From the NCBI GenBank assembly GCA_009784235.1, contig WRCC01000001.1, positions 241,506 to 305,505 on the forward strand: a stretch of 64,000 nt of DNA, in the 5' to 3' direction. The notes under the pieces were generated by a model. It was not told where the DNA came from and searched no databases. It saw only the letters and a list, made by a program, of their open reading frames with translations. The position numbers and the translations under genes are program-made. Of this stretch, positions 1-64,000 are shown in pieces; position 1 is the stretch's first letter; each line of letters starts with the position of its first letter. Source of the stretch: Alphaproteobacteria bacterium (GTDB lineage: Bacteria; Pseudomonadota; Alphaproteobacteria; Rs-D84).

Positions 1-1012
1 TATATACGGCGTGTCGGTGAATATATTGGCGCCACTGGCACTGCGTGGGTCACTGTTGCTGCAACCCGTTTTAAATCCGACACAATTCTTGGCCGATTTT
101 CAAAAATATCGTCCACACGCCATACCGGCTGTGCCACGATTGTGGGAAATTTTTTACAAAAAAATCATCGCGGGCGCCCGCGACAAAAGAAAATATACAT
201 TGATGCGAATCATATTATCGACCCAAGGATTATTGCGTGCAATTGGCCTGGGCAGTCTGGTTGAAAAAGTCAAAAAACCAGTGCATGATACTTTTGGCGG
301 CAATGTAAAACTGTTGGTATCTGCGGGTTCCACGCTGAAACCATCGGTGCGTAAATTTTTCGAAAGTTTGGGCTTTGTGGTTGGCGATGGGTATGGATTG
401 ACTGAAACAACCGGCGCAGTGAATTTCAATTTCAAGTTCCGGATGAAGAACGGTAAAATGCACTATGCTGGTCCGGTTCCGGGCAATGAAATCAAAATTC
501 ACAACCCAGACAAAGATGGCATCGGCGAAGTTTGGGCGCGTGGAACTTCGGTCATGAAAGGTTATGTAAATAATGATGCTGCGAATGCCGAAGTTTTCGA
601 AGACGGATGGTTCAAGACCGGTGATTTGGGAACACTTGATTCCAAAGGACGATTAACCATAAAAGCACGCAAGAAACAATTAATCGTTCTGGAATCTGGT
701 AAAAACGTTTATCCGGATGAATTGGAAGATTTATATCTGCAAAATGAAGAAATACTGGCGGCGGCGGTACTGGAACGCAATGTTCGTGGCAAAGTCGTAC
801 CGTATGCAGTATTCCAAGTTGCACCGGGAACTTCGTTGACCATGATTAACCTGCTGATCAAGGCATCCAACCTGACCATTGCGCCGTATAAATGGGTGAA
901 TCATTTCGCAATTACCGAAGATGAATTGCCGCAAACATCCGGCAAGAAAATCAAGCATCACGAAATTGCCGCAATGCTGGACCGTGGTGAATTTCCAAAC
1001 CGGTCAGAATAA
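1..1012 (+). CDS. AMP-dependent (long-chain fatty acid-CoA) synthetase, C-terminal part; 5' end lies outside the window
   Basis: ORF 11..1012; motifs YGLTETTGAVNF, GWFKTGDLG, KNVYPDELEDLY typical of AMP-binding enzymes; start probably upstream of window. Confidence 0.85.
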   Translation, partial: IYGVSVNILAPLALRGSLLLQPVLNPTQFLADFQKYRPHAIPAVPRLWEIFYKKIIAGARDKRKYTLMRIILSTQGLLRAIGLGSLVEKVKKPVHDTFGGNVKLLVSAGSTLKPSVRKFFESLGFVVGDGYGLTETTGAVNFNFKFRMKNGKMHYAGPVPGNEIKIHNPDKDGIGEVWARGTSVMKGYVNNDAANAEVFEDGWFKTGDLGTLDSKGRLTIKARKKQLIVLESGKNVYPDELEDLYLQNEEILAAAVLERNVRGKVVPYAVFQVAPGTSLTMINLLIKASNLTIAPYKWVNHFAITEDELPQTSGKKIKHHEIAAMLDRGEFPNRSE

Positions 1013-1040
1013 AAAAACGCCCCAACGGGGCGTTTTTTTA
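1012..1040 (+). terminator. Rho-independent terminator
   Basis: aacgccccaacggggcgtttttttatttttt: stem plus T-run. Confidence 0.85.
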
Positions 1041-1241
1041 TTTTTTATCATTCATATACATAACCATCAGAACAATCCATGCCACGGCGGCAAGACCGAT
1101 AAGACCATCAACAATCCGTATCAATGTTATGTTCTGGAAAATTGCCGCGATAAAGTCGTAATTGAAAAATCCAATCGACCCCCAGTTCAAACCACCGAAT
1201 ATCAACAGCGGCTTTATAACATATCTTTTAAGTTCCATCAT
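1038..1241 (-). CDS. DUF378-like small membrane protein
   Basis: 67 aa, two hydrophobic helices, LLIFGGLNWGSIGFF motif. Confidence 0.7.
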   Translation of the reverse strand: MMELKRYVIKPLLIFGGLNWGSIGFFNYDFIAAIFQNITLIRIVDGLIGLAAVAWIVLMVMYMNDKK

Positions 1242-1379
1242 TTTTGTCTCCTTTGGTTGACGTGATAATTATACTGTTTTTGCACCCTATTCTGCATAGG
1301 ATTGTATGCCGCGGATTTCATTCCGATTTATCGCGCAGCGCAATATATGTAAAATGATTCAATGTAAAAAGGAGATTTC

Positions 1380-2279
1380 ATGTTCAAAAAAATATTACCT
1401 GTTTTAGCATTGTGCGCAATCGCACTGGGCGGTTGCGATGATATGTCACGCGACCCAGCCAAAGCAAAAATCAGATTGTCCAACGGTGTTGAAATGCCGG
1501 TACTTGGGTTTGGCACTTGGCAATTAACAGGTGAAGCTGGATATGCGTCGATATTATTGGCAATCATGAACGGATATCGGCATATTGATACCGCGTCCGT
1601 ATATAACAACGAAAAAGAAGTCGGACGCGCAATGCGCGTATCGCGCATTCCACGCGAAGAATTTTTCATTGTTTCCAAGGTTCCGCCGCGTGCGAAATCA
1701 TACGATGAAGCGATGATGCACTTCAATCAAACACTGCTTGATTTGGGCACGAATTACGTTGACCAATATTTAATCCATTGGCCGGTCGTGCATCCACTTC
1801 GTGAAACAGGCGATAATTATCATGCAGAAAATCGCGAAGTTTGGTGCGCCTTGGAAGATATATATAAATCCGGTCGTGCGCGTTCAATCGGTGTTTCAAA
1901 TTTCAGCATTAATGATTTGCGCAATATCTTGGACGTCGCAACAATTAAACCAATGACGAACCAGATTAAATATCATATCGGACACACGCCAAATGACATT
2001 GTGCGATTTGGGCGCCATCACGGCATTGTTACGGTTGGGTATTCAACGCTGGGCCGCACCGCAGTATTGCGCAGCAAAACGGTCCAAGAAATCGCCGCAA
2101 AGTATGGTGTCACGTCGGCACAATTGGCTATACGTTATTCTGTGCAGCGCGGCATCGTTCCATTGGTCAAGGCCGAAGACCCATTTCACCAAGTTGAAAA
2201 CAGAAAAGTCGATTTCCGCATTTCGCGCCGCGACATGCAAATACTGTCCGAATTGGAAATCCCATCGACAAATTGGTAA
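1380..2279 (+). CDS. Aldo/keto reductase with N-terminal lipoprotein signal
   Basis: VEMPVLGFGTWQ, YRHIDTASVYNNEKEVGRA, DQYLIHWP, SIGVSNFS motifs; N-term LALCAIALGGCDD lipobox. Confidence 0.88.
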   Translation: MFKKILPVLALCAIALGGCDDMSRDPAKAKIRLSNGVEMPVLGFGTWQLTGEAGYASILLAIMNGYRHIDTASVYNNEKEVGRAMRVSRIPREEFFIVSKVPPRAKSYDEAMMHFNQTLLDLGTNYVDQYLIHWPVVHPLRETGDNYHAENREVWCALEDIYKSGRARSIGVSNFSINDLRNILDVATIKPMTNQIKYHIGHTPNDIVRFGRHHGIVTVGYSTLGRTAVLRSKTVQEIAAKYGVTSAQLAIRYSVQRGIVPLVKAEDPFHQVENRKVDFRISRRDMQILSELEIPSTNW

Positions 2280-2283
2280 TTAA

Positions 2284-2310
2284 AAATCCGGCAAACGCCG
2301 GATTTTTTAA
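2284..2310. terminator. Terminator hairpin
   Basis: aaaatccggcaaacgccggatttttt. Confidence 0.75.
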
Positions 2311-2642
2311 TGTGTGTGGCCTATGAAAAAATGTAACACGATGCTGACGATAAACAGCGCGGTTGCGATGTATATAATAATCTTTTGGGCTTTGTGATTA
2401 TGGTTATGGTCTTTGCATTCTTTGTGCGACCGAAATGCAAAATAGTATCCGATTGCCAACATAATTACGGATGCCACGAATACCGCCGGCATCCATCGGT
2501 CTGGAATCAGATGAAAATGCCAGATGTGCGCACCCGGCGCCACCAACGACATAACAGCCATCAATATAGGCACGCCACAGCAAAACAAATGCGGCGCCAC
2601 CAACGCAATTACACCAAGTCCAAGAATTTTTGAAATTTTCAT
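2307..2642 (-). CDS. Small membrane protein with CC and C-terminal His-rich tail (possible metal handling)
   Basis: Start MKISKILGLG inside ORF 2307..2726; HLFCCGVPI in TM helix and HKECKDHNHNH segment. Confidence 0.55.
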   Translation of the reverse strand: MKISKILGLGVIALVAPHLFCCGVPILMAVMSLVAPGAHIWHFHLIPDRWMPAVFVASVIMLAIGYYFAFRSHKECKDHNHNHKAQKIIIYIATALFIVSIVLHFFIGHTH

Positions 2643-2746
2643 GAAACGTATTATACCAAAAAAATTACGGCTTGCAAAGTTTCGGTATTCGTTCCCATTG
2701 ATGCGAAAATTTGAAATTATTATCATCTTGTAAAAAGGAGAAATAA

Positions 2747-3490
2747 ATGAAAAAAATTATTGTTTTACCTGTGCTGCTTATCGCTGCATCATCCGCATTT
2801 GCAAATCGCAACCAAGAACGTTCTTGGTTGGAACCGTACATATCCATGCGTGCGGGATACATGATGATGGATGTCAGTGGAAGCCAGAAAGTATATTTTG
2901 CCCCCGGCGGTGTAATTGGTGCTTTAATCGCGGATGAAGAATTAGACATCGACGATGACCGTGCTTTTGGGATAAAGCTGGCATTTGGTGGTGATGCAGA
3001 TTTACCATTGATATTCGGCCGTATCCGCGTCGAAGCCGAATATGCAAATAACGGCAGCTTTGTAACACCAATAACATCATCTGGTGGTAATGCAACGTTC
3101 GAAACGAAAAATACGGCGCTGTTTGGTAACGCTTATTATTCTTTGAATACGGGAACTTTTATATCGCCTTATATCGGCGCAGGCGCCGGGTTATCACACT
3201 TTACTGCATCCGGAAATTTCAGCAGCGGTTCATTTAACGGCAGCATTGTCAAATCAGAATATACATTCGGATGGCAGGCCAGCGCGGGTATCGGCATATA
3301 CCTGGCACGTGGTGCGACCATTGACATCGGATACAGATATTCTGATTTGGGTAAATTCAGCGGCGGCGTTGATATCAGTCAATTTACCGTATCCGGTTCA
3401 AACGTATTGAACAGCGTTGTATTGCATAATGATGTGGAACTAAAATTCCGGGCGCATGAAGTCATGTTCGGCGTGCGGTATATGATGTGA
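2747..3490 (+). CDS. Outer-membrane beta-barrel protein (OmpA-like barrel)
   Basis: Signal peptide, alternating aromatic strands, C-term HEVMFGVRYMM; RBS aaaaggag. Confidence 0.75.
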   Translation: MKKIIVLPVLLIAASSAFANRNQERSWLEPYISMRAGYMMMDVSGSQKVYFAPGGVIGALIADEELDIDDDRAFGIKLAFGGDADLPLIFGRIRVEAEYANNGSFVTPITSSGGNATFETKNTALFGNAYYSLNTGTFISPYIGAGAGLSHFTASGNFSSGSFNGSIVKSEYTFGWQASAGIGIYLARGATIDIGYRYSDLGKFSGGVDISQFTVSGSNVLNSVVLHNDVELKFRAHEVMFGVRYMM

Positions 3491-3492
3491 TG

Positions 3493-3520
3493 TAAAAACC
3501 GCCCAAAGGGCGGTTTAATT
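3493..3520. terminator. Terminator hairpin
   Basis: aaaaccgcccaaagggcggttt. Confidence 0.7.
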
Positions 3521-3523
3521 TTA

Positions 3524-3581
3524 TGGTGGGTGTTACAGGATTCGAACCTGTGACCCAGTGATTAAAAGACACTTGCTCTAC
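3524..3581 (-). repeat. Distal att site: intronless tRNA-Lys 3' segment (tRNA fragment)
   Basis: 58 nt matching the spliced tRNA-Lys sequence with one mismatch, diverging after ctctac. Confidence 0.85.
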
Positions 3582-4878
3582 ATCTGCTCTGGCCCGTGGA
3601 AATATGCGGAATTTCGGGTATTAAATATTCATCATTTTCGGCCGTATGTAGCGGTTGTGTAAATGCCCCAATTATGGCCGCAGAAATCGCATCCGCGCCT
3701 TTTAATTGAAGGGCTTCGTTAGATTTCGCATATATCTCGGTCGTGCTTATTTGCGTATGCCCCAAAATGTTTTTGATGGTCAATAAATTTTCGCCCAAAG
3801 ACACACCCATGGTTGCGAATGAATGTCGCAGGTCATGAACCCGCAATCCTTCCAGATTTGATTCTTTTAAAATATGAAACCAAGGCCGCCGCAAATCGGC
3901 CAGCGGTCGTTTTTGACGTTTGGGCGATGGAAATACATATTTACCCGTATGCATGCTTAACGCATCGCGCAAGACGTCAATCGCCGCTTGCCCCAATGGA
4001 ACACTCTTTGCACCCGTCTTGCTGTCCGACAGGCGTAAAAATCGATTATTCAAATCGACTTCGGAACGTTTTAATGCGCGAATCTCGCCACACCGACAAC
4101 CAGTCAATGCCAACATCTTGATGACCAACATGGATGATTTACAATAAATCCGGCGATTATATATCGATTCCCATGTGGCCAGGAATCGCCGATAATCGTC
4201 TATACTCAATCGTTTAAACATCTTTTTCGGTTGTTTTAATCGTTGAATATGCCGACAAGGATTTGAATTCAACCGCAAGTATTCACGTCTTTCGCACCAG
4301 TTCCAAAAATGCGACATCAAAGCAAACACATGATTGGCCAACGATGGCGACCGGCGGCGAATAATATCATCATAAAAATTCTGCATCTTTGCCAAAGTTA
4401 AATCGGCAAGCTTCAAATGCCCAATCATCGGGAACACATTGTTTTTCGCCAAAGATTTATCCGCGGCATGACTGGCCGGTTTTTTATAATGCCGCGAATG
4501 CGAATTCAAATATTCTTCCATAACGTCTTTCACAAATCGTTGGCGCAATATGGTTCGGTTGCGCGCGATGCTTTTATCGCGCAATTCTTGCATCGGGTCG
4601 TGACCATCATGAACATCCAATCTGCAAACTTGCGCCTTTAATCTGGCATTCGCCACAGAAATATCGCCATATACGCCCAACATAAAATTCCGCTGAATCC
4701 GTTTTGAAAACCGGACGCTATAATGTTGATAAAACACCCGTCGGCCGGTGCGTGCGTAGTACCGAACATGAAATCCCGTAATCTTCGTGTCGGTAATATG
4801 TAAATCGATGTCTGAAGACAAGCGGCTTAAAAGGCTCTCCGTAATGTTTTTCTTCATAAATTTGCAATTTTTTGCCAT
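3562..4878 (-). CDS. Tyrosine recombinase/integrase
   Basis: LALTGCRCGEIRAL, VHDLRHSFATMGVSLGENLLTIKNILGHTQISTTEIYAK: catalytic R..HxxR..H/W..Y arrangement; N-term DUF4102-like. Confidence 0.95.
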   Translation of the reverse strand: MAKNCKFMKKNITESLLSRLSSDIDLHITDTKITGFHVRYYARTGRRVFYQHYSVRFSKRIQRNFMLGVYGDISVANARLKAQVCRLDVHDGHDPMQELRDKSIARNRTILRQRFVKDVMEEYLNSHSRHYKKPASHAADKSLAKNNVFPMIGHLKLADLTLAKMQNFYDDIIRRRSPSLANHVFALMSHFWNWCERREYLRLNSNPCRHIQRLKQPKKMFKRLSIDDYRRFLATWESIYNRRIYCKSSMLVIKMLALTGCRCGEIRALKRSEVDLNNRFLRLSDSKTGAKSVPLGQAAIDVLRDALSMHTGKYVFPSPKRQKRPLADLRRPWFHILKESNLEGLRVHDLRHSFATMGVSLGENLLTIKNILGHTQISTTEIYAKSNEALQLKGADAISAAIIGAFTQPLHTAENDEYLIPEIPHISTGQSRCRASVF

Positions 4879-4956
4879 GATGCGCTCCTTTTCGTTTTTG
4901 TTGCGAAATTATATTAGCCAGTTATAATAACTGCATAAAATACATGGTGGTATAAA

Positions 4957-7242
4957 ATGACTTCTTTAAAAATAAATAGTATTGATAAAATAGAGAATTT
5001 TTATTCGTTTAAATCTTTTGTAAGCCCAAGCGGATTACAAAGTTTTGCCAATAGAAATTTATTTTATGGATGGAACGGAACAGGCAAAACCACATTGTCC
5101 CAGTTTTTTGCAGAATTATCAAAAAATGACAATGCATTAAAGTATCCAAGTACAAAAATTCAAGTATCACTTTCAGATGGAAGTCAGATAAAGAATTTAG
5201 GAACAAATCCGCTGTCTAATATAAAAGCATTTAATCAATTTTTCGTTGAAGAAAATTGCAAGATTCAAAATGATAGGAACATAGCCCCCAGAATATTCTT
5301 GGGAAAAGATGTTGGGGATACGCTGACTAAAATTGCAGATAAAGAAAAAGAGATAACAACAGAAAAAGGACTTCAAAAAGATATAGATTACAATAATAAA
5401 AACAATGCTTTTGATGAATTTAAAAGTTCTGGCGCAGGAAAAGTAAAAACCGAGTTTACGATACCAACATATGGGCCAACTCATTTAGTAAGGGATATTG
5501 ATGCTGCAGCTGTATCTACAATAACATCAGATGATGAATATCTTTCTAAAAAGAAATCGATTTCCGAAGAAGGAAAATCCCTTTTAGCACAAGGCGCGCA
5601 GATTACAGAATTGCCAACCTTATCAATTGATGACTTGCCTGCATTATCGCAAGAGCCAATCACGTTAACTACTATCAAAGAATTAGAAGAAAATGAGATA
5701 TTAAAAAAATGGGTTGATGAAGGATATAGGTATTATACAGACAATAATTTAAATGCTTGTCAATTTTGTGGCGCAACATTGCAACAGGCAAGGATTGATG
5801 AACTTCAGGGATATTTCAATGATGCTAATACCAAACTCCAATCTCGGCTTAACGATATAGCCATACAACTGAATATACCATTACAAAATTTGCCCGATAG
5901 AAGCCTATTATTTTCAAGCATTGTATCAAAATTCGACCAGGCCAAAGAAGCGCTGGATAAAGCAACAACCGATTACAATACAAAAAAAGACGAGATTGTT
6001 ACGAAGATAAACAATAAGAAAAAAAATCCGGACAAATCAGATAATGATGTGTGCGTAAGCACTGGTATGCTAAGCGCTCTTTTGATAAGTCGACAAAATT
6101 TGCAGAATGCCATTGTTGGAATAAAGACGACCTTAGAAGAACATGATACCATAGTTAATAATTTTAAAACTGAAAAAGATGAAGCTTTCAACCAATGTAA
6201 GCGCTATTTTATAGAAAAACATGTCCTTGCGGAGTATTCTACTAAAAAAACAGACCTAGAAACTTCGAAATTTGCACATGATGCAAAACAAATCGTGATC
6301 GACAGATTGCAGGAAGAAAAACAAGGTTTGGATAACAGTATATCTAGCAATAATCCTACAATAATAAATGAATTTATTGAAAAACTGATTGGCAATCAAA
6401 ATTTCAAACTGGAAGAAACGGCCGATAAAAAAGGATATCTATTATCGCGGAGTATAGATAATAAATATGAACGCGCGGAAAAAGTTAGTGAAGGCGAACA
6501 AACTATAATCGCATTTGCATATTTTTTAGGAACTTTGCATGAAAGTGGAGTTAATATCGCAGACACAATAATTGTCATTGACGACCCAGTATCAAGCTTG
6601 GATTCAAACTTTATCCATAACATTGTTGATATTATAGATAACGAGATTATAAAAAAGAATCCGGCACAACTTTTTGTGCTAACGCATAACTTTTATTTTT
6701 TTAAGTTAATGAGCAGAGCTATGGGGGGACTGAAGCCAGAAAATATTTATAGGGTTGATAAAGACGATAGCGGTTCTTATATAAGAAATGCAGAGAGGTC
6801 ATTAGCAGTACATAAGAATGAATATTTGTTTTTAGCTGATTATCTGAAAGAAAACCATACAGCCACCAAGCAAAAAACTCCATCTGATGATGATTTAGTG
6901 CACGGAACCAATATTATAAATTCCATTCGCCGTTTTCTTGAGGTATTTCTATCGTTCAAATATCCAAGAATAAAAAATGAAGACGGAAAAGATATCCCTA
7001 AAGGTGATGGATTCACAAAACATATGGAGGAATTTTACAAACATCACCCTACATATGCATCAGCAAAAAGAATATGTGGTTTAGCGAATAGATATTCTCA
7101 TGAAACCATGACTAGTGTAGAAGCCGATCCTTGGATATCAGGAATAGTGGACATAAAGTCATTATTAGAAGAATTTATGCTCTTTGTAAAACATATGGAT
7201 GAGCCCCATTATAAATCTCTGTTTGACATTTCTGAACCATAA
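4957..7242 (+). CDS. RloC/PrrC-like AAA (AAA_13) ATPase, putative anticodon nuclease
   Basis: Walker A GWNGTGKTT; CQFCG zinc-hook-like CxxC in coiled coil; SEGEQTIIAFAYFL signature; IIVIDDPVSSLD Walker B; C-terminal RRFLE and ANRYSHE motifs. Confidence 0.8.
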   Translation: MTSLKINSIDKIENFYSFKSFVSPSGLQSFANRNLFYGWNGTGKTTLSQFFAELSKNDNALKYPSTKIQVSLSDGSQIKNLGTNPLSNIKAFNQFFVEENCKIQNDRNIAPRIFLGKDVGDTLTKIADKEKEITTEKGLQKDIDYNNKNNAFDEFKSSGAGKVKTEFTIPTYGPTHLVRDIDAAAVSTITSDDEYLSKKKSISEEGKSLLAQGAQITELPTLSIDDLPALSQEPITLTTIKELEENEILKKWVDEGYRYYTDNNLNACQFCGATLQQARIDELQGYFNDANTKLQSRLNDIAIQLNIPLQNLPDRSLLFSSIVSKFDQAKEALDKATTDYNTKKDEIVTKINNKKKNPDKSDNDVCVSTGMLSALLISRQNLQNAIVGIKTTLEEHDTIVNNFKTEKDEAFNQCKRYFIEKHVLAEYSTKKTDLETSKFAHDAKQIVIDRLQEEKQGLDNSISSNNPTIINEFIEKLIGNQNFKLEETADKKGYLLSRSIDNKYERAEKVSEGEQTIIAFAYFLGTLHESGVNIADTIIVIDDPVSSLDSNFIHNIVDIIDNEIIKKNPAQLFVLTHNFYFFKLMSRAMGGLKPENIYRVDKDDSGSYIRNAERSLAVHKNEYLFLADYLKENHTATKQKTPSDDDLVHGTNIINSIRRFLEVFLSFKYPRIKNEDGKDIPKGDGFTKHMEEFYKHHPTYASAKRICGLANRYSHETMTSVEADPWISGIVDIKSLLEEFMLFVKHMDEPHYKSLFDISEP

Positions 7243-7248
7243 TAAACA

Positions 7249-8145
7249 ATGAGCGTAGTAAACATGAATACAAAATTTCTTCAATTCCTCCCGTTGGTTA
7301 TATCATTGCTTATTGGTGCGGGGATATATTGCATTGCTGTTTATTGCGTTCCGGTTGACCATGATAATTTAAAATCTTTAATTATAAATTTATCAGCTGC
7401 ATTGATGGCGATAACTATAACTTATTTTTCATATAATTTAATTAAAGACATTACGGAACGTAAGCTGAACAAGACATTATTTCACTATTCAAAAGAAAGA
7501 ATTGATAATGAAATTATAAGCATTTTGATACAGGTGCAAAAAATGCTTTATTCATTCGAAAACTTGGACAGGTCTTTTAATGGGTTATCAGCCATGCTTG
7601 ATATATCGGAAGAAGATTTGAAAAAACAAATATCTGGTGTGGAATTGTTGGGCTATCAAATTTTCAAAGAATGGGATTTTACTTTGAATAACATTGAAAA
7701 AATAATTGAGAACGCATATACCTTGAAATATTTAACAAATGACCAAATTATATCGCTTGTAAGAATTTTAAGTGGTGTTGAAAGATTGAATAATATGTAC
7801 AGATTTGGCAAAGACAATGTATTTGTTGATACCGGCAAGGTCAGCCATGAACATATGATTGTCCCACCTTATCAATCAAATCTACCAAAACGCTCAATTT
7901 TACTTAAAAAGATAGAAGGCAAACTGGACGAAGGCATAGTTGTTGACCATGGCGACATCCCGCAAGATGATTTGAAGCGAGCATTAAACATCTATAAAGT
8001 GAAAGAAATTGATGAATATTTTAATACTATTGGATTTTTATTAGCCGAAATCCATTATTGGAAAAGCGTAACTGGAAATGAATTATTTATTTCTATAAGA
8101 GACAAAAGATTATTCAATCCAGTTACAAGAAAGCTAGTTTATTAA
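7249..8145 (+). CDS. Hypothetical membrane protein linked to the RloC-like gene
   Basis: ORF starting 6 nt downstream of the ATPase stop; two N-terminal TM helices. Confidence 0.7.
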   Translation: MSVVNMNTKFLQFLPLVISLLIGAGIYCIAVYCVPVDHDNLKSLIINLSAALMAITITYFSYNLIKDITERKLNKTLFHYSKERIDNEIISILIQVQKMLYSFENLDRSFNGLSAMLDISEEDLKKQISGVELLGYQIFKEWDFTLNNIEKIIENAYTLKYLTNDQIISLVRILSGVERLNNMYRFGKDNVFVDTGKVSHEHMIVPPYQSNLPKRSILLKKIEGKLDEGIVVDHGDIPQDDLKRALNIYKVKEIDEYFNTIGFLLAEIHYWKSVTGNELFISIRDKRLFNPVTRKLVY

Positions 8146-8147
8146 AA

Positions 8148-8570
8148 CTATAGATTCACAATTTCAATATCTGAAAAATGCTTCAGCAAATATTCCGCGG
8201 CAAGGCGGCGGTGGCATTTGTCGGCGGATTTTTCAGAGCATAGAAAACATAGGTTGTTTAAATCGGCGGTGGAAAATAATTTTTCGATTTGGCGGTCGGT
8301 AATGATGCGGTTGAATTCTTGTTCATAGCCAGGCCAGTCGATTTTGCCGTCTTTATATGCGGACAATAATTCTTTGGTTGGGGCCAATTCTGGCATATAT
8401 TTATATCGGTTGGCTAATATATTAGACAGGTTTGTCCCACTTGCCCATGGAACGAAACGTGCGGTGCGCCACAGGCGGATGTCTACTATAGTGGACACAC
8501 CAACTGCGTCAATTATTTCCATAAACTGGTCTTTGGTTTTGCCTGAAAATCCGATTGTGTATATTGTCAT
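8148..8570 (-). CDS. DUF488 family protein
   Basis: TIYTIGFSGKTKDQFMEII, VDIR, CFLCSEKSADKCHRRLAAEYL. Confidence 0.9.
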   Translation of the reverse strand: MTIYTIGFSGKTKDQFMEIIDAVGVSTIVDIRLWRTARFVPWASGTNLSNILANRYKYMPELAPTKELLSAYKDGKIDWPGYEQEFNRIITDRQIEKLFSTADLNNLCFLCSEKSADKCHRRLAAEYLLKHFSDIEIVNL

Positions 8571-8571
8571 G

Positions 8572-9228
8572 TTAATACAAGAATAATCCGTTCAGCATTA
8601 AATAGCAATGATTCTCTTGCATTAAAAACGGACGCGCCAAGCCGATACGCAAATGAATTCTGCCAACAGATAACACAGATTTATTCAAGGTCTCTATGTT
8701 CTTTGAATCTTCAAAAATATCTCTTATATGTTTACAGCTGACTTTTAAGCAATATTTTTTACCATCGTTATCTATGATATTTGCCCGAAGCTTTCCATTT
8801 TCGATTACGAATTCAACATTTTCCGCAGGCAAATCTATTGCCCCAAGAGATGGACATTTTGTGCTTTTTAAAATATAAGAATTTTCTTTGACTTTATTAT
8901 TGAATATTGAACTGATGTTATCAGAAACAGAAGCACGAACACGCAACGCGATATCCTTGCCTTTGGAATAACTTTCTTTAATTTGTAATGTATTAAGGTC
9001 GACATTTACATCCTCGGTTCTATGCGGCCAATCGCGTGGCTCTTTTAGAACTTCATTATGAATCACAATCCAAGAATGCCCTTTAAGTTTTGCAAGATTC
9101 GCTTCATCCCAATAACCCCGGTCAATAAGAAGTCTTTTCATGCGAAGCTCCCCTATATCCCAACCGGCGATGCAGAATTTTTCTTTCATGTTTGTTATAT
9201 CTGAAATAATTATATTTGATGGTTTCAT
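8572..9228 (-). CDS. Hypothetical protein, possibly a dual-OB-type domain protein, paired with DUF488
   Basis: Start MKPSNIIISDITNMKEKFCIAGWD inside ORF 8572..9336; repeated beta-rich segments; stop 2 nt from DUF488 start. Confidence 0.6.
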   Translation of the reverse strand: MKPSNIIISDITNMKEKFCIAGWDIGELRMKRLLIDRGYWDEANLAKLKGHSWIVIHNEVLKEPRDWPHRTEDVNVDLNTLQIKESYSKGKDIALRVRASVSDNISSIFNNKVKENSYILKSTKCPSLGAIDLPAENVEFVIENGKLRANIIDNDGKKYCLKVSCKHIRDIFEDSKNIETLNKSVLSVGRIHLRIGLARPFLMQENHCYLMLNGLFLY

Positions 9229-9241
9229 TTTGGTTCCTTTG

Positions 9242-9273
9242 ATAAAAAAAGCCCGCATGATGCGGGCATAAAA
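9242..9273. terminator. Terminator hairpin
   Basis: aaaaaaagcccgcatgatgcgggcataaaaaa. Confidence 0.65.
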
Positions 9274-9372
9274 AATGGCGACCACTGGTCGCTTTGTTTG
9301 TGAGAGTATTATATCAGAACTCGCGATAAAAAGCAACGAAAAAACGCAGCGGAAGCTGCGTTTCTTTGTTCT

Positions 9373-9664
9373 TGGTGGGTGTTACAGGATTCGAACCTGT
9401 GACCCAGTGATTACTTTACCACTTCGTCTTTCGGCGCCCCTTGCGGGTTCGTGGTCTGGACCATGTCTTTATCCCATTGGGATAGTCGGTGTATGGCCTC
9501 TACACTCGGTTTTTCAACCTAGCTCGGCGTTACCACGTCTTGCGACAGAGGATTCACCGAATTAGCCGACTTTTCATTTCAGAATTACTTCTGAACGCTC
9601 CTAATTTCCGGATATTGTGCCGGAAGCCAAAAGTCACTTGCTCTACCAACTGAGCTAAACACCC
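9373..9664 (-). tRNA. tRNA-Lys(UUU), interrupted in the anticodon loop by a group I intron (exons 9630-9664 and 9373-9413)
   Basis: Reverse complement exons GGGTGTTTAGCTCAGTTGGTAGAGCAAGTGACTTT + TAATCACTGGGTCACAGGTTCGAATCCTGTAACACCCACCA form a canonical tRNA. Confidence 0.93.
9414..9629 (-). other. Group I self-splicing intron (~216 nt, no ORF)
   Basis: Core elements: AATTCGGTGAATCC (P/Q-like), GGTAACGCCGAGCTA, CCGACTATCCCAATGGGATAAAGACATGGTCC (P8 hairpin TCCC-AAT-GGGA, P7 GACTAT/ATGGTC), P3 AGTCGG/CCGACT; terminal G. Confidence 0.92.
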
Positions 9665-9814
9665 AAGAAAGGTGTGATGTAGATTTTGATGTAGATATGA
9701 TGTAGATTTTAACATCAAACCAAATCAAATTCAATCATCTTTCAGAGCGGTGCGCTTTTCTTGAAAAAGCATTTTTGTTCAGATAAATAGCGCTCTGTAG
9801 CCATTTATCGTCTT

Positions 9815-9875
9815 TGGTGGGCGAATAACAATCGCTGTTAAAAGTCACTTGCTCTACCAACTGAGCTAACAACCC
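9815..9875 (-). pseudogene. tRNA-Lys-like fragment: intact 5' half through anticodon loop, degenerate 3' half ending in CCA
   Basis: rc GGGTTGTTAGCTCAGTTGGTAGAGCAAGTGACTTTTAACAGCGATTGTTATTCGCCCACCA; no T-arm. Confidence 0.7.
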
Positions 9876-9926
9876 GGGACATACGTCCGGCGTGCATTAT
9901 TACCTATGACGGCGATAAAGTCAAAT

Positions 9927-9956
9927 AAAAAAATGCCCCGGTCGGGGCATTTTTAT
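9927..9956. terminator. Bidirectional terminator
   Basis: aaaaaaatgccccggtcggggcattttta. Confidence 0.75.
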
Positions 9957-10588
9957 TATCTGGAATAATATTCCACAACCAAATCCGGTTGCATTTGGAT
10001 TGGATACGGAACATCTTCGAATGCCGGCACGCGGACGTATGTGGCCGTGAAATCGCCCGAATTAACGCGGACATAGTCACAGAAATCGCGTTCCGCGGAT
10101 TCCAGCGACAAAACAACCAACGGCATTTGTTTTGCGGTATCGCCCAGCGTAATCACGTCTTCGGGTTTAACCTGGTACGATGCAATTTTGACTTTTTTAC
10201 CATTAACAAATACGTGGCCGTGGCTGATTAATTGACGTGCAGAAAAAACCGTCGGCGCGAATTTCGCACGGTATATAACAGCGTCCAAGCGACGTTCCAG
10301 CAAACCAATCATGTTCTGGGTTGCTTCGCCTTTCATATTGGTGGCTTCGTCATAATATTTGTGGAATTTCTTTTCGCCGATATTTCCGTAATAACCTTTC
10401 AGCAATTGTTTCGCACGCAACTGTTTGCCGTAATCCGACAAGTTGCCGGCGCGGGCCGTCGGACCGTGTTGACCCGGTTTATATTTACGTTTGTTAAACG
10501 GAGATTTAGCTTGGCCCCACAGGTTCACGCCCCAGTGACGACCGATTTTCAATTTCTTGGTATTGCGCTTTGCGCCCATTCTTGCCAT
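9956..10588 (-). CDS. rpsD: 30S ribosomal protein S4
   Basis: MARMGAKRNTKKLKIGRHWGVNLWG.. RRLDAVIYRAKFAPTVFSARQLISHGHVFVNGKKV. Confidence 0.97.
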   Translation of the reverse strand: MARMGAKRNTKKLKIGRHWGVNLWGQAKSPFNKRKYKPGQHGPTARAGNLSDYGKQLRAKQLLKGYYGNIGEKKFHKYYDEATNMKGEATQNMIGLLERRLDAVIYRAKFAPTVFSARQLISHGHVFVNGKKVKIASYQVKPEDVITLGDTAKQMPLVVLSLESAERDFCDYVRVNSGDFTATYVRVPAFEDVPYPIQMQPDLVVEYYSR

Positions 10589-10761
10589 GGTATTTTCCTT
10601 TGGTTTTGCTGTGTAGGGGCGCGCATTCGCGCCCTGGGCGCAAGTATGCGTCCCTATGGCCAAACGTTTTACTGAAACCTTATCTCTGACAAGACCAAGG
10701 GACATTGTCGATTATTCAGTTCAGATTGTCCGGCTGAAAATTTTTGCGTTTGCAAAAATCT

Positions 10762-10837
10762 TGGTGACCCCAGCGGGAGTCGAACCCGCGTTCTCGCCTT
10801 GAAAGGGCGGTGTCCTAGGCCTCTAGACGATGGGGCC
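10762..10837 (-). tRNA. tRNA-Glu(UUC)
   Basis: rc GGCCCCATCGTCTAGAGGCCTAGGACACCGCCCTTTCAAGGCGAGAACGCGGGTTCGACTCCCGCTGGGGTCACCA. Confidence 0.95.
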
Positions 10838-10868
10838 GGAAAGTATGCTGTTGCCACTTATCAAAAAG

Positions 10869-10945
10869 TGGCGGGATTGACGGGGCTCGAACCCGCGGCC
10901 TTCTGCGTGACAGGCAGACGCTCTAACCAACTGAGCTACAACCCC
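10869..10945 (-). tRNA. tRNA-Asp(GUC)
   Basis: rc GGGGTTGTAGCTCAGTTGGTTAGAGCGTCTGCCTGTCACGCAGAAGGCCGCGGGTTCGAGCCCCGTCAATCCCGCCA. Confidence 0.95.
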
Positions 10946-10980
10946 AGCGCGGCACATATTATACTATGTTTTTCCAGAAA

Positions 10981-11730
10981 TCAAGGATTTTTTATTTTTA
11001 TTATGAAAGAGTTTAGTATTCCTGCAATAGCGGCGCTATTACTAGAAAAAACAACTGTACCATCATCAAAAGTAGCTTTCCAAATATTAGGTTTCATTTT
11101 CATTAGCGCTGAGTCATACAAGTCTTTTTTGGCTGTGTAAATCTCTACCTTTCTATTTGCGAGCAACAAACATTTAGACTGATTTCCTGATTTCTTTTGC
11201 AAATTTTTCGATTTATAATTACCTTCATTATACGAGGATAAAAATAAGGCATCATCCGGAAAGTTAATAATAGTTTTATCTTTGAGGGTATATAAAAAAT
11301 CAATCATTGCAGATTTTGCTTCGCTTGCATATCCTTGCCTTTGGTAATCAGGAGAAATAAGTTGCCCAGAATGCCCAATTAAGTCACTATTAACACCATC
11401 TCTGGTTATGACTTTGGCAGATATCAAGGTTATACCAATCAATTTGCCGGATTTCTTTTCTTTCACCGCAAACCAAAATGACTTTCGTGGATTTTCACAT
11501 TTTCTACGTTCTGCACCCGTCATAAATTTCTGAACACTTTCTTCAAACGGATATTTAAACATATCAAAATTACAAATCCAGGATTCTTCTGAAAGTTCGC
11601 TGCTTGAGGGCCAGTATTTTAACAAATCCAAAGTATCTGACTTTGCTGTTTCCTTCACAACTTCCAACAGTGCCGCATAATCGGATGGAGCAAAATCAAC
11701 CAGAAGCAATCTTAGAGTTTCAATCTTCAT
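10981..11730 (-). CDS. GNAT-family N-acetyltransferase
   Basis: MKIETLRLLLVDFAPSDYAAL.. SPDYQRQGYASEAKSAMIDFLY. Confidence 0.8.
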   Translation of the reverse strand: MKIETLRLLLVDFAPSDYAALLEVVKETAKSDTLDLLKYWPSSSELSEESWICNFDMFKYPFEESVQKFMTGAERRKCENPRKSFWFAVKEKKSGKLIGITLISAKVITRDGVNSDLIGHSGQLISPDYQRQGYASEAKSAMIDFLYTLKDKTIINFPDDALFLSSYNEGNYKSKNLQKKSGNQSKCLLLANRKVEIYTAKKDLYDSALMKMKPNIWKATFDDGTVVFSSNSAAIAGILNSFIIKIKNP

Positions 11731-12410
11731 TTTTCATTAATCGCACCATAAGAACATATTGCAAGACCTTTGTAGGCGGCCCACATTTTATCACCGTAAC
11801 AAAAATGCCACCATTCACCGGGATAATTCACAAGCCCCACAGACGTCAAAGCATTCAATAAAATTTTACGATTTTTCATTGATTCCGGCGAAATGCCTTT
11901 GGCTTTTGTATACGTATAATCATTCTTTTGCGAGTATTTTGTACCCATATCATAATCAATGCCATTTTTATCACAAAGAGAAATATCCACAGCACCACCC
12001 GTTTGATGTCCACCGAATCCATTACGTGGGTCAGCGCAAAAGCTCTTTGTTAATTTGATGAGTTGATCCTCTGACATAGAAGGATTTTCTTGCTTGTTTC
12101 GTGCGTACTCTCTGTCCCACAAATATTTCTGTTCCTCCACTGAGCGAAAGGCTGAATATATTTTAAAATGATGGTTTTGTGGAAGCTTGTCAATAGCATA
12201 CAAAAGCTTTTTATATACATTGTTTCTAAGAAAAATCTTTGGGGCATCAATTAATTTACCACCAAAAAAAAATCTAGAATCCTGTTTTATATCAACCAAA
12301 GGTTCATGATTTTCAATAATTTGTACAGAATTCACCACCCCAGCTGGAATCGTTTTTCTGAGCCCTATTAGATACATTGAATGAAGAAAAATATCTTTGC
12401 GAGTTTTCAT
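11727..12410 (-). CDS. D-alanyl-D-alanine dipeptidase (M15D, VanX-like)
   Basis: SAFRSVEEQKYLWDREY, HQTGGAVDISL, YPGEWWHFCYGDKMWA. Confidence 0.88.
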   Translation of the reverse strand: MKTRKDIFLHSMYLIGLRKTIPAGVVNSVQIIENHEPLVDIKQDSRFFFGGKLIDAPKIFLRNNVYKKLLYAIDKLPQNHHFKIYSAFRSVEEQKYLWDREYARNKQENPSMSEDQLIKLTKSFCADPRNGFGGHQTGGAVDISLCDKNGIDYDMGTKYSQKNDYTYTKAKGISPESMKNRKILLNALTSVGLVNYPGEWWHFCYGDKMWAAYKGLAICSYGAINEK

Positions 12411-12480
12411 AGAACTACCTTTTATGTGATAGATTGTATCAAAAGATAACTGAAAGTCCAATATTATGTGTTTCTGAGGA

Positions 12481-13905
12481 TTAACCTAAAACATTATTCT
12501 TTTGATACCGATACAGTTCGGACATCACGAAATTGAACAGTTTGTGTTCAGTGTCGTTGCCTGATATCTTGCGGTTGCCCAGCATATACGGTATTGCCGA
12601 TGACATAATAAAGCGGGTCATATATTCCAATACTTGAATTTCTTCCAATTGGGATAATTTTCGTGGTGAGCCGATTATTCTGAATACTTCATTTTTAACG
12701 TTGGTTTCGATTTTCTTCATAACCATGTCCAGCAATTCCGGCGGATACGACCGCAAATCCAATTTCGGAAATCCATCCAGCAGTGATTCAATACCAACCA
12801 GGTCATGATTATACAGCACGTTCCATCCTACCCGTTCAAATAATTCACCGACATATCCACAAATCATAGTGTTATATTGATGAATGCCCTGTTCATGATG
12901 TTCGATGATTTCCGCATCGCTTTTTTCGCCGGGTTTCAAATGACGCAGCGTTTCATAGCGACCATGTGTCTGACGTTCGAAATCCAGAAACGTGCGGATT
13001 TGGCATATTATTTCCATCGGAACCGGCGCATCTGGTGTGCCGATGTTCAAGATAATCTTTGCATCGCGGTAATTTCGCGAAGATGTGACGTCATAGAATT
13101 TGTCGCGGACTTCGATAACTTTGTCCGGCATTGCGGATATTATTCCGTTGATGAATTTGCGAACTTGGGGCAATACGTCAAACAAGCACTTTATGCGATA
13201 TACATCGCGCAGCCGGTGCTGGGGCCGCACGATTTTATCCAATTCACGGACCAATTCGACGGCGATTTTTTCATGCCCGCGACCAATGATTTTAAGGACT
13301 TCTTCGGCGGCATTCGTCGTGTATTTTTCTGCGAACGCATTTCGGATTTTATCCGCGATTGCATTTGCGGATGCATCGGATGAACGCATGCTTATCACAC
13401 GCGTTGCGGCATCCACGACTTCATCGACATATTTTCCGTAATATCGGCCGGTGGTTATTTTGTCCATCGCACGGACGACTTTCTTTTGTGAACCAATGAT
13501 AACAGTAACTATGCTGGACACAGACAGCTTTACATTATTCGCAGAATCAAATTGAAAAAATTGATTGCGCATCGGGTCGCCGTCCAAACGATGTTGAACC
13601 AAGTATGTTTGCCCGGGATTGATGTCGATTATTTTTATAGGCGCGTCGCTCATATCACCGGTATGTGGGTCATATTTATATGCGGGGGCCTTTGGCGCAG
13701 ACAAATATTTGCCCAATACATAGAATACTTCGCGGAAATGTTTCATGCCGTCGGAATACAGGCGCAGCATATAATCACGCGTGTCGGCATCTATGCGCCG
13801 GTCCAGAAATGCTTGCTCTATTTCGGCCAGATTTTTTGCATCAGACCCGTTCCATTCGGTTATTGCAATCGGATTGCCTTCGAAATCAGTATCGTTTTTC
13901 TTCAT
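12481..13905 (-). CDS. Divergent RelA/SpoT-like nucleotidyltransferase-domain protein
   Basis: Order RLRDVYRIKCLFDVL ... VRDKFYDVTSSRNYRDAKIILNIG ... MEIICQIRT resembles (p)ppGpp synthetase domains. Confidence 0.5.
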   Translation of the reverse strand: MKKNDTDFEGNPIAITEWNGSDAKNLAEIEQAFLDRRIDADTRDYMLRLYSDGMKHFREVFYVLGKYLSAPKAPAYKYDPHTGDMSDAPIKIIDINPGQTYLVQHRLDGDPMRNQFFQFDSANNVKLSVSSIVTVIIGSQKKVVRAMDKITTGRYYGKYVDEVVDAATRVISMRSSDASANAIADKIRNAFAEKYTTNAAEEVLKIIGRGHEKIAVELVRELDKIVRPQHRLRDVYRIKCLFDVLPQVRKFINGIISAMPDKVIEVRDKFYDVTSSRNYRDAKIILNIGTPDAPVPMEIICQIRTFLDFERQTHGRYETLRHLKPGEKSDAEIIEHHEQGIHQYNTMICGYVGELFERVGWNVLYNHDLVGIESLLDGFPKLDLRSYPPELLDMVMKKIETNVKNEVFRIIGSPRKLSQLEEIQVLEYMTRFIMSSAIPYMLGNRKISGNDTEHKLFNFVMSELYRYQKNNVLG

Positions 13906-14060
13906 AGTTGCCGAAATATAACCAAATTAACATTAATTGTCCAATGTTAAATTTTGGGAATACTCTCATGGGCATATCATCCTGTTGCTTTAACATTGGT
14001 AATGGCCGAACCTGGGGCCATCCCCAGAATTATGGGCATATTAACAAAGGAGAGAATAAA

Positions 14061-14576
14061 ATGGATATAAACAAAATATTGCAAGGATTCAAGGATATCG
14101 CGGACAGCCAGACATTGCTGCAAGAAGAAGCGATGGTGGTTATGCATGATATGAATCTGCAAGGGCTGAAACGCAAGCACCGACATTATTCCCGCATGTT
14201 TCACAAACATTGCGTATGCATCGATAATTTCGCCCAGGATTATGGTATGAAAGTATCAAAACCAGCACTGAAAGGCGGATACAAAGCAAAAGATTTGAAA
14301 GACCATTTCAACAAAATGATTGCTTTGCTGGAAAAGGATTTGGATGCGCTGAAAAAATTAAATTTCGCGTTTATCCAGGCATGCGGCAAACCATATGCTG
14401 ACGGCGAATGCATGATGAAAACCTTGACCAAAATGTGGATGAAGATGAAATTCCGTTGGATGCCGCGCTTTGAATTTACAAAGTGGAGCCCGGAAGACAT
14501 CGTGTCTTGGGACAAATGGTTGCATGATAAAATCCGCTGTGAAGAATTGGAACACAAATATCACGAAGAGCATTAA
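14061..14576 (+). CDS. Hypothetical helical protein
   Basis: MDINKILQGFKDIADSQ..; RBS ggagag; terminator downstream. Confidence 0.65.
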   Translation: MDINKILQGFKDIADSQTLLQEEAMVVMHDMNLQGLKRKHRHYSRMFHKHCVCIDNFAQDYGMKVSKPALKGGYKAKDLKDHFNKMIALLEKDLDALKKLNFAFIQACGKPYADGECMMKTLTKMWMKMKFRWMPRFEFTKWSPEDIVSWDKWLHDKIRCEELEHKYHEEH

Positions 14577-14606
14577 AAAAATCCGCGCATCGCGCGGATT
14601 TTTTAT
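14573..14606. terminator. Terminator hairpin
   Basis: aaaaaaatccgcgcatcgcgcggattttttatt. Confidence 0.8.
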
Positions 14607-14616
14607 TAACAACTTA

Positions 14617-15303
14617 TTATCGTGCTTTATTATTGATTCTGAATCCCAAACCAACCAATCCATACGGAACTGGCTTTCTTGCGGACATGCCATCGGACAA
14701 GCCACCTTCCACGCGTACGCAAATGCCGCCGAATTTGTTTTGATAAACAGGAATATTTGCGCCCAATCCGACAGAATAATAAAATGATTCTTTCTTGTCG
14801 ACATCAACTCTGTATGTCCATGCGCCACCAGATACGGCTTCTCCGTTGATTTCTTCTCCGCGTCTTGAAAAAGACATTCCTGCACGCGCAATGGCTTCAA
14901 CGCTGATGTTGGCCAGTTTTGTCTGATATTCTTGGGCCGCATTTATACCAAACGTAAACATGCTTTCGGTCGCATAACGATGTTCATTCATCGAAGAAAG
15001 AAAACCAGTATTTGGATGGAATGTGTTTTTCGAAACTTCGCTGTAACCTGCGCTAAGACCCAGGCTTGTTGAAAATCTGGAATTATCGTTTTTCAAACGT
15101 CCTTTTACATCAAACATCATAATTGTTGGGCATCTTTGCACAAATCCGCCATTGGCGCTGGTACCAACACCCATATTCAAATCAACAGATTCAATCAAAG
15201 GGCGATTATTTGTATCTTGTTTATCTTGGGACTTTGCTTTGAACGGCACTGCTGCAACCAGTGCGGTCAGGGCCAGAGTTTTAAATTTATTTATTTTTGA
15301 CAT
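14617..15303 (-). CDS. Outer-membrane beta-barrel protein
   Basis: Signal peptide MSKINKFKTLALTALVAAVPFKAKSQ; beta-strand pattern; C-term GLVGLGFRINNKAR. Confidence 0.65.
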   Translation of the reverse strand: MSKINKFKTLALTALVAAVPFKAKSQDKQDTNNRPLIESVDLNMGVGTSANGGFVQRCPTIMMFDVKGRLKNDNSRFSTSLGLSAGYSEVSKNTFHPNTGFLSSMNEHRYATESMFTFGINAAQEYQTKLANISVEAIARAGMSFSRRGEEINGEAVSGGAWTYRVDVDKKESFYYSVGLGANIPVYQNKFGGICVRVEGGLSDGMSARKPVPYGLVGLGFRINNKAR

Positions 15304-15468
15304 AGCTTTTCCTTTTGTTTTTATGGAACTCGCATGCATTTTATAGTGGTAATATATTATTTGTCAAATACAAAATGGTTATTTTCCTGATAAGATGACA
15401 GAAAGAAATTTATTTTTGGCAACTATGTGATTAAAGTCATTGTTAAGCAAATAATGTGGGGGTTAGTT

Positions 15469-17082
15469 GTGCAAAAATTCATACCATTTATTTTTATTTT
15501 ATCCATTTTTTTCAGTATTCCGGCGACATATGCGAACACATGTCCGGCATTTGATGCCGCGACCGGAAATACGGCGACATCGCCGAATCCGCTGGCGCTG
15601 ACGTGGGTGGCGGGCATGGTATGCAATGTTCCAGCGACGCAAACATTCACCGATGAATTGGGCACTTATACATTTGATTCCACATGTTATATGAATTGCG
15701 CCACGAACCAAGTCATGTCGGACAGCGTCTGTTTTGCAAATACTGGCGCACCTGGATTCCGGACCACTGGTATTGGGACACCGCCAACCGGCGCAGCGGC
15801 GCCAACGTGTCCGGTATATGAAGCCCAGCCGGGGCATTCGATATTCTTTTCTTATAATAATTCGTGTGAATGGGCGTTCAGCTGTGCAAATGGTTCGGCC
15901 AGCAATAATCAATGTCCCGCGAACATGCACTGGAATCGGGTAACTGGCAGATGTTCTTCCCCAGAGACGGCAAAGTGCCCGATACCATTCACGCGGGCAT
16001 GTACACCCCCTTCTGGCTCGAATGCTACCGCTGGTACCCAAACATGTTTCCAAGGAACCACCGCGGCACACTGCGGACCGTGTATAGTGACTGCTTGTGC
16101 CAGTGGATATGTTATACCCGTAATAGGCAGGTCTTTCGCTTGTGCCCCGTGTCCAGTTGGAATGGGGGGCCAACAACTATTATCAACAACAGGACAGTGT
16201 TTTGATGCGGATTACTCGTATATTAAAGCTAAACCGTGCGGGCCCGCAAACTCTGTGGGCGTACAAGCATGCAATCAAGCAGGAACGATATGTGCGGCTG
16301 AATGTGTTTGGAACTGCAAGCCTGGATATCGCAGGAGTGGAGACAGCTGTACTCTTGGCACTGGCACATGGGTACAACCGTGTATGAGATGGTTGGAATG
16401 GACGATTACTCACAACACAAATATCTTGCGTTCAGGCTCAATCCCTAGTAACGCCACAAGCAATCAAACATGCACTTCGGCCGGATGTGGCGATTGTACG
16501 ATTATAACTTGTAACGCTGGATTTTTTCGCGATGGAGACCAATGTATTCAACGCGAAACCTGGAAAGTTGATTGTGCAACGCCACCAAACACCGGTGGGG
16601 TTCAAGCGTGCAATTTCAATGGTACGAGATGCAGCGAATGCCGTGGCGAAGTTTGTGGTGGCGATACAGTCGAATCAACCACCGGCGTGTGCTTTGTACC
16701 GACACAGAATCAGGCATGCGTACCGGCGTTTCCGGAAAATGCCGCGGGAACCCGTCGATGCAACAGCAACGGCACATTGTGCACCGCATGCGAATTCACA
16801 GGATGCCAATCTGGATTTAATTTGGAAAATGGCGAATGTATTGAACCATGTCCGGCCGGTGCATCGACGTTGAATTGTCCACCAGATTGGGAATATATGA
16901 TTACCGAACCACATCCGAATAACTGTAAATTCTTCTACTATTGCTATGACGGCGCACCAGTATGCCAAGGATGCCCAAGTGGAATGCATTGGAGCGCGGA
17001 CCTGGAAACCTGCACATGGCCGGCCAACGCGGGGTGTTGCAATGCATTGTCGAATCCGAATTGCACAGTACCGGGAAGTTGA
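15469..17082 (+). CDS. Secreted Cys-rich protein with peritrophin-A/CBM14-like domains (GTG start)
   Basis: Paralogous to 61823..63406; C-terminal CPPDWEYMITEPHPNNCKFFYYCYDGAPVCQGCPSGMHWSADLETCTWPANAGC fits CBM14 Cys spacing; signal peptide. Confidence 0.8.
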   Translation: MQKFIPFIFILSIFFSIPATYANTCPAFDAATGNTATSPNPLALTWVAGMVCNVPATQTFTDELGTYTFDSTCYMNCATNQVMSDSVCFANTGAPGFRTTGIGTPPTGAAAPTCPVYEAQPGHSIFFSYNNSCEWAFSCANGSASNNQCPANMHWNRVTGRCSSPETAKCPIPFTRACTPPSGSNATAGTQTCFQGTTAAHCGPCIVTACASGYVIPVIGRSFACAPCPVGMGGQQLLSTTGQCFDADYSYIKAKPCGPANSVGVQACNQAGTICAAECVWNCKPGYRRSGDSCTLGTGTWVQPCMRWLEWTITHNTNILRSGSIPSNATSNQTCTSAGCGDCTIITCNAGFFRDGDQCIQRETWKVDCATPPNTGGVQACNFNGTRCSECRGEVCGGDTVESTTGVCFVPTQNQACVPAFPENAAGTRRCNSNGTLCTACEFTGCQSGFNLENGECIEPCPAGASTLNCPPDWEYMITEPHPNNCKFFYYCYDGAPVCQGCPSGMHWSADLETCTWPANAGCCNALSNPNCTVPGS

Positions 17083-17087
17083 TAATC

Positions 17088-17125
17088 AAAAAATAAAATC
17101 CGCCATTTGGCGGATTTTTTATTGG
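17088..17125. terminator. Terminator hairpin
   Basis: aaaatccgccatttggcggattttttatt. Confidence 0.8.
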
Positions 17126-17258
17126 AAAATTTATTCTGGCTGGCTGACCAGTTTCAAACACAATTTTTGTGCCCCTTTAAAACCGACAATGGGAACCTTT
17201 TGGTGCCTTTGGCACCAGAAATAAACTAATATAATCAACGACTTATTTAACGATTCGC

Positions 17259-17287
17259 TTGCATAATTTTGTCGCCAGTGCTATAAT
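17259..17287 (+). promoter_or_regulatory. Sigma70-type promoter of candidate ncRNA
   Basis: TTGCAT-N17-TATAAT. Confidence 0.65.
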
Positions 17288-17293
17288 GAAAAT

Positions 17294-17480
17294 ACGACCT
17301 TCAACGGTCTCTCTCCTCTGGTCGGTATCGAATGCATTACAAACCAGCCCGACAAAGCTGAGCGCACCTTGTAATGCGGCAACGGTAAAACACCTCCTGT
17401 TTTTATACGTTGCGGATACCGACTGGAAAGACCAATGGTCAGGACAAAGGGTCAAGACCCAAATAAACGCTGTGTCTTGA
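17294..17480 (+). ncRNA. Candidate structured RNA (three-way junction), family unknown
   Basis: P1 tggtcggtatc/gataccgactg; P2 gcattacaa/ttgtaatgc; P3 gcaacggtaaaaca/tgtttttatacgttgc; 3' hairpin gggtcaaga/tcttgaccc; own promoter. Confidence 0.55.
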
Positions 17481-17537
17481 CCCCTATGCAGCTTGACATT
17501 GCTGTATCGGCATTTCTATACTATATGGGAAAAAATA

Positions 17538-17903
17538 ATGTCTCTGGCAGAAAAATCTCTTGAATGTCCGGCGCTGATAACCGTTAAATTGGTGGACAGC
17601 AAATGGAAACTTCTTATCCTGTGGGAATTATCCCACGGTGTTTGCCGTTTTGGCGATATTTTGAAAAATATCGATGGGATAAGCCAAAAAGTCTTGACCC
17701 AAAATTTGCGGTCATTGGAATCAGACGGGTTGATTTCACGCAAAGTTTATGCAGAAGTCCCACCGCGCGTGGAATATACCCTAACCGATTTGGCGCGTGA
17801 TTTGGCCAAAGTCTTGGACATTATGGGTGAATGGGGCATCAAGTATGCAGAATTAAAAACCGACCATCCAATAAAATGGTACTTTAATAAATTTGAAAGT
17901 TAA
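17538..17903 (+). CDS. HxlR-family winged-helix regulator
   Basis: CPALITVKLVDSKWKLLILWELSHGVCRFGDILKNIDGISQKVLTQNLRSLESDGLISR; own TTGACA-N18-TATACT upstream. Confidence 0.92.
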   Translation: MSLAEKSLECPALITVKLVDSKWKLLILWELSHGVCRFGDILKNIDGISQKVLTQNLRSLESDGLISRKVYAEVPPRVEYTLTDLARDLAKVLDIMGEWGIKYAELKTDHPIKWYFNKFES

Positions 17904-17930
17904 CAGAAAATCCACCGTCCGGCGGATTTT

Positions 17931-19325
17931 TTACCGGTCATAAATCACAGGTGTTTTGTTGATGGTATAAATTCGGCCGGATTCCGGGCGGTTGTAATAG
18001 ATATATAAAACATTTGAGCCAACGCCTTTGTCCGCGACCCATGGATTGATGTGTCCGATGACTTGGCGTGTTGTATTGTTCGGGAAAACGGCACGGAACG
18101 TATTATCAAACACGCGGGAAAATTTATCGTTGAAATCCGGAGATGCGATAACATTCATCACAATCATGCCGCCGGGTGCGACACGTGATTTTATACGCTG
18201 CATAAATTCCATCGTTATTAAGTTTTCTGGGACTTGGTATGAATTTGAATACACATCCAGAATAATCAGGTCGTAATTTAACATCGTGTTCTTTAAAAAT
18301 TGACTGGCGTCTTGGACAATAAATTTTTTATTCTCCGTTAATTTTTCGCCCAAAAATTTCTGTTCTGAAACATCCTTTAACGTGCGTTCAATATCGATAA
18401 ATGTGTATGCGTTGAACGTATCGCGCAGACCTGCGGTAAATCCGCCGGCGCCCAAGACCAATATATTACGGCGTTTGTCGCGCGGCATATTATAAATAAA
18501 ATTATCGTTTATATAATCGACATACTGCGCGGTTGTGCCGGCGGATTTATTATATATCGACATATTTACGCCGTTCATTTTCAATATACGTGTGCCATCG
18601 CCATATTCTTCGACTGATATAGTAGAATTTTCATTATTAATAATAATTCCATACGCGCGACGCAGATAAGAATCTGTATTTATAACCACCGCCGGGATAA
18701 AAATCACGGCGATAATCGGCACCACAAACAATCGCGGCATCACGGCAAATGCAGCGCCCAGCGCCATGATAATTATCAATAATATAGTATAATTCACACC
18801 AATTATGGGCATTAAAATCAATGTTGTTGCCAACGAGCCTAAGACCGAACCAATCGTATCCCATGCCATAATTTTCCCGGTATAATTTATATCGTGCTTA
18901 TGTAAATAGCGCGAAAGCAACGCGACATTAAATCCGAATAAAAACGGTGCGACGGATAAAAATATTAATGAAAATAGTGCTGTCTGGGTGACGATTGAAA
19001 AAATTCCCGCTGCATACATTGTATAAAAATATCCGGTAATCAGCGCGAAACTGCCCGCCAAGACGGACATTGCCGCAATTGTTATAAAACTGGCGAATAA
19101 TATTTTTCGAACGTTATAGCGATTTGGCTTTATGGATGAACCGCGGAAATATCCAATAGACATAAAGCCCAGGAATGCGCCGATTATTATACTGGTCACT
19201 ACGGCCGAACTGCCTACATAAAACGCCAATTGCCGAATTACAATCAGTTCCAGAGACAGACTTAGAAACCCAGTTAAAAATATAAGAAAAAGCAACCATG
19301 CCCGTAATTTTACACCCACATTCAA
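17931..19325 (-). CDS. Membrane-fused spermidine synthase-like protein
   Basis: N-terminal polytopic TM region + ILVLGAGGFTAGLRDTF..YDLIILDVYSNSYQVPENL methyltransferase-like fold. Confidence 0.8.
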   Translation of the reverse strand: MNVGVKLRAWLLFLIFLTGFLSLSLELIVIRQLAFYVGSSAVVTSIIIGAFLGFMSIGYFRGSSIKPNRYNVRKILFASFITIAAMSVLAGSFALITGYFYTMYAAGIFSIVTQTALFSLIFLSVAPFLFGFNVALLSRYLHKHDINYTGKIMAWDTIGSVLGSLATTLILMPIIGVNYTILLIIIMALGAAFAVMPRLFVVPIIAVIFIPAVVINTDSYLRRAYGIIINNENSTISVEEYGDGTRILKMNGVNMSIYNKSAGTTAQYVDYINDNFIYNMPRDKRRNILVLGAGGFTAGLRDTFNAYTFIDIERTLKDVSEQKFLGEKLTENKKFIVQDASQFLKNTMLNYDLIILDVYSNSYQVPENLITMEFMQRIKSRVAPGGMIVMNVIASPDFNDKFSRVFDNTFRAVFPNNTTRQVIGHINPWVADKGVGSNVLYIYYNRPESGRIYTINKTPVIYDR

Positions 19326-19414
19326 TCCTTTTATTGGATATTAATGTAAAGACGAAAATGGCGCAATGGGAAAATACTTGATTTCCAATTGAATATATGC
19401 ATAATTGTTGACGC

Positions 19415-19490
19415 GCCGGCCTAGCTCAGTTGGTAGAGCATCTGATTTGTAATCAGAGGGTCGCAGGTTCGAGTCCTGTGGCCGGCACCA
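19415..19490 (+). tRNA. tRNA-Thr(UGU)
   Basis: gccggcctagctcagttggtagagcatctgatttgtaatcagagggtcgcaggttcgagtcctgtggccggcacca. Confidence 0.95.
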
Positions 19491-19584
19491 TAAAACAATT
19501 CCCAAATTTAACCCTGCATCCTTGCGACGCGCACATCGGCTCTTCGCTAATAACGCTCATCACCGTGTGCTTGGTACGCTCGGA

Positions 19585-19610
19585 TTCGAGTCCTGTGGCC
19601 GGCACCATAA
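19585..19610 (+). repeat. Duplicated 3' end of tRNA-Thr
   Basis: ttcgagtcctgtggccggcaccataa identical to 19468-19493. Confidence 0.8.
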
Positions 19611-19612
19611 TC

Positions 19613-19634
19613 GTAGGGGCGCATAATTGCGCCC
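19613..19634. repeat. GTAGGGGCGCA..TGCGCCC palindromic repeat
   Basis: gtaggggcgcataattgcgccc; related copies at 10613 and 49884. Confidence 0.65.
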
Positions 19635-19647
19635 ATTTTTAATTCGA

Positions 19648-19678
19648 CTGGATTGCTTCGCTACGCTCGCAATGACAA
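19648..19678. repeat. CTGGATTGCTTCGCTACGCTCGCAATGACAA palindromic repeat, copy 1
   Basis: Identical to copy at 20985-21015, near-identical at 33217-33247. Confidence 0.85.
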
Positions 19679-19686
19679 ACAGAACC

Positions 19687-20901
19687 TCAATCCTCGAAAT
19701 CATAATCGTTAATTGCTTTGGTAATTGCATTGACCAGTTTTTGTTGATGCGAATCTGAATTCAGCAATTTTTCTTCTTCGGCATTGGACAAGTGACCCAG
19801 TTCGATAAGCGCGCTGGGGATAGTGCTGCGCAAGACTGCGAACGGTGCGCTGCGCATTGCGGCGTTTGGTTGTTGCGTTATACCATGCGAACGGAATGAT
19901 TTTACCGTGATGCTGGCGAATTCGACGGATGCAGCTGTGACCGCGGCTTGCTGTAATGCGGACAGCGCATTTCGCACATCTGCTTCGAATTTTGCAAAAC
20001 CATCAACTTCGATTTTATCGACCGCGTTTTCCAGTTCAGCCAATTTGCGCGCTTCTTCGTCAGACGCTTTTTTGGACAGAGTATAAACCGAGAATCCCTT
20101 CATATTTCGGGATGGATTAGCATTCGCATGCAATGAAATAAATAAATCTGCGCGATGCCGTTCCGCCATATCGGCGCGTGTATTCAAGTTCAAGAATATA
20201 TCTTTATCACGCGTCAGATGCACGGTATAGCCCGCACTGGCCAATTTAGTACGCAGACGTCGCGCGACCGATAAAACCACATCTTTTTCGCGCACACCGC
20301 CGCGACCAATTGCGCCCGGGTCACGACCGCCGTGACCAGCATCAACAACGATTACGCGTTTTTTCTTGGCCGCTGGCTTTGGCGCTGGTGTTGTTGGTTT
20401 TGCGGCCGCTGCACCGGCACCGGTTGCCGCACCGCCCGCCATTGTAAAATCAATCACCAGACGGAATTTTGCATCGCCATTCGGTTCCAGAATCATAATT
20501 GATGGCTTGACATCTTCGCGCACGCGGCGACGCAGATTCGCAGTTATGTGCAAATTATTACCGACTTGGTTTTGTTCGATTGTTTTTACCAAAGTATTCG
20601 CCCCATAAACAGGCTTTACAGACGAATTACCCGCGGTGTTATTTAATTCAACGCGTATCAGATGCCGGCCATCGTCCGCCTTTGGATATGAAATTGTATG
20701 TGATGGCCGCGCGGATGTTTCAATTACAAATCGTGTTTTATCGCCCGGCTGGACCCCGGTGCGTATGGCGACCAGTGAATTGCGCGATGCGAATGCAACG
20801 CGCGGAAAAAACGAAAACGCAATCGCACCACCGCATGTAATTTGCAACATAGTGCGACGCGAAACTTGTTTTGAAAAAAGTCCAGATTCTTGTGGATTCA
20901 T
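19687..20901 (-). CDS. N-acetylmuramoyl-L-alanine amidase (AMIN + Amidase_3)
   Basis: VIVVDAGHGGRDPGAIGRGGVREKDVVLSVARRL, FISLHANANPSRNMKGFSVYTLS, AEEEKLLNSDSHQQKLVNAITKAI; Tat-like SRRTMLQ signal. Confidence 0.93.
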   Translation of the reverse strand: MNPQESGLFSKQVSRRTMLQITCGGAIAFSFFPRVAFASRNSLVAIRTGVQPGDKTRFVIETSARPSHTISYPKADDGRHLIRVELNNTAGNSSVKPVYGANTLVKTIEQNQVGNNLHITANLRRRVREDVKPSIMILEPNGDAKFRLVIDFTMAGGAATGAGAAAAKPTTPAPKPAAKKKRVIVVDAGHGGRDPGAIGRGGVREKDVVLSVARRLRTKLASAGYTVHLTRDKDIFLNLNTRADMAERHRADLFISLHANANPSRNMKGFSVYTLSKKASDEEARKLAELENAVDKIEVDGFAKFEADVRNALSALQQAAVTAASVEFASITVKSFRSHGITQQPNAAMRSAPFAVLRSTIPSALIELGHLSNAEEEKLLNSDSHQQKLVNAITKAINDYDFED

Positions 20902-20935
20902 CCTGGGTATTGTATCATAAAAACTAGGAACTAAA

Positions 20936-21041
20936 AACTAAAAACTAAGAACTTCTGTGCTCGCTATGCTTGCAATTTAATCAACTGGATTGCTTCGCTA
21001 CGCTCGCAATGACAACTCTTTCAAGTTCTTAGTTTTTAGTT
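20936..21041. repeat. 19-bp perfect inverted repeat enclosing the second CTGGATTGCTTCG.. repeat
   Basis: AACTAAAAACTAAGAACTT (20936-20954) / AAGTTCTTAGTTTTTAGTT (21023-21041); copy 2 at 20985-21015. Confidence 0.85.
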
Positions 21042-21068
21042 ATAAAAAATGCGCCGATGGCGCATTTT

Positions 21069-21689
21069 TTATTCAGCCGTTGCGAATTCACAGAAACCTT
21101 CGTTCGTGTCGCATTTCGACAAAGTGCTTTCCGCCACAAAGTATCCCTGCGGGTGCAAACATGCATCGCAGATTGCCGGGGCTTCTTTGCCAATGTGCCA
21201 GTTGCCACAATTCGTACAACGCCACATGACATCAAATTCCGATTTGAACAAAGTACCTTTTTCCAGATGGTCAATCAGCGCGCGATAGCGGGATTCATGA
21301 TAACGTTCCGCCATGCCGATATGACGCAATGTTTCGGCGATTGCTGGGAAGCCTTCCTTGGCCGCGGTTTGCGCGAATTCCGGATACATTTCAGTGTTTT
21401 CATGGTGTTCACCGTATGCCGCTGCTTGCAGATTTTCCAGTGTTGTTCCGATTTTACCGGCCGGGAATCCCGCGGTTATTGTGATTTCGCCGCCTTCGAG
21501 CATTTTAAACAAAACCTCTGCATGTTCTTTTTCTTGATTTGCGGTTTCTTCGAAAACTTTGCCGATTGCCGGATAGCCTTCGGATTTAGCTTTGCTGGCG
21601 AAAAATGTATAGCGATTTCGCGCTTGGGATTCGCCAGCAAACGCGGTTAAGATATTCTTTTCTGTCTGGGTTCCTTTGATTGATGGCAT
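21069..21689 (-). CDS. Rubrerythrin
   Basis: LTAFAGESQARNRYTFFA, ANQEKEHAEVLFKML, WRCTNCGNWHIGKEAPAICDACLHPQGYF. Confidence 0.95.
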   Translation of the reverse strand: MPSIKGTQTEKNILTAFAGESQARNRYTFFASKAKSEGYPAIGKVFEETANQEKEHAEVLFKMLEGGEITITAGFPAGKIGTTLENLQAAAYGEHHENTEMYPEFAQTAAKEGFPAIAETLRHIGMAERYHESRYRALIDHLEKGTLFKSEFDVMWRCTNCGNWHIGKEAPAICDACLHPQGYFVAESTLSKCDTNEGFCEFATAE

Positions 21690-21805
21690 TTGTTCTCCTT
21701 TATTGTTATGCGCGAAATTGTATCAAAGAAAAAATCAATAGTAAAGAAAGAAAAATCAAAATTCCGCTTGATTTTCAGCAAATTGTGTTATATATTGCGG
21801 CGCGT

Positions 21806-21881
21806 GGCTTTGTAGCTCAGTTGGTAGAGCAAGTGACTGAAAATCACTGTGTCGGTGGTTCGATTCCGCCCAAAGCCACCA
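21806..21881 (+). tRNA. tRNA-Phe(GAA)
   Basis: ggctttgtagctcagttggtagagcaagtgactgaaaatcactgtgtcggtggttcgattccgcccaaagccacca. Confidence 0.95.
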
Positions 21882-21907
21882 TTTCTTATTAATGGTGGAG
21901 ATTCCCC

Positions 21908-22459
21908 ATGAACATCATCAAAACACATATTGACGGCGTATATATCTTGGAGCCCAAAATTCACCGCGATGGACGTGGATACTTTGTCGAACCTTGGAAC
22001 GAACGTACGTTTCGCAAAAATGGCTTTCGATACAGTTTTGTCCAAGATAACCAGTCTTTTTCGCACTATGGCACCGTACGCGCGCTGCATTTCCAACGTG
22101 ACGAATCTGCCCAGGCAAAATTGGTACGTGCTTTGCAGGGGCGTGTGATGGACGTTGCAGTTGATTTGCGACCTGCGTCGCCAACGTTCGGGCAACATGT
22201 CGCTGTGGAATTGGACGACCATTTAATGCGCATGCTGATGATTCCACGCGGATTCGCACACGGGTTTTCAGTTTTATCAGAAACGGCTGTTTTTGGATAC
22301 AAAGTCGATAATTTTTATAATAAAGAGGCCGAGGGTGGGTTATTGTTCAACGACTCAGAATTGGGCATTGATTGGGGCGTGCCAACGGATAAAATAATTG
22401 CATCCGAGCGCGATAGATTATTTCCAACATTGGCGGAGTATAAAAAATGTACGCGATAA
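21908..22459 (+). CDS. rfbC: dTDP-4-dehydrorhamnose 3,5-epimerase
   Basis: PKIHRDGRGYFVEPWNERTF, FVQDNQSFSHYGTVRALHFQ, PRGFAHGFSVLSETAVFGYKVDNFYNKEAEGG. Confidence 0.95.
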   Translation: MNIIKTHIDGVYILEPKIHRDGRGYFVEPWNERTFRKNGFRYSFVQDNQSFSHYGTVRALHFQRDESAQAKLVRALQGRVMDVAVDLRPASPTFGQHVAVELDDHLMRMLMIPRGFAHGFSVLSETAVFGYKVDNFYNKEAEGGLLFNDSELGIDWGVPTDKIIASERDRLFPTLAEYKKCTR

Positions 22460-23280
22460 CCGGTGCTGATGGACAACTGGGCAATTGTTTGCGTGACCGC
22501 ATCGGTGACGTGCCCGCTATATTTGTCGATGTGAATGAATTGAATATAACGAATCCAGCGGCTGTTAAAAAATTCTTTGCGAAACATAAAATCAATTTGG
22601 TTATAAATTGCGCTGCGTACACAGCAGTGGATAATGCCGAAGACGATTTCCTGGGTGCTTATAATGTCAATCATTCGGGTGCAGAATTGCTGGCGCGATA
22701 TGGACGACGAATAATTCATATATCGACTGATTATGTATTCGATGGTCGCACAAATTCACCATATACAGAAAAAAATCCGGCCAACCCAGTATCTGTTTAT
22801 GGTAAAACAAAATGGCTGGGCGAACAGTCGGTTATGGAAGTTGCCCAAACCGCAGCAATCATCCGCACATCTGCATTGTATTCCGAATACGGAAATAATT
22901 TTGTAAAAACTATGCGTCGCTTGGGTGCGAACAACCCGGAATTGAAAGTTGTAAATGACCAGATTACTTCGCCAACGTATGCGGGTGATTTGGCGGATGC
23001 TATATTGCGGATTGCCGCACAAATGAAAAATGATTCGCGCGAAATTTATCATTTCAGTAATGAAGATACGGCCAGTTGGCATGATTTTGCGACCGCAATT
23101 ATGGAGATATCCAATTTGAAATGCAAAGTATTGCCGATTCCATCGTCCGAATATCCGCAAAAAGCAATTCGGCCGCCCTATTCCGTTATGGATAAATCGA
23201 AAATCAAATCGCATTATGGAATCGTGATTCCGCATTGGCGCGACAGCCTGATCAAGTGTATTAACACAATGAATAAGTAA
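22447..23280 (+). CDS. rfbD: dTDP-4-dehydrorhamnose reductase
   Basis: MYAITGADGQLGNCL, NCAAYTAVDNAEDD, ISTDYVFDG, NPVSVYGKTKWLGE. Confidence 0.95.
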   Translation: MYAITGADGQLGNCLRDRIGDVPAIFVDVNELNITNPAAVKKFFAKHKINLVINCAAYTAVDNAEDDFLGAYNVNHSGAELLARYGRRIIHISTDYVFDGRTNSPYTEKNPANPVSVYGKTKWLGEQSVMEVAQTAAIIRTSALYSEYGNNFVKTMRRLGANNPELKVVNDQITSPTYAGDLADAILRIAAQMKNDSREIYHFSNEDTASWHDFATAIMEISNLKCKVLPIPSSEYPQKAIRPPYSVMDKSKIKSHYGIVIPHWRDSLIKCINTMNK

Positions 23281-23282
23281 AA

Positions 23283-23312
23283 TTAAAATCCCAATTTTAT
23301 TGGGATTTTTTT
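23283..23312 (+). terminator. Terminator
   Basis: aaaatcccaattttattgggatttttttc. Confidence 0.8.
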
Positions 23313-23484
23313 CACTTTTTTAAAAGCCATGCTTATGATATAATTCCTGGCAGAGAACACCCCAATAAATCGTAATTCCAACACCATACAAACTAATTGT
23401 AGTTTTTTTTGACAAGATTAAGGAAACAAATTTCTTTTTGGTCAAGTCATGTTAAAATTACATTCATACATGAGAGAGAGAGCT

Positions 23485-24252
23485 ATGAAGTCCAAAAAAC
23501 TTTTATTTCTGTCGGCCTTGACTTGTGTCGTGCCCATTATGTCCATGGCAAATGTAATGGGGCAACCGACGGTTCGAAACGTTGTTTATGGCGGCGTACA
23601 ATCTTCGGACGGCGTTTATGTAAAATACCAGACGCCAAAGGGACCATTCAGCGGACATTTTTATCTGGGGCTGGGATTTGCTTTGAATTTTGCAAATTTC
23701 GATAACAGATATCACCTGGATTCTGACCCATCTGTTACCGAAAAAGATTCTTATTCTTTTAAATTAATGCCTGGATTTGATATTTCGGGTGGTTACCGAT
23801 TCGCACAGCGGTGGCGCGGCGAATTAAATTACGGATATGTCAGCAAGTTTGAAGACAAAGACAATGTCGCGTCATTCTCGCTTTCGTCCCAATATCTGAT
23901 GGCCAATATTCTTTATGATATTTGGACCAAGGATACGACGTCGATATATATCGGTGCGGGCGCAGGTGCATCATTGCTGGAAACCCGTATGTCTGGGATA
24001 ATCTTTCCGCCGGGCGAAGGCGATGCAAAACGAAAAGCAACATACGCCGGACAATTTATAATGGGCATCGAAGAAGAAGTAACGCCGAATATTTCGGTCA
24101 TGCTGCAATATAGATTTATGTACACCGGTGGTATGGATGATGCGCGTACGGCGATGAACCCGGACACGTTGGTATTTGATGATGTTCTGCACACAAAGAC
24201 CAGCGGCATAATGACCAATACAATACAACTGGGCGCAAGGGTTAGATTCTGA
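23485..24252 (+). CDS. Outer-membrane beta-barrel, paralogue of 54778..55539
   Basis: Signal peptide; shared WRGELNYGYVSKFEDKD / WRAELNYVYAGNYEDKD; C-term TKTSGIMTNTIQLGARVRF vs SKTSGIIGNTFSLGIRYVF. Confidence 0.8.
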   Translation: MKSKKLLFLSALTCVVPIMSMANVMGQPTVRNVVYGGVQSSDGVYVKYQTPKGPFSGHFYLGLGFALNFANFDNRYHLDSDPSVTEKDSYSFKLMPGFDISGGYRFAQRWRGELNYGYVSKFEDKDNVASFSLSSQYLMANILYDIWTKDTTSIYIGAGAGASLLETRMSGIIFPPGEGDAKRKATYAGQFIMGIEEEVTPNISVMLQYRFMYTGGMDDARTAMNPDTLVFDDVLHTKTSGIMTNTIQLGARVRF

Positions 24253-25007
24253 TGAATAAATTAACCAAACGTTTATATGCGTTTTGTACTTTGTGCGGCG
24301 TTGTTGGATTTGCAGGTTCGGCGTATGCCGCTGCAACAATTCGGGCACCCGGCACAAGCGCAACACCATCAGCATCATCCGTACGTTCGGCAACGACTGG
24401 TGCAAGCGTACGCACAGTAAATACATCCAATGCTTCTGCGCCGATACGCACGGCGCCCCAGCCAAACCCAGCGAACACCGCGCGATTATCAGTTGGACGA
24501 TTGTACAATAGTGGTTCGGGTGTCACATCATTGCCTGGTGGTGGCAGTGCGGGCGGCGGAAACATGGATTTATCTGGGTATGCGCTGCAAGAAGATTTGG
24601 ATGCTTTGCAGTTGCGGCTTGACCGCGAAGATGGAATTCTGCACGACCGCATTGATGAATTGGAAAATTTCCAGCTGGACTTGTCGGATATTTATACCAA
24701 AGACGAGATTGATGTAATAGTGGGCGGATTAACCATAGGCCAAGGTGACAAAGGCGACACAGGTCCCCAAGGCGCAATTGGCCCCCAAGGAATACAGGGC
24801 GAGCGCGGTGAACAAGGAGCCCCAGGTGAACGCGGCGAAGCCGGACCACAAGGAGAAGCAGGACCACAGGGCGCAACAGGCCCCCAAGGTGCGCCCGGAA
24901 CCGGACTCCCCAGCATCGGCCAAGACGGACTTTATTTGGTAAGCGTTGACGGTGGCGAAACATCTTTGATGCGCGTTGGTGTTGTAACGGGCACATACCA
25001 AGAATAA
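24252..25007 (+). CDS. Secreted collagen-like protein
   Basis: [52 protein letters not shown]; start overlaps barrel stop (tgATGa). Confidence 0.85.
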   Translation: MNKLTKRLYAFCTLCGVVGFAGSAYAAATIRAPGTSATPSASSVRSATTGASVRTVNTSNASAPIRTAPQPNPANTARLSVGRLYNSGSGVTSLPGGGSAGGGNMDLSGYALQEDLDALQLRLDREDGILHDRIDELENFQLDLSDIYTKDEIDVIVGGLTIGQGDKGDTGPQGAIGPQGIQGERGEQGAPGERGEAGPQGEAGPQGATGPQGAPGTGLPSIGQDGLYLVSVDGGETSLMRVGVVTGTYQE

Positions 25008-25085
25008 TTTGAAACAAAAAAATAAGCTGAATTGCCACAGAAATAAAAAAATTAAAAAACAAAAACTAAACGGGAGAATAAACAA

Positions 25086-26018
25086 ATGACAAACCTTAAA
25101 AAAATTGCACTGACATCGCTGGTTGCAATATTTGCAATTGGTGCGACCGCGCACGCAGACCCGGTATTGACATCCCAGGAATACGTGGACAGCGGATTGG
25201 GTCAGAAACAAAATAAAATCGCGGGCACGGTCGGTCAAATCGTAACCGCAACCGGAACATTGGGCCAAATAACTTATACCGGTGTTGATGCTGTGGCTGT
25301 ACCAGGTTCAACCAATCTGGTCACATCCGGCGCAGTTGCATCGGCGATTGCGGGTATTGATACGGTTATTGATGGACTGGGCAGCGCGGCTTTTGCAGAA
25401 ACAACAGATTTTGATACAGCAGGCAGCGCCGCAGCGGTTCAAACAAATTTGAATACTTTCCAAAATCGCGGGTCGGGATTTGCCACAGCAATCCAAGGCA
25501 CGCTGGCAGATACTGCATTGCAAGCCGGTGACAACGTATCTGAATTGATTAATGATGCGGGCTATTTGACGTCTGCTGATATGTCGGGATATGCAGTCGC
25601 GGCCAATTTGGGCAGCGCGGCATTCGCGGAAACAACTGATTTTGATGCAGCTGGATCTGCAAGCACGGTTCAAACAAACCTGAATACTTTCCAAAATCGT
25701 GCCGCAGGGTTTGCAACATCTGCCCAAGGTGCTTTGGCTGATACAGCGCTGCAGGCAGCGGATTTGAGCGGTTACGCCACAGAAACATACGCCGATACAG
25801 TTGCTGGGGCGGTTCAAACAAACCTGAATACTTTCCAAAACCGTGCGGCTGGGTTTGCAACATCTGCCCAGGGCGCGTTGGCGGACAGCGCATTACAAGC
25901 AGCCGACATTGAAAACAAAATGGACAAAGTTGATTGTAATGCAGGCCAGATGCTATTTCATAATGGAACTGCGTTCGTTTGTGTAAACGTTGCAGTGGGA
26001 CAATATACGGGTTCATAA
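25086..26018 (+). CDS. Secreted tail-fibre-like repeat protein
   Basis: Signal peptide; repeats of AAFAETTDFD..VQTNLNTFQNRAAGFATSAQGALADTALQAAD. Confidence 0.75.
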   Translation: MTNLKKIALTSLVAIFAIGATAHADPVLTSQEYVDSGLGQKQNKIAGTVGQIVTATGTLGQITYTGVDAVAVPGSTNLVTSGAVASAIAGIDTVIDGLGSAAFAETTDFDTAGSAAAVQTNLNTFQNRGSGFATAIQGTLADTALQAGDNVSELINDAGYLTSADMSGYAVAANLGSAAFAETTDFDAAGSASTVQTNLNTFQNRAAGFATSAQGALADTALQAADLSGYATETYADTVAGAVQTNLNTFQNRAAGFATSAQGALADSALQAADIENKMDKVDCNAGQMLFHNGTAFVCVNVAVGQYTGS

Positions 26019-26079
26019 TCAATATAAATCTTGTCGTGCGAATGAAATCTTTTATTTCATTCGCACATATAGGTAATTG

Positions 26080-26562
26080 ATGAAACGCTTTATTTCTATT
26101 TTTTCCGTTTCTATGATAATCGGATTCAGCGCGGATGTTCGTGCCGAATTGCCGGTTATTGTATCCACAGAATACCTGCAAAACGGACTGGCCACACGTG
26201 CCACCACAGCGATTGTGTCGGCGCTGCGCGATGATTTCGATTTCATTGATTATTCATTAACCGTAAATAACACGATTGCAAAGGCCAACAGCGCATTGCA
26301 GGCGGGCGCAAATATTTCCGCGCTGGCAAATGATGCAGGATATATAACTGGTGGTGATTTTGTACCGATGGCACAACGCGCAGTGGCAAACGGTGTCGCT
26401 ACACTGGACGCTGGCACAAGAATTCCGTATGCACAAATCCCAGTCGGCACGACTGCGAATACAATTGCCGCCGGAAATGACACGCGATTTAATACTATTC
26501 CACATGGCGCGCCCGCGGGCAATCCCCCAGCTGGTCGTGTATTTATATGGATGGAACATTAA
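26080..26562 (+). CDS. Secreted tail-fibre-like protein related to 25086..26018
   Basis: Signal peptide MKRFISIFSVSMIIGFSADVRA; STEYLQNGLATRAT, NSALQAGANISALANDAGYITGGDF. Confidence 0.65.
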   Translation: MKRFISIFSVSMIIGFSADVRAELPVIVSTEYLQNGLATRATTAIVSALRDDFDFIDYSLTVNNTIAKANSALQAGANISALANDAGYITGGDFVPMAQRAVANGVATLDAGTRIPYAQIPVGTTANTIAAGNDTRFNTIPHGAPAGNPPAGRVFIWMEH

Positions 26563-26579
26563 GCCAAGGGCACATAACA

Positions 26580-27623
26580 ATGCGTATTTTCTTTGGCTTT
26601 GCATTTTCTTTTTCAATTATTTTATCAGCGAGCGCGAATGTTATAAATATCGGCGGTGTATCAATGCCGCTGTGGGATAGTCGGCCAACCACACCGGCAT
26701 TGGGCGTGCGGAATGATGCGGGCGTCACAAAATATCTGCCGGTGCATACTTGCTTGACATCTGGTCGACCGGCCGTACGATTTGATAATGGTGTGAATTA
26801 TTCTCTGCTGAATTATAATTGGACTTTGCTGCACAGTATTTCCGCGGTAAACACGTGTCAATCGTTTACGCTGACACCAGGTTATTATTTGATTCAATAT
26901 TTGGGTGGCACTGGCGGCAAAGGCGGAGATGGCCTTACCGCTGGTACAGCGGGCATCGGCGCCGTTGCCGGTCAACAAGAACTGTGCATTACAGAAACCA
27001 CAACAATGCATACATTTCGCGGCGGAAACGGCAATGCGGGCGCAAATGGTAATCGCAGCGGTAATTCGATTGCGGCCGGATCTGGCGGCGCATCCGGCGC
27101 ACCGTCGATGGTCGTGGTCGGCACCAATGTATTGATATCCGAAGGCGGTGGCGGCGGACGCGGCGGAAATGTGCGCGACCATAATAACAACACCCGGAAC
27201 TGTGGTATGGGTGGTGGTGGAAATGCAGGCGCAAATTCAAATGGCGGCGCAGCAGGCGACAATTATGCCTGGTCAACCAACTTTTACATGTGCGGCGCAG
27301 GTGGTGGCGGATCACCCAGTGGTGCAGGCGCGGCACAAAGCGGCAGCAGCAGTTACGGTGGCGGCGCATCTGCGGCCGGAACATTGGCCAGCGGTGGAAG
27401 CGGTGGTAATGCATGGAGAATGTTGGATTCTTGGTCTGGGGGCAACGGCGGCACAACGGTTACATGGAATTGTGGCGGCCAGGCACTGCGTTCATTCGGC
27501 GGTGGCGGCGCGGGTGCGCTGACCACCAATGCAGTCGGCGCGCACCATTTACCGGGGGTTGCCGGTGCATCCGGCACAACCGGTGCATCGTCTGGATATA
27601 TTTATATTTACAAACTGGACTAA
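26580..27623 (+). CDS. Secreted glycine-rich surface/adhesin-like protein
   Basis: Signal peptide MRIFFGFAFSFSIILSASA; GGTGGKGGDGL.. GGGGGRGGN.. GAGGGGSPSGAGAAQSG..SGYIYIYKLD. Confidence 0.75.
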   Translation: MRIFFGFAFSFSIILSASANVINIGGVSMPLWDSRPTTPALGVRNDAGVTKYLPVHTCLTSGRPAVRFDNGVNYSLLNYNWTLLHSISAVNTCQSFTLTPGYYLIQYLGGTGGKGGDGLTAGTAGIGAVAGQQELCITETTTMHTFRGGNGNAGANGNRSGNSIAAGSGGASGAPSMVVVGTNVLISEGGGGGRGGNVRDHNNNTRNCGMGGGGNAGANSNGGAAGDNYAWSTNFYMCGAGGGGSPSGAGAAQSGSSSYGGGASAAGTLASGGSGGNAWRMLDSWSGGNGGTTVTWNCGGQALRSFGGGGAGALTTNAVGAHHLPGVAGASGTTGASSGYIYIYKLD

Positions 27624-27677
27624 TTTATTTTATATGCTATGCTGGGCACCAGAGAGAGCCAGGTTAAAGGCCAAAAA

Positions 27678-28172
27678 ATGACCAAAGTATTGGACAGTGT
27701 AATATTGGAATATGCAAAGAAAATCGAAGGTATCAGTTATGATGCCGATGTCGGTACTTCCACAGAAAATATAATGGTACGTGACTGGAAGAACTGTACG
27801 AATTATGTAAAAGAATATGACCCAAATGGTCGTCATGACAATTATTGTATGAACAAAGATGTTTTGAATGCCAATGGTGCGCCGTGTAATGCAGGGTCAG
27901 TGCGCTTGTGCAAATCACGTTCTTATTGCCAAACATGCAAATATACACCAGTTATCGGAAATCTGCATGATTATGTGCTTTCGCATATGCGGACGGCAGC
28001 AGACCGAGAGCGTGAACAAAAGCGCCGTGATGAAGTGGTCGAACTGCGCGAAATTCTGAAAAAAGAAGCCGATATCACGGTCGCCACTATGATTGCGCTG
28101 CAAAATATGGATAAATTTTCTGGTGTGACTTTGGCGGAAATTTATCGACAGCGCAAAGAAAATGCAAAATAA
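27678..28172 (+). CDS. Hypothetical Cys-containing protein
   Basis: MTKVLDSVILEYAKKIEG.. CKSRSYCQTCKYTP; terminator downstream. Confidence 0.6.
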   Translation: MTKVLDSVILEYAKKIEGISYDADVGTSTENIMVRDWKNCTNYVKEYDPNGRHDNYCMNKDVLNANGAPCNAGSVRLCKSRSYCQTCKYTPVIGNLHDYVLSHMRTAADREREQKRRDEVVELREILKKEADITVATMIALQNMDKFSGVTLAEIYRQRKENAK

Positions 28173-28191
28173 AAACCGGAATATCCGGTTT

Positions 28192-29256
28192 TTATTTTTC
28201 CCAAATTAAATCGCCGTCGCATTTGACATTTCTTGTCTGCCAAATTGGTAAAATACCGAACAAGCGAAACTGACTGGTCCCTATATTACCGATTTTAATC
28301 AGGCCGATTGGAATAACACCGAACAAATAGACTATGCGTTTTTTTCGCATCGCGCCCAGCAGTAATGGCTTTTGTACATTTAATATAAAATTCGCCATAA
28401 AATCTGGGTAAAACGGTGTCTGGAATGCATATTCCCAAAATTTATGATGGCTGCGAAAATCTTTGGTCGAACCGTTAAATCCAATGTTATATGGTTTATC
28501 AAAACCACCAACAAAATGCCGGAATACCATGTGTTTCATCGCGTTCCAGTGGTTTTCATCGCTGTCATAACATGTCCGGGCACATGTCGTTACATTGTAT
28601 TTTTGCGGCAATTGTTTGTAATTATGTTCGAATGCTTTGTTTAATAAATCCTGGTCGCCGCAAAATTTATCCGGATACTGTTTTTCAATTTCAAAAAATC
28701 GTTCCGGTAATGTTTTGTCGGCGCGCCACATGGCACAATCAATCAGCAATATACCGCTGTTGAAATAGACATGTTCGGGCGATAAATCAACGCCACACCG
28801 GGCACGGTCAATATATCCGGGCAGGCAATTCATTTCCAATGCTTCCATCGCGCCCAATGGATTTCCTTCCAGGTCTTCGCCGTAAAAATCCGCAACATCA
28901 CCGGTTGCAATTACATCACAATCAAGATATACCACGCGGTCCAATTCGGGGCGCAACCACGGTATCAGCAACCTTGCAAATCCGGTAATCGACACATTTT
29001 CCCATGTCTTGAAATCGGAAAATTTTTCAGCAATATCCATATGGATAAATTCCAATTTATTGCCCGCGCCCAAATCCATCGATTCAATGCGTGCGCGCTT
29101 GTCGGCGCTGATGCCCGTATCAATAAAGTAAAAATCAACGGGCGATTTTGTATTTGCGACCACACTGCGCATCATCACCGCGGCCAGCATCGCATATCCA
29201 TCATCCGATGCCAGAAATACGGGAATTCTTTTGTTCCTAGTGTTTTTATTGCTCAC
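28192..29256 (-). CDS. Glycosyltransferase family 8
   Basis: IPVFLASDDGYAMLAAVMMRSVV, RVVYLDCDVIATGDVADFY, YFNSGILLIDCAMWR, CGDQDLLNKAF; GTG start likely at 29256. Confidence 0.9.
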   Translation of the reverse strand: MSNKNTRNKRIPVFLASDDGYAMLAAVMMRSVVANTKSPVDFYFIDTGISADKRARIESMDLGAGNKLEFIHMDIAEKFSDFKTWENVSITGFARLLIPWLRPELDRVVYLDCDVIATGDVADFYGEDLEGNPLGAMEALEMNCLPGYIDRARCGVDLSPEHVYFNSGILLIDCAMWRADKTLPERFFEIEKQYPDKFCGDQDLLNKAFEHNYKQLPQKYNVTTCARTCYDSDENHWNAMKHMVFRHFVGGFDKPYNIGFNGSTKDFRSHHKFWEYAFQTPFYPDFMANFILNVQKPLLLGAMRKKRIVYLFGVIPIGLIKIGNIGTSQFRLFGILPIWQTRNVKCDGDLIWEK

Positions 29257-30559
29257 GGCTCTCCTCCATGGCTTTTCGTGTTGCATCCAAATACGCGTAT
29301 CCGTTTTTAGAATCTGGTTCCAGATGCATTGCTTCGGCCCATTCGTTCCAAGCGGATACGAAGACCAGTTTTTCTGGGTTATTTGATTCACGCGTCCATT
29401 TTAAAATATCGGTTAACCATTTCTGATATAATGTCGGCGATATATCAATTATCCGTGCGCCAGTACCATAAATTTTCCGCGCGGTATCGTCAAAAGTTGT
29501 AAAACATCCGCGGTACAACGGGTAATCTGTTTCGTACATATATTTACGCGTTTCAATAAATGTTTTTGCATCGTCCCAGTGGCGGAATCGTGCAAGTGGG
29601 TTCATAATTTTTGGTGTATTTTTCAATGTCGTTGGTACGTTTTGCATAATGATATTGAATTCTGTAACCGCGTCGGCATTGTAATGTATCGGGTTGCGTT
29701 CTTGGGGTTCGTGATTATTTAACATCATCACGTATGGTTCCATCGCGCCCAGCCCCTTTGCAATTCTTTTGATATCGGCGATAAATTCCGGGATTCTTTT
29801 ATCATGATGTTTATATATTATCAAGACCGGTCGGCCGTCGATTTTAATATACCGTGGGTCCGCCCAAAACGGCATAATATCCGCAACGAATTTTACTGCA
29901 TCACCGTCTTTGACCGATGCATCGAATACTTTTTCACCGCGACGTGCGGCTTCGCCCCATGTTTGTGTCCAATTTTCATTCGCCCAAAACAAACAAAACG
30001 GCATATCCAAAGATTTATCAGCCAAGAAATTATTAATCGGTTTTTCCATAATCTTGTCGCCACTGAACCAATAATAATAAAAACAAAATCCAAAAATTCC
30101 GTACTTTTTGGCTAATTCAATCTGGCGCCGCATTATATGCGTGGTTTCCAAATTATAAAACCCAACGTCAATCGGCACGCGTGGTTGATGATGACCGATA
30201 AATTGCGGCATGGCATGCGCACAATTCGTCCATTCAGTAAATCCGCGTCCGTGCCATTCGTCGTTCAGTGGAAATTGATAAAATTGCGGCAGATAATAAG
30301 CAATTATTTTTGGGTCGCCCGGTTTGCGCACATAATCATCGCTGGCCAATGGCACAAAGTGGCTTTTATCTGTGTGATGATTAAGGGCCCAATCCAGAAA
30401 TTCACGCATATCTGCGGATGTTATATCTTGTTGCCGATATTTAATTTTTGACTGGATTTCTGCGCGGATTTCGCGATATTCGGCGGCGCCGATAATGCCC
30501 GAAATTTTTAACAATTTCGCCCATAATTTTCGCGCACGCAGATATATAATTGTTGCCAT
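29246..30559 (-). CDS. WbsX-like (GH99-like) polysaccharide biosynthesis protein
   Basis: IIAYYLPQFYQFPLNDEWHGRGFTEWTN, GFCFYYYWFSG, FWANENWT, VFVSAWNEWAEAMHLEPD. Confidence 0.88.
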   Translation of the reverse strand: MATIIYLRARKLWAKLLKISGIIGAAEYREIRAEIQSKIKYRQQDITSADMREFLDWALNHHTDKSHFVPLASDDYVRKPGDPKIIAYYLPQFYQFPLNDEWHGRGFTEWTNCAHAMPQFIGHHQPRVPIDVGFYNLETTHIMRRQIELAKKYGIFGFCFYYYWFSGDKIMEKPINNFLADKSLDMPFCLFWANENWTQTWGEAARRGEKVFDASVKDGDAVKFVADIMPFWADPRYIKIDGRPVLIIYKHHDKRIPEFIADIKRIAKGLGAMEPYVMMLNNHEPQERNPIHYNADAVTEFNIIMQNVPTTLKNTPKIMNPLARFRHWDDAKTFIETRKYMYETDYPLYRGCFTTFDDTARKIYGTGARIIDISPTLYQKWLTDILKWTRESNNPEKLVFVSAWNEWAEAMHLEPDSKNGYAYLDATRKAMEESREQ

Positions 30560-30694
30560 TTTGTATCCTTGCCATAACGTATTATCAAAGGGAGATTTTA
30601 TCCATAGGACAATATTGCCAATTCAGATTACATTATTATCAAATTTATTAGGTCTGTCAATTGACAGCTTTGAAAAACCTGGTACAATTCAGAT

Positions 30695-31807
30695 GTGGAG
30701 AAAAAATTAAAAATCTTTATAATCGCAGGCGAAGTATCCGGTGACGTATTGGGCGCAAAAATCATGCACGAAATCGGTGGCCGTGCTGAATTTATTGGCA
30801 TTGGCGGCGACAATATGAAATCAGCGGGACTGCGGTCTTTATTTCCAATATCAGATTTGGCCGTGATGGGAATATTCGATGTTTTGGCGCGTGCGCGGAC
30901 TTTGACACGTCGAATTGATGAAACGGTCGCAGCGATTGTGGCCGCGAAACCGGATATAGTTTTAACGATTGATAGCCCGGGATTCGCAAAACGCGTTGTA
31001 AAAAAAGTACGCGCGGCGGGTGGCCATGTTCCGCGATTTTATCACGTTGTTGCACCGCAAGTTTGGGCATGGGGGCCATGGCGTGCAAAAAAAATTGCAA
31101 AAATTTTCGACCGACTTTATGCTTTCTTTGATTTCGAAGTGCCTTATTTTACCAAATACGGATTGAACACAATTGCGGTCGGCCATCCGATTGCAGATGG
31201 CCTGCAACCATCCAGTAAAAAGCCCATAGTAAAAAGTCCAAAGTCCATTGCATTGATTCCTGGGTCGCGCATATCCGAAGTAAAAAAGTTATTGCCGGTA
31301 TTCCGTACGATTGTGGACGAACTGGGACCAAACTATAAGTACTATATTCCTGTTGTGGAAACGACAGAACAGTATATCCGTGAACAAACTGCGCACTGGA
31401 CCATCAAACCGGAACGTATTGCCGCATCCGCACGATATAAATTATTTGAAAAGACCGATATCGCAATTGCCGCAAGTGGCACGGTTTCCGCTGAATTGGC
31501 CATAATGCATGTGCCAGCGATTATTGTATATAAAGTTGGTCCTGTTACCGAAATGCTGGGCCGGATTTTGATAAAAACCAAATGGGCATCATTGGTAAAT
31601 ATATTGTTGGGCAAGACTGTTTATCCAGAAATTTTGGGCCGTACCGTCACGCCCGACAATATAATTCGCGAATTTCGAAAATTGGAACCAATTGCCGCAC
31701 GCAAAAAAATGATTTCAGAATTGGCGCGTGCTGACAAATTATGGTACCATGGAAAGAAATCCCCAGCGAAAATCATTGCGGATGATTTGGTAAAGGCCTA
31801 TAAATGA
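30695..31807 (+). CDS. lpxB: Lipid-A-disaccharide synthase (GTG start)
   Basis: IFIIAGEVSGDVLGAKIM, VDSPGFAKRV-type motif, PRFYHVVAPQVWAWGPWRAKKIAK, LPGSR-like IALIPGSRISEVKKLLP. Confidence 0.94.
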   Translation: MEKKLKIFIIAGEVSGDVLGAKIMHEIGGRAEFIGIGGDNMKSAGLRSLFPISDLAVMGIFDVLARARTLTRRIDETVAAIVAAKPDIVLTIDSPGFAKRVVKKVRAAGGHVPRFYHVVAPQVWAWGPWRAKKIAKIFDRLYAFFDFEVPYFTKYGLNTIAVGHPIADGLQPSSKKPIVKSPKSIALIPGSRISEVKKLLPVFRTIVDELGPNYKYYIPVVETTEQYIREQTAHWTIKPERIAASARYKLFEKTDIAIAASGTVSAELAIMHVPAIIVYKVGPVTEMLGRILIKTKWASLVNILLGKTVYPEILGRTVTPDNIIREFRKLEPIAARKKMISELARADKLWYHGKKSPAKIIADDLVKAYK

Positions 31808-33111
31808 AATTAAAGAAAGAAAAAATTTGGAACGGGCTGAATTCTGAAACCAAGGTGAAACTGTTCAATCGGACTTTGTTTTCATTCAAATCAAAAAATA
31901 CCCGAATGAAAGCCCAGCTTTATGACCAAATGAACCAGCAAGTGCGTGAGCAGACAAAAAATTTTGTCCCGCTGTCCGACCGCCGGTACAAGCGCGCGGC
32001 GGGCGACCCGAAAATATTCGCTTATTATCTGCCGCAATTTTACCAATTTCCCCTGAACGACGATTGGCATGGCAAAGGATTCACGGAATGGACGAATGTT
32101 GCCAAAGCCCTGCCCCGCTTTGATTGGCAGATTTTGCCGCGCGTTCCAATTGATATGGGATTTTATAATTTGGGCAATGATACTTCTGCCCTGCGGCGCC
32201 AAGTCGAATTGGCCAAGCAATACGGCATACATGGTTTCTGCATTTATTATTATTGGTTCAGTGGCCGACGCGAAATGGAAAAGCCTCTGTTCAATTTATT
32301 GAATGACAAATCCATAGATTTTCCCTTCTTTTTGATGTGGACAAATGAAAGCTGGACTAACAAATGGCTGCCCAAAGAATGGCTGACGGGAAAAGACAAC
32401 CAATATATCGAAAGCAAAGTTAAAAAAGGCGATGCTAAAAAATTCATCCGCGATGCGATGCCATTTTTCAAAGACAAACGGTATCTGCGCATTGATGGCA
32501 AGCCAGTTTTGTCGATTTACAAAGGCGCAGAACTGGGATTCGCCAAAGATTTTGACGCATATAAAAAATTCATTCAAGAATTGCGAGACGAAGCTGTTGC
32601 CGCCGGATTGCCGGGATTATTCTTGACCAAGGCCGCCAGCGGTTTTTCAGGATTCAGTTCGCAAAAGGTTTATGATTTATTTGACATGGTGCAATTTTTT
32701 CATCCAAGCTATGACAAAACATATTCGAAATGGGATAAACGCGCATTGATTGAAGACTTTGACGTCCGCATGGATGAAACAAAATACCTGTTGGATAAAC
32801 CGCCATATGATGCAAAAAAATTCTGGCACGGCGCGATGGTTAATTATGACAATACCCCAAGGCATATGTCCGGTGGAAATATAAATATCAGAAAACAAAG
32901 TTTGAAAAATTATCAACGAACGCTGGCCGCCGCGTGCAAGTATGAAATCAAAAATCATGCGCCGGATAAGCGATTTGTGTTTCTATTTTCTTGGAACGAA
33001 TGGGCGGAAACCGCACATATAGAACCGGACCATTATTACGGATACGCGTACCTGGAAGCCACACGTGCGGCGTTGGAATCCGCGCGGAAAAAGCGGAAGA
33101 AGCGGAAATAA
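31804..33111 (+). CDS. WbsX-like (GH99-like) protein, second copy
   Basis: FAYYLPQFYQFPLNDDWHGKGFTEWTN, GFCIYYYWFSGRREMEKPL, FSWNEWAETAHIEPD; paralogue of 29246..30559. Confidence 0.88.
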   Translation: MKLKKEKIWNGLNSETKVKLFNRTLFSFKSKNTRMKAQLYDQMNQQVREQTKNFVPLSDRRYKRAAGDPKIFAYYLPQFYQFPLNDDWHGKGFTEWTNVAKALPRFDWQILPRVPIDMGFYNLGNDTSALRRQVELAKQYGIHGFCIYYYWFSGRREMEKPLFNLLNDKSIDFPFFLMWTNESWTNKWLPKEWLTGKDNQYIESKVKKGDAKKFIRDAMPFFKDKRYLRIDGKPVLSIYKGAELGFAKDFDAYKKFIQELRDEAVAAGLPGLFLTKAASGFSGFSSQKVYDLFDMVQFFHPSYDKTYSKWDKRALIEDFDVRMDETKYLLDKPPYDAKKFWHGAMVNYDNTPRHMSGGNINIRKQSLKNYQRTLAAACKYEIKNHAPDKRFVFLFSWNEWAETAHIEPDHYYGYAYLEATRAALESARKKRKKRK

Positions 33112-33115
33112 AAGG

Positions 33116-33247
33116 TGTCATTGCGCGGAGCAAACACACGCGCAACGCGCATGCGTTTGCGACAAAGCAACCCAGATAATAAAGTGCGCCCGCTTTCGCG
33201 GGCGCAGTCTTATTTACTGGATTGCTTCGCGTTGCTCGCAATGACAA
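33116..33247. repeat. Pair of inverted CTGGATTGC..GCAATGACA-family hairpin repeats
   Basis: tgtcattgcg...gcaacccag (33116-33174) inverted relative to ctggattgcttcgcgttgctcgcaatgacaa (33217-33247). Confidence 0.75.
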
Positions 33248-34576
33248 TCATTTGGTTTCTGAAATAACCGAAACCTTTGACAATGCGCGGACCATATCAA
33301 TCGCGCGGGATAATTGATAATCTTCTTTTTCATCTTCGTCATCATCATTTTTATCTGATTTTTTATCCGATTTTTTGCGGACCGACTTATCATTATCATT
33401 GCGCAGCGCACCGACCAATGTCGATTCCGAAAACATATCGCGGCGCTTTTCAATTACTTCGACTTTCGATTGCATAACCTCTATATCCGGAGTAATTCCC
33501 ATCGCTTGGATACTTGTTCCATTTGGCGTGTAATAACGCGCAATTGTTAAATGTATTGCGGTGCCGTCGCCAAGGGGTTTTTGTTGTTGGACGCTGCCTT
33601 TGCCAAATGTTTGCGTACCCATAACGATGCCGCGGCGATTGTCCTGGATTGCGCCAGCGACGATTTCAGATGCGGACGCCGACCCATGATTTACCAAGAC
33701 CACAATCGGTTTGCCGCCGATTAAATCACCCGATGTCGCACGTGCAATATCAACGTCTTCGGCATCGCGGCCGCGCGTTGATACGATATCGCCACCGTCC
33801 AGGAATGCATCTGCAACATTAATCGCCGCCGTTAAATATCCGCCCGGATTATTGCGTACGTCCAAAACGTATCCCGTGACTTTTTTCTTTTCCATTGCAG
33901 TAATTGCGCTGCGCAAATCTTTGGTCGTTGTTGCGCCGAAATCAGAAATTCGGATGTACCCGATGTCGTCTTCTTTGACCTCGTGCTTAATTGATTTGAC
34001 TTTGATAATCGCGCGGGTCAATGTAATCGTGCGCGGTTCGCGTTCGCCGCCAAATATGGTAAGACGGACTTTCGTACCCGGTTTGCCTTTCATTTTCTTT
34101 ACGGCTTGGTTCAGTGTTAATCCCGAAACCTGTTCACCGTCGATATGTGATATATAGTCACCGGCCTTTATACCCGCGCGTTGCGCCGGCGTGTCATCGA
34201 TTGGCGAAATAACGCGAATGGCGCCTTTGTCAGCAGTGATTTGAATACCAACACCGCCGAATTCGCCGCGCGATTTATCGGTAAAATCTTTCATTTCTTC
34301 TTCGGACAGATACGAAGAATGCGGGTCCAACGACGACAGCATCCCGTTCATTGCGGCTTCTAGCAATTTTTTTTCATCAACTTCTTCGACAAATCCTGCG
34401 CGTGCGGCTTCGAACACCACTGCGAACTTTTTCAGATGTTCGTAAATTTGTTCATCCGTCAGACGCGTGACTGGTTCTGGTTTTGATTTCGCAGATTTGG
34501 CCGCCGCAAACGACCCGGCGCATACGACCGCCAGAACCAGCGCCGCAGATATATATATGATTATCTTCCTGGACAT
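33248..34576 (-). CDS. C-terminal processing peptidase (S41, PDZ domain)
   Basis: MSRKIIIYISAALVLAVVCAG; FGGVGIQITADKGAIRVISPIDDTPAQRAGIKAGDYI, LVNHGSASASEIVAGAIQDNRRGIVMGTQTFGKGSVQ. Confidence 0.94.
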   Translation of the reverse strand: MSRKIIIYISAALVLAVVCAGSFAAAKSAKSKPEPVTRLTDEQIYEHLKKFAVVFEAARAGFVEEVDEKKLLEAAMNGMLSSLDPHSSYLSEEEMKDFTDKSRGEFGGVGIQITADKGAIRVISPIDDTPAQRAGIKAGDYISHIDGEQVSGLTLNQAVKKMKGKPGTKVRLTIFGGEREPRTITLTRAIIKVKSIKHEVKEDDIGYIRISDFGATTTKDLRSAITAMEKKKVTGYVLDVRNNPGGYLTAAINVADAFLDGGDIVSTRGRDAEDVDIARATSGDLIGGKPIVVLVNHGSASASEIVAGAIQDNRRGIVMGTQTFGKGSVQQQKPLGDGTAIHLTIARYYTPNGTSIQAMGITPDIEVMQSKVEVIEKRRDMFSESTLVGALRNDNDKSVRKKSDKKSDKNDDDEDEKEDYQLSRAIDMVRALSKVSVISETK

Positions 34577-34631
34577 TATTTTTTCCTTTCTTGTTACCAT
34601 TTTCATATACCAACTTGTTGCTGAAATATCA

Positions 34632-35825
34632 ATGAAAAAGATTGTAATATTTTTATTGGCCATTGCCACATTGCCCGTGGCCGCGGCCGATGCGCCAACA
34701 TCCAATTCCGGTTGGCAATTTGGATTGGGCATTCCATTGGCGACGCCATTGACATCTGTAAACGGATTTATCGGATATGTGGATAAATCTGCGCCGAATT
34801 GGTGGACGCGACGGTTTGGATTTCGTGCAGATTTTGCCGTTCCATCCAGAATAAAATTCAAGGGCCGCGTCGTTGGCGAAGACGTGCATTTACGTATAAA
34901 AACGCTGGGCATCAAATATGATTTGGTTTTGCATGATTTAATTGAACCGATAATTGTCCGTGATGACCACCGGGAAATTACTGTAAATACCCAAGGTATC
35001 ACCGGAATTGTAAAGATGGAAAATCAATATTTGGGCGGCTTGGTCGATTTTTATCCATTCGGCGATACTTGGTTTTGGGGCGGTTGGCGGTTCAGTGGTG
35101 GATATTATGCCGGGCGAATGGATATGAGTGTAACCGCGAATATTCCGCATTATACACCGGATGATTTGGGTTATGCAGTGAATGTTATTAATAATCTGGA
35201 CGTTATTGCGCGACTGAAAGCCGACACGACCGCGCGCGCGTCTGTGCATTGGAAATACCATGGGCCCTATGCCGGATTGGGCTTTGATTTAGGAATTTTT
35301 CGGGGTCTAAAATTTTACTTGGATGCCGGCGTGGTATTTGCAAACGCACCAAAAATCCGCGACACGGATTTATACATTCCGGAAAGCAATATCCAGGGCT
35401 GTATTTCAATTGCCGGTCAATGCAGCCCATGGACCAGTATAAATATCCGAAACCCAGGCGCCGCCGCGGACCAAGTCTTGACCGGCCTGGTCGTTGGACT
35501 GAAAAGTGGCAACCATATTTTTGGTGGTGTTGATTATTCCGCAATTATTGGCCAGATTCCAGATGATATATTGGTGTCATCTGGAATATCAAACTGGCTG
35601 ACCGGCGGGCCGCGCCCAACGTTTGTCGATGATTTGATTAATTTTGCACCGGGCGTAGGTGTCGGCGAAGTTGTGGCTGAATTGGAAAACCTGCGGACTG
35701 GATTGCAAGAATTAACCGACCATTATGTAAATGGCCGGCGCGACGCGGTGCGCGAAGTCAATGAAAAGCTGTCTGATATTCGTTTCGTACCGATGTTGAG
35801 GGTTGGATTTATGTACAGATTCTGA
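34632..35825 (+). CDS. Outer-membrane protein, hypothetical beta-barrel
   Basis: Signal peptide MKKIVIFLLAIATLPVAAA; terminal VPMLRVGFMYRF. Confidence 0.65.
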   Translation: MKKIVIFLLAIATLPVAAADAPTSNSGWQFGLGIPLATPLTSVNGFIGYVDKSAPNWWTRRFGFRADFAVPSRIKFKGRVVGEDVHLRIKTLGIKYDLVLHDLIEPIIVRDDHREITVNTQGITGIVKMENQYLGGLVDFYPFGDTWFWGGWRFSGGYYAGRMDMSVTANIPHYTPDDLGYAVNVINNLDVIARLKADTTARASVHWKYHGPYAGLGFDLGIFRGLKFYLDAGVVFANAPKIRDTDLYIPESNIQGCISIAGQCSPWTSINIRNPGAAADQVLTGLVVGLKSGNHIFGGVDYSAIIGQIPDDILVSSGISNWLTGGPRPTFVDDLINFAPGVGVGEVVAELENLRTGLQELTDHYVNGRRDAVREVNEKLSDIRFVPMLRVGFMYRF

Positions 35826-35913
35826 ATATATTAAATGTATTTAGAATCTGCTTTTTAACTTGACTTCTGGTGGTTTTTGATATAATCTGTGCCGCAGTCA
35901 AAAAGGATTTATC

Positions 35914-36279
35914 ATGCCAAGAATGTGCCAAGTTACAGGCAAAAAAACACAAGTCGGACATAATGTGTCCCATTCTAATCGTAAAACAAAGCGGACTTTC
36001 TTGCCGAATTTGCAAACGATTAAATTTAAATCTGAAATTTTGGGCCGCGAATTTTCTTTGAAAATCGCGACCGCCGGACTGCGTACAATCGTTAAACACG
36101 GCGGCTTGGACCAATATGTAATGGCGAAACCGGTATCGCGCTTGTCCGAAGATATGGCCAAAATTAAAAAAGCGATTGAAAAGAAAATCGGCAAACCGGC
36201 CGCACCGGCGAAAAAACCAATTGCACGCAAGGCACCTGCCCGCGTTGTCAAAGCTGCGGCAACAAAAGCAAAGAAATAG
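35914..36279 (+). CDS. rpmB: 50S ribosomal protein L28 with Ala/Lys-rich extension
   Basis: MPRMCQVTGKKTQVGHNVSHSNRKTKRTFLPNLQ. Confidence 0.96.
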   Translation: MPRMCQVTGKKTQVGHNVSHSNRKTKRTFLPNLQTIKFKSEILGREFSLKIATAGLRTIVKHGGLDQYVMAKPVSRLSEDMAKIKKAIEKKIGKPAAPAKKPIARKAPARVVKAAATKAKK

Positions 36280-36292
36280 TATTTTTCACCCT

Positions 36293-36376
36293 GGCCTTCT
36301 GGCGGAATGGTAGACGCGATTGACTCAAAATCAATTGTTGCAAGACGTCCCGGTTCGAGTCCGGGGAGGGCCACCA
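36293..36376 (+). tRNA. tRNA-Leu(CAA)
   Basis: ggccttctggcggaatggtagacgcgattgactcaaaatcaattg..ggttcgagtccggggagggccacca. Confidence 0.93.
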
Positions 36377-36475
36377 CCTTTTAAACATTAAAACGACCCG
36401 CATGGGTCGTTTTGTTTTTGCATGGTTGACATATATGCCCTGTTTAATTTAATATCATTCGGGCAAAGGAATAAT

Positions 36476-37393
36476 ATGTCGAAATTAGATTTCTTGCGAA
36501 AATATTTACGATTGCATGCGAAAAAGGCGTTTCGGTTTATTGCCATGATGCCGCATCGGCGAAACGACACCCTGGCACGTGAATTTGAAAATTTCCTGTC
36601 CATAATTGCAATTGCGAAAAACGAAGGCGCTTATTTCAAAGAATGGATTGATTTTCATTTGGCCGTCGGTATCGAAAAATTTTACATATATGACAATGAA
36701 TCTTCTGACAATACCCGCGAAATATTGCAACCATATATCGACCGCGGAATTGTTGTCTATCACGATTTTCCCGGACCAAAGATGCAGCGGCCGGCGTATC
36801 AGCATGCGATAAAAAATTATAAATATAAAACCAGATGGATGGCTTTGCTGGACCTGGATGAATTTTTGGTACCGGCGACCGCAAATAGCGTGCCCGCCGT
36901 TATCAAAGACATTGCAGGCGACAACAAGCATATTTCGCAAATTCTGATTGGTTGGCGGATTTACGGATCATCTGGACATCGTGAAAAACCGAATGGGATG
37001 GTTATTGAGAATTATTTACATCACGAAAAACCGCATAACGGAAAATATTGGCACAAGGCAATATTTAACCCGCGGCGCGTTTATATCGTCGAATGTCATT
37101 GCTGTGGCGTCTTTGGTAAAACAATCGATGAAAATGGCGCGCCCATACCGATGCCGCATAATGTCGATGTATTCACGGTGCCGGAATCATGTTATATTTC
37201 CACAAATAAAATTCGAATAAATCATTATGCAGTGAAATCGTGGGATGAATGGATTGCCAAAAAATACAAAGGTGACGCATGGAAAAAGCGCGGCCAGATA
37301 AAAAGCGATGCGTATTTCACGCAATACGACCAGAATGATATTTTTGATGACGCTATGCAAAAATGGGTCGATTTAATAAGGGATGAACAATGA
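36476..37393 (+). CDS. Glycosyltransferase (family 92/2-like)
   Basis: LSIIAIAKNEGAYFKEWIDFHLAVGIEKFYIYDNESSDNTREIL, WMALLDLDEFLVP, INHYAVKSWDEWIAKK. Confidence 0.85.
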   Translation: MSKLDFLRKYLRLHAKKAFRFIAMMPHRRNDTLAREFENFLSIIAIAKNEGAYFKEWIDFHLAVGIEKFYIYDNESSDNTREILQPYIDRGIVVYHDFPGPKMQRPAYQHAIKNYKYKTRWMALLDLDEFLVPATANSVPAVIKDIAGDNKHISQILIGWRIYGSSGHREKPNGMVIENYLHHEKPHNGKYWHKAIFNPRRVYIVECHCCGVFGKTIDENGAPIPMPHNVDVFTVPESCYISTNKIRINHYAVKSWDEWIAKKYKGDAWKKRGQIKSDAYFTQYDQNDIFDDAMQKWVDLIRDEQ

Positions 37394-38495
37394 AGCATGA
37401 AATATATCAATTCGTTATAACCGGTGGGCCATGTGCCGGGAAAAGCACTTGTTTATCCAAGTTGGAAAATGCTTTGACCAACCGTGGAATTAAAACAATC
37501 GTCGTTCCCGAAACCGCGACCGAAATCATGAATTCCGGAATGTCGCACACATGTTTGCCCACAAAAATATTCCAGGAAATAATTATCCATAATTCTTTGG
37601 CCAAAGAAAAATCTGCGCGCCGGGCAGCTGATTATTACGCAAAAAATCCCCTGTCGCGATTCTGTACGACCGCGGAATCCCGGATTGCAAAGCATACATG
37701 AGTCATAAAGATTATGCGGCCGCACTGAAAAAATTCCGACACAATGAAATTAGCATACGCGATAATTATACTGCGGTGTTTCATCTGGTCACGACCGCCA
37801 AAGGCGCGCCGCAGTTTTACACTTGCGAAAATAACCCGATGCGCCGCGAAACCCTGGCCCAGGCAATCGATGCAGACGACCGGACAATGGCCGCATGGGT
37901 CGACGCGCCGCATTTGCGCGTGATTGATAACAGCGGCGCCGATTTTAATGCGAAAATCAAGCGGCTGACTGATGAAGTATTCGCCGCCATCGGATTGCCG
38001 GTGCCCATAGAGACCGAAAAAAAATACTTGATTGCGCGCCCGGATGCAGGTGTGCTGGGCAAATTGGGCGCGGTGAAATCCGAAATATTGCAAACTTATC
38101 TGAGCGATATCGACGGCAAGGAACGCCGAATCCGCCAGCGCGGTGGCAGCGGCAGCTATTCTTATTTTTATACCGAAAAACAAAATATAATCGGCCGGGC
38201 GGGCGGGCGCATTGAATACGAGCGAAAAATTTCGCAAAACGAATACCTGCAATTATTGCTGGACGGCGTAAAGCACCTGCGCAAGGACCGATATTGCTTT
38301 GTATACAACAGCCAGTATTTCGAACTGGATATTTTTCCGGGATGGCCGAACCGGGCGCTGTTGGAACTGGAGCTGACGGATGCGAATCAAAATGTCAATA
38401 TTCCAAAAGTTATCAAAGTCATTCGCGAAGTAACGAATGAAGCCGAATTCAAAAACGCCACGCTGGCGGCGGCCGGGACTATTGCGGTTCGTTGA
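37390..38495 (+). pseudogene. AAA_28 ATPase + CYTH-like domain protein, split by an apparent -1-nt frameshift near 37655
   Basis: ORF1 ITGGPCAGKSTCLSKLE..; the ORF2 frame upstream of its ATG reads ILYDRGIPDCKAYMSHKDY, the expected AAA_28 continuation; C-term IETEKKYLI..ELELTD CYTH-like. Confidence 0.75.
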
Positions 38496-39582
38496 ACAGG
38501 CGGGCCGGATTCACGGCGTTCGGGCCGCGGCGGACTTCTAAATACATTTCCGGACGGCCGCCATCGCGGGCGGCGGCGGGCATACGGCCGACCGGTTCAC
38601 CGGCCAATACTTCTTGCCCCACCAATACATCCGTTGTTGCCATTCCGGTCATTACTGAATTATAACCATTTTTATGCGATATAATCAGAACACGCGAATA
38701 TCCGCGAAAACTGTCCGCGAATTTTATTTCGCCATCTGCCGGCGCGGTCACCAATGCATCGCCGCGCGTGCGAATACGCCATCCGTCCGATATAATGCCC
38801 AGCGCGGATTTTTCAGCAAATGTAGAAACCAAGCGACCGTTCACGGGCGGGTTTAATTTTCGTGCGCTGAACGAAGTATCCGCCGACATCGCGGACGAGC
38901 CCACGCCCGTCATCAATTCAGCCAAATTTTTCGCACGTGCCGATAATTCGCGCAGGCGGGCGTTTGCGGCAAATTGTTCTGCGCGCAATTTTTCATTTTG
39001 CGCCGTTCGATTGCGTAATAATTTATCCAATTCGGCGCGTTGCGTATTATATCGTTTTGCTGTGCGGTCCAATTCGACTTGGCGTGCGCGTCGCTGTTCA
39101 ATTACTTTTTCCAGTTCCGCAATTTGTTCCACAGCAACGCGCATTTCTGCATCAAATTGGTCCGCAACACCAGTCAAAAGCGCAGCGGTTAAAACATATT
39201 CGCGCGCATCATCCGTCGCCATTGGTGGCGTCGCTGAAATGGCCAACAATGCCCCGGCAGAATCGCCCATACGGGTACGGTTTGCCGCAATCTGTGCGGT
39301 CAACTGGGTGCGACGTTTATCCAATTCTGCAATTCTGTCAGATATCGTGCCGCGTTCGGATTCCAGTTTTGATACTTTGCCGGCCGTTGCGACCAGGTCT
39401 TTTTGCGTACGTGCAACATTTGCGTCGGACTTTTTAACTTCGGCATCTTTTTGTTTTGCAGCAGCTTCTTGCCGACGCAATTGCGCTTGTACATTTGCCA
39501 GTTCTGAACGGTTCGCGTGCGCGTCCGCCGTCGCCATACAGACCGCAATCACCACTGGCAAAATCATAAATAATTTCTGCAT
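38479..39582 (-). CDS. Murein hydrolase activator EnvC-like (coiled coil + M23 domain)
   Basis: Long coiled coil, PVNGRLVSTFAEKSALGIISDGWRIRTRGDALVTAPADGEIKFADSFRGYSRVLIISH. Confidence 0.85.
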   Translation of the reverse strand: MQKLFMILPVVIAVCMATADAHANRSELANVQAQLRRQEAAAKQKDAEVKKSDANVARTQKDLVATAGKVSKLESERGTISDRIAELDKRRTQLTAQIAANRTRMGDSAGALLAISATPPMATDDAREYVLTAALLTGVADQFDAEMRVAVEQIAELEKVIEQRRARQVELDRTAKRYNTQRAELDKLLRNRTAQNEKLRAEQFAANARLRELSARAKNLAELMTGVGSSAMSADTSFSARKLNPPVNGRLVSTFAEKSALGIISDGWRIRTRGDALVTAPADGEIKFADSFRGYSRVLIISHKNGYNSVMTGMATTDVLVGQEVLAGEPVGRMPAAARDGGRPEMYLEVRRGPNAVNPARLFNEPQ

Positions 39583-39674
39583 GATTTCAGTATATCAAAA
39601 ATCAGTCGCAATTGCCAGTTTTATAGGAATAACGACGTATTGTTTTTGTCCGTCGCGGCACATAATATCATGAT

Positions 39675-40286
39675 ATGAGAAAGTCATTGCATTTATTGTT
39701 GGTGTTGTTTGCATTTCCGGCGATGGCCATGGAAAACACATGCCCGGTAAGTCAGAAGTTTCATCTGTTGGCCGCCGAAAAATCCATTGGAAATCCTTTG
39801 ATGGGAAATTGGCAAAATCAAGCCGCATTGAGATTAGGATGGGGCAGCGCCGCCAGCGAAATGGTCCCAAACTTCGGACGAATGGTTCCGTTCGGCGTAG
39901 TGTTATTGGATTACAGCCAGCCGGCCGCGATATTTCGACTGCCTGCGCGGATGAATTTCCATTTGGGATATACGGTCGGATGGGGCGAAAAATATGGGGA
40001 AAATTGGCGTGATTATTCATGGCCGCAGACGGGCATTTCATTGGATGCATCACTGATATCTTGGGGGCGATTTTATGGTGGCACTGGGGTCGGCGCATTT
40101 ATGAAATGGCAAGTCGATGCACGCCAAGATTCCCGGTTCATGTTTATGACACGCGCATTTATTGGGTACCGCGCAACCGACCGGTTCAGCGGCGAAGCAT
40201 TTATAAAACATTATTCCGATGGCAATCTGACGCCAATCAATGGTGCTTATAATTTCGTCGGTTTGGGCATCACGGCTGGGTTTTAA
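39675..40286 (+). CDS. PagL-like acyloxyacyl hydrolase/outer-membrane protein
   Basis: Signal peptide; C-term FSGEAFIKHYSDGNLTPINGAYNFVGLGITAGF resembles PagL HYS region. Confidence 0.55.
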   Translation: MRKSLHLLLVLFAFPAMAMENTCPVSQKFHLLAAEKSIGNPLMGNWQNQAALRLGWGSAASEMVPNFGRMVPFGVVLLDYSQPAAIFRLPARMNFHLGYTVGWGEKYGENWRDYSWPQTGISLDASLISWGRFYGGTGVGAFMKWQVDARQDSRFMFMTRAFIGYRATDRFSGEAFIKHYSDGNLTPINGAYNFVGLGITAGF

Positions 40287-40305
40287 GTCCCATAATTTTG
40301 TTTGA

Positions 40306-40334
40306 CAAATATGGCAAAGGTGTTTATCATCTGA
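40306..40334 (+). promoter_or_regulatory. Sigma70-type promoter
   Basis: TTGACA-N17-TATCAT upstream of 40356 ORF. Confidence 0.6.
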
Positions 40335-40355
40335 ATTCCATCAAAGGAGTAAAAA

Positions 40356-40751
40356 ATGCCCGTGCTTGCAAAAAGTCTATCATATCCACAATTGCCCAAC
40401 AATACAGTCAAAGCGATATATAACGTAATCAGACGAAACCCGTTGGATGCGAAAATTGCCCGCGCACACGAATCAAACGGATTGGTCCAGTTTGATACGG
40501 TCGTTCATACGATAAATTATGAAAACGTTTGCATCCAAGTTAAAGTCGGCAAGAATACAATTGCCGCGCATTGCGAAATAGACGATGCAATTTATTCAGT
40601 CGAAGCTGAAAAATTCATGCGTCTTTATAACGGGGTGGAACGTGCGCACATACAGCTTGCCACCGAAATAGACGCAAGGTACGAGAAAAAAAATCCAGAT
40701 ACCGCCGCCGCACGAATACGCGATTCTTTCACAGACCGCCAAAGAATTTAA
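40356..40751 (+). CDS. Hypothetical protein
   Basis: 131 aa ORF with RBS aaaggag, promoter upstream and terminator downstream. Confidence 0.65.
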   Translation: MPVLAKSLSYPQLPNNTVKAIYNVIRRNPLDAKIARAHESNGLVQFDTVVHTINYENVCIQVKVGKNTIAAHCEIDDAIYSVEAEKFMRLYNGVERAHIQLATEIDARYEKKNPDTAAARIRDSFTDRQRI

Positions 40752-40788
40752 AAAATCCGCCTTTCGGCGGATTTTACTTCTATTCTTA

Positions 40789-41061
40789 TTATCTTTGCTT
40801 TGGTTTTGCGAATGAACAATTTGGAAAACTTTTGTTCGGCGTAACTGTTCGGCACCAAACGCTTGTATCAAAATAATGACAGCTTGTATTTTTCTTGGTA
40901 CATTCAAGCTCGTCCCACATGGTTTCGTATAATGCAGCAGAATTTCCAACACCAAAGTGTGCAATCAAATGTACGCAATATTCACTGCAAACTTTCGAAT
41001 AAAGTTTTTCTTCACCGATGTTGCCTAATTTGAATGGTGGCGGCGTTAAATAAAATATCAT
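40789..41061 (-). CDS. Hypothetical small protein
   Basis: 90 aa ORF between terminator and tyrS; weak evidence. Confidence 0.4.
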   Translation of the reverse strand: MIFYLTPPPFKLGNIGEEKLYSKVCSEYCVHLIAHFGVGNSAALYETMWDELECTKKNTSCHYFDTSVWCRTVTPNKSFPNCSFAKPKQR

Positions 41062-41235
41062 TTTTAGTCCTTTGCTTTGACCTTTTATGACATTTTAGCC
41101 CCCGTATAATAATTTGTCAAGCCATAGTATCCCATAATAATTGAAAAAAAAGTTGTCCATTATATTGGACAACTTTTAACATATCGCTCTGCACAGTTTA
41201 ATCGACAAAGGCCGGGATTCATGGTGACTATTGTG

Positions 41236-42462
41236 CTATTTTATAATAACGCGCAGGAAAGTTTTTTTGCCTTTTTGCAGCATATGTGATTTTGCGGGCG
41301 TAATCGTTGCCGAAATGTCGGTGATTTTAACACCGTCGATTTGCAGTCCGCCCTGCTCTATGGCACGGCGCGCTTCGGATTTTGACGGGAACAATTCGAC
41401 GGCGACAGTGAAATCAATAACCGGCGTGAGCGCAAGATATTGCGTCCCCACAAGTTCCGTTGTTGGGATTGCATCGGAATCCGCACCGCCGGCGAACAGT
41501 GCCGCCGCGGCATTTTGAGCATCATTCGCGGCCATTTCGCCATGTGCAATTTTGGTTGCTTCGAACGCCAGAATCTTTTTTGCTTCGTTAATTTCGGCAT
41601 CACGTAACGCCGACAATTTCGCAATTTCAACCAATGGTAATTCCGTAAATATCTTCAAGAATTTTTCAACATCCCCGTCCATCGTATTGCGGAAATATTG
41701 GTAATATTCGTATGGAGATGTCCGGTCGCTGCGTACCCAGACCGCATTACCCATGGATTTTCCAATCTTTACACCATTAGAATCTGTAATCAGCGGTGTC
41801 GATAAAACGAACGCTTCTTTGTGTCTTTTTTGTCGTATCAGACTGACCCCGGCGACTGAATTTCCCCATTGGTCCGCACCGCACAGTTGCAGATTGCAAC
41901 CGTACGCATCGAACAAGTGCAAAAAATCCACAGCTTGCAGCGGCATGTAATTAAATTCCAAAAATGACATCCCGTTCGCCAGGCGCATTTTCACGCTTTC
42001 CATGGCAAGCATTTGTGACATCGTGAACGCTGTGCCGAATTCGCGCAAGAAATCCAGATGACTGTATTTTTTTTGCCAATCGTAATTATCGACCATCATC
42101 GCATCGGTTGCGCCATCGCCGAATTTTATAAACTGTTCATAACATTTTCGTAAGCCCGCAGAATTTTTTTCAACATCTGCATCGGACAACATCGGTCTGT
42201 CAGAATTACGGTCGGACGGGTCACCAATGCGACCGGTCGCGCCCCCAACCAACATAATCGGCTTGTTTCCATATTTTTGAAAAAGACGCATAATCATAAC
42301 CGGCACCAAATGCCCAACATGCAATGCATCCGCAGTTGGGTCCGAGCCTAAATATCCAACAACAGGCCCGGCGTTCAGCACAGCATTCAAGCCGTCCAAA
42401 TCAGTTGATTGATAAATCAATCCACGTTGTTCCAATTCGTGAATAAATTCGTTTTTTTTCAT
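41236..42462 (-). CDS. tyrS: Tyrosyl-tRNA synthetase
   Basis: YLGSDPTADALHVGHLVPVMIM, GGATGRIGDPS, QLCGADQWGNSVAG, KIGKSMGNAVW. Confidence 0.96.
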   Translation of the reverse strand: MKKNEFIHELEQRGLIYQSTDLDGLNAVLNAGPVVGYLGSDPTADALHVGHLVPVMIMRLFQKYGNKPIMLVGGATGRIGDPSDRNSDRPMLSDADVEKNSAGLRKCYEQFIKFGDGATDAMMVDNYDWQKKYSHLDFLREFGTAFTMSQMLAMESVKMRLANGMSFLEFNYMPLQAVDFLHLFDAYGCNLQLCGADQWGNSVAGVSLIRQKRHKEAFVLSTPLITDSNGVKIGKSMGNAVWVRSDRTSPYEYYQYFRNTMDGDVEKFLKIFTELPLVEIAKLSALRDAEINEAKKILAFEATKIAHGEMAANDAQNAAAALFAGGADSDAIPTTELVGTQYLALTPVIDFTVAVELFPSKSEARRAIEQGGLQIDGVKITDISATITPAKSHMLQKGKKTFLRVIIK

Positions 42463-42489
42463 CGCATTTTCCTTTGTCATGAATTATAT

Positions 42490-42530
42490 CATAAAAAATC
42501 GCGCTTTCGCGCGATTTTTTATTTTAACAT
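42490..42530. terminator. Terminator hairpin
   Basis: aaaaaatcgcgctttcgcgcgattttttattt. Confidence 0.8.
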
Positions 42531-43394
42531 CTTGGCGACTTCGTCGGCAAGGTTGTCTTCGCGCTTTTGGATTCCTTCGCCCAGCAAATAATATTTAAAA
42601 CCGGCCAGCGTCGCACCGTTTTCGGCCAACACTGCTTTGACAGTTTTCGACGGGTCCATAACGAACGGCTGTTCTTCCAGAACAGATTCGCCATAATATT
42701 TTTGTACGCGGCCTGCGACCATTTTTTCTGCGATTTCCGCTGGCTTGCCATCGGTTGCACCGGATTCGATGAACACTTTCTTTTCGCGTTCGACCGCAAC
42801 TGGGTCAACGTCAGAAATTGTCGCAAATTCTGGTTTTGATGCAGCGATATGCATTGCAATTTTAGCACCGATTTCCGTAGATTTCGCGATATCGCCATTC
42901 AGCGCAATAATAACACCGATTTGCCCCATACCCGGAACCAAAGCATTATGGACATAGGTATAAACCGCGTCACCGTTAACCGACGCAATGCGGCGAATAT
43001 TCATATTTTCACCGATTGTTGAAATCAGGTTTTTGACTTCGTCATCCATTGCCGCAGTAACCGCGTCGAAATCGCCGTTCAGTTCCAGTGCTTTCGCAAC
43101 CGTATCAGCGACCAATTTTTGGAATTTTTCATTTTTCGCAACAAAGTCTGTTTCTGCATTGACTTCGACCACGACACCGAATGTTCCGTCCAACGAAACC
43201 GCCGGCGCGACCAATCCAGCCGCCGCAACACGGTCGGCTTTTTTCGCCGCTTTGACGATGCCTTTTTGGCGCAGCCAGTCGGCCGCTGCTTCGATATCGC
43301 CGTTATTTTCAGTCAATGCAGCCTTGCAATCCATCATGCCGGCCGCAGTTCTTTCGCGCAATTCTGTGATAAGTGATGCTGTGATATTTGCCAT
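42519..43394 (-). CDS. tsf: Elongation factor Ts
   Basis: MANITASLITELRERTAAGMMDCKAALTENNGDIEAAADWLRQKG. Confidence 0.97.
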   Translation of the reverse strand: MANITASLITELRERTAAGMMDCKAALTENNGDIEAAADWLRQKGIVKAAKKADRVAAAGLVAPAVSLDGTFGVVVEVNAETDFVAKNEKFQKLVADTVAKALELNGDFDAVTAAMDDEVKNLISTIGENMNIRRIASVNGDAVYTYVHNALVPGMGQIGVIIALNGDIAKSTEIGAKIAMHIAASKPEFATISDVDPVAVEREKKVFIESGATDGKPAEIAEKMVAGRVQKYYGESVLEEQPFVMDPSKTVKAVLAENGATLAGFKYYLLGEGIQKREDNLADEVAKMLK

Positions 43395-43395
43395 G

Positions 43396-44259
43396 TTATT
43401 CCCCCATTTTTTCTTCGATTTTTTGTTCCATCTTCTCGCGGCGTTCTTCACGTTCTTCGGATGTTTTAACTTTGACGCGCGCTTGCTTTTCTTTGGCTTT
43501 TTCTTCGATTTCGTCCGCGACTGTTTCCATCATATCAGATGAGACTTTTTTCGATGCCGCGCCGCCCAGACGTTTTTCGATACCGGACAGAATTGCTTCG
43601 ACGAACAAATCGCAGTACAGCTGGACCGCGCGGGACGCGTCGTCGTTGCCCGGAATCGGATAATCGATTAATTCTGGGTTAGCATTCGTATCGCAAATCG
43701 CGACGATTGGCATATCCAGATTTTTTGCTTCGCGGACCGCGTTATATTCACGCGGAACGTCAACGATAACGATGGCTTGCGGTGTGCCGTGCATATCCAA
43801 AATTCCGCCGAAAATATCGCGCAGCTTGCCCGCTTCGCGGGTCATGTTCAGGACTTCTTTTTTGGTCAGGCCCAATTTTTCCGCGTTTTCGATATCCATT
43901 TCCATTTTTTTCAAGCGACGGATGGATTGCGAAACAGTGGACCAATTGGTCATCATTCCACCCAACCAACGGTTGTTCACATAATGCTGGCCGCAACGTT
44001 CGGCGGCGTCTTTGATGATGTCTTTGGCTTGGTGTTTTGTCGATACGAACAAGATTTTACCGCCGGCGGCCGCGATTGCTTCCAATGCGACCAACGCGTT
44101 GTGCAGCATCGGCGCGGTTTTGTTCAAATTAATAATATGTATTTTGTCTTTGACGCCATATACATACGGTGTCATCAGCGGGTTCCAGCGACGGGTGTGG
44201 TGTCCAAAATGAACCCCAGCTTCCATCAATTGCTTCATGGAAAATTTTGGCAATGCCAT
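43396..44259 (-). CDS. rpsB: 30S ribosomal protein S2
   Basis: MALPKFSMKQLMEAGVHFGHHTRRWNPLMTPYVYG.. NNRWLGGMMTNW. Confidence 0.97.
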   Translation of the reverse strand: MALPKFSMKQLMEAGVHFGHHTRRWNPLMTPYVYGVKDKIHIINLNKTAPMLHNALVALEAIAAAGGKILFVSTKHQAKDIIKDAAERCGQHYVNNRWLGGMMTNWSTVSQSIRRLKKMEMDIENAEKLGLTKKEVLNMTREAGKLRDIFGGILDMHGTPQAIVIVDVPREYNAVREAKNLDMPIVAICDTNANPELIDYPIPGNDDASRAVQLYCDLFVEAILSGIEKRLGGAASKKVSSDMMETVADEIEEKAKEKQARVKVKTSEEREERREKMEQKIEEKMGE

Positions 44260-44434
44260 GGTTTTGCTCCTTTGCAAAGGACGCATCTTAATTCGTAATT
44301 ATTGAATTAGTCGCGCCGTAGCCACAGGCATAGGCGGATGCGTTTCTGTTAATTCCTCGTCATTTGCCGGCATACCCTTGCGGGACAGAAACTTGGCAAA
44401 TAACTGTGTTTTTCACGCGGTTTTGGCCGCGCGT
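44260..44434 (-). ncRNA. Candidate rpsB leader with pseudoknot (S2 autoregulatory-type 5' UTR)
   Basis: Helices 44356-44362/44434-44440 (CTCGTCA/TGACGAG), 44362-44368/44395-44401 (ATTTGCC/GGCAAAT), crossing pair 44343-44349/44385-44391 (TTTCTGT/ACAGAAA). Confidence 0.5.
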
Positions 44435-44440
44435 GACGAG

Positions 44441-44469
44441 ATTATAGGGGAAAAATTTTGGAAATGCAA
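44441..44469 (-). promoter_or_regulatory. rpsB promoter
   Basis: On minus strand TTGCAT-N17-TATAAT. Confidence 0.7.
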
Positions 44470-44585
44470 GGAAAATAACAATTTATGATTGCTGATTTAT
44501 GATTTATGATTTTATATGCATTTGTAATTGCAAAAGTTGATTGGGTTGAGTATATTCCGCTCCTGGGATAAGGTCAAGAAAAACA

Positions 44586-47500
44586 ATGAAAAACAAATCA
44601 GAAATCATAAATCATAAATCCAAAATCATAGTTGATGGAAATTGGGCAGCAGCGGATATTGCTTACAGATGCAGTGAATTTTCCGCGATTTATCCGATTA
44701 CTCCGTCTTCGACCATGGGCGAATTGGCGGATGAATGGGCGTTTCAGCATAAAAAGAACATCTGGGGCGCAATTCCAGGCATAATCGAAATGCAATCCGA
44801 AGGCGGTGCGGCCGGCGCACTGCATGGCGCTTTGCAAATGGGCGCAATGTGTTCGACTTTTACGGCGTCACAGGGTTTGTTATTGATGATTCCGAACATG
44901 TATAAAATCGCAGGCGAACAGACGCCGTTCGTGATGCACGTTGCGGCGCGCGCAATTGCAACGCATGCTCTGTCGATTTTCGGCGACCATTCCGACGTGA
45001 TGAGTGTTCGCGGAACCGGGTTCGCGATGTTGTCCGCGCATTCGGTGCAACAAGCACACGATATGGCCGCGATTGCGCATGCGGCAACATTGCGTTCGCG
45101 CGTTCCGTTTTTGCATTTCTTTGACGGATTTCGCACCAGCCACGAAGAATCGCGCATAGAACATATTTCAGATGATGTTTTACGGAAATTGATTCCGACG
45201 GAATTAATGCTGGCCGCGCGGGCACGTGGTATGACGCCGGACGCGCCAACCATTCGTGGAACTGCGCAAAATCCGGATGTATTCTTCCAAGGCCGCGAAG
45301 CGTGTAATAATCTGTACGACGCAGTGCCCGGAATTGTGTCGGATGTCATGGATGAATTCGCAAAACTGACCGGGCGCCGGTATGGATTGGTTGATTATGT
45401 TGGAAACCCGGATGCAGAAAATATAATCGTATGCATGGGTTCTGCGGCTGAAACCATCACGGAAACGCTTGCGCATTTACCGGGTGGACTTATCTCCCCC
45501 TCCTTGAGGGGGAGTGTCGCCCAAAGGGCGACGAGGGAGAGCTCCCCCCGATCTGCTTCGCAGACGGCCCCCCTCAAGGAGGGGGGCACAGAATCCCGCG
45601 GCGTTGGCGTTATCGCGATCCATTTATATCGGCCGTTTCCAACGGCGGCATTCTTGGCCGCATTGCCAAAAACCGCGAAAAATATCGCCGTGCTGGACCG
45701 AACCAAAGAACCCGGTTCCATCGGCGAACCGTTGTATCAGGATGTAGTGACTGCATTACAAAATTGCGGATTAAATATTTTCGGTGGGCGGTATGGATTG
45801 GGGTCCAAAGAATTCAAGCCGCGGGATGTCAAGGCGATTGTCGAAGGCATGATGCGCGGAACTCTGCATCATAATTTTACTGTCGGAATTGATGACGACG
45901 TTACGAAATTGTCGCTGAAAACCGACCCTACTTTTGCAAACGATGACGCGGGATATCAGTCTGCGATACTGTATGGAATTGGTTCGGACGGTACGGTTGG
46001 CGCGGTGAAAAATATAGTAAAAATCGTTGGTGAAAATTCTGATTTATATCCACAAAGCTATGCTGTTTATGATTCGAAAAAATCGGGCACTTTGACCGCA
46101 TCGCATTTGCGATTCGCGCCGAACCATATTCGGTCGCAATATTTGGTCGAATATGCAGATTTTATCAGTGTTTCCAGTTATGCAATTGCACAGCGGTTTG
46201 ATGTATTCCGCGGATTGCGTCCCGGTGGCACGGTGATGATTAATACGTCGCGCGCGCCGGATGATGCGTTTGGAAATCTGCCGCGTGAAACCCAAGAACA
46301 TTTAATTCGTATGCGTGCGAAAGTATATTTCTTGGACGCGAATCGCGGTGCGGATGAACTGGGGCTGGGCCGTCGTATTAATACTTTTATAATGTTGAAT
46401 TTTTTCGGACTGACCAATATTATTGACCCGAAAATTGCGGCAGAATCAGCAAAGCACGAGATTGAAAAAACATACAAAAAGAAAGGCTCTGACGTTGTCG
46501 CGGCCAATTGGGCCGCCGTAGACCGCGCATCGGAATTTTTGACCGAATATAAATTACCATCGTCGCCATCAAATTTTGCGCCGGATTTCATACCAGCAAT
46601 GATGCCAGATGCACCGGTACGTATTGCCGGGGTCTTGGGCGAGATTGGCGCAATGCGCGGGAACGCATTGCCAGTGTCTGCATTCGCAGGGGAAAATTTT
46701 ACATACGGCGAATATCCAACCGGAACGTCCAAATATGAAAAGCGCGCGACAAGTGAACGTGTTGCAGAATGCAATTTGAACAAGTGTATCCAATGCGGAA
46801 AATGTTCGATGTTATGTCCGCATTCCGCAATACGGACGAATGTGTTTGTCTCCCCCTCTTTGATGGGGAGTGTCACGCAAAGCGTGACGAGGGGGAGCTC
46901 CCCCCGGTCTGCTCACGCAGACAGCCCCCCTCAAGGAGGAGGGCAAATACCCACCGTTCCAACAAAAACAACAGAACTGGGTGAAGGATTGGAATTTACG
47001 TTAAACGTATCACCCGCGGATTGTACCGGATGCGGCGTATGCGTAAAAAATTGTCCGGTAAAGGCTTTGCGCATGGTGCCGTATGCGGATGCGGTTGCGA
47101 ATGGCGCACAAGATGCGTTTAATGCGGCCACGGAATTGCCGGCATTTCCGCGTGATAAATTAAATTTGAACATTTCGAAACATATCGAACTTTGTGAACA
47201 TATGTTTGAATTTCCGGGTGCTTGCGCCGGGTGTGGTGAAACGCCTTACTTGAAATTGGTCACACAATTATTTGGTGACCGGATGATTGTCGCGAACGCG
47301 ACCGGATGTTCGTCTATATTCGGTGCGAATTTGCCGACCACACCATATGCGAAAAATTCCGCGGGACGCGGACCGGCATGGTCTAATTCGCTGTTCGAAG
47401 ATAATGCGGAATACGGATTGGGCATGCGATTGGCACTGAATCAAAAACGTCATGCGTTAAAAGGATTATTGTTTGAATTGCAAAGCGACGGAGCATTGAA

Positions 47501-48317
47501 AGATATAAATATTGAAAAATTATTTGAAGAAAAAAATATCGATGCACAACGCGGCAATGCTGAAAAAATCAAATCAGAAATCAGAAATCATAAATCCGAA
47601 ATCCCAGCAATGACGTTGTCACTGCTGGATTGTCTGGTCGATAAATCCGTGTGGATTATCGGCGGCGACGGATGGGCGTATGATATCGGATTCGGCGGAC
47701 TGGACCATGTATTGCATTCGGGCCAAAACGTAAATATCTTGGTTATGGATACCGAAGGCTATTCGAACACAGGGGGCCAGCAATCAAAGGCCACGCCCTT
47801 CGGCGCATCGATGAAATTCGCAGTCGGCGGCAAAGATTCGCATAAAAAAGATTTGGGCCTGATTGCCATGATGTCGGGCGCGTATGTCGCGCAAATTGCA
47901 ATGGGCGCCGACCAAGCCCAAGCAATAAAAGCAATTCGTGAAGCCGAAGCATTCCCGGGACCGTCGATAATACTGGCATACGCGCATTGCGTTTCACATG
48001 GATTCGATTTGTCGAACGGACCGGCGCACCAGCGTGCATTAGTGGATTCCGGCGCGTGGCCATTGTACCGCTTTAATCCGGCGGCAATCGAGCGCGGCGA
48101 AAATCCGCTGGTCATTGATTCCGGCGCAAATCTAATCGAAGCAGAAAAAGCCGCATTGGAAAAGTTTTTGGCAACCGAATCACGATTTAATGCGGCGAAT
48201 GCAATGAATCCCACGCGGTTCGCAAAACTGGTCGATTCTGCAGTTTCGGATAACGAATATAGGCGCGAGCTGAAAAAACACATCGCTGCATTTGCGCTGT
48301 CGCGCAAGTCTGAATAA
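44586..48317 (+). CDS. nifJ: Pyruvate:ferredoxin (flavodoxin) oxidoreductase with two in-frame palindromic-element insertions
   Basis: YRCSEFSAIYPITPSSTMGELADEW, CIQCGKCSMLCPHSAIR, CTGCGVCVKNCPVKAL, CAGCGETPYLKLVTQLFGDRM, GGDGWAYDIGFGGLDHVL. Confidence 0.97.
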   Translation: MKNKSEIINHKSKIIVDGNWAAADIAYRCSEFSAIYPITPSSTMGELADEWAFQHKKNIWGAIPGIIEMQSEGGAAGALHGALQMGAMCSTFTASQGLLLMIPNMYKIAGEQTPFVMHVAARAIATHALSIFGDHSDVMSVRGTGFAMLSAHSVQQAHDMAAIAHAATLRSRVPFLHFFDGFRTSHEESRIEHISDDVLRKLIPTELMLAARARGMTPDAPTIRGTAQNPDVFFQGREACNNLYDAVPGIVSDVMDEFAKLTGRRYGLVDYVGNPDAENIIVCMGSAAETITETLAHLPGGLISPSLRGSVAQRATRESSPRSASQTAPLKEGGTESRGVGVIAIHLYRPFPTAAFLAALPKTAKNIAVLDRTKEPGSIGEPLYQDVVTALQNCGLNIFGGRYGLGSKEFKPRDVKAIVEGMMRGTLHHNFTVGIDDDVTKLSLKTDPTFANDDAGYQSAILYGIGSDGTVGAVKNIVKIVGENSDLYPQSYAVYDSKKSGTLTASHLRFAPNHIRSQYLVEYADFISVSSYAIAQRFDVFRGLRPGGTVMINTSRAPDDAFGNLPRETQEHLIRMRAKVYFLDANRGADELGLGRRINTFIMLNFFGLTNIIDPKIAAESAKHEIEKTYKKKGSDVVAANWAAVDRASEFLTEYKLPSSPSNFAPDFIPAMMPDAPVRIAGVLGEIGAMRGNALPVSAFAGENFTYGEYPTGTSKYEKRATSERVAECNLNKCIQCGKCSMLCPHSAIRTNVFVSPSLMGSVTQSVTRGSSPRSAHADSPPQGGGQIPTVPTKTTELGEGLEFTLNVSPADCTGCGVCVKNCPVKALRMVPYADAVANGAQDAFNAATELPAFPRDKLNLNISKHIELCEHMFEFPGACAGCGETPYLKLVTQLFGDRMIVANATGCSSIFGANLPTTPYAKNSAGRGPAWSNSLFEDNAEYGLGMRLALNQKRHALKGLLFELQSDGALKDINIEKLFEEKNIDAQRGNAEKIKSEIRNHKSEIPAMTLSLLDCLVDKSVWIIGGDGWAYDIGFGGLDHVLHSGQNVNILVMDTEGYSNTGGQQSKATPFGASMKFAVGGKDSHKKDLGLIAMMSGAYVAQIAMGADQAQAIKAIREAEAFPGPSIILAYAHCVSHGFDLSNGPAHQRALVDSGAWPLYRFNPAAIERGENPLVIDSGANLIEAEKAALEKFLATESRFNAANAMNPTRFAKLVDSAVSDNEYRRELKKHIAAFALSRKSE
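45493..45588. mobile_element. In-frame palindromic element, nifJ copy 1 (encodes ~SPSLRGSVAQRATRESSPRSASQTAPLKEGGT)
   Basis: tctccccctccttgagggggagtgtcgcccaaagggcgacgagggagagctccccccgatctgcttcgcagacggcccccctcaaggaggggggc: terminal inverted hairpins and central gagctc. Confidence 0.9.
46849..46945. mobile_element. In-frame palindromic element, nifJ copy 2 (encodes ~SPSLMGSVTQSVTRGSSPRSAHADSPPQGGG)
   Basis: tctccccctctttgatggggagtgtcacgcaaagcgtgacgagggggagctccccccggtctgctcacgcagacagcccccctcaaggaggagggc. Confidence 0.9.
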
Positions 48318-48342
48318 AAAACCGCGCTTGCGGTTTTTTGTA
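48312..48342 (+). terminator. Terminator
   Basis: aaaaaccgcgcttgcggttttttg. Confidence 0.75.
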
Positions 48343-48511
48343 TAATTAATATTATCTAGGAAGAATTCCCTAGCAACTTTAAGTTGATTTTTATCCTAAA
48401 TTAAACTACAATTAGAAAATAGCGAACAAGGATTTTTTGACAGCCGTCTGTTTAAAAATCCGAAAAATCGCCGTTTTGACGACGAATCATAACAAAAAGG
48501 AGGGATTTGTT

Positions 48512-48745
48512 ATGAATCATAGTGAAATTTGGGGTGCTATCGAGGCATTTGCGACTGCGCACAAAATGTCATGTTCCGGTTTGGCCAAGGTTGGTGGATT
48601 AGACCCGACCGCATTCAACCGAAGTAAAAGATGGTCAAAATATGGCCAAGAAAGATGGCCGTCTGTGCAATCTATTGCGAAAATTTTGGCCGCAACCGGC
48701 GAAGATTTTCATGAATTCGCAAAATATGTAAAAAAGTCGGATTAA
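48512..48745 (+). CDS. Small helix-turn-helix protein
   Basis: MSCSGLAKVGGLDPTAFNRSKRW..RWPSVQSIAKILAATGEDFHEF; RBS aaggaggg. Confidence 0.75.
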   Translation: MNHSEIWGAIEAFATAHKMSCSGLAKVGGLDPTAFNRSKRWSKYGQERWPSVQSIAKILAATGEDFHEFAKYVKKSD

Positions 48746-48775
48746 GGCGCGCACCCGTACGATTTTTTCGTTGAT

Positions 48776-49237
48776 ATGCGCAAACAAACGTGCCAGAATG
48801 CGTGCATGCAAAAATTCATCGCACTTTCTTTATCAGTTTTGCTTTGCGCGTGCACTTTCCATACCAAGCAACGTGGGTACATTTTTCCAGAAGATTTGGA
48901 CGATGTTTTGACCGCATCCAAAACAACAACCCAGCTGGAAGAAAAATTGGGCAGTCCGGGCGCACGCACGGTTTACGGTGACCCCGTTTGGATTTATTAT
49001 GGCGCGACCGAAAATTATCACGGACCATTTCCGCTTTCATACGATAATAAAAAAGTTCTGCTTGTTTGGGTCAAGGGCGATAAAATCGTCCAGACACGCA
49101 TACTGGCCGATGATGATTTGCCACGTGTCAGCATGACTGATGGTGCCACACCGATACCGGCCGAAATCCGCTTGAACGCGTTCGAAGAATTGATTAATAA
49201 TATCGGTCGCTTTTCACCTGCGGGGCTTGGGCAATAA
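48776..49237 (+). CDS. SmpA/OmlA (BamE-like) lipoprotein
   Basis: LLCACTFHTKQRGYIFPEDLDDVLTASKTTTQLEEKLGSPGARTVYGDPVWIYYG. Confidence 0.85.
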   Translation: MRKQTCQNACMQKFIALSLSVLLCACTFHTKQRGYIFPEDLDDVLTASKTTTQLEEKLGSPGARTVYGDPVWIYYGATENYHGPFPLSYDNKKVLLVWVKGDKIVQTRILADDDLPRVSMTDGATPIPAEIRLNAFEELINNIGRFSPAGLGQ

Positions 49238-49344
49238 TTCCCATTCGCCGATTTTCCTTGCTATTTCGATAAACTTGGGTAACAATAGTGCCCAGGCGCG
49301 ATAGATTTGTCGCACCACAACAAGCGTATTAAAAGGATTAAAAT

Positions 49345-49725
49345 ATGCGTGAAGGTACAGTAAAATGGTATAACGGCAAAAAATGCTATGGCTTTGTTTC
49401 GCCGAAAACAGCAAATGAAGGCGGCGACACAAGCGATGTTTTCGTCCATTCAACATCATTGCGTGATGCAGGCATTCGTTTCTTGAACGAAGGCGACGTG
49501 ATTAAATTCGACGAAGAAATGCGTGGTGGAAAATTGTCTGCGACGAAAATTGAATTGGTTTCGCGTGACGAAGAATCCGCAAAAAAATTCCAAGAACGTC
49601 GTGCGTCTTTTGGCGGCGACCGTGGTGATCGTGGTGGATACAACCGTGACCGCGGCGACCGTGGTCCACGTCGTGACCGCGATGGCGACGACAAGAAATC
49701 CGGATGGGGTTTCTGGAAGAAATAA
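49345..49725 (+). CDS. Cold-shock domain protein with Arg/Gly/Asp-rich C-terminal tail
   Basis: GTVKWYNGKKCYGFVSPKTANEGGDTSDVFVHSTSLRDAG; FGGDRGDRGGYNRDRGDRGPRRDRDGDD tail. Confidence 0.92.
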   Translation: MREGTVKWYNGKKCYGFVSPKTANEGGDTSDVFVHSTSLRDAGIRFLNEGDVIKFDEEMRGGKLSATKIELVSRDEESAKKFQERRASFGGDRGDRGGYNRDRGDRGPRRDRDGDDKKSGWGFWKK

Positions 49726-49796
49726 AAAATGCGCCAAACGGCGCATTTTTTCTGCTTGATTTTATATGACATGGCGTTATAATACGCGAACATTTT

Positions 49797-49872
49797 GGGG
49801 TCGTAGCTCAGCTGGTAGAGCGCTACGTTCGCATCGTAGAGGTCGTCGGTTCGACTCCGATCGGCTCCACCA
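49797..49872 (+). tRNA. tRNA-Ala(CGC)
   Basis: ggggtcgtagctcagctggtagagcgctacgttcgcatcgtagaggtcgtcggttcgactccgatcggctccacca; G3:U70 pair. Confidence 0.93.
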
Positions 49873-49883
49873 AAATAATTTTA

Positions 49884-49908
49884 CGGGGGCGCAAATATGC
49901 GCCCCTAC
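49884..49908. repeat. GGGGGCGCA..TGCGCCCC palindromic repeat
   Basis: acgggggcgcaaatatgcgcccctac. Confidence 0.65.
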
Positions 49909-49955
49909 ATATAATGCACAAAATAAAATCCCCGGGTGGCCGGGGATTTTTTGGT

Positions 49956-52900
49956 CTAGTCTATGACATAGGTTACAGTACCAACCCTGATTCCAGATAT
50001 AGAATTAGAAGCCGGGGCCACAATTGCCAATCTACCATCACGGGACAGGTAAGTCATACCATCAGGGAACAGTCCGCCAGACATCATTTCCGTTGGTCTG
50101 TACCCCGTCGGTACGGTTCCTATATCAAGAGTCTGGCCAGCAGCAAGCGCAGTCGACATCTGGAAGCTGAATGTGATCATGATAACTTTTCCGAACCTTC
50201 TGCAAATGTTACTGTATACGTTCGCCGACCAAGTTATATTGCTTGTGCAATTTTCCACTTCGTATGGCAATGCCCAAACTGGTTGGTTGCTTGCATTTAT
50301 ACGCAATACTTGTCCAGCTGTTCCATTGGCCAGCCATGTTGGTGCGGCGTTGGAACCGGCCGAAACAAGGACTTGTCGTGTCGCAGTGGCGTTACCGGCC
50401 GTTGTCGGTGCATAGAACACTTGGTCCGCTGGCATCATTGTTGTTGCATGATTCAAGCGCGGGCGGGCCAGCAAGTGTCCATAGTTCGCCGTTTTTGAAA
50501 TCTGGTGCAGCGTGATATTTCCACTGAACGCTTGGCTGGCCGATGCGGTTTGCGCAGCAGTTGCGTTGGTTATCAATGACCCGGCGGCGGCCGCACCTTG
50601 GTTACCCTGGGCGCCCTGTGCACCCGTCGCACCTTGGGCGCCAGTTGCACCCTGGCTTCCCGTTGCACCCTGGCTGCCTGTTGCGCCTTGGGAACCGGTT
50701 GCACCTTGGGAACCTGTGGTTCCAGTTGCACCTTGGGCACCGCGGATATTGCCAACAGCTGTGACAGCCAGCGGCGACAAAGTGGTAATCCGGGTCAGTG
50801 CGCCGACCGCTTGGTTGGTTGATGTACCGATTGTGATAGCAGCCGTTCCGCTGTTCAGAATCAGGTCATTAACACGCGCCCCAGCCGGTGCGGTTGTTGT
50901 GTTGGCAGTGACCGGGAATGTTGGGTTAGCCGCCAAGCCCTGGGTGCCTTGGGCACCGGTTGCGCCTTGGGTTCCGGTCGAACCCTGGGTACCGGTGGCA
51001 CCTTGGGTACCTGTTGCGCCTTGGACGCCGGTCGCACCTTGGTTGCCGGTTGCCCCCTGGGCGCCCGTTGAACCTTGGTTACCGGTGGCACCTTGGCTGC
51101 CGGTCGCACCTTGGGAACCCGTTGCACCTTGGACACCTTGCGGTCCGGTTACACTTGCACCCTGGGCACCGGTTGCACCCTGGGAACCAGTCGCACCTTG
51201 GTTACCGGTGGCACCTTGGGAACCGACTTGGCCTTGGTTACCCATGGCTCCTTGGGTTCCGGTCGCACCTTGGGCACCGGTTTGGCCTTGGACACCTTGG
51301 GCGCCTTGGACACCGGTTGCACCTTGGGTTCCGGTCGCACCTTGGTTACCGGTTGGGCCGGTTTGGCCGGTCGCGCCCTGGGCACCGGTTTGACCTTGCG
51401 GTCCAGTCGCACCTTGGTTACCTTGCGGACCGGTTTGTCCAGTTCCGCCCTGTGAACCCGATGCACCTTGGGCGCCGGTTTGTCCTTGGGCACCTGTGGC
51501 ACCTTGCGGTCCCGTTGAACCCTGGGCGCCTGTTGCACCTTGGGAACCAGTCGCGCCTTGGGCGCCGTCTGTTCCGTTTGTTCCAGCTGTGCCTTGGGCA
51601 CCTGTGGCTCCTTGGGCTCCGGTTGAACCTTGGCTGCCCGTCGCGCCTTGGGTGCCTTGTGACCCAGTTGCGCCTTGCGGACCTGTGTTACCCGTCGCAC
51701 CTTGGGCTCCATCGGTTCCGTTTGTTCCGGCCGCACCCTGGGCACCTGTGGTACCTTGCGGTCCCGATGCGCCTTGGGCACCTTGGGCGCCCGGTGTTCC
51801 AGGTGCACCAGCATCGCCCTGTGGTCCGGTGGCACCTTGGGAGCCAGTTGCGCCTTGGGCACCGTCTGTTCCGTTTGTTCCGGCCGCACCCTGGGCACCT
51901 TGCAATGAAGCCAGCCAGCTGGCCACATTACCGACATATCCACCCAGTTCAGCCAGTTCAAATGCGGACAACCCGGTTATACCTGTCATTCCTTGGAAGC
52001 CTTGTGGTCCTGTATTACCCGTTGCACCTTGGGAACCAGTTGCGCCTTGGGTTCCATCGGTTCCAGCGACACCTTGGGCACCGGTAGGACCTTGCGGGCC
52101 TGTATCACCTGTTGCGCCTTGGGTTCCATCGATTCCATTTGTTCCGGCTGAGCCTTGGGCGCCAGTCGCACCTTGCGGGCCTGTATCACCGGTTGCACCT
52201 TGCGCTCCGGTTGCACCTTGGGCGCCATCTGTACCCGGTGCACCCGGCAGGCCATCAACTCCATCCAGTCCGGCCGGGCCTTGGGCACCAGTCGAACCTG
52301 TTGCACCTTGGACTCCGTCTGCACCGGCTGAACCTTGCGGACCGGTCGCACCATCATTACCTTGCGGTCCGGTTGCACCCTGTGCACCATCGATTCCGTT
52401 TGTCCCAGCAATGCCTTGTGGTCCGGTTGCACCTTGGGCACCATCGGTTCCAGCAACGCCTTGGGAACCAGTCGCGCCTTGCGGGCCTGTATCGCCAGTT
52501 GCACCTTGGGGTCCTGTATCACCGGTTGCGCCCTGGCTGCCCGTGGCGCCGTCTGTACCCGGTGCACCCTGTGCACCTGGCAGACCATCAATTCCGTCCA
52601 GTCCGGCCGGACCTTGGGCACCAGTCGAACCTGTTGCACCTTGGGCACCATCGGCACCACGCAATGAATTCAGCCAGGAATTCACATCGCCAACATATCC
52701 ACCCAGCGCAGCTAATTCATATGCAGACAAACCATCTATGCCAGCAAATCCTTGGAATCCTTGGGGTCCCGTTGCACCCTGGGCGCCATCTGCGCCTGTG
52801 GCACCTTGGGTGCCTGTTGCGCCTTGGGGACCATCAATTCCATCAATTCCGTCAAGACCAGATGCGCCTTGCGGTCCTGTTGCGCCTTGGGCACCGTCTG

Positions 52901-54743
52901 TACCGGCTGCACCTTGGGCGCCTTGGACACCCGGCATGCCATCAATACCGTCCAGGCCGTCTGTTCCGGCCGGCCCTTGTGGTCCCGTTGAACCCTGGGC
53001 ACCTTGGGCGCCATCAACACCATCGATTCCATCCAATCCGGCCGGACCTGTGGCACCCTGGGCACCTGGCAGGCCGTCAATTCCATCAATACCCGATGCA
53101 CCCTGTGGTCCTGGCAATCCATCAATTCCGTCCAATCCGTCTGTACCGGCTGGCCCCTGTGGTCCTGTTGAACCCTGGGCACCGGGCAATCCATCGATTC
53201 CATCCAAACCGTCAAGTCCCGGCAATCCGCTTGCGCCCGTTGCACCCTGTGGCCCTTGGAACTGTGCGCCGCTGCCTTGGGCTGGGAATCCGGTTGCACC
53301 CCAGATATAAAGCAAACCATCTGCTTGGACCAAATAGGCATCGCCTTCGTTCGCGGTTCCTGGCAGATTAAAATATGTCGCAACTGTATCGCGATAAGTT
53401 ATCCCGATACCCGGCGTGCCGTCTGCGCCTTGGAATCCTTGGGCACCGGTTGCACCCTGGGCACCTTGGGCGCCCGGCAGGCCATCAATTCCGTCCAAAC
53501 CTGGTGTTCCAGGCGCACCGTCTGCACCCTGGGCACCGTCTGAACCGCGCAATGAATCAAGCCATGCATTTACGTCGCCGATAAATCCGCCCAATTCCGC
53601 AATTTCAAATGCAGACAATCCGGGCAGCCCGGCAAAACCTTGGAATCCCTGGGGTCCCGGGGCGCCATCTGCACCTTGGGCACCCGGTAATCCATCAATC
53701 CCGTCCAGTCCATTCAAACCATCAAGTCCGGGTGTGCCATCCGCGCCTTGGGCACCTTGGACACCTGTAAATCCAATCAAGTCTGCTGGCTGGACCGCTG
53801 TATCGGCCAATGCAAGTGAATCTTGGACATCCGTGGCCAGCCGTATTCTTTGCACTGTCAAATAATTATCCAAATAATCGAACGTTGGCACGTTGCTGAG
53901 AGTATCGATAAGTCCCTGGGTCAGTTTTTGCATACTGACCGAGCCATCTGCTATTTCATTAGTACCAACTTGGTCCAGCGCAGCCAGCGCACCTAAGACA
54001 GGTTTATTCAAAATTTCAGCCACGCCCGTCGTCGCGTTCCAATCTGAATTTACTTGGGGGGCACCACCGCCACCAATTGCCGAAACATCAATCAAATCAG
54101 TCCACAGCAAATCACCAATCAAACGATATTGCAGCATACCGGCATTAACCGCCAATTCAACATCACGTCCGTCTAGACCCGGCGTTCCCGCCGCGCCTTG
54201 GGCACCTGCGGCACCATTCAAATCTGCAATCGCGACCAAGTCTTGCCAAATTGTATCGCCGACATAGCGCCATTGGATGTAAGTTCCGGAATTTCTTATT
54301 TCGACTTCGCGACCATCTGCGCCCGGTATTGCACCGCCAGTGATAATTATTTGGTCCACACGGTCTTCCAGTTCATCAATACGGTCGGACAGTTTTGTTT
54401 CAACTGAATCTAAAACGGATAAAGTCGCATAACCTGATAAATCAACATTGCCACCACCGCCAGCCGTGCCGCCACCACCGGTTGTTACACCTGGCGTTGC
54501 GCCTTGGCCTGCCAAGAATCGCGTGGCAGAAAGCCGCGCTGGCTGGGCCGCAGAACCACCCGAAATCGTACCGCCGGTTGTTGTTGCCGCACGTACCGGC
54601 GCAGAATATGTTGTCGCCGGTGCGGATGCGGCGCGAACCATGCTACCGCCGGTCGCAGGCGTGGGCGCGCGAACGGTTGCGGCGGCATTCGCCGCGCCTG
54701 TTAAAACAACCAAAACTGTAAATGTTGAAATGTGGTTTCTCAT
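49956..54743 (-). CDS. Giant (1595 aa) secreted collagen-like protein
   Basis: Signal peptide; hundreds of G-X-Y triplets ([10 protein letters not shown]..); three [25 protein letters not shown] modules; fibre-like C-terminus. Confidence 0.92.
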
Positions 54744-54777
54744 GGTTCTCTCTCTCTGATTTATTTGTTACCGTGCA

Positions 54778-55539
54778 TTAAAATACGTACCGTATGCCCA
54801 GGCTGAATGTGTTTCCGATGATACCGCTGGTCTTTGATTTGAATGTATCGCCACCGTTCAACAAGACATCATGTTCATGTCCGGTCATAAAGGAAAGCTT
54901 ATAAGCCAGGTTCAAGTGCAAGTTATCAACCAAGCGCTCTTCCAATCCCAGAATTCCATGCGCCACAAATGTTGTGGAATCTTTGTCATTTTTGGCCTCT
55001 GGTGCAAAATATGCGCCGGTCCAAGAAGTGCGCAATTGGCCAACACCAATACCAAGTCCGCCATAGAACGATGTCCGTGTCCAGCTTTTAAATGTATATA
55101 TTCCATTCAACGCCAAATATTGTCTTTGAAGTTCAAAAGTCGTCAGAGTATCTTTGTCTTCATAATTTCCAGCGTACACATAGTTCAATTCCGCGCGCCA
55201 TTTGTTATTGAATTGCCAACCAACGGCAACGTCAAAGCCCAATGCGCTTTCGAATGAAAATCTGTCGGTTTCTGTTGTTGGGTCGCTGGCCAACGAATAT
55301 TTGTTATTGAATGTCAATATGTTCCAGCCGATATTCGCACCAATATATACGCGGTTGTTTTCTGTGGTGGCGGCTGTACGCGGCGACATTTGTTGTGGTG
55401 TTTGTGTTGTTGTCGTTTGTGTTGCACGCGGCGCATTGGCCATTTGGCCATATGTAACGTTTGCAGGTGCCGCATTCGCAGCAGCGGTGCCCACCACGCC
55501 GATTGTCAAAGCAATTGTTGCAATTTTGATATTTTTCAT
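54778..55539 (-). CDS. Outer-membrane beta-barrel, paralogue of 23485..24252
   Basis: MKNIKIATIALTIGVVGTAAANA signal; WRAELNYVYAGNYEDKD; C-term GNTFSLGIRYVF. Confidence 0.82.
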   Translation of the reverse strand: MKNIKIATIALTIGVVGTAAANAAPANVTYGQMANAPRATQTTTTQTPQQMSPRTAATTENNRVYIGANIGWNILTFNNKYSLASDPTTETDRFSFESALGFDVAVGWQFNNKWRAELNYVYAGNYEDKDTLTTFELQRQYLALNGIYTFKSWTRTSFYGGLGIGVGQLRTSWTGAYFAPEAKNDKDSTTFVAHGILGLEERLVDNLHLNLAYKLSFMTGHEHDVLLNGGDTFKSKTSGIIGNTFSLGIRYVF

Positions 55540-55750
55540 GTTCCTTCCTTTTGTGTTTTTACGGAATTCAGATGCCAATTTTTCTGAATTTTGTTGGGTT
55601 TTCGGGACATCCCGTGTGTAGTCCCTTGGATTGTATCGGATTACGAAATTTGAAAACATAAGCAGCTTTTCCCAGGGATTTGTTCCCATTTGCGATATTT
55701 TTGAAAGATAAATTGACAATCTGCCCGATGCGATTTATAATCGGCGCCGT

Positions 55751-55837
55751 GGGCTTGTGGCGGAATGGTAGACGCTGTTGACTTAAAATCAATTGGGCAT
55801 TGCGCCCGTGCGGGTTCGAGTCCCGCCTTGCCCACCA
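55751..55837 (+). tRNA. tRNA-Leu(UAA)
   Basis: gggcttgtggcggaatggtagacgctgttgacttaaaatcaattgggcattgcgcccgtgcgggttcgagtcccgccttgcccacca. Confidence 0.9.
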
Positions 55838-56072
55838 ACAAACATTTCCCAAATTTAAACGACGCGCACAACAGCAAGGCACTGCCAACGCTTTCCGGCG
55901 GATTTTTAATGTGATTGGATTCATATTTCTCTCTCTGGGTCAATTGTAACTCATTTGGTTGTCAAAAATAAATTTCTTTCATTAATGTATTCAGAATTTT
56001 TTTGCAAAACTGGTCTAAACGTACAATCCAAGTATTTCTTGAAATCTGTTTTCTGTGCTATATAATCCATTC

Positions 56073-56345
56073 ATGAAAAAATTAATTACTGTTTTTATGA
56101 TTGCTCTGCTGGCGACTGCTTGCGAAGCACCGGCGCCAGAGGAAACTGGCGACCATATAATGAATACAGCGGCGTTGTTTGATGGCGATTGTTTGCAGTC
56201 TGATATTGCGGTGGAATATGAATGCCTGGGGCGTGACGGATGCGTGACCCGCGCAGAATGGGATGCATTTATGGGTTACTGGGCCGTTAATACGCCGGAA
56301 CCCGGCATATCGCTGTGCGAACAATATAAACAAAGAAATCAATAA
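56073..56345 (+). CDS. Small lipoprotein
   Basis: MKKLITVFMIALLATACEAPAPEE lipobox. Confidence 0.7.
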   Translation: MKKLITVFMIALLATACEAPAPEETGDHIMNTAALFDGDCLQSDIAVEYECLGRDGCVTRAEWDAFMGYWAVNTPEPGISLCEQYKQRNQ

Positions 56346-57238
56346 TGAATAAAACACACAGCGGATTTATTGCCATAATCGGCCCAACCAATGCGGGCAA
56401 ATCGACTTTGTTGAACCAAATCATGGGACGCAAGGTTTCGATTGTATCGCACAAAGTTCAAACTACGCGCACGCGTATTCGTGCGGTGAAAATGCAGGGT
56501 GACGTCCAATTGATTTTCGTCGATACGCCCGGGATTTTTAAACCGGCACGCCGCTTGGACCGCGCGATGGTTGGTGCGGCAATGGATTCAGTCGGCGACG
56601 CGGATGCTGTTTTATTGTTGGTTGATGCGACCAAGGGAATCACGACCACCATCAAAGAATTGGTTGAAAAAGTCAAAGACCGGCCTAATCTGTTTGCTGT
56701 TATAAATAAAACCGATGCGGTTTCAAAGCCTGAATTATTGCCCATCGCAGCCGGTTTGTCCGAAATGGCGCCGTTCAAAGAAATATTTATGATTTCGGCG
56801 ACCAAGGGTGACAATATCGCACCGATGATGGAATCGCTGGCTGCTGTCATGCCGGAATCGCCGTACCTGTTCGATCCGGTTGACGCGCCAGACGTGCCAG
56901 ATATGCTGTATTTGGCGGAATTGACGCGCGAAAAAGTATATAAATTCGTACACCAAGAATTGCCGTACCGAATTCATGTTGTGACCGAAAAAGTCGATAC
57001 CGACCCCGAAGGCGTTCTGGAAATTTACCAAAAAATCGTTGTGAATTCCGAAAATCATAAAAAGATTGTTATCGGTCGCGGCGGCGCGCAATTAAAACAA
57101 ATCGGCACGGCCGCACGTCATGATATCCAAGACCAATGGGGCGTGAATGCGCGCCTGCACTTGTTCGTTCGCGTTGAACCGGATTGGGAAAACAAACGCG
57201 AAAATTACGAAGAACAGGGTTTAGAGTTTAAGAAATAA
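56345..57238 (+). CDS. era: GTPase Era
   Basis: GFIAIIGPTNAGKSTLLNQIMGRKVSIVSHKVQTTRTRIRAV, DTPGI, NKTD, KH domain KIVIGRGGAQLKQIGTAAR. Confidence 0.96.
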   Translation: MNKTHSGFIAIIGPTNAGKSTLLNQIMGRKVSIVSHKVQTTRTRIRAVKMQGDVQLIFVDTPGIFKPARRLDRAMVGAAMDSVGDADAVLLLVDATKGITTTIKELVEKVKDRPNLFAVINKTDAVSKPELLPIAAGLSEMAPFKEIFMISATKGDNIAPMMESLAAVMPESPYLFDPVDAPDVPDMLYLAELTREKVYKFVHQELPYRIHVVTEKVDTDPEGVLEIYQKIVVNSENHKKIVIGRGGAQLKQIGTAARHDIQDQWGVNARLHLFVRVEPDWENKRENYEEQGLEFKK

Positions 57239-57245
57239 TTTCCCG

Positions 57246-58781
57246 ATGAAAGTTTCCGAATTTGATTTTGACTTGCCGGATGAATTAATCGCGACGCGGC
57301 CGTTGGCCCAGCGCGATGCCAGCCGGATGTTGGTTGTTGGTGATAAAATTTCCGATAAACACATCTCCGATTTCGTTTCATTTTTACAACCGGGCGATGT
57401 TGTTGTATTTAATAATTCGCGGGTTATTCCTGCGCGGTTTGATGCGCGCACGGCGGATAGTAAAATTTACGAAATTACTTTGCATACTCATCATCAAAAT
57501 AATGAATGGTATGGATTCGCAAAAAAATTTAATCAATTAAACATCGGTAACGAATTGAGTTTGGATGATGGCACAAAAATTATCGTATGCGGCAAAGATG
57601 ATGAAAGTGGACTGTTGATTGAATTTATTTGTGAAAATGTTTTCGATGTTCTGGACAAAGTTGGCAAGATGCCCTTGCCCCCTTATATGAAACGCGAAGA
57701 CGATGAATCCGACCGTGACCGGTATCAAACAGTGTACGCCGAACCGGCAGGTTCGATGGCTGCGCCAACGGCCGGATTGCACTTTACGCCGGAATTATTG
57801 GATGCAATTCGCGGCGCGGGCGCGACAGTTGTAAACATTACTTTGCACGTTGGTGCAGGAACTTGGATGCCGATAAAATCTGATGATACCACCGGCCACA
57901 AAATGCACAGCGAATGGGGATGTATTACGTGCGAACAAGCCGCCATTATTAACGCCGCGTCGCGCGTGATTGCAGTGGGCACGACATCATTGCGGTTGTT
58001 GGAATCAGCTGCTTGTCTCCCCCTCCTTGAGGGGGAGTGTCACGCAAAGCGTGACGAGGGGGAGCTTTGCCATCATCATGAAAAGCTTTGCACGCAGAAA
58101 GCGCAATCATTTGCAAAAAAATTACGAACAAAAATGACATTATACGAATGTTTATTGTGGAAAAATTTGCGAAAGTCTCCCGAAGGCTTTGCATTTCGCA
58201 AACAACATCCGATTGGAAAATATATTGTTGACTTTATAAATCTTGAAAAGAAGCTCATTATTGAATTGGATGGTTCCGGACATCTGATGGACGAACAAAT
58301 TCGCCACGATGCCACTCGCGATAAATTTTTAACCGATTCGGGTTATCAAATTATTCGTTTTTGGAATCGGCAAGTTTATAAAGAAATGCAAAATGTTTTA
58401 GATGTAATACATTATTTGCTCACACATGATGATATTCCGAAATTACGGGATTTTTATCCAAAAGAATTTATTGAAAGCTCCTCTAAGCCCCCCCTCGCCG
58501 CCTTCGGCGGCACTCCCCCTCAAGAAGGGGGAGACATGTGCACCGAACGTATTGCGCCATTCTGTGGCACTACGGATATTTTTATCACGCCGGGGTATGA
58601 ATTCAAGGCTGTCGATATACTGCTGACGAATTTTCATCTGCCGAAATCGACCTTGTTCATGCTGGTGTCTGCGTTTGCTGGATTATCCGAAATGAAGGCT
58701 GCATACGCTCACGCTATCGCGGAAAAATACCGGTTTTTCAGTTATGGTGATTGTTGTTTGTTGTTTAGAAAGGATAATTAA
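57246..58781 (+). CDS. queA: S-adenosylmethionine:tRNA ribosyltransferase-isomerase with in-frame DUF559-nuclease element insertion
   Basis: FDFDLPDELIATRPLAQRDASRMLVV ... VIAVGTTSLRLLESAA | insertion | TDIFITPGYEFKAVDILLTNFHLPKSTLFMLVSAFAG; complete QueA on both sides. Confidence 0.95.
   Translation: MKVSEFDFDLPDELIATRPLAQRDASRMLVVGDKISDKHISDFVSFLQPGDVVVFNNSRVIPARFDARTADSKIYEITLHTHHQNNEWYGFAKKFNQLNIGNELSLDDGTKIIVCGKDDESGLLIEFICENVFDVLDKVGKMPLPPYMKREDDESDRDRYQTVYAEPAGSMAAPTAGLHFTPELLDAIRGAGATVVNITLHVGAGTWMPIKSDDTTGHKMHSEWGCITCEQAAIINAASRVIAVGTTSLRLLESAACLPLLEGECHAKRDEGELCHHHEKLCTQKAQSFAKKLRTKMTLYECLLWKNLRKSPEGFAFRKQHPIGKYIVDFINLEKKLIIELDGSGHLMDEQIRHDATRDKFLTDSGYQIIRFWNRQVYKEMQNVLDVIHYLLTHDDIPKLRDFYPKEFIESSSKPPLAAFGGTPPQEGGDMCTERIAPFCGTTDIFITPGYEFKAVDILLTNFHLPKSTLFMLVSAFAGLSEMKAAYAHAIAEKYRFFSYGDCCLLFRKDN
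58016..58535 (+). mobile_element. DUF559-carrying palindromic element inserted in queA (putative autonomous form)
   Basis: Left arm 58016-58066 and inverted right arm 58476-58535 flank KLCTQKAQSFAKKLRTKMTLYECLLWKNLRKSPEGFAFRKQHPIGKYIVDFINLEKKLIIELDGSGH..D..R..FL..GYQIIRFWNRQV (DUF559). Confidence 0.9.
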
Positions 58782-58783
58782 CG

Positions 58784-59497
58784 ATGGATTGCAAATGGGC
58801 TAATTGGATTTCGGGCATCGCTGCGGGCGTGGCTATTTTTTTGTTTATTCTGGTCGAAAGAAAATATGGTGCATTGTCTGGAATAGAATTTGATTCGAAT
58901 TTAATTACTGCGATTGCGACTCTGCTCATGGCGCTGTTCGCGTTTTTTTCATGGTTGACCGCGATTAAACAAAGACAATCCATGAAACAACAAAAAGACG
59001 ACCAAGACGCACTTTTGATTCAGCAAAATAAAATTATGAATGCCCAAGAAGACATTGCATATCGACAATATTTATTGCAACGGGCCAATAAATTATTTGA
59101 AGTCGATGATATGACAAAAGAAATTTTCAATGCTTCGATTGATTTTCATAAAACGATTGTAAGTACGACGCAAATAAATATCAATATAGAGTTCTTGAAA
59201 TTATGGCCAAAAGTAGCAAGCTATGCAGGAAAATTAAGAGTATTTTATCCCGTTAATGAATCATTGGATTCAATCACTGAATTATACAACAAAGCATTGG
59301 AAGAAATCGAAGTTACAAAAGGAAGCAAACGCTTCAACACTGAAAATCGCGAACACTGGCAAAATTTTTATGAAAAATATGTTTCGGCGGCGGCGGATAA
59401 GTTAACCAACATAATAGAAGATATTTCTGAGGAACTTATAAAAATCGGAATTGAATTAAAGAATTTAGAGAAAAATTATATCAAAGGTGCAGGATAA
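58784..59497 (+). CDS. Hypothetical membrane/coiled-coil protein
   Basis: Two TM helices then helical domain; between queA and tgt. Confidence 0.7.
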   Translation: MDCKWANWISGIAAGVAIFLFILVERKYGALSGIEFDSNLITAIATLLMALFAFFSWLTAIKQRQSMKQQKDDQDALLIQQNKIMNAQEDIAYRQYLLQRANKLFEVDDMTKEIFNASIDFHKTIVSTTQININIEFLKLWPKVASYAGKLRVFYPVNESLDSITELYNKALEEIEVTKGSKRFNTENREHWQNFYEKYVSAAADKLTNIIEDISEELIKIGIELKNLEKNYIKGAG

Positions 59498-60732
59498 TGT
59501 CGTTGAAATTTAATCTTATTGCAACAAGTGGCGGCGCGCGGCGGGGCAGTGTCGAGACCGCGCACGGGACTTTTCAGACGCCGGCGTTTATGGCCGTTGG
59601 GACTGCGGCGACCGTGAAAGGTTTAACCATGGACATGGTTGCGGCGACGGGTACGGAAGTTATCCTTGGCAATACTTATCATCTTATGCTGCGACCCGGC
59701 GGCGATTTGGTTGAACAGATGGGGGGCCTTCATAAATTTTCCGGATGGCGCGGGCCCATATTGACCGACAGCGGCGGATTCCAAGTTATGTCGTTGTCGG
59801 CATTGACCAAGATGAAAGAAGAAGGTGTCGAATTCACATCGCATATCAACGGCGGGATAAAACATTTTTTAACACCGGAAAAATCTGTACAGATACAGCA
59901 CCAGCTGGATTCGAACATTACAATGGTTTTGGACGAATGTTTGCGATTGCCGGCCACACGGGAACGGGTTGCCGCGAATGTTGATATGGTGACGCGATGG
60001 GCGCAACGTTCAAAAGATGCTTTTATCAACCGGCCGGGATATGGAATTTTCGGAATTGTCCAAGGCGCAGATTATCCAGACCTGCGCGCGAAATCAGCGG
60101 CCGCGCTGATTGATATTGGATTCGACGGATATGCCGTGGGCGGATTGGCCGTGGGCGAACCGCAGGAAGTCATGTTCGAAATGCTGTCTGCAACCGTGCC
60201 CGCCCTGCCCGCTGACAAGCCACGATATTTGATGGGTGTTGGAACGCCGATTGATATTTTGGGCGCGGTGGAGCGCGGCATTGATATGTTCGATTGCGTG
60301 ATGCCAACACGCGCGGGACGAACCGCCCAGGCTTTTACACAACACGGCACAATGAATATGCGAAATGCGAAATTCAGAGACGACCCGCGGCCGCTGGATG
60401 AAAATTGCGGGTGTCCGGCGTGCACTGGATGTCTCCCCCTCCTTGAGGGGGAGTGTCATCGCGAGGCGATGACGAGGGGGAGCTCCCCCCAGTCGGCTAT
60501 GCCGACAGCCCCCTTCAAGGAGGGGGGCACACGCAATCACTTGTCGCGCGCATACATCCATCATCTGACGAAATCTAATGAAATGTTGGGCGCCACATTA
60601 TTGACCCAACATAATCTTTGGTTCTATCAGGATTTGATGGAAAATATTCGTCTTGCAATAGAGCGCGGAAATTTTATAGAATTCAAAAACCAATTTATAA
60701 AGAAATACACAGGAGAGAATGATGGCATTTAA
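59497..60732 (+). CDS. tgt: Queuine tRNA-ribosyltransferase with in-frame palindromic-element insertion
   Basis: TPAFMAVGTAATVKGLTMDMVAATGTEVILGNTYHLMLRPG, LTDSGGFQVMSL, CGCPAC ... SRAYIHHLTKSNEMLGATLLTQHNLWFYQ. Confidence 0.96.
   Translation: MSLKFNLIATSGGARRGSVETAHGTFQTPAFMAVGTAATVKGLTMDMVAATGTEVILGNTYHLMLRPGGDLVEQMGGLHKFSGWRGPILTDSGGFQVMSLSALTKMKEEGVEFTSHINGGIKHFLTPEKSVQIQHQLDSNITMVLDECLRLPATRERVAANVDMVTRWAQRSKDAFINRPGYGIFGIVQGADYPDLRAKSAAALIDIGFDGYAVGGLAVGEPQEVMFEMLSATVPALPADKPRYLMGVGTPIDILGAVERGIDMFDCVMPTRAGRTAQAFTQHGTMNMRNAKFRDDPRPLDENCGCPACTGCLPLLEGECHREAMTRGSSPQSAMPTAPFKEGGTRNHLSRAYIHHLTKSNEMLGATLLTQHNLWFYQDLMENIRLAIERGNFIEFKNQFIKKYTGENDGI
60432..60528. mobile_element. In-frame palindromic element in tgt (encodes CLPLLEGECHREAMTRGSSPQSAMPTAPFKEGGT)
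   Basis: tctccccctccttgagggggagtgtcatcgcgaggcgatgacgagggggagctccccccagtcggctatgccgacagcccccttcaaggaggggggc. Confidence 0.9.
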
Positions 60733-61699
60733 AAAGAAACCACAAGAAATCGAAGTAATTGATACAGGCGGGGCGAAATTTGTAAAGCGCAAGACTTCGT
60801 GGATAAAGCGCGTCAATATGATTTTTGCAATTATTTCTGTGTTGTGGTTGGCGTTTGTGTTCTATGCGCCTTTGCACGTTAAAAATAATTATTCGGAACC
60901 GATTAAAAAATCCATCGTCGTATCGATGTTCTTTGATTTGCAAAATTATCTGCAAGAACAATATGCGAATTTGCTGAAAGGCATTGCGGGGCAAATCGAC
61001 TTATCCAAACCAATCGGCGTTGCGATTGAAAAAGTAAAGATGGCCGAAAAACCGGTCGCAAAAGTCGAACAAGCATCGGCCCAGGCAAAACAAGCGACCG
61101 AGCAAGTGACCGAACGCGCAGGCCGATTGACCGGCATTGCAAATCGTGTTGGCATTAATACTGCGCCGGTTGATACCGCCGTGGGTGGTGCGGTGGCCAA
61201 GGCAACCGGTGCAATTGACCAAGTTGACGACGTTACGCGCCAAGTGAACGAACGCCTGGATAAAATCACGGGCGAACTGGAACGCATCGCACAATTCGAA
61301 ATCGACAAAGCAATGGACCAACAGATAAAAGCATTCCTGGATAAACACACTGGATTGGGCACAACCTTGCTGACCAATTATGGCATTGATACTGTGCGGC
61401 CGTGGCGGCCAAGCACATGGCCGATTACGACGCGTATATATAATGACCTGGAACGTTCGAACCTGACCATTATGCAATCGCTGATGGGATTGGTGAATAA
61501 GTACTTTGGATATGTCGCATGGGGCCTTGTCATCGCGGCATGGGCGGGCGGTCTGGTAGTGTGGTTTATGATTATGGGTAAATATCGTAATCTGGTGCGG
61601 CCGTTCTTGATATGTCCGCGCTGTGGTCATACATACGCCGACAAGCGTACGGGCTATATGCTGGCCAAAGTATTAAAGCCATGGCAGTGGTTCTTCTAA
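60722..61699 (+). CDS. Hypothetical membrane protein with amphipathic helical central region
   Basis: Two TM segments; C-term RPFLICPRCGHTYADKRTGYML. Confidence 0.75.
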   Translation: MAFKKKPQEIEVIDTGGAKFVKRKTSWIKRVNMIFAIISVLWLAFVFYAPLHVKNNYSEPIKKSIVVSMFFDLQNYLQEQYANLLKGIAGQIDLSKPIGVAIEKVKMAEKPVAKVEQASAQAKQATEQVTERAGRLTGIANRVGINTAPVDTAVGGAVAKATGAIDQVDDVTRQVNERLDKITGELERIAQFEIDKAMDQQIKAFLDKHTGLGTTLLTNYGIDTVRPWRPSTWPITTRIYNDLERSNLTIMQSLMGLVNKYFGYVAWGLVIAAWAGGLVVWFMIMGKYRNLVRPFLICPRCGHTYADKRTGYMLAKVLKPWQWFF

Positions 61700-61730
61700 A
61701 AAAATGCGCCCGATGGGCGCATTTTTTATT
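61696..61730. terminator. Terminator hairpin
   Basis: aaaaaaatgcgcccgatgggcgcattttttatt. Confidence 0.85.
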
Positions 61731-61822
61731 GCTTTTTTCTGATAAGATTACCGAAACAAATAGATACTTTGTCAACTGTATTTTATAATTATTCCTAATT
61801 AACAGAATGTAGGGATATTGTT

Positions 61823-63406
61823 ATGCAGAAAATCAAAGTATTGCTTTTTGTTTTATTGTGCACGTTTGGCACGCCGGTATTGGCCGTGGCATCGACATGC
61901 CCAACGTTTGATGCCGCAACCGGAAATACGGCGACATCGCCGAATCCATTGGACGTTATATGGCAATCTGGCCATGTATGCAATATTCCGGGCGACCAAG
62001 TTTTTACGGATGAACTGGGCACTTTTACTTTTGGTTCGAATTGTCATATGACCTGTGCTGCTGGCTGGGTTCGGTCAAATGGTGTGTGCATAAGTGCGCC
62101 GTCGGGTGGCATTGGTCAGAATTTCGCGCCCGGATCGTGCACAGCGGGTACCATGCCAACATGTCCGCCAACGGGTGAAGCATTTTTTTCACACCCAGGC
62201 AGCTGTACCCAATTTTATCGCTGTAACAACGGTGCTTTGGAATGCCGCGAATGTACAGCAGGCGTAAACCAACATTGGAATCCAGCGGCCGGTAAATGCG
62301 ATACACCTGCGAATGCAAAATGCCCAATGCCATTCACGCGCAACTGTACAGCAACAGGTGCTTCATTGGCAACCCAGACATGTTTCCAGGGAACCGCTGC
62401 AACACATTGCACCAGATGCACCCCGGTAACATGCAGCAGCGGATGGCATATGAATAACATAAATTCTAGTGCTGAAAATTTTTTCAATAATGCGCAAAGC
62501 GGGCTTACCCGCTGTCAAAGATGTCCGCCCTGGCAGTGGTTATCAACTGCTGGCGTATGCTTTAGCCCAGATGTAACTGAAGATGGCAATGATTTATGTG
62601 GGGTTCCAAATTCTTACGGTGTGAAAATGTGTAATCATCAAACCGGCGTATGTACACCGTGCGTATGGGAATGTCGCGATGGACATATGAAATCCGGCAA
62701 CACATGTCGCGCCCGGGATCCGGCATCCGGTCCCGGTGTTAATTATTTCGCACCTTGTCCAATGCGAAACGGTACAGGGCACAAACTGTGCAGCTCAAAT
62801 TCTTCTAACTGTGGTGCTTGTAATGTAACCAGTTGTGATGCCGGATTCTTTCAATCTGGGAATAGCTGCCATGCCACTGAAACATGGAAGACGAGTTGCG
62901 CGCCCGCACCGCATACTGGTGGAATCCAAGCATGCAATGCAGCCGGCACAACTTGCGGTAATTGCTTCGCATTTGATTGTGGTGGTGGCCAAGTTCAATC
63001 AACGACGGGCGAATGCTTTGCACCTACCCAAAACCAAGCGTGTACGCCACCCAGTCCGGATAACGCCACAGGGAACCAACAATGTAACGCCAATGGCACA
63101 TTGTGTACAGCATGCACATTCACCGGATGCGCGCCTGGATTCAATCTGGAAAACGGGGAATGCATGCTACCATGTCCATCCGGTGCGGTAACGCTGAATT
63201 GTTCGCTGTCCACAGAGTACTCTATTTTCGCACGTCATCCGAATGATTGCAGATTCTTCTCTTATTGCGAAGATGGTAAAAGCCAATGCCGACAATGTCC
63301 GGCGGGTTTGCACTGGAATCAAGAAATAGAAACCTGTGATTGGGCTGGGAATGTAAACTGTTGCGATGTATGGGCGAATCCGTATTGTTATATCCCAGGA
63401 AGTTAA
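61823..63406 (+). CDS. Secreted Cys-rich protein with peritrophin-A/CBM14-like domains
   Basis: CPPTGEAFFSHPGSCTQFYRCNNGALECRECTAGVNQHWNPAAGKCDTPANAKC and CSLSTEYSIFARHPNDCRFFSYCEDGKSQCRQCPAGLHWNQEIETCDWAGNVNC; paralogue of 15469..17082. Confidence 0.85.
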   Translation: MQKIKVLLFVLLCTFGTPVLAVASTCPTFDAATGNTATSPNPLDVIWQSGHVCNIPGDQVFTDELGTFTFGSNCHMTCAAGWVRSNGVCISAPSGGIGQNFAPGSCTAGTMPTCPPTGEAFFSHPGSCTQFYRCNNGALECRECTAGVNQHWNPAAGKCDTPANAKCPMPFTRNCTATGASLATQTCFQGTAATHCTRCTPVTCSSGWHMNNINSSAENFFNNAQSGLTRCQRCPPWQWLSTAGVCFSPDVTEDGNDLCGVPNSYGVKMCNHQTGVCTPCVWECRDGHMKSGNTCRARDPASGPGVNYFAPCPMRNGTGHKLCSSNSSNCGACNVTSCDAGFFQSGNSCHATETWKTSCAPAPHTGGIQACNAAGTTCGNCFAFDCGGGQVQSTTGECFAPTQNQACTPPSPDNATGNQQCNANGTLCTACTFTGCAPGFNLENGECMLPCPSGAVTLNCSLSTEYSIFARHPNDCRFFSYCEDGKSQCRQCPAGLHWNQEIETCDWAGNVNCCDVWANPYCYIPGS

Positions 63407-63428
63407 TAATAAAACTAAAGGAAAACAT

Positions 63429-63644
63429 ATGAACAAAGTTAGATTATTTACAATCGGTGCGGCTGCGACGGCATTATCGCTGGGTGCTTGCGGCGAGAAA
63501 CAGATTGCCGAACCTAAAGAAAAAGATAAACAAGAAAAAGTTTGTACAAGAGAAACGGATGATCGATACCCGATTCAATTGCCAAATCCAAATCACAAAC
63601 CTTGGATGAACATCGGCGGTGTGGATTTCGGAAAACAAAAATAA
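63429..63644 (+). CDS. Small lipoprotein
   Basis: MNKVRLFTIGAAATALSLGACGEKQ lipobox. Confidence 0.75.
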   Translation: MNKVRLFTIGAAATALSLGACGEKQIAEPKEKDKQEKVCTRETDDRYPIQLPNPNHKPWMNIGGVDFGKQK

Positions 63645-63695
63645 AAGTTAAAAACAAACCAAGGAAGAAGGAAATAGCCCAAAAGGATAATTAAA

Positions 63696-64000
63696 ATGAA
63701 AAAAAACATAAAAACATTTATTAACTATAAAATACTGCCCTTGTTCTTGTTCGTGGCGCCTGTATTTACCGCTTGCGATAAAAGCGAAGAAATGGATTTT
63801 AATACAGAATTGAAAACCCGAATGAATCGTGTTTATACGGCATTTCCACCAGCCAGACAAATAAATGAAACTGTTTTTGATAATCAATTCAAAATCGCAG
63901 AAGAATATTTGGTTGGCACAGGCGAATTACCACGGGGCGAAGCAAAAGATATTCTCGATTCCAGTCGGGTCGCCAACAAAATGATTGGCGCAATAAAAAA
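63696..64000 (+). CDS. Putative lipoprotein, truncated by window end
   Basis: MKKNIKTFINYKILPLFLFVAPVFTACDKSEEMDF; open to window end. Confidence 0.65.
   Translation, partial: MKKNIKTFINYKILPLFLFVAPVFTACDKSEEMDFNTELKTRMNRVYTAFPPARQINETVFDNQFKIAEEYLVGTGELPRGEAKDILDSSRVANKMIGAIK

Follow-up and report, generated by a model that had tools for sequence, protein, structure and literature searches.

Why should the tRNA-Lys(UUU) gene of an alphaproteobacterium be interrupted in its anticodon loop by a group I intron, and what does the surrounding DNA say about how the intron came to be there? The first-pass annotation of the window (the whole stretch of 64,000 nucleotides that was analysed) had placed such an intron gene at 9373-9664, and these coordinates were correct; the strand, which had been left unstated, is minus. 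The gene, which is referred to below as the replacement gene, consists of three parts:

9630 to 9664, minus strand: exon 1 (tRNA positions 1-35) of the replacement tRNA-Lys(UUU), from ARAGORN and the folding of the spliced sequence
9414 to 9629, minus strand: group I intron of 216 nt without an ORF of note, from RF00028, P1/P10 and covariation
9373 to 9413, minus strand: exon 2 (tRNA positions 36-73) with the encoded CCA, from the folding of the spliced sequence

The tRNA-Lys(UUU) gene proper runs from 9664 to 9376 on the minus strand, with the encoded CCA extending to 9373, and the intron is inserted between anticodon bases 35 and 36. ARAGORN reported the gene only when introns were allowed, as a tRNA-Lys(ttt) with a 216-nt C-loop intron, and the spliced sequence gave a regular tRNA-Lys(ttt) fold. 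The Rfam search proposed in the first-pass annotation returned a match to the whole of the RF00028 (Intron_gpI) model at 9633-9416(-), with 44.3 bits and an E-value of 9.6e-10 (1.2 kb searched); because this score is lower than the gathering score of 50, a default Rfam scan is silent on the intron. The splice sites were assigned from P1, P10 and the terminal G. The internal guide sequence, AUUAGGAG at 9605-9598, provides the guide AUUA-GGAG, whose GGAG pairs with CUUU at the end of the 5' exon to form P1, with a U.G pair at the 5' splice site, and whose AUUA pairs with UAAU at the start of the 3' exon to form P10; the G that terminates the intron is position 9414.

The core of the intron comprises P3 (GUCGG/CCGAC), P4 (UCGGUG/CGCCGA), P7 (GGCCAU/AUGGUC) and P8 (UAUCCC/GGGAUA), together with a P2 capped by GUAA. 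The core elements named in the first pass stand, with the exception of the P7 strand GACTAT, which overlaps P3' and P8. Across 31 related introns 96.7% of the cells are paired, double changes occur at 27 of the 43 pairs, and the covariation is 0.349, compared with 0.117 for shuffled and at most 0.076 for slid alignments. P7 covaries although it is absent from the search model, and the P3-P9 core, including the P3/P7 pseudoknot, is present with covariation. The Rfam match, the splice-site pairing, the tRNA folding and the covariation all support the original call, and we conclude that the sequence at 9629-9414 is a group I intron, subgroup-IC3-like, in the anticodon loop of tRNA-Lys(UUU). At 216 nt it is too short to hold an endonuclease gene, and none was noted among the neighbouring ORFs.

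The source genome (G000) is 875 kb in size and 97.9% complete. A further 42 tRNA matches in it pass the Rfam cut-off, and the sole other Lys gene among them is tRNA-Lys(CUU). A second, intact tRNA-Lys(UUU), the observation that the first pass had said would speak against its reading, was looked for and not found in this 97.9%-complete assembly, in which a gap could hide a copy. The 30 window ORFs with 300 or more codons contain 564 AAA codons, and rpsD contains 20. As the intron-bearing gene has no tRNA-Lys(UUU) counterpart among the genes found, its intron is presumably spliced. In the congeneric genomes G012 and G026, but not in G000, a tRNA-Lys(UUU) gene lies near rpoD; the rpsD and rpoD neighbourhoods in congeners did not show an empty site.

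The first-pass annotation, which was right about the intron gene, had missed what surrounds it, namely an integrated element of about 6.3 kb and the broken halves of a native tRNA-Lys(UUU) gene. The features of the element and its junctions are as follows:

9838 to 9875, minus strand: 5' half of the native tRNA-Lys(UUU), GGGTTGTTAGCTCAGTTGGTAGAGCAAGTGACTTTTAA, outside the element on the attL side, from its match to the G012 gene
9675 to 9710, unstranded: three direct repeats of TGATGTAGAT, starting at 9675, 9687 and 9698, between the broken 5' half and the replacement tRNA
8572 to 9336, minus strand: cargo ORF of 254 aa with a weakly matched DuOB domain (Pfam PF22557, E 3e-6)
8148 to 8570, minus strand: cargo ORF of 140 aa, DUF488, PADLOC PDC-M45C
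7249 to 8145, plus strand: cargo ORF of 298 aa without a family match
4957 to 7242, plus strand: cargo ORF of 761 aa, AAA_13 ATPase, PADLOC candidate defence family PDC-S06
3562 to 4878, minus strand: tyrosine integrase of 438 aa (Pfam Phage_integrase, E 1.9e-23) with an arm-binding domain
3524 to 3581, minus strand: right att site, made up of element-derived TAGAGCAAGTGT, the loop core CTTTTAA at 3568-3562 and the displaced tRNA-Lys 3' half at 3561-3524

The native 5' half (9875-9838) matches the intact tRNA-Lys(UUU) gene of the congener G012 with 100% identity over positions 1-38. Beyond the anticodon loop, CTTTTAA, the sequence is unrelated to the tRNA, unlike in a canonical island, in which attP restores the target tRNA. 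Both native halves thus flank the element, broken at the same 7-nt loop, and the 3' end of the integrase gene runs into the right att site. The locus therefore combines a tyrosine integrase, an attB within a tRNA gene that is rebuilt at neither junction, and a complete tRNA gene inside the element, near attL. This replacement tRNA-Lys is foreign, since its acceptor stem begins GGGTGTT and that of the native 5' half GGGTTGT. The TGATGTAGAT repeats are possible arm-type integrase sites. The displaced 3' half (3561-3524) ends in AACACCC, which matches the intron-bearing copy and not the GGGTTGT of the native 5' half (9875-9838); this mismatch suggests that a gene conversion or a second integration may have taken place.

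Two of the four cargo genes between the att sites match candidate anti-phage defence families. The AAA_13 ORF has a Pfam E-value of 2.8e-102, a PADLOC PDC-S06 E-value of 7e-103 and a partial match to PrrC (E 7e-14). Its product (4957-7242) contains a CQFC motif and, towards the C-terminus, an RRFLE...SHE stretch that recalls the PrrC/RloC anticodon nucleases, and was without a match among solved structures.

Similar arrangements were found in other Alphaproteobacteria. The first pass had regarded tRNA-Lys as a less familiar host for such an intron; the identity of the host holds, but it is not unique, as introns in tRNA-Lys genes are also present in G012, G157, G573, G431, G284, G571 and G257. 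In G012 the intron resides in tRNA-Lys(CUU) and the UUU gene is intronless, the reverse of G000; the tRNA and intron region is 76% identical to that of the window, and neither a remnant nor an integrase adjoins it. A broken tRNA-Lys 5' half precedes the intron-bearing tRNA-Lys by 85-135 bp in G157, a member of the same order, and in G573 and G571, of the same class. The G573 element, which carries tRNA-Lys(CUU), is 2.6 kb long; there and in G341 the two native halves could be located, their acceptor stems complementary to each other and different from that of the intron copy. Elements in tRNA-Leu(UAA) with both native halves and matching acceptor stems were identified in G341, G659 and G300. 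Overall, a truncated native 5' half lies upstream in 12 of 40 alphaproteobacterial intron-tRNA loci, 6 of which have an integrase ORF between the remnant and the intron tRNA, and is absent from the other 28. As a control, an unassigned 5' half within 400 bp upstream was seen for 4 of the 94 intronless tRNAs of the fetched loci, and these four were three tRNA-Arg elements related to the window's integrase and one tRNA-Val duplicate. The intron, the broken halves, the integrase, the foreign replacement and the recurrence of the layout in other genomes are, as far as sequence comparison can tell, well supported.

Several further loci were noted. At L050 (G026) a degenerate, near-complete tRNA-Val copy precedes tRNA-Val(UAC). 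At L081 (G326) an intron-bearing tRNA-Thr(CGU) has a decayed native 5' half 174 bp upstream, and tRNA-Thr is a further possible target. At L148 (G643), about 1.37 kb downstream of the intron-bearing tRNA-Leu, a tRNA-Leu 3' exon is fused to the 3' end of another intron, and this piece is probably the leftover of a tandem element. The group I intron match at L039 (G071), which is accompanied by a small ORF and lies within a phage terminase region, was unrelated to the tRNA introns, and five viral-contig matches from a pattern scan were chance matches to tRNA clusters, none of which had an intron.

Four integrases from the six loci with an integrase between the remnant and the intron tRNA were aligned (A3), and the alignment was used to search GTDB species genomes, Acidobacteria included; 80 loci were kept. 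A tRNA-Leu 5' remnant was present 130-250 bp upstream in 69 of these 80, and a complete tRNA-Leu was often found 44-231 bp downstream. Where the remnant was tRNA-Leu(UAA), the replacement carried an intron in 33 of 35 scorable loci; one of the two exceptions, L251, retains a 3' intron segment at a junction that may be chimeric. Where it was tRNA-Leu(CAA), none of 28 loci had an intron, 10 having an intronless copy and 18 no copy. UUA is read by tRNA-Leu(UAA) alone, whereas UUG can be read by both the UAA and the CAA tRNAs, which fits a dispensable CAA gene. Among the remnant-copy pairs, the 9-nt core (GACTTAAAA or GACTCAAAA) was identical in all 32 intron copies and changed in all 10 intronless copies. 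The nominal p-values for these counts, 7e-16 and 2e-10, overstate the evidence, because the loci are related by descent and do not give independent counts. Acidobacterial elements of the A3 family at L238, L246, L250 and L253 break tRNA-Leu(CAA) and have no replacement tRNA beside the integrase. The layout also occurs in records that are not labelled as metagenome-assembled genomes (MAGs), among them those of Sphingomonas echinoides ATCC 14820 (L291), Edaphobacter lichenicola M8US30 (L243) and Sphingobium lactosutens DS20 (L280). In the A3 matches on plasmids pSA1 and pASEM-1 the upstream tRNA site looks conventional, and downstream there is no replacement tRNA.

Relatives of the window's integrase within the same bacterial family (38-40% identity) lie beside tRNA-Arg(UCU). 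Each of the five loci examined has a broken tRNA-Arg 5' half followed, about 240 bp on, by a tRNA-Arg(UCU) that lacks an intron and has its anticodon stem recoded, to ATTGC in place of ACAGA or TCGGA. Both integrase families thus hold both solutions, a recoded stem or an intron. Candidate attP cores of four actinophages were also compared with the phages' own tRNAs. LeBron and Eponine, from groups that use tRNA-dependent lysogeny, carry their own tRNA-Lys with a recoded core, whereas the tRNAs of OneUp and Clautastrophe are intronless with the loop core intact. The proposition that every replacement tRNA must lose its att core accordingly held in two of the four phages, and masking is not a general law; the intact cores of OneUp and Clautastrophe lowered our confidence in a shielding role.

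The window element probably follows a modified form of tRNA-dependent lysogeny, the replacement tRNA being concealed by its group I intron from the integrase that the element itself encodes. The element would recombine, through its tyrosine integrase, at the anticodon loop of the one tRNA-Lys(UUU) gene that the host has; the native gene would not be rebuilt, its two halves ending at the two ends of the element, and the whole foreign tRNA-Lys(UUU) gene on the element would keep the cell alive. The anticodon stem-loop of the replacement is that of the target, and an intronless version would be expected to carry the target core. The intron would split this core by 216 bp in the DNA, and its removal from the RNA would yield a normal tRNA. 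We infer that the intron is self-splicing, that the element is active and that hiding of the att core is the reason why the intron has been retained. Points against this reading are that 28 of the 40 intron-tRNA loci lack a 5' remnant, that the displaced 3' half in the window calls for a gene conversion or a second event, and that the CUU replacement in G573 and G157 may not be essential.

The intron could instead be a neutral passenger without a role against the integrase, captured by chance with an intron-bearing tRNA in an ancestral element and spread by descent, while the element does replace the broken tRNA. Group I introns in tRNA genes are an old family, the elements within one integrase family share descent, and the two intronless actinophage tRNAs with intact cores agree with such a history. 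We nevertheless consider it rather unlikely, as an unchanged core goes with an intron for the Lys-type (window) and for the unrelated Leu-type (A3) integrases, each of which also has intronless relatives whose core is changed, and as all the introns examined are situated in the recombination loop. That the intron is an ordinary one in a chromosomal tRNA gene, with the tRNA fragments and integrase nearby by coincidence, would suit the G012 tRNA-Lys(CUU) locus, which lacks both; this account is very improbable, given that 12 of the 40 loci and most of the 80 from the A3 family share the remnant and intron-tRNA layout and that an unassigned remnant is rare beside intronless tRNAs (4 of 94, three of them in related elements).

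A role for the cargo is harder still to sustain. The intron tRNA might protect the host from the AAA_13 protein, which is possibly related to the tRNA-Lys-cutting PrrC/RloC anticodon nucleases and is encoded, as the PDC-S06 candidate with its partial PrrC match, in the same element; the spliced, mature tRNA, however, has a normal anticodon loop, so that no resistance is expected, other elements of this layout carry different cargo, and the PrrC match spans only part of the protein, all of which makes protection a far-fetched explanation. Misassembly of repeated tRNA sequences has the least to recommend it: the 41-bp 3' exon is present twice in the window and many loci come from metagenome assemblies, but the layout is also found in records without a MAG label, such as L291, L243 and L280.

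Group I introns are known in bacterial tRNA genes from Azoarcus tRNA-Ile, Agrobacterium tRNA-Arg and cyanobacterial tRNA-Leu(UAA). The intron described here resembles these in being small, with an IC3-like core and without an ORF, and in lying in the anticodon loop; it differs in its tRNA-Lys host, in its insertion at 35/36 and in the integrase element that adjoins the replaced gene. The class of the intron is known, and what is new is its place, on the replacement tRNA of an integrase element and at that element's own recombination loop. Our search of the open-licence literature found no description of a group I intron, a tRNA and an integrase in this combination. The closest parallel to integration without restoration is the tRNA-dependent lysogeny of actinobacteriophages, which includes tRNA-Lys-TTT (Guerrero-Bustamante and Hatfull 2024, PMC10865867). 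There, too, a tyrosine integrase recombines in the anticodon loop and the target is not rebuilt, but an intron in the phage tRNA is not described and self-targeting is not discussed, whereas the present elements are alphaproteobacterial and acidobacterial, with the replacement near attL and a group I intron inside it. The canonical tRNA-targeting islands (Islander, PMC4383910) likewise have a tyrosine integrase, an attB in a tRNA gene and a displaced tRNA fragment at the island end; their attP restores the target, whereas in the present elements the native gene is left in two pieces and a second, complete gene takes its place. In the archaeal disruption of tRNA-Thr by mobile elements (Sugahara et al. 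2012, PMC3293823), the gain of a tRNA intron and a 5' fragment are similarly tied to integration, but the introns are removed by protein enzymes and no replacement tRNA is shielded from the element's own integrase.

For the role of group I introns in tRNA genes, and for their spread without homing endonucleases, the elements described here offer a concrete carrier and a possible, testable use, the masking of the replacement tRNA's att site, and they extend tRNA-dependent lysogeny from actinophages to elements of Alphaproteobacteria and Acidobacteria. It has long been suggested that tRNA introns guard tRNA genes against integration, and our finding bears on that suggestion. On balance we favour the view that a group I intron in a bacterial tRNA gene can serve as a shield at the level of the DNA, in that integrase elements which destroy an essential tRNA would use a self-splicing intron to conceal the att core of their replacement gene; if so, such elements would be one vehicle by which tRNA introns spread among bacteria.
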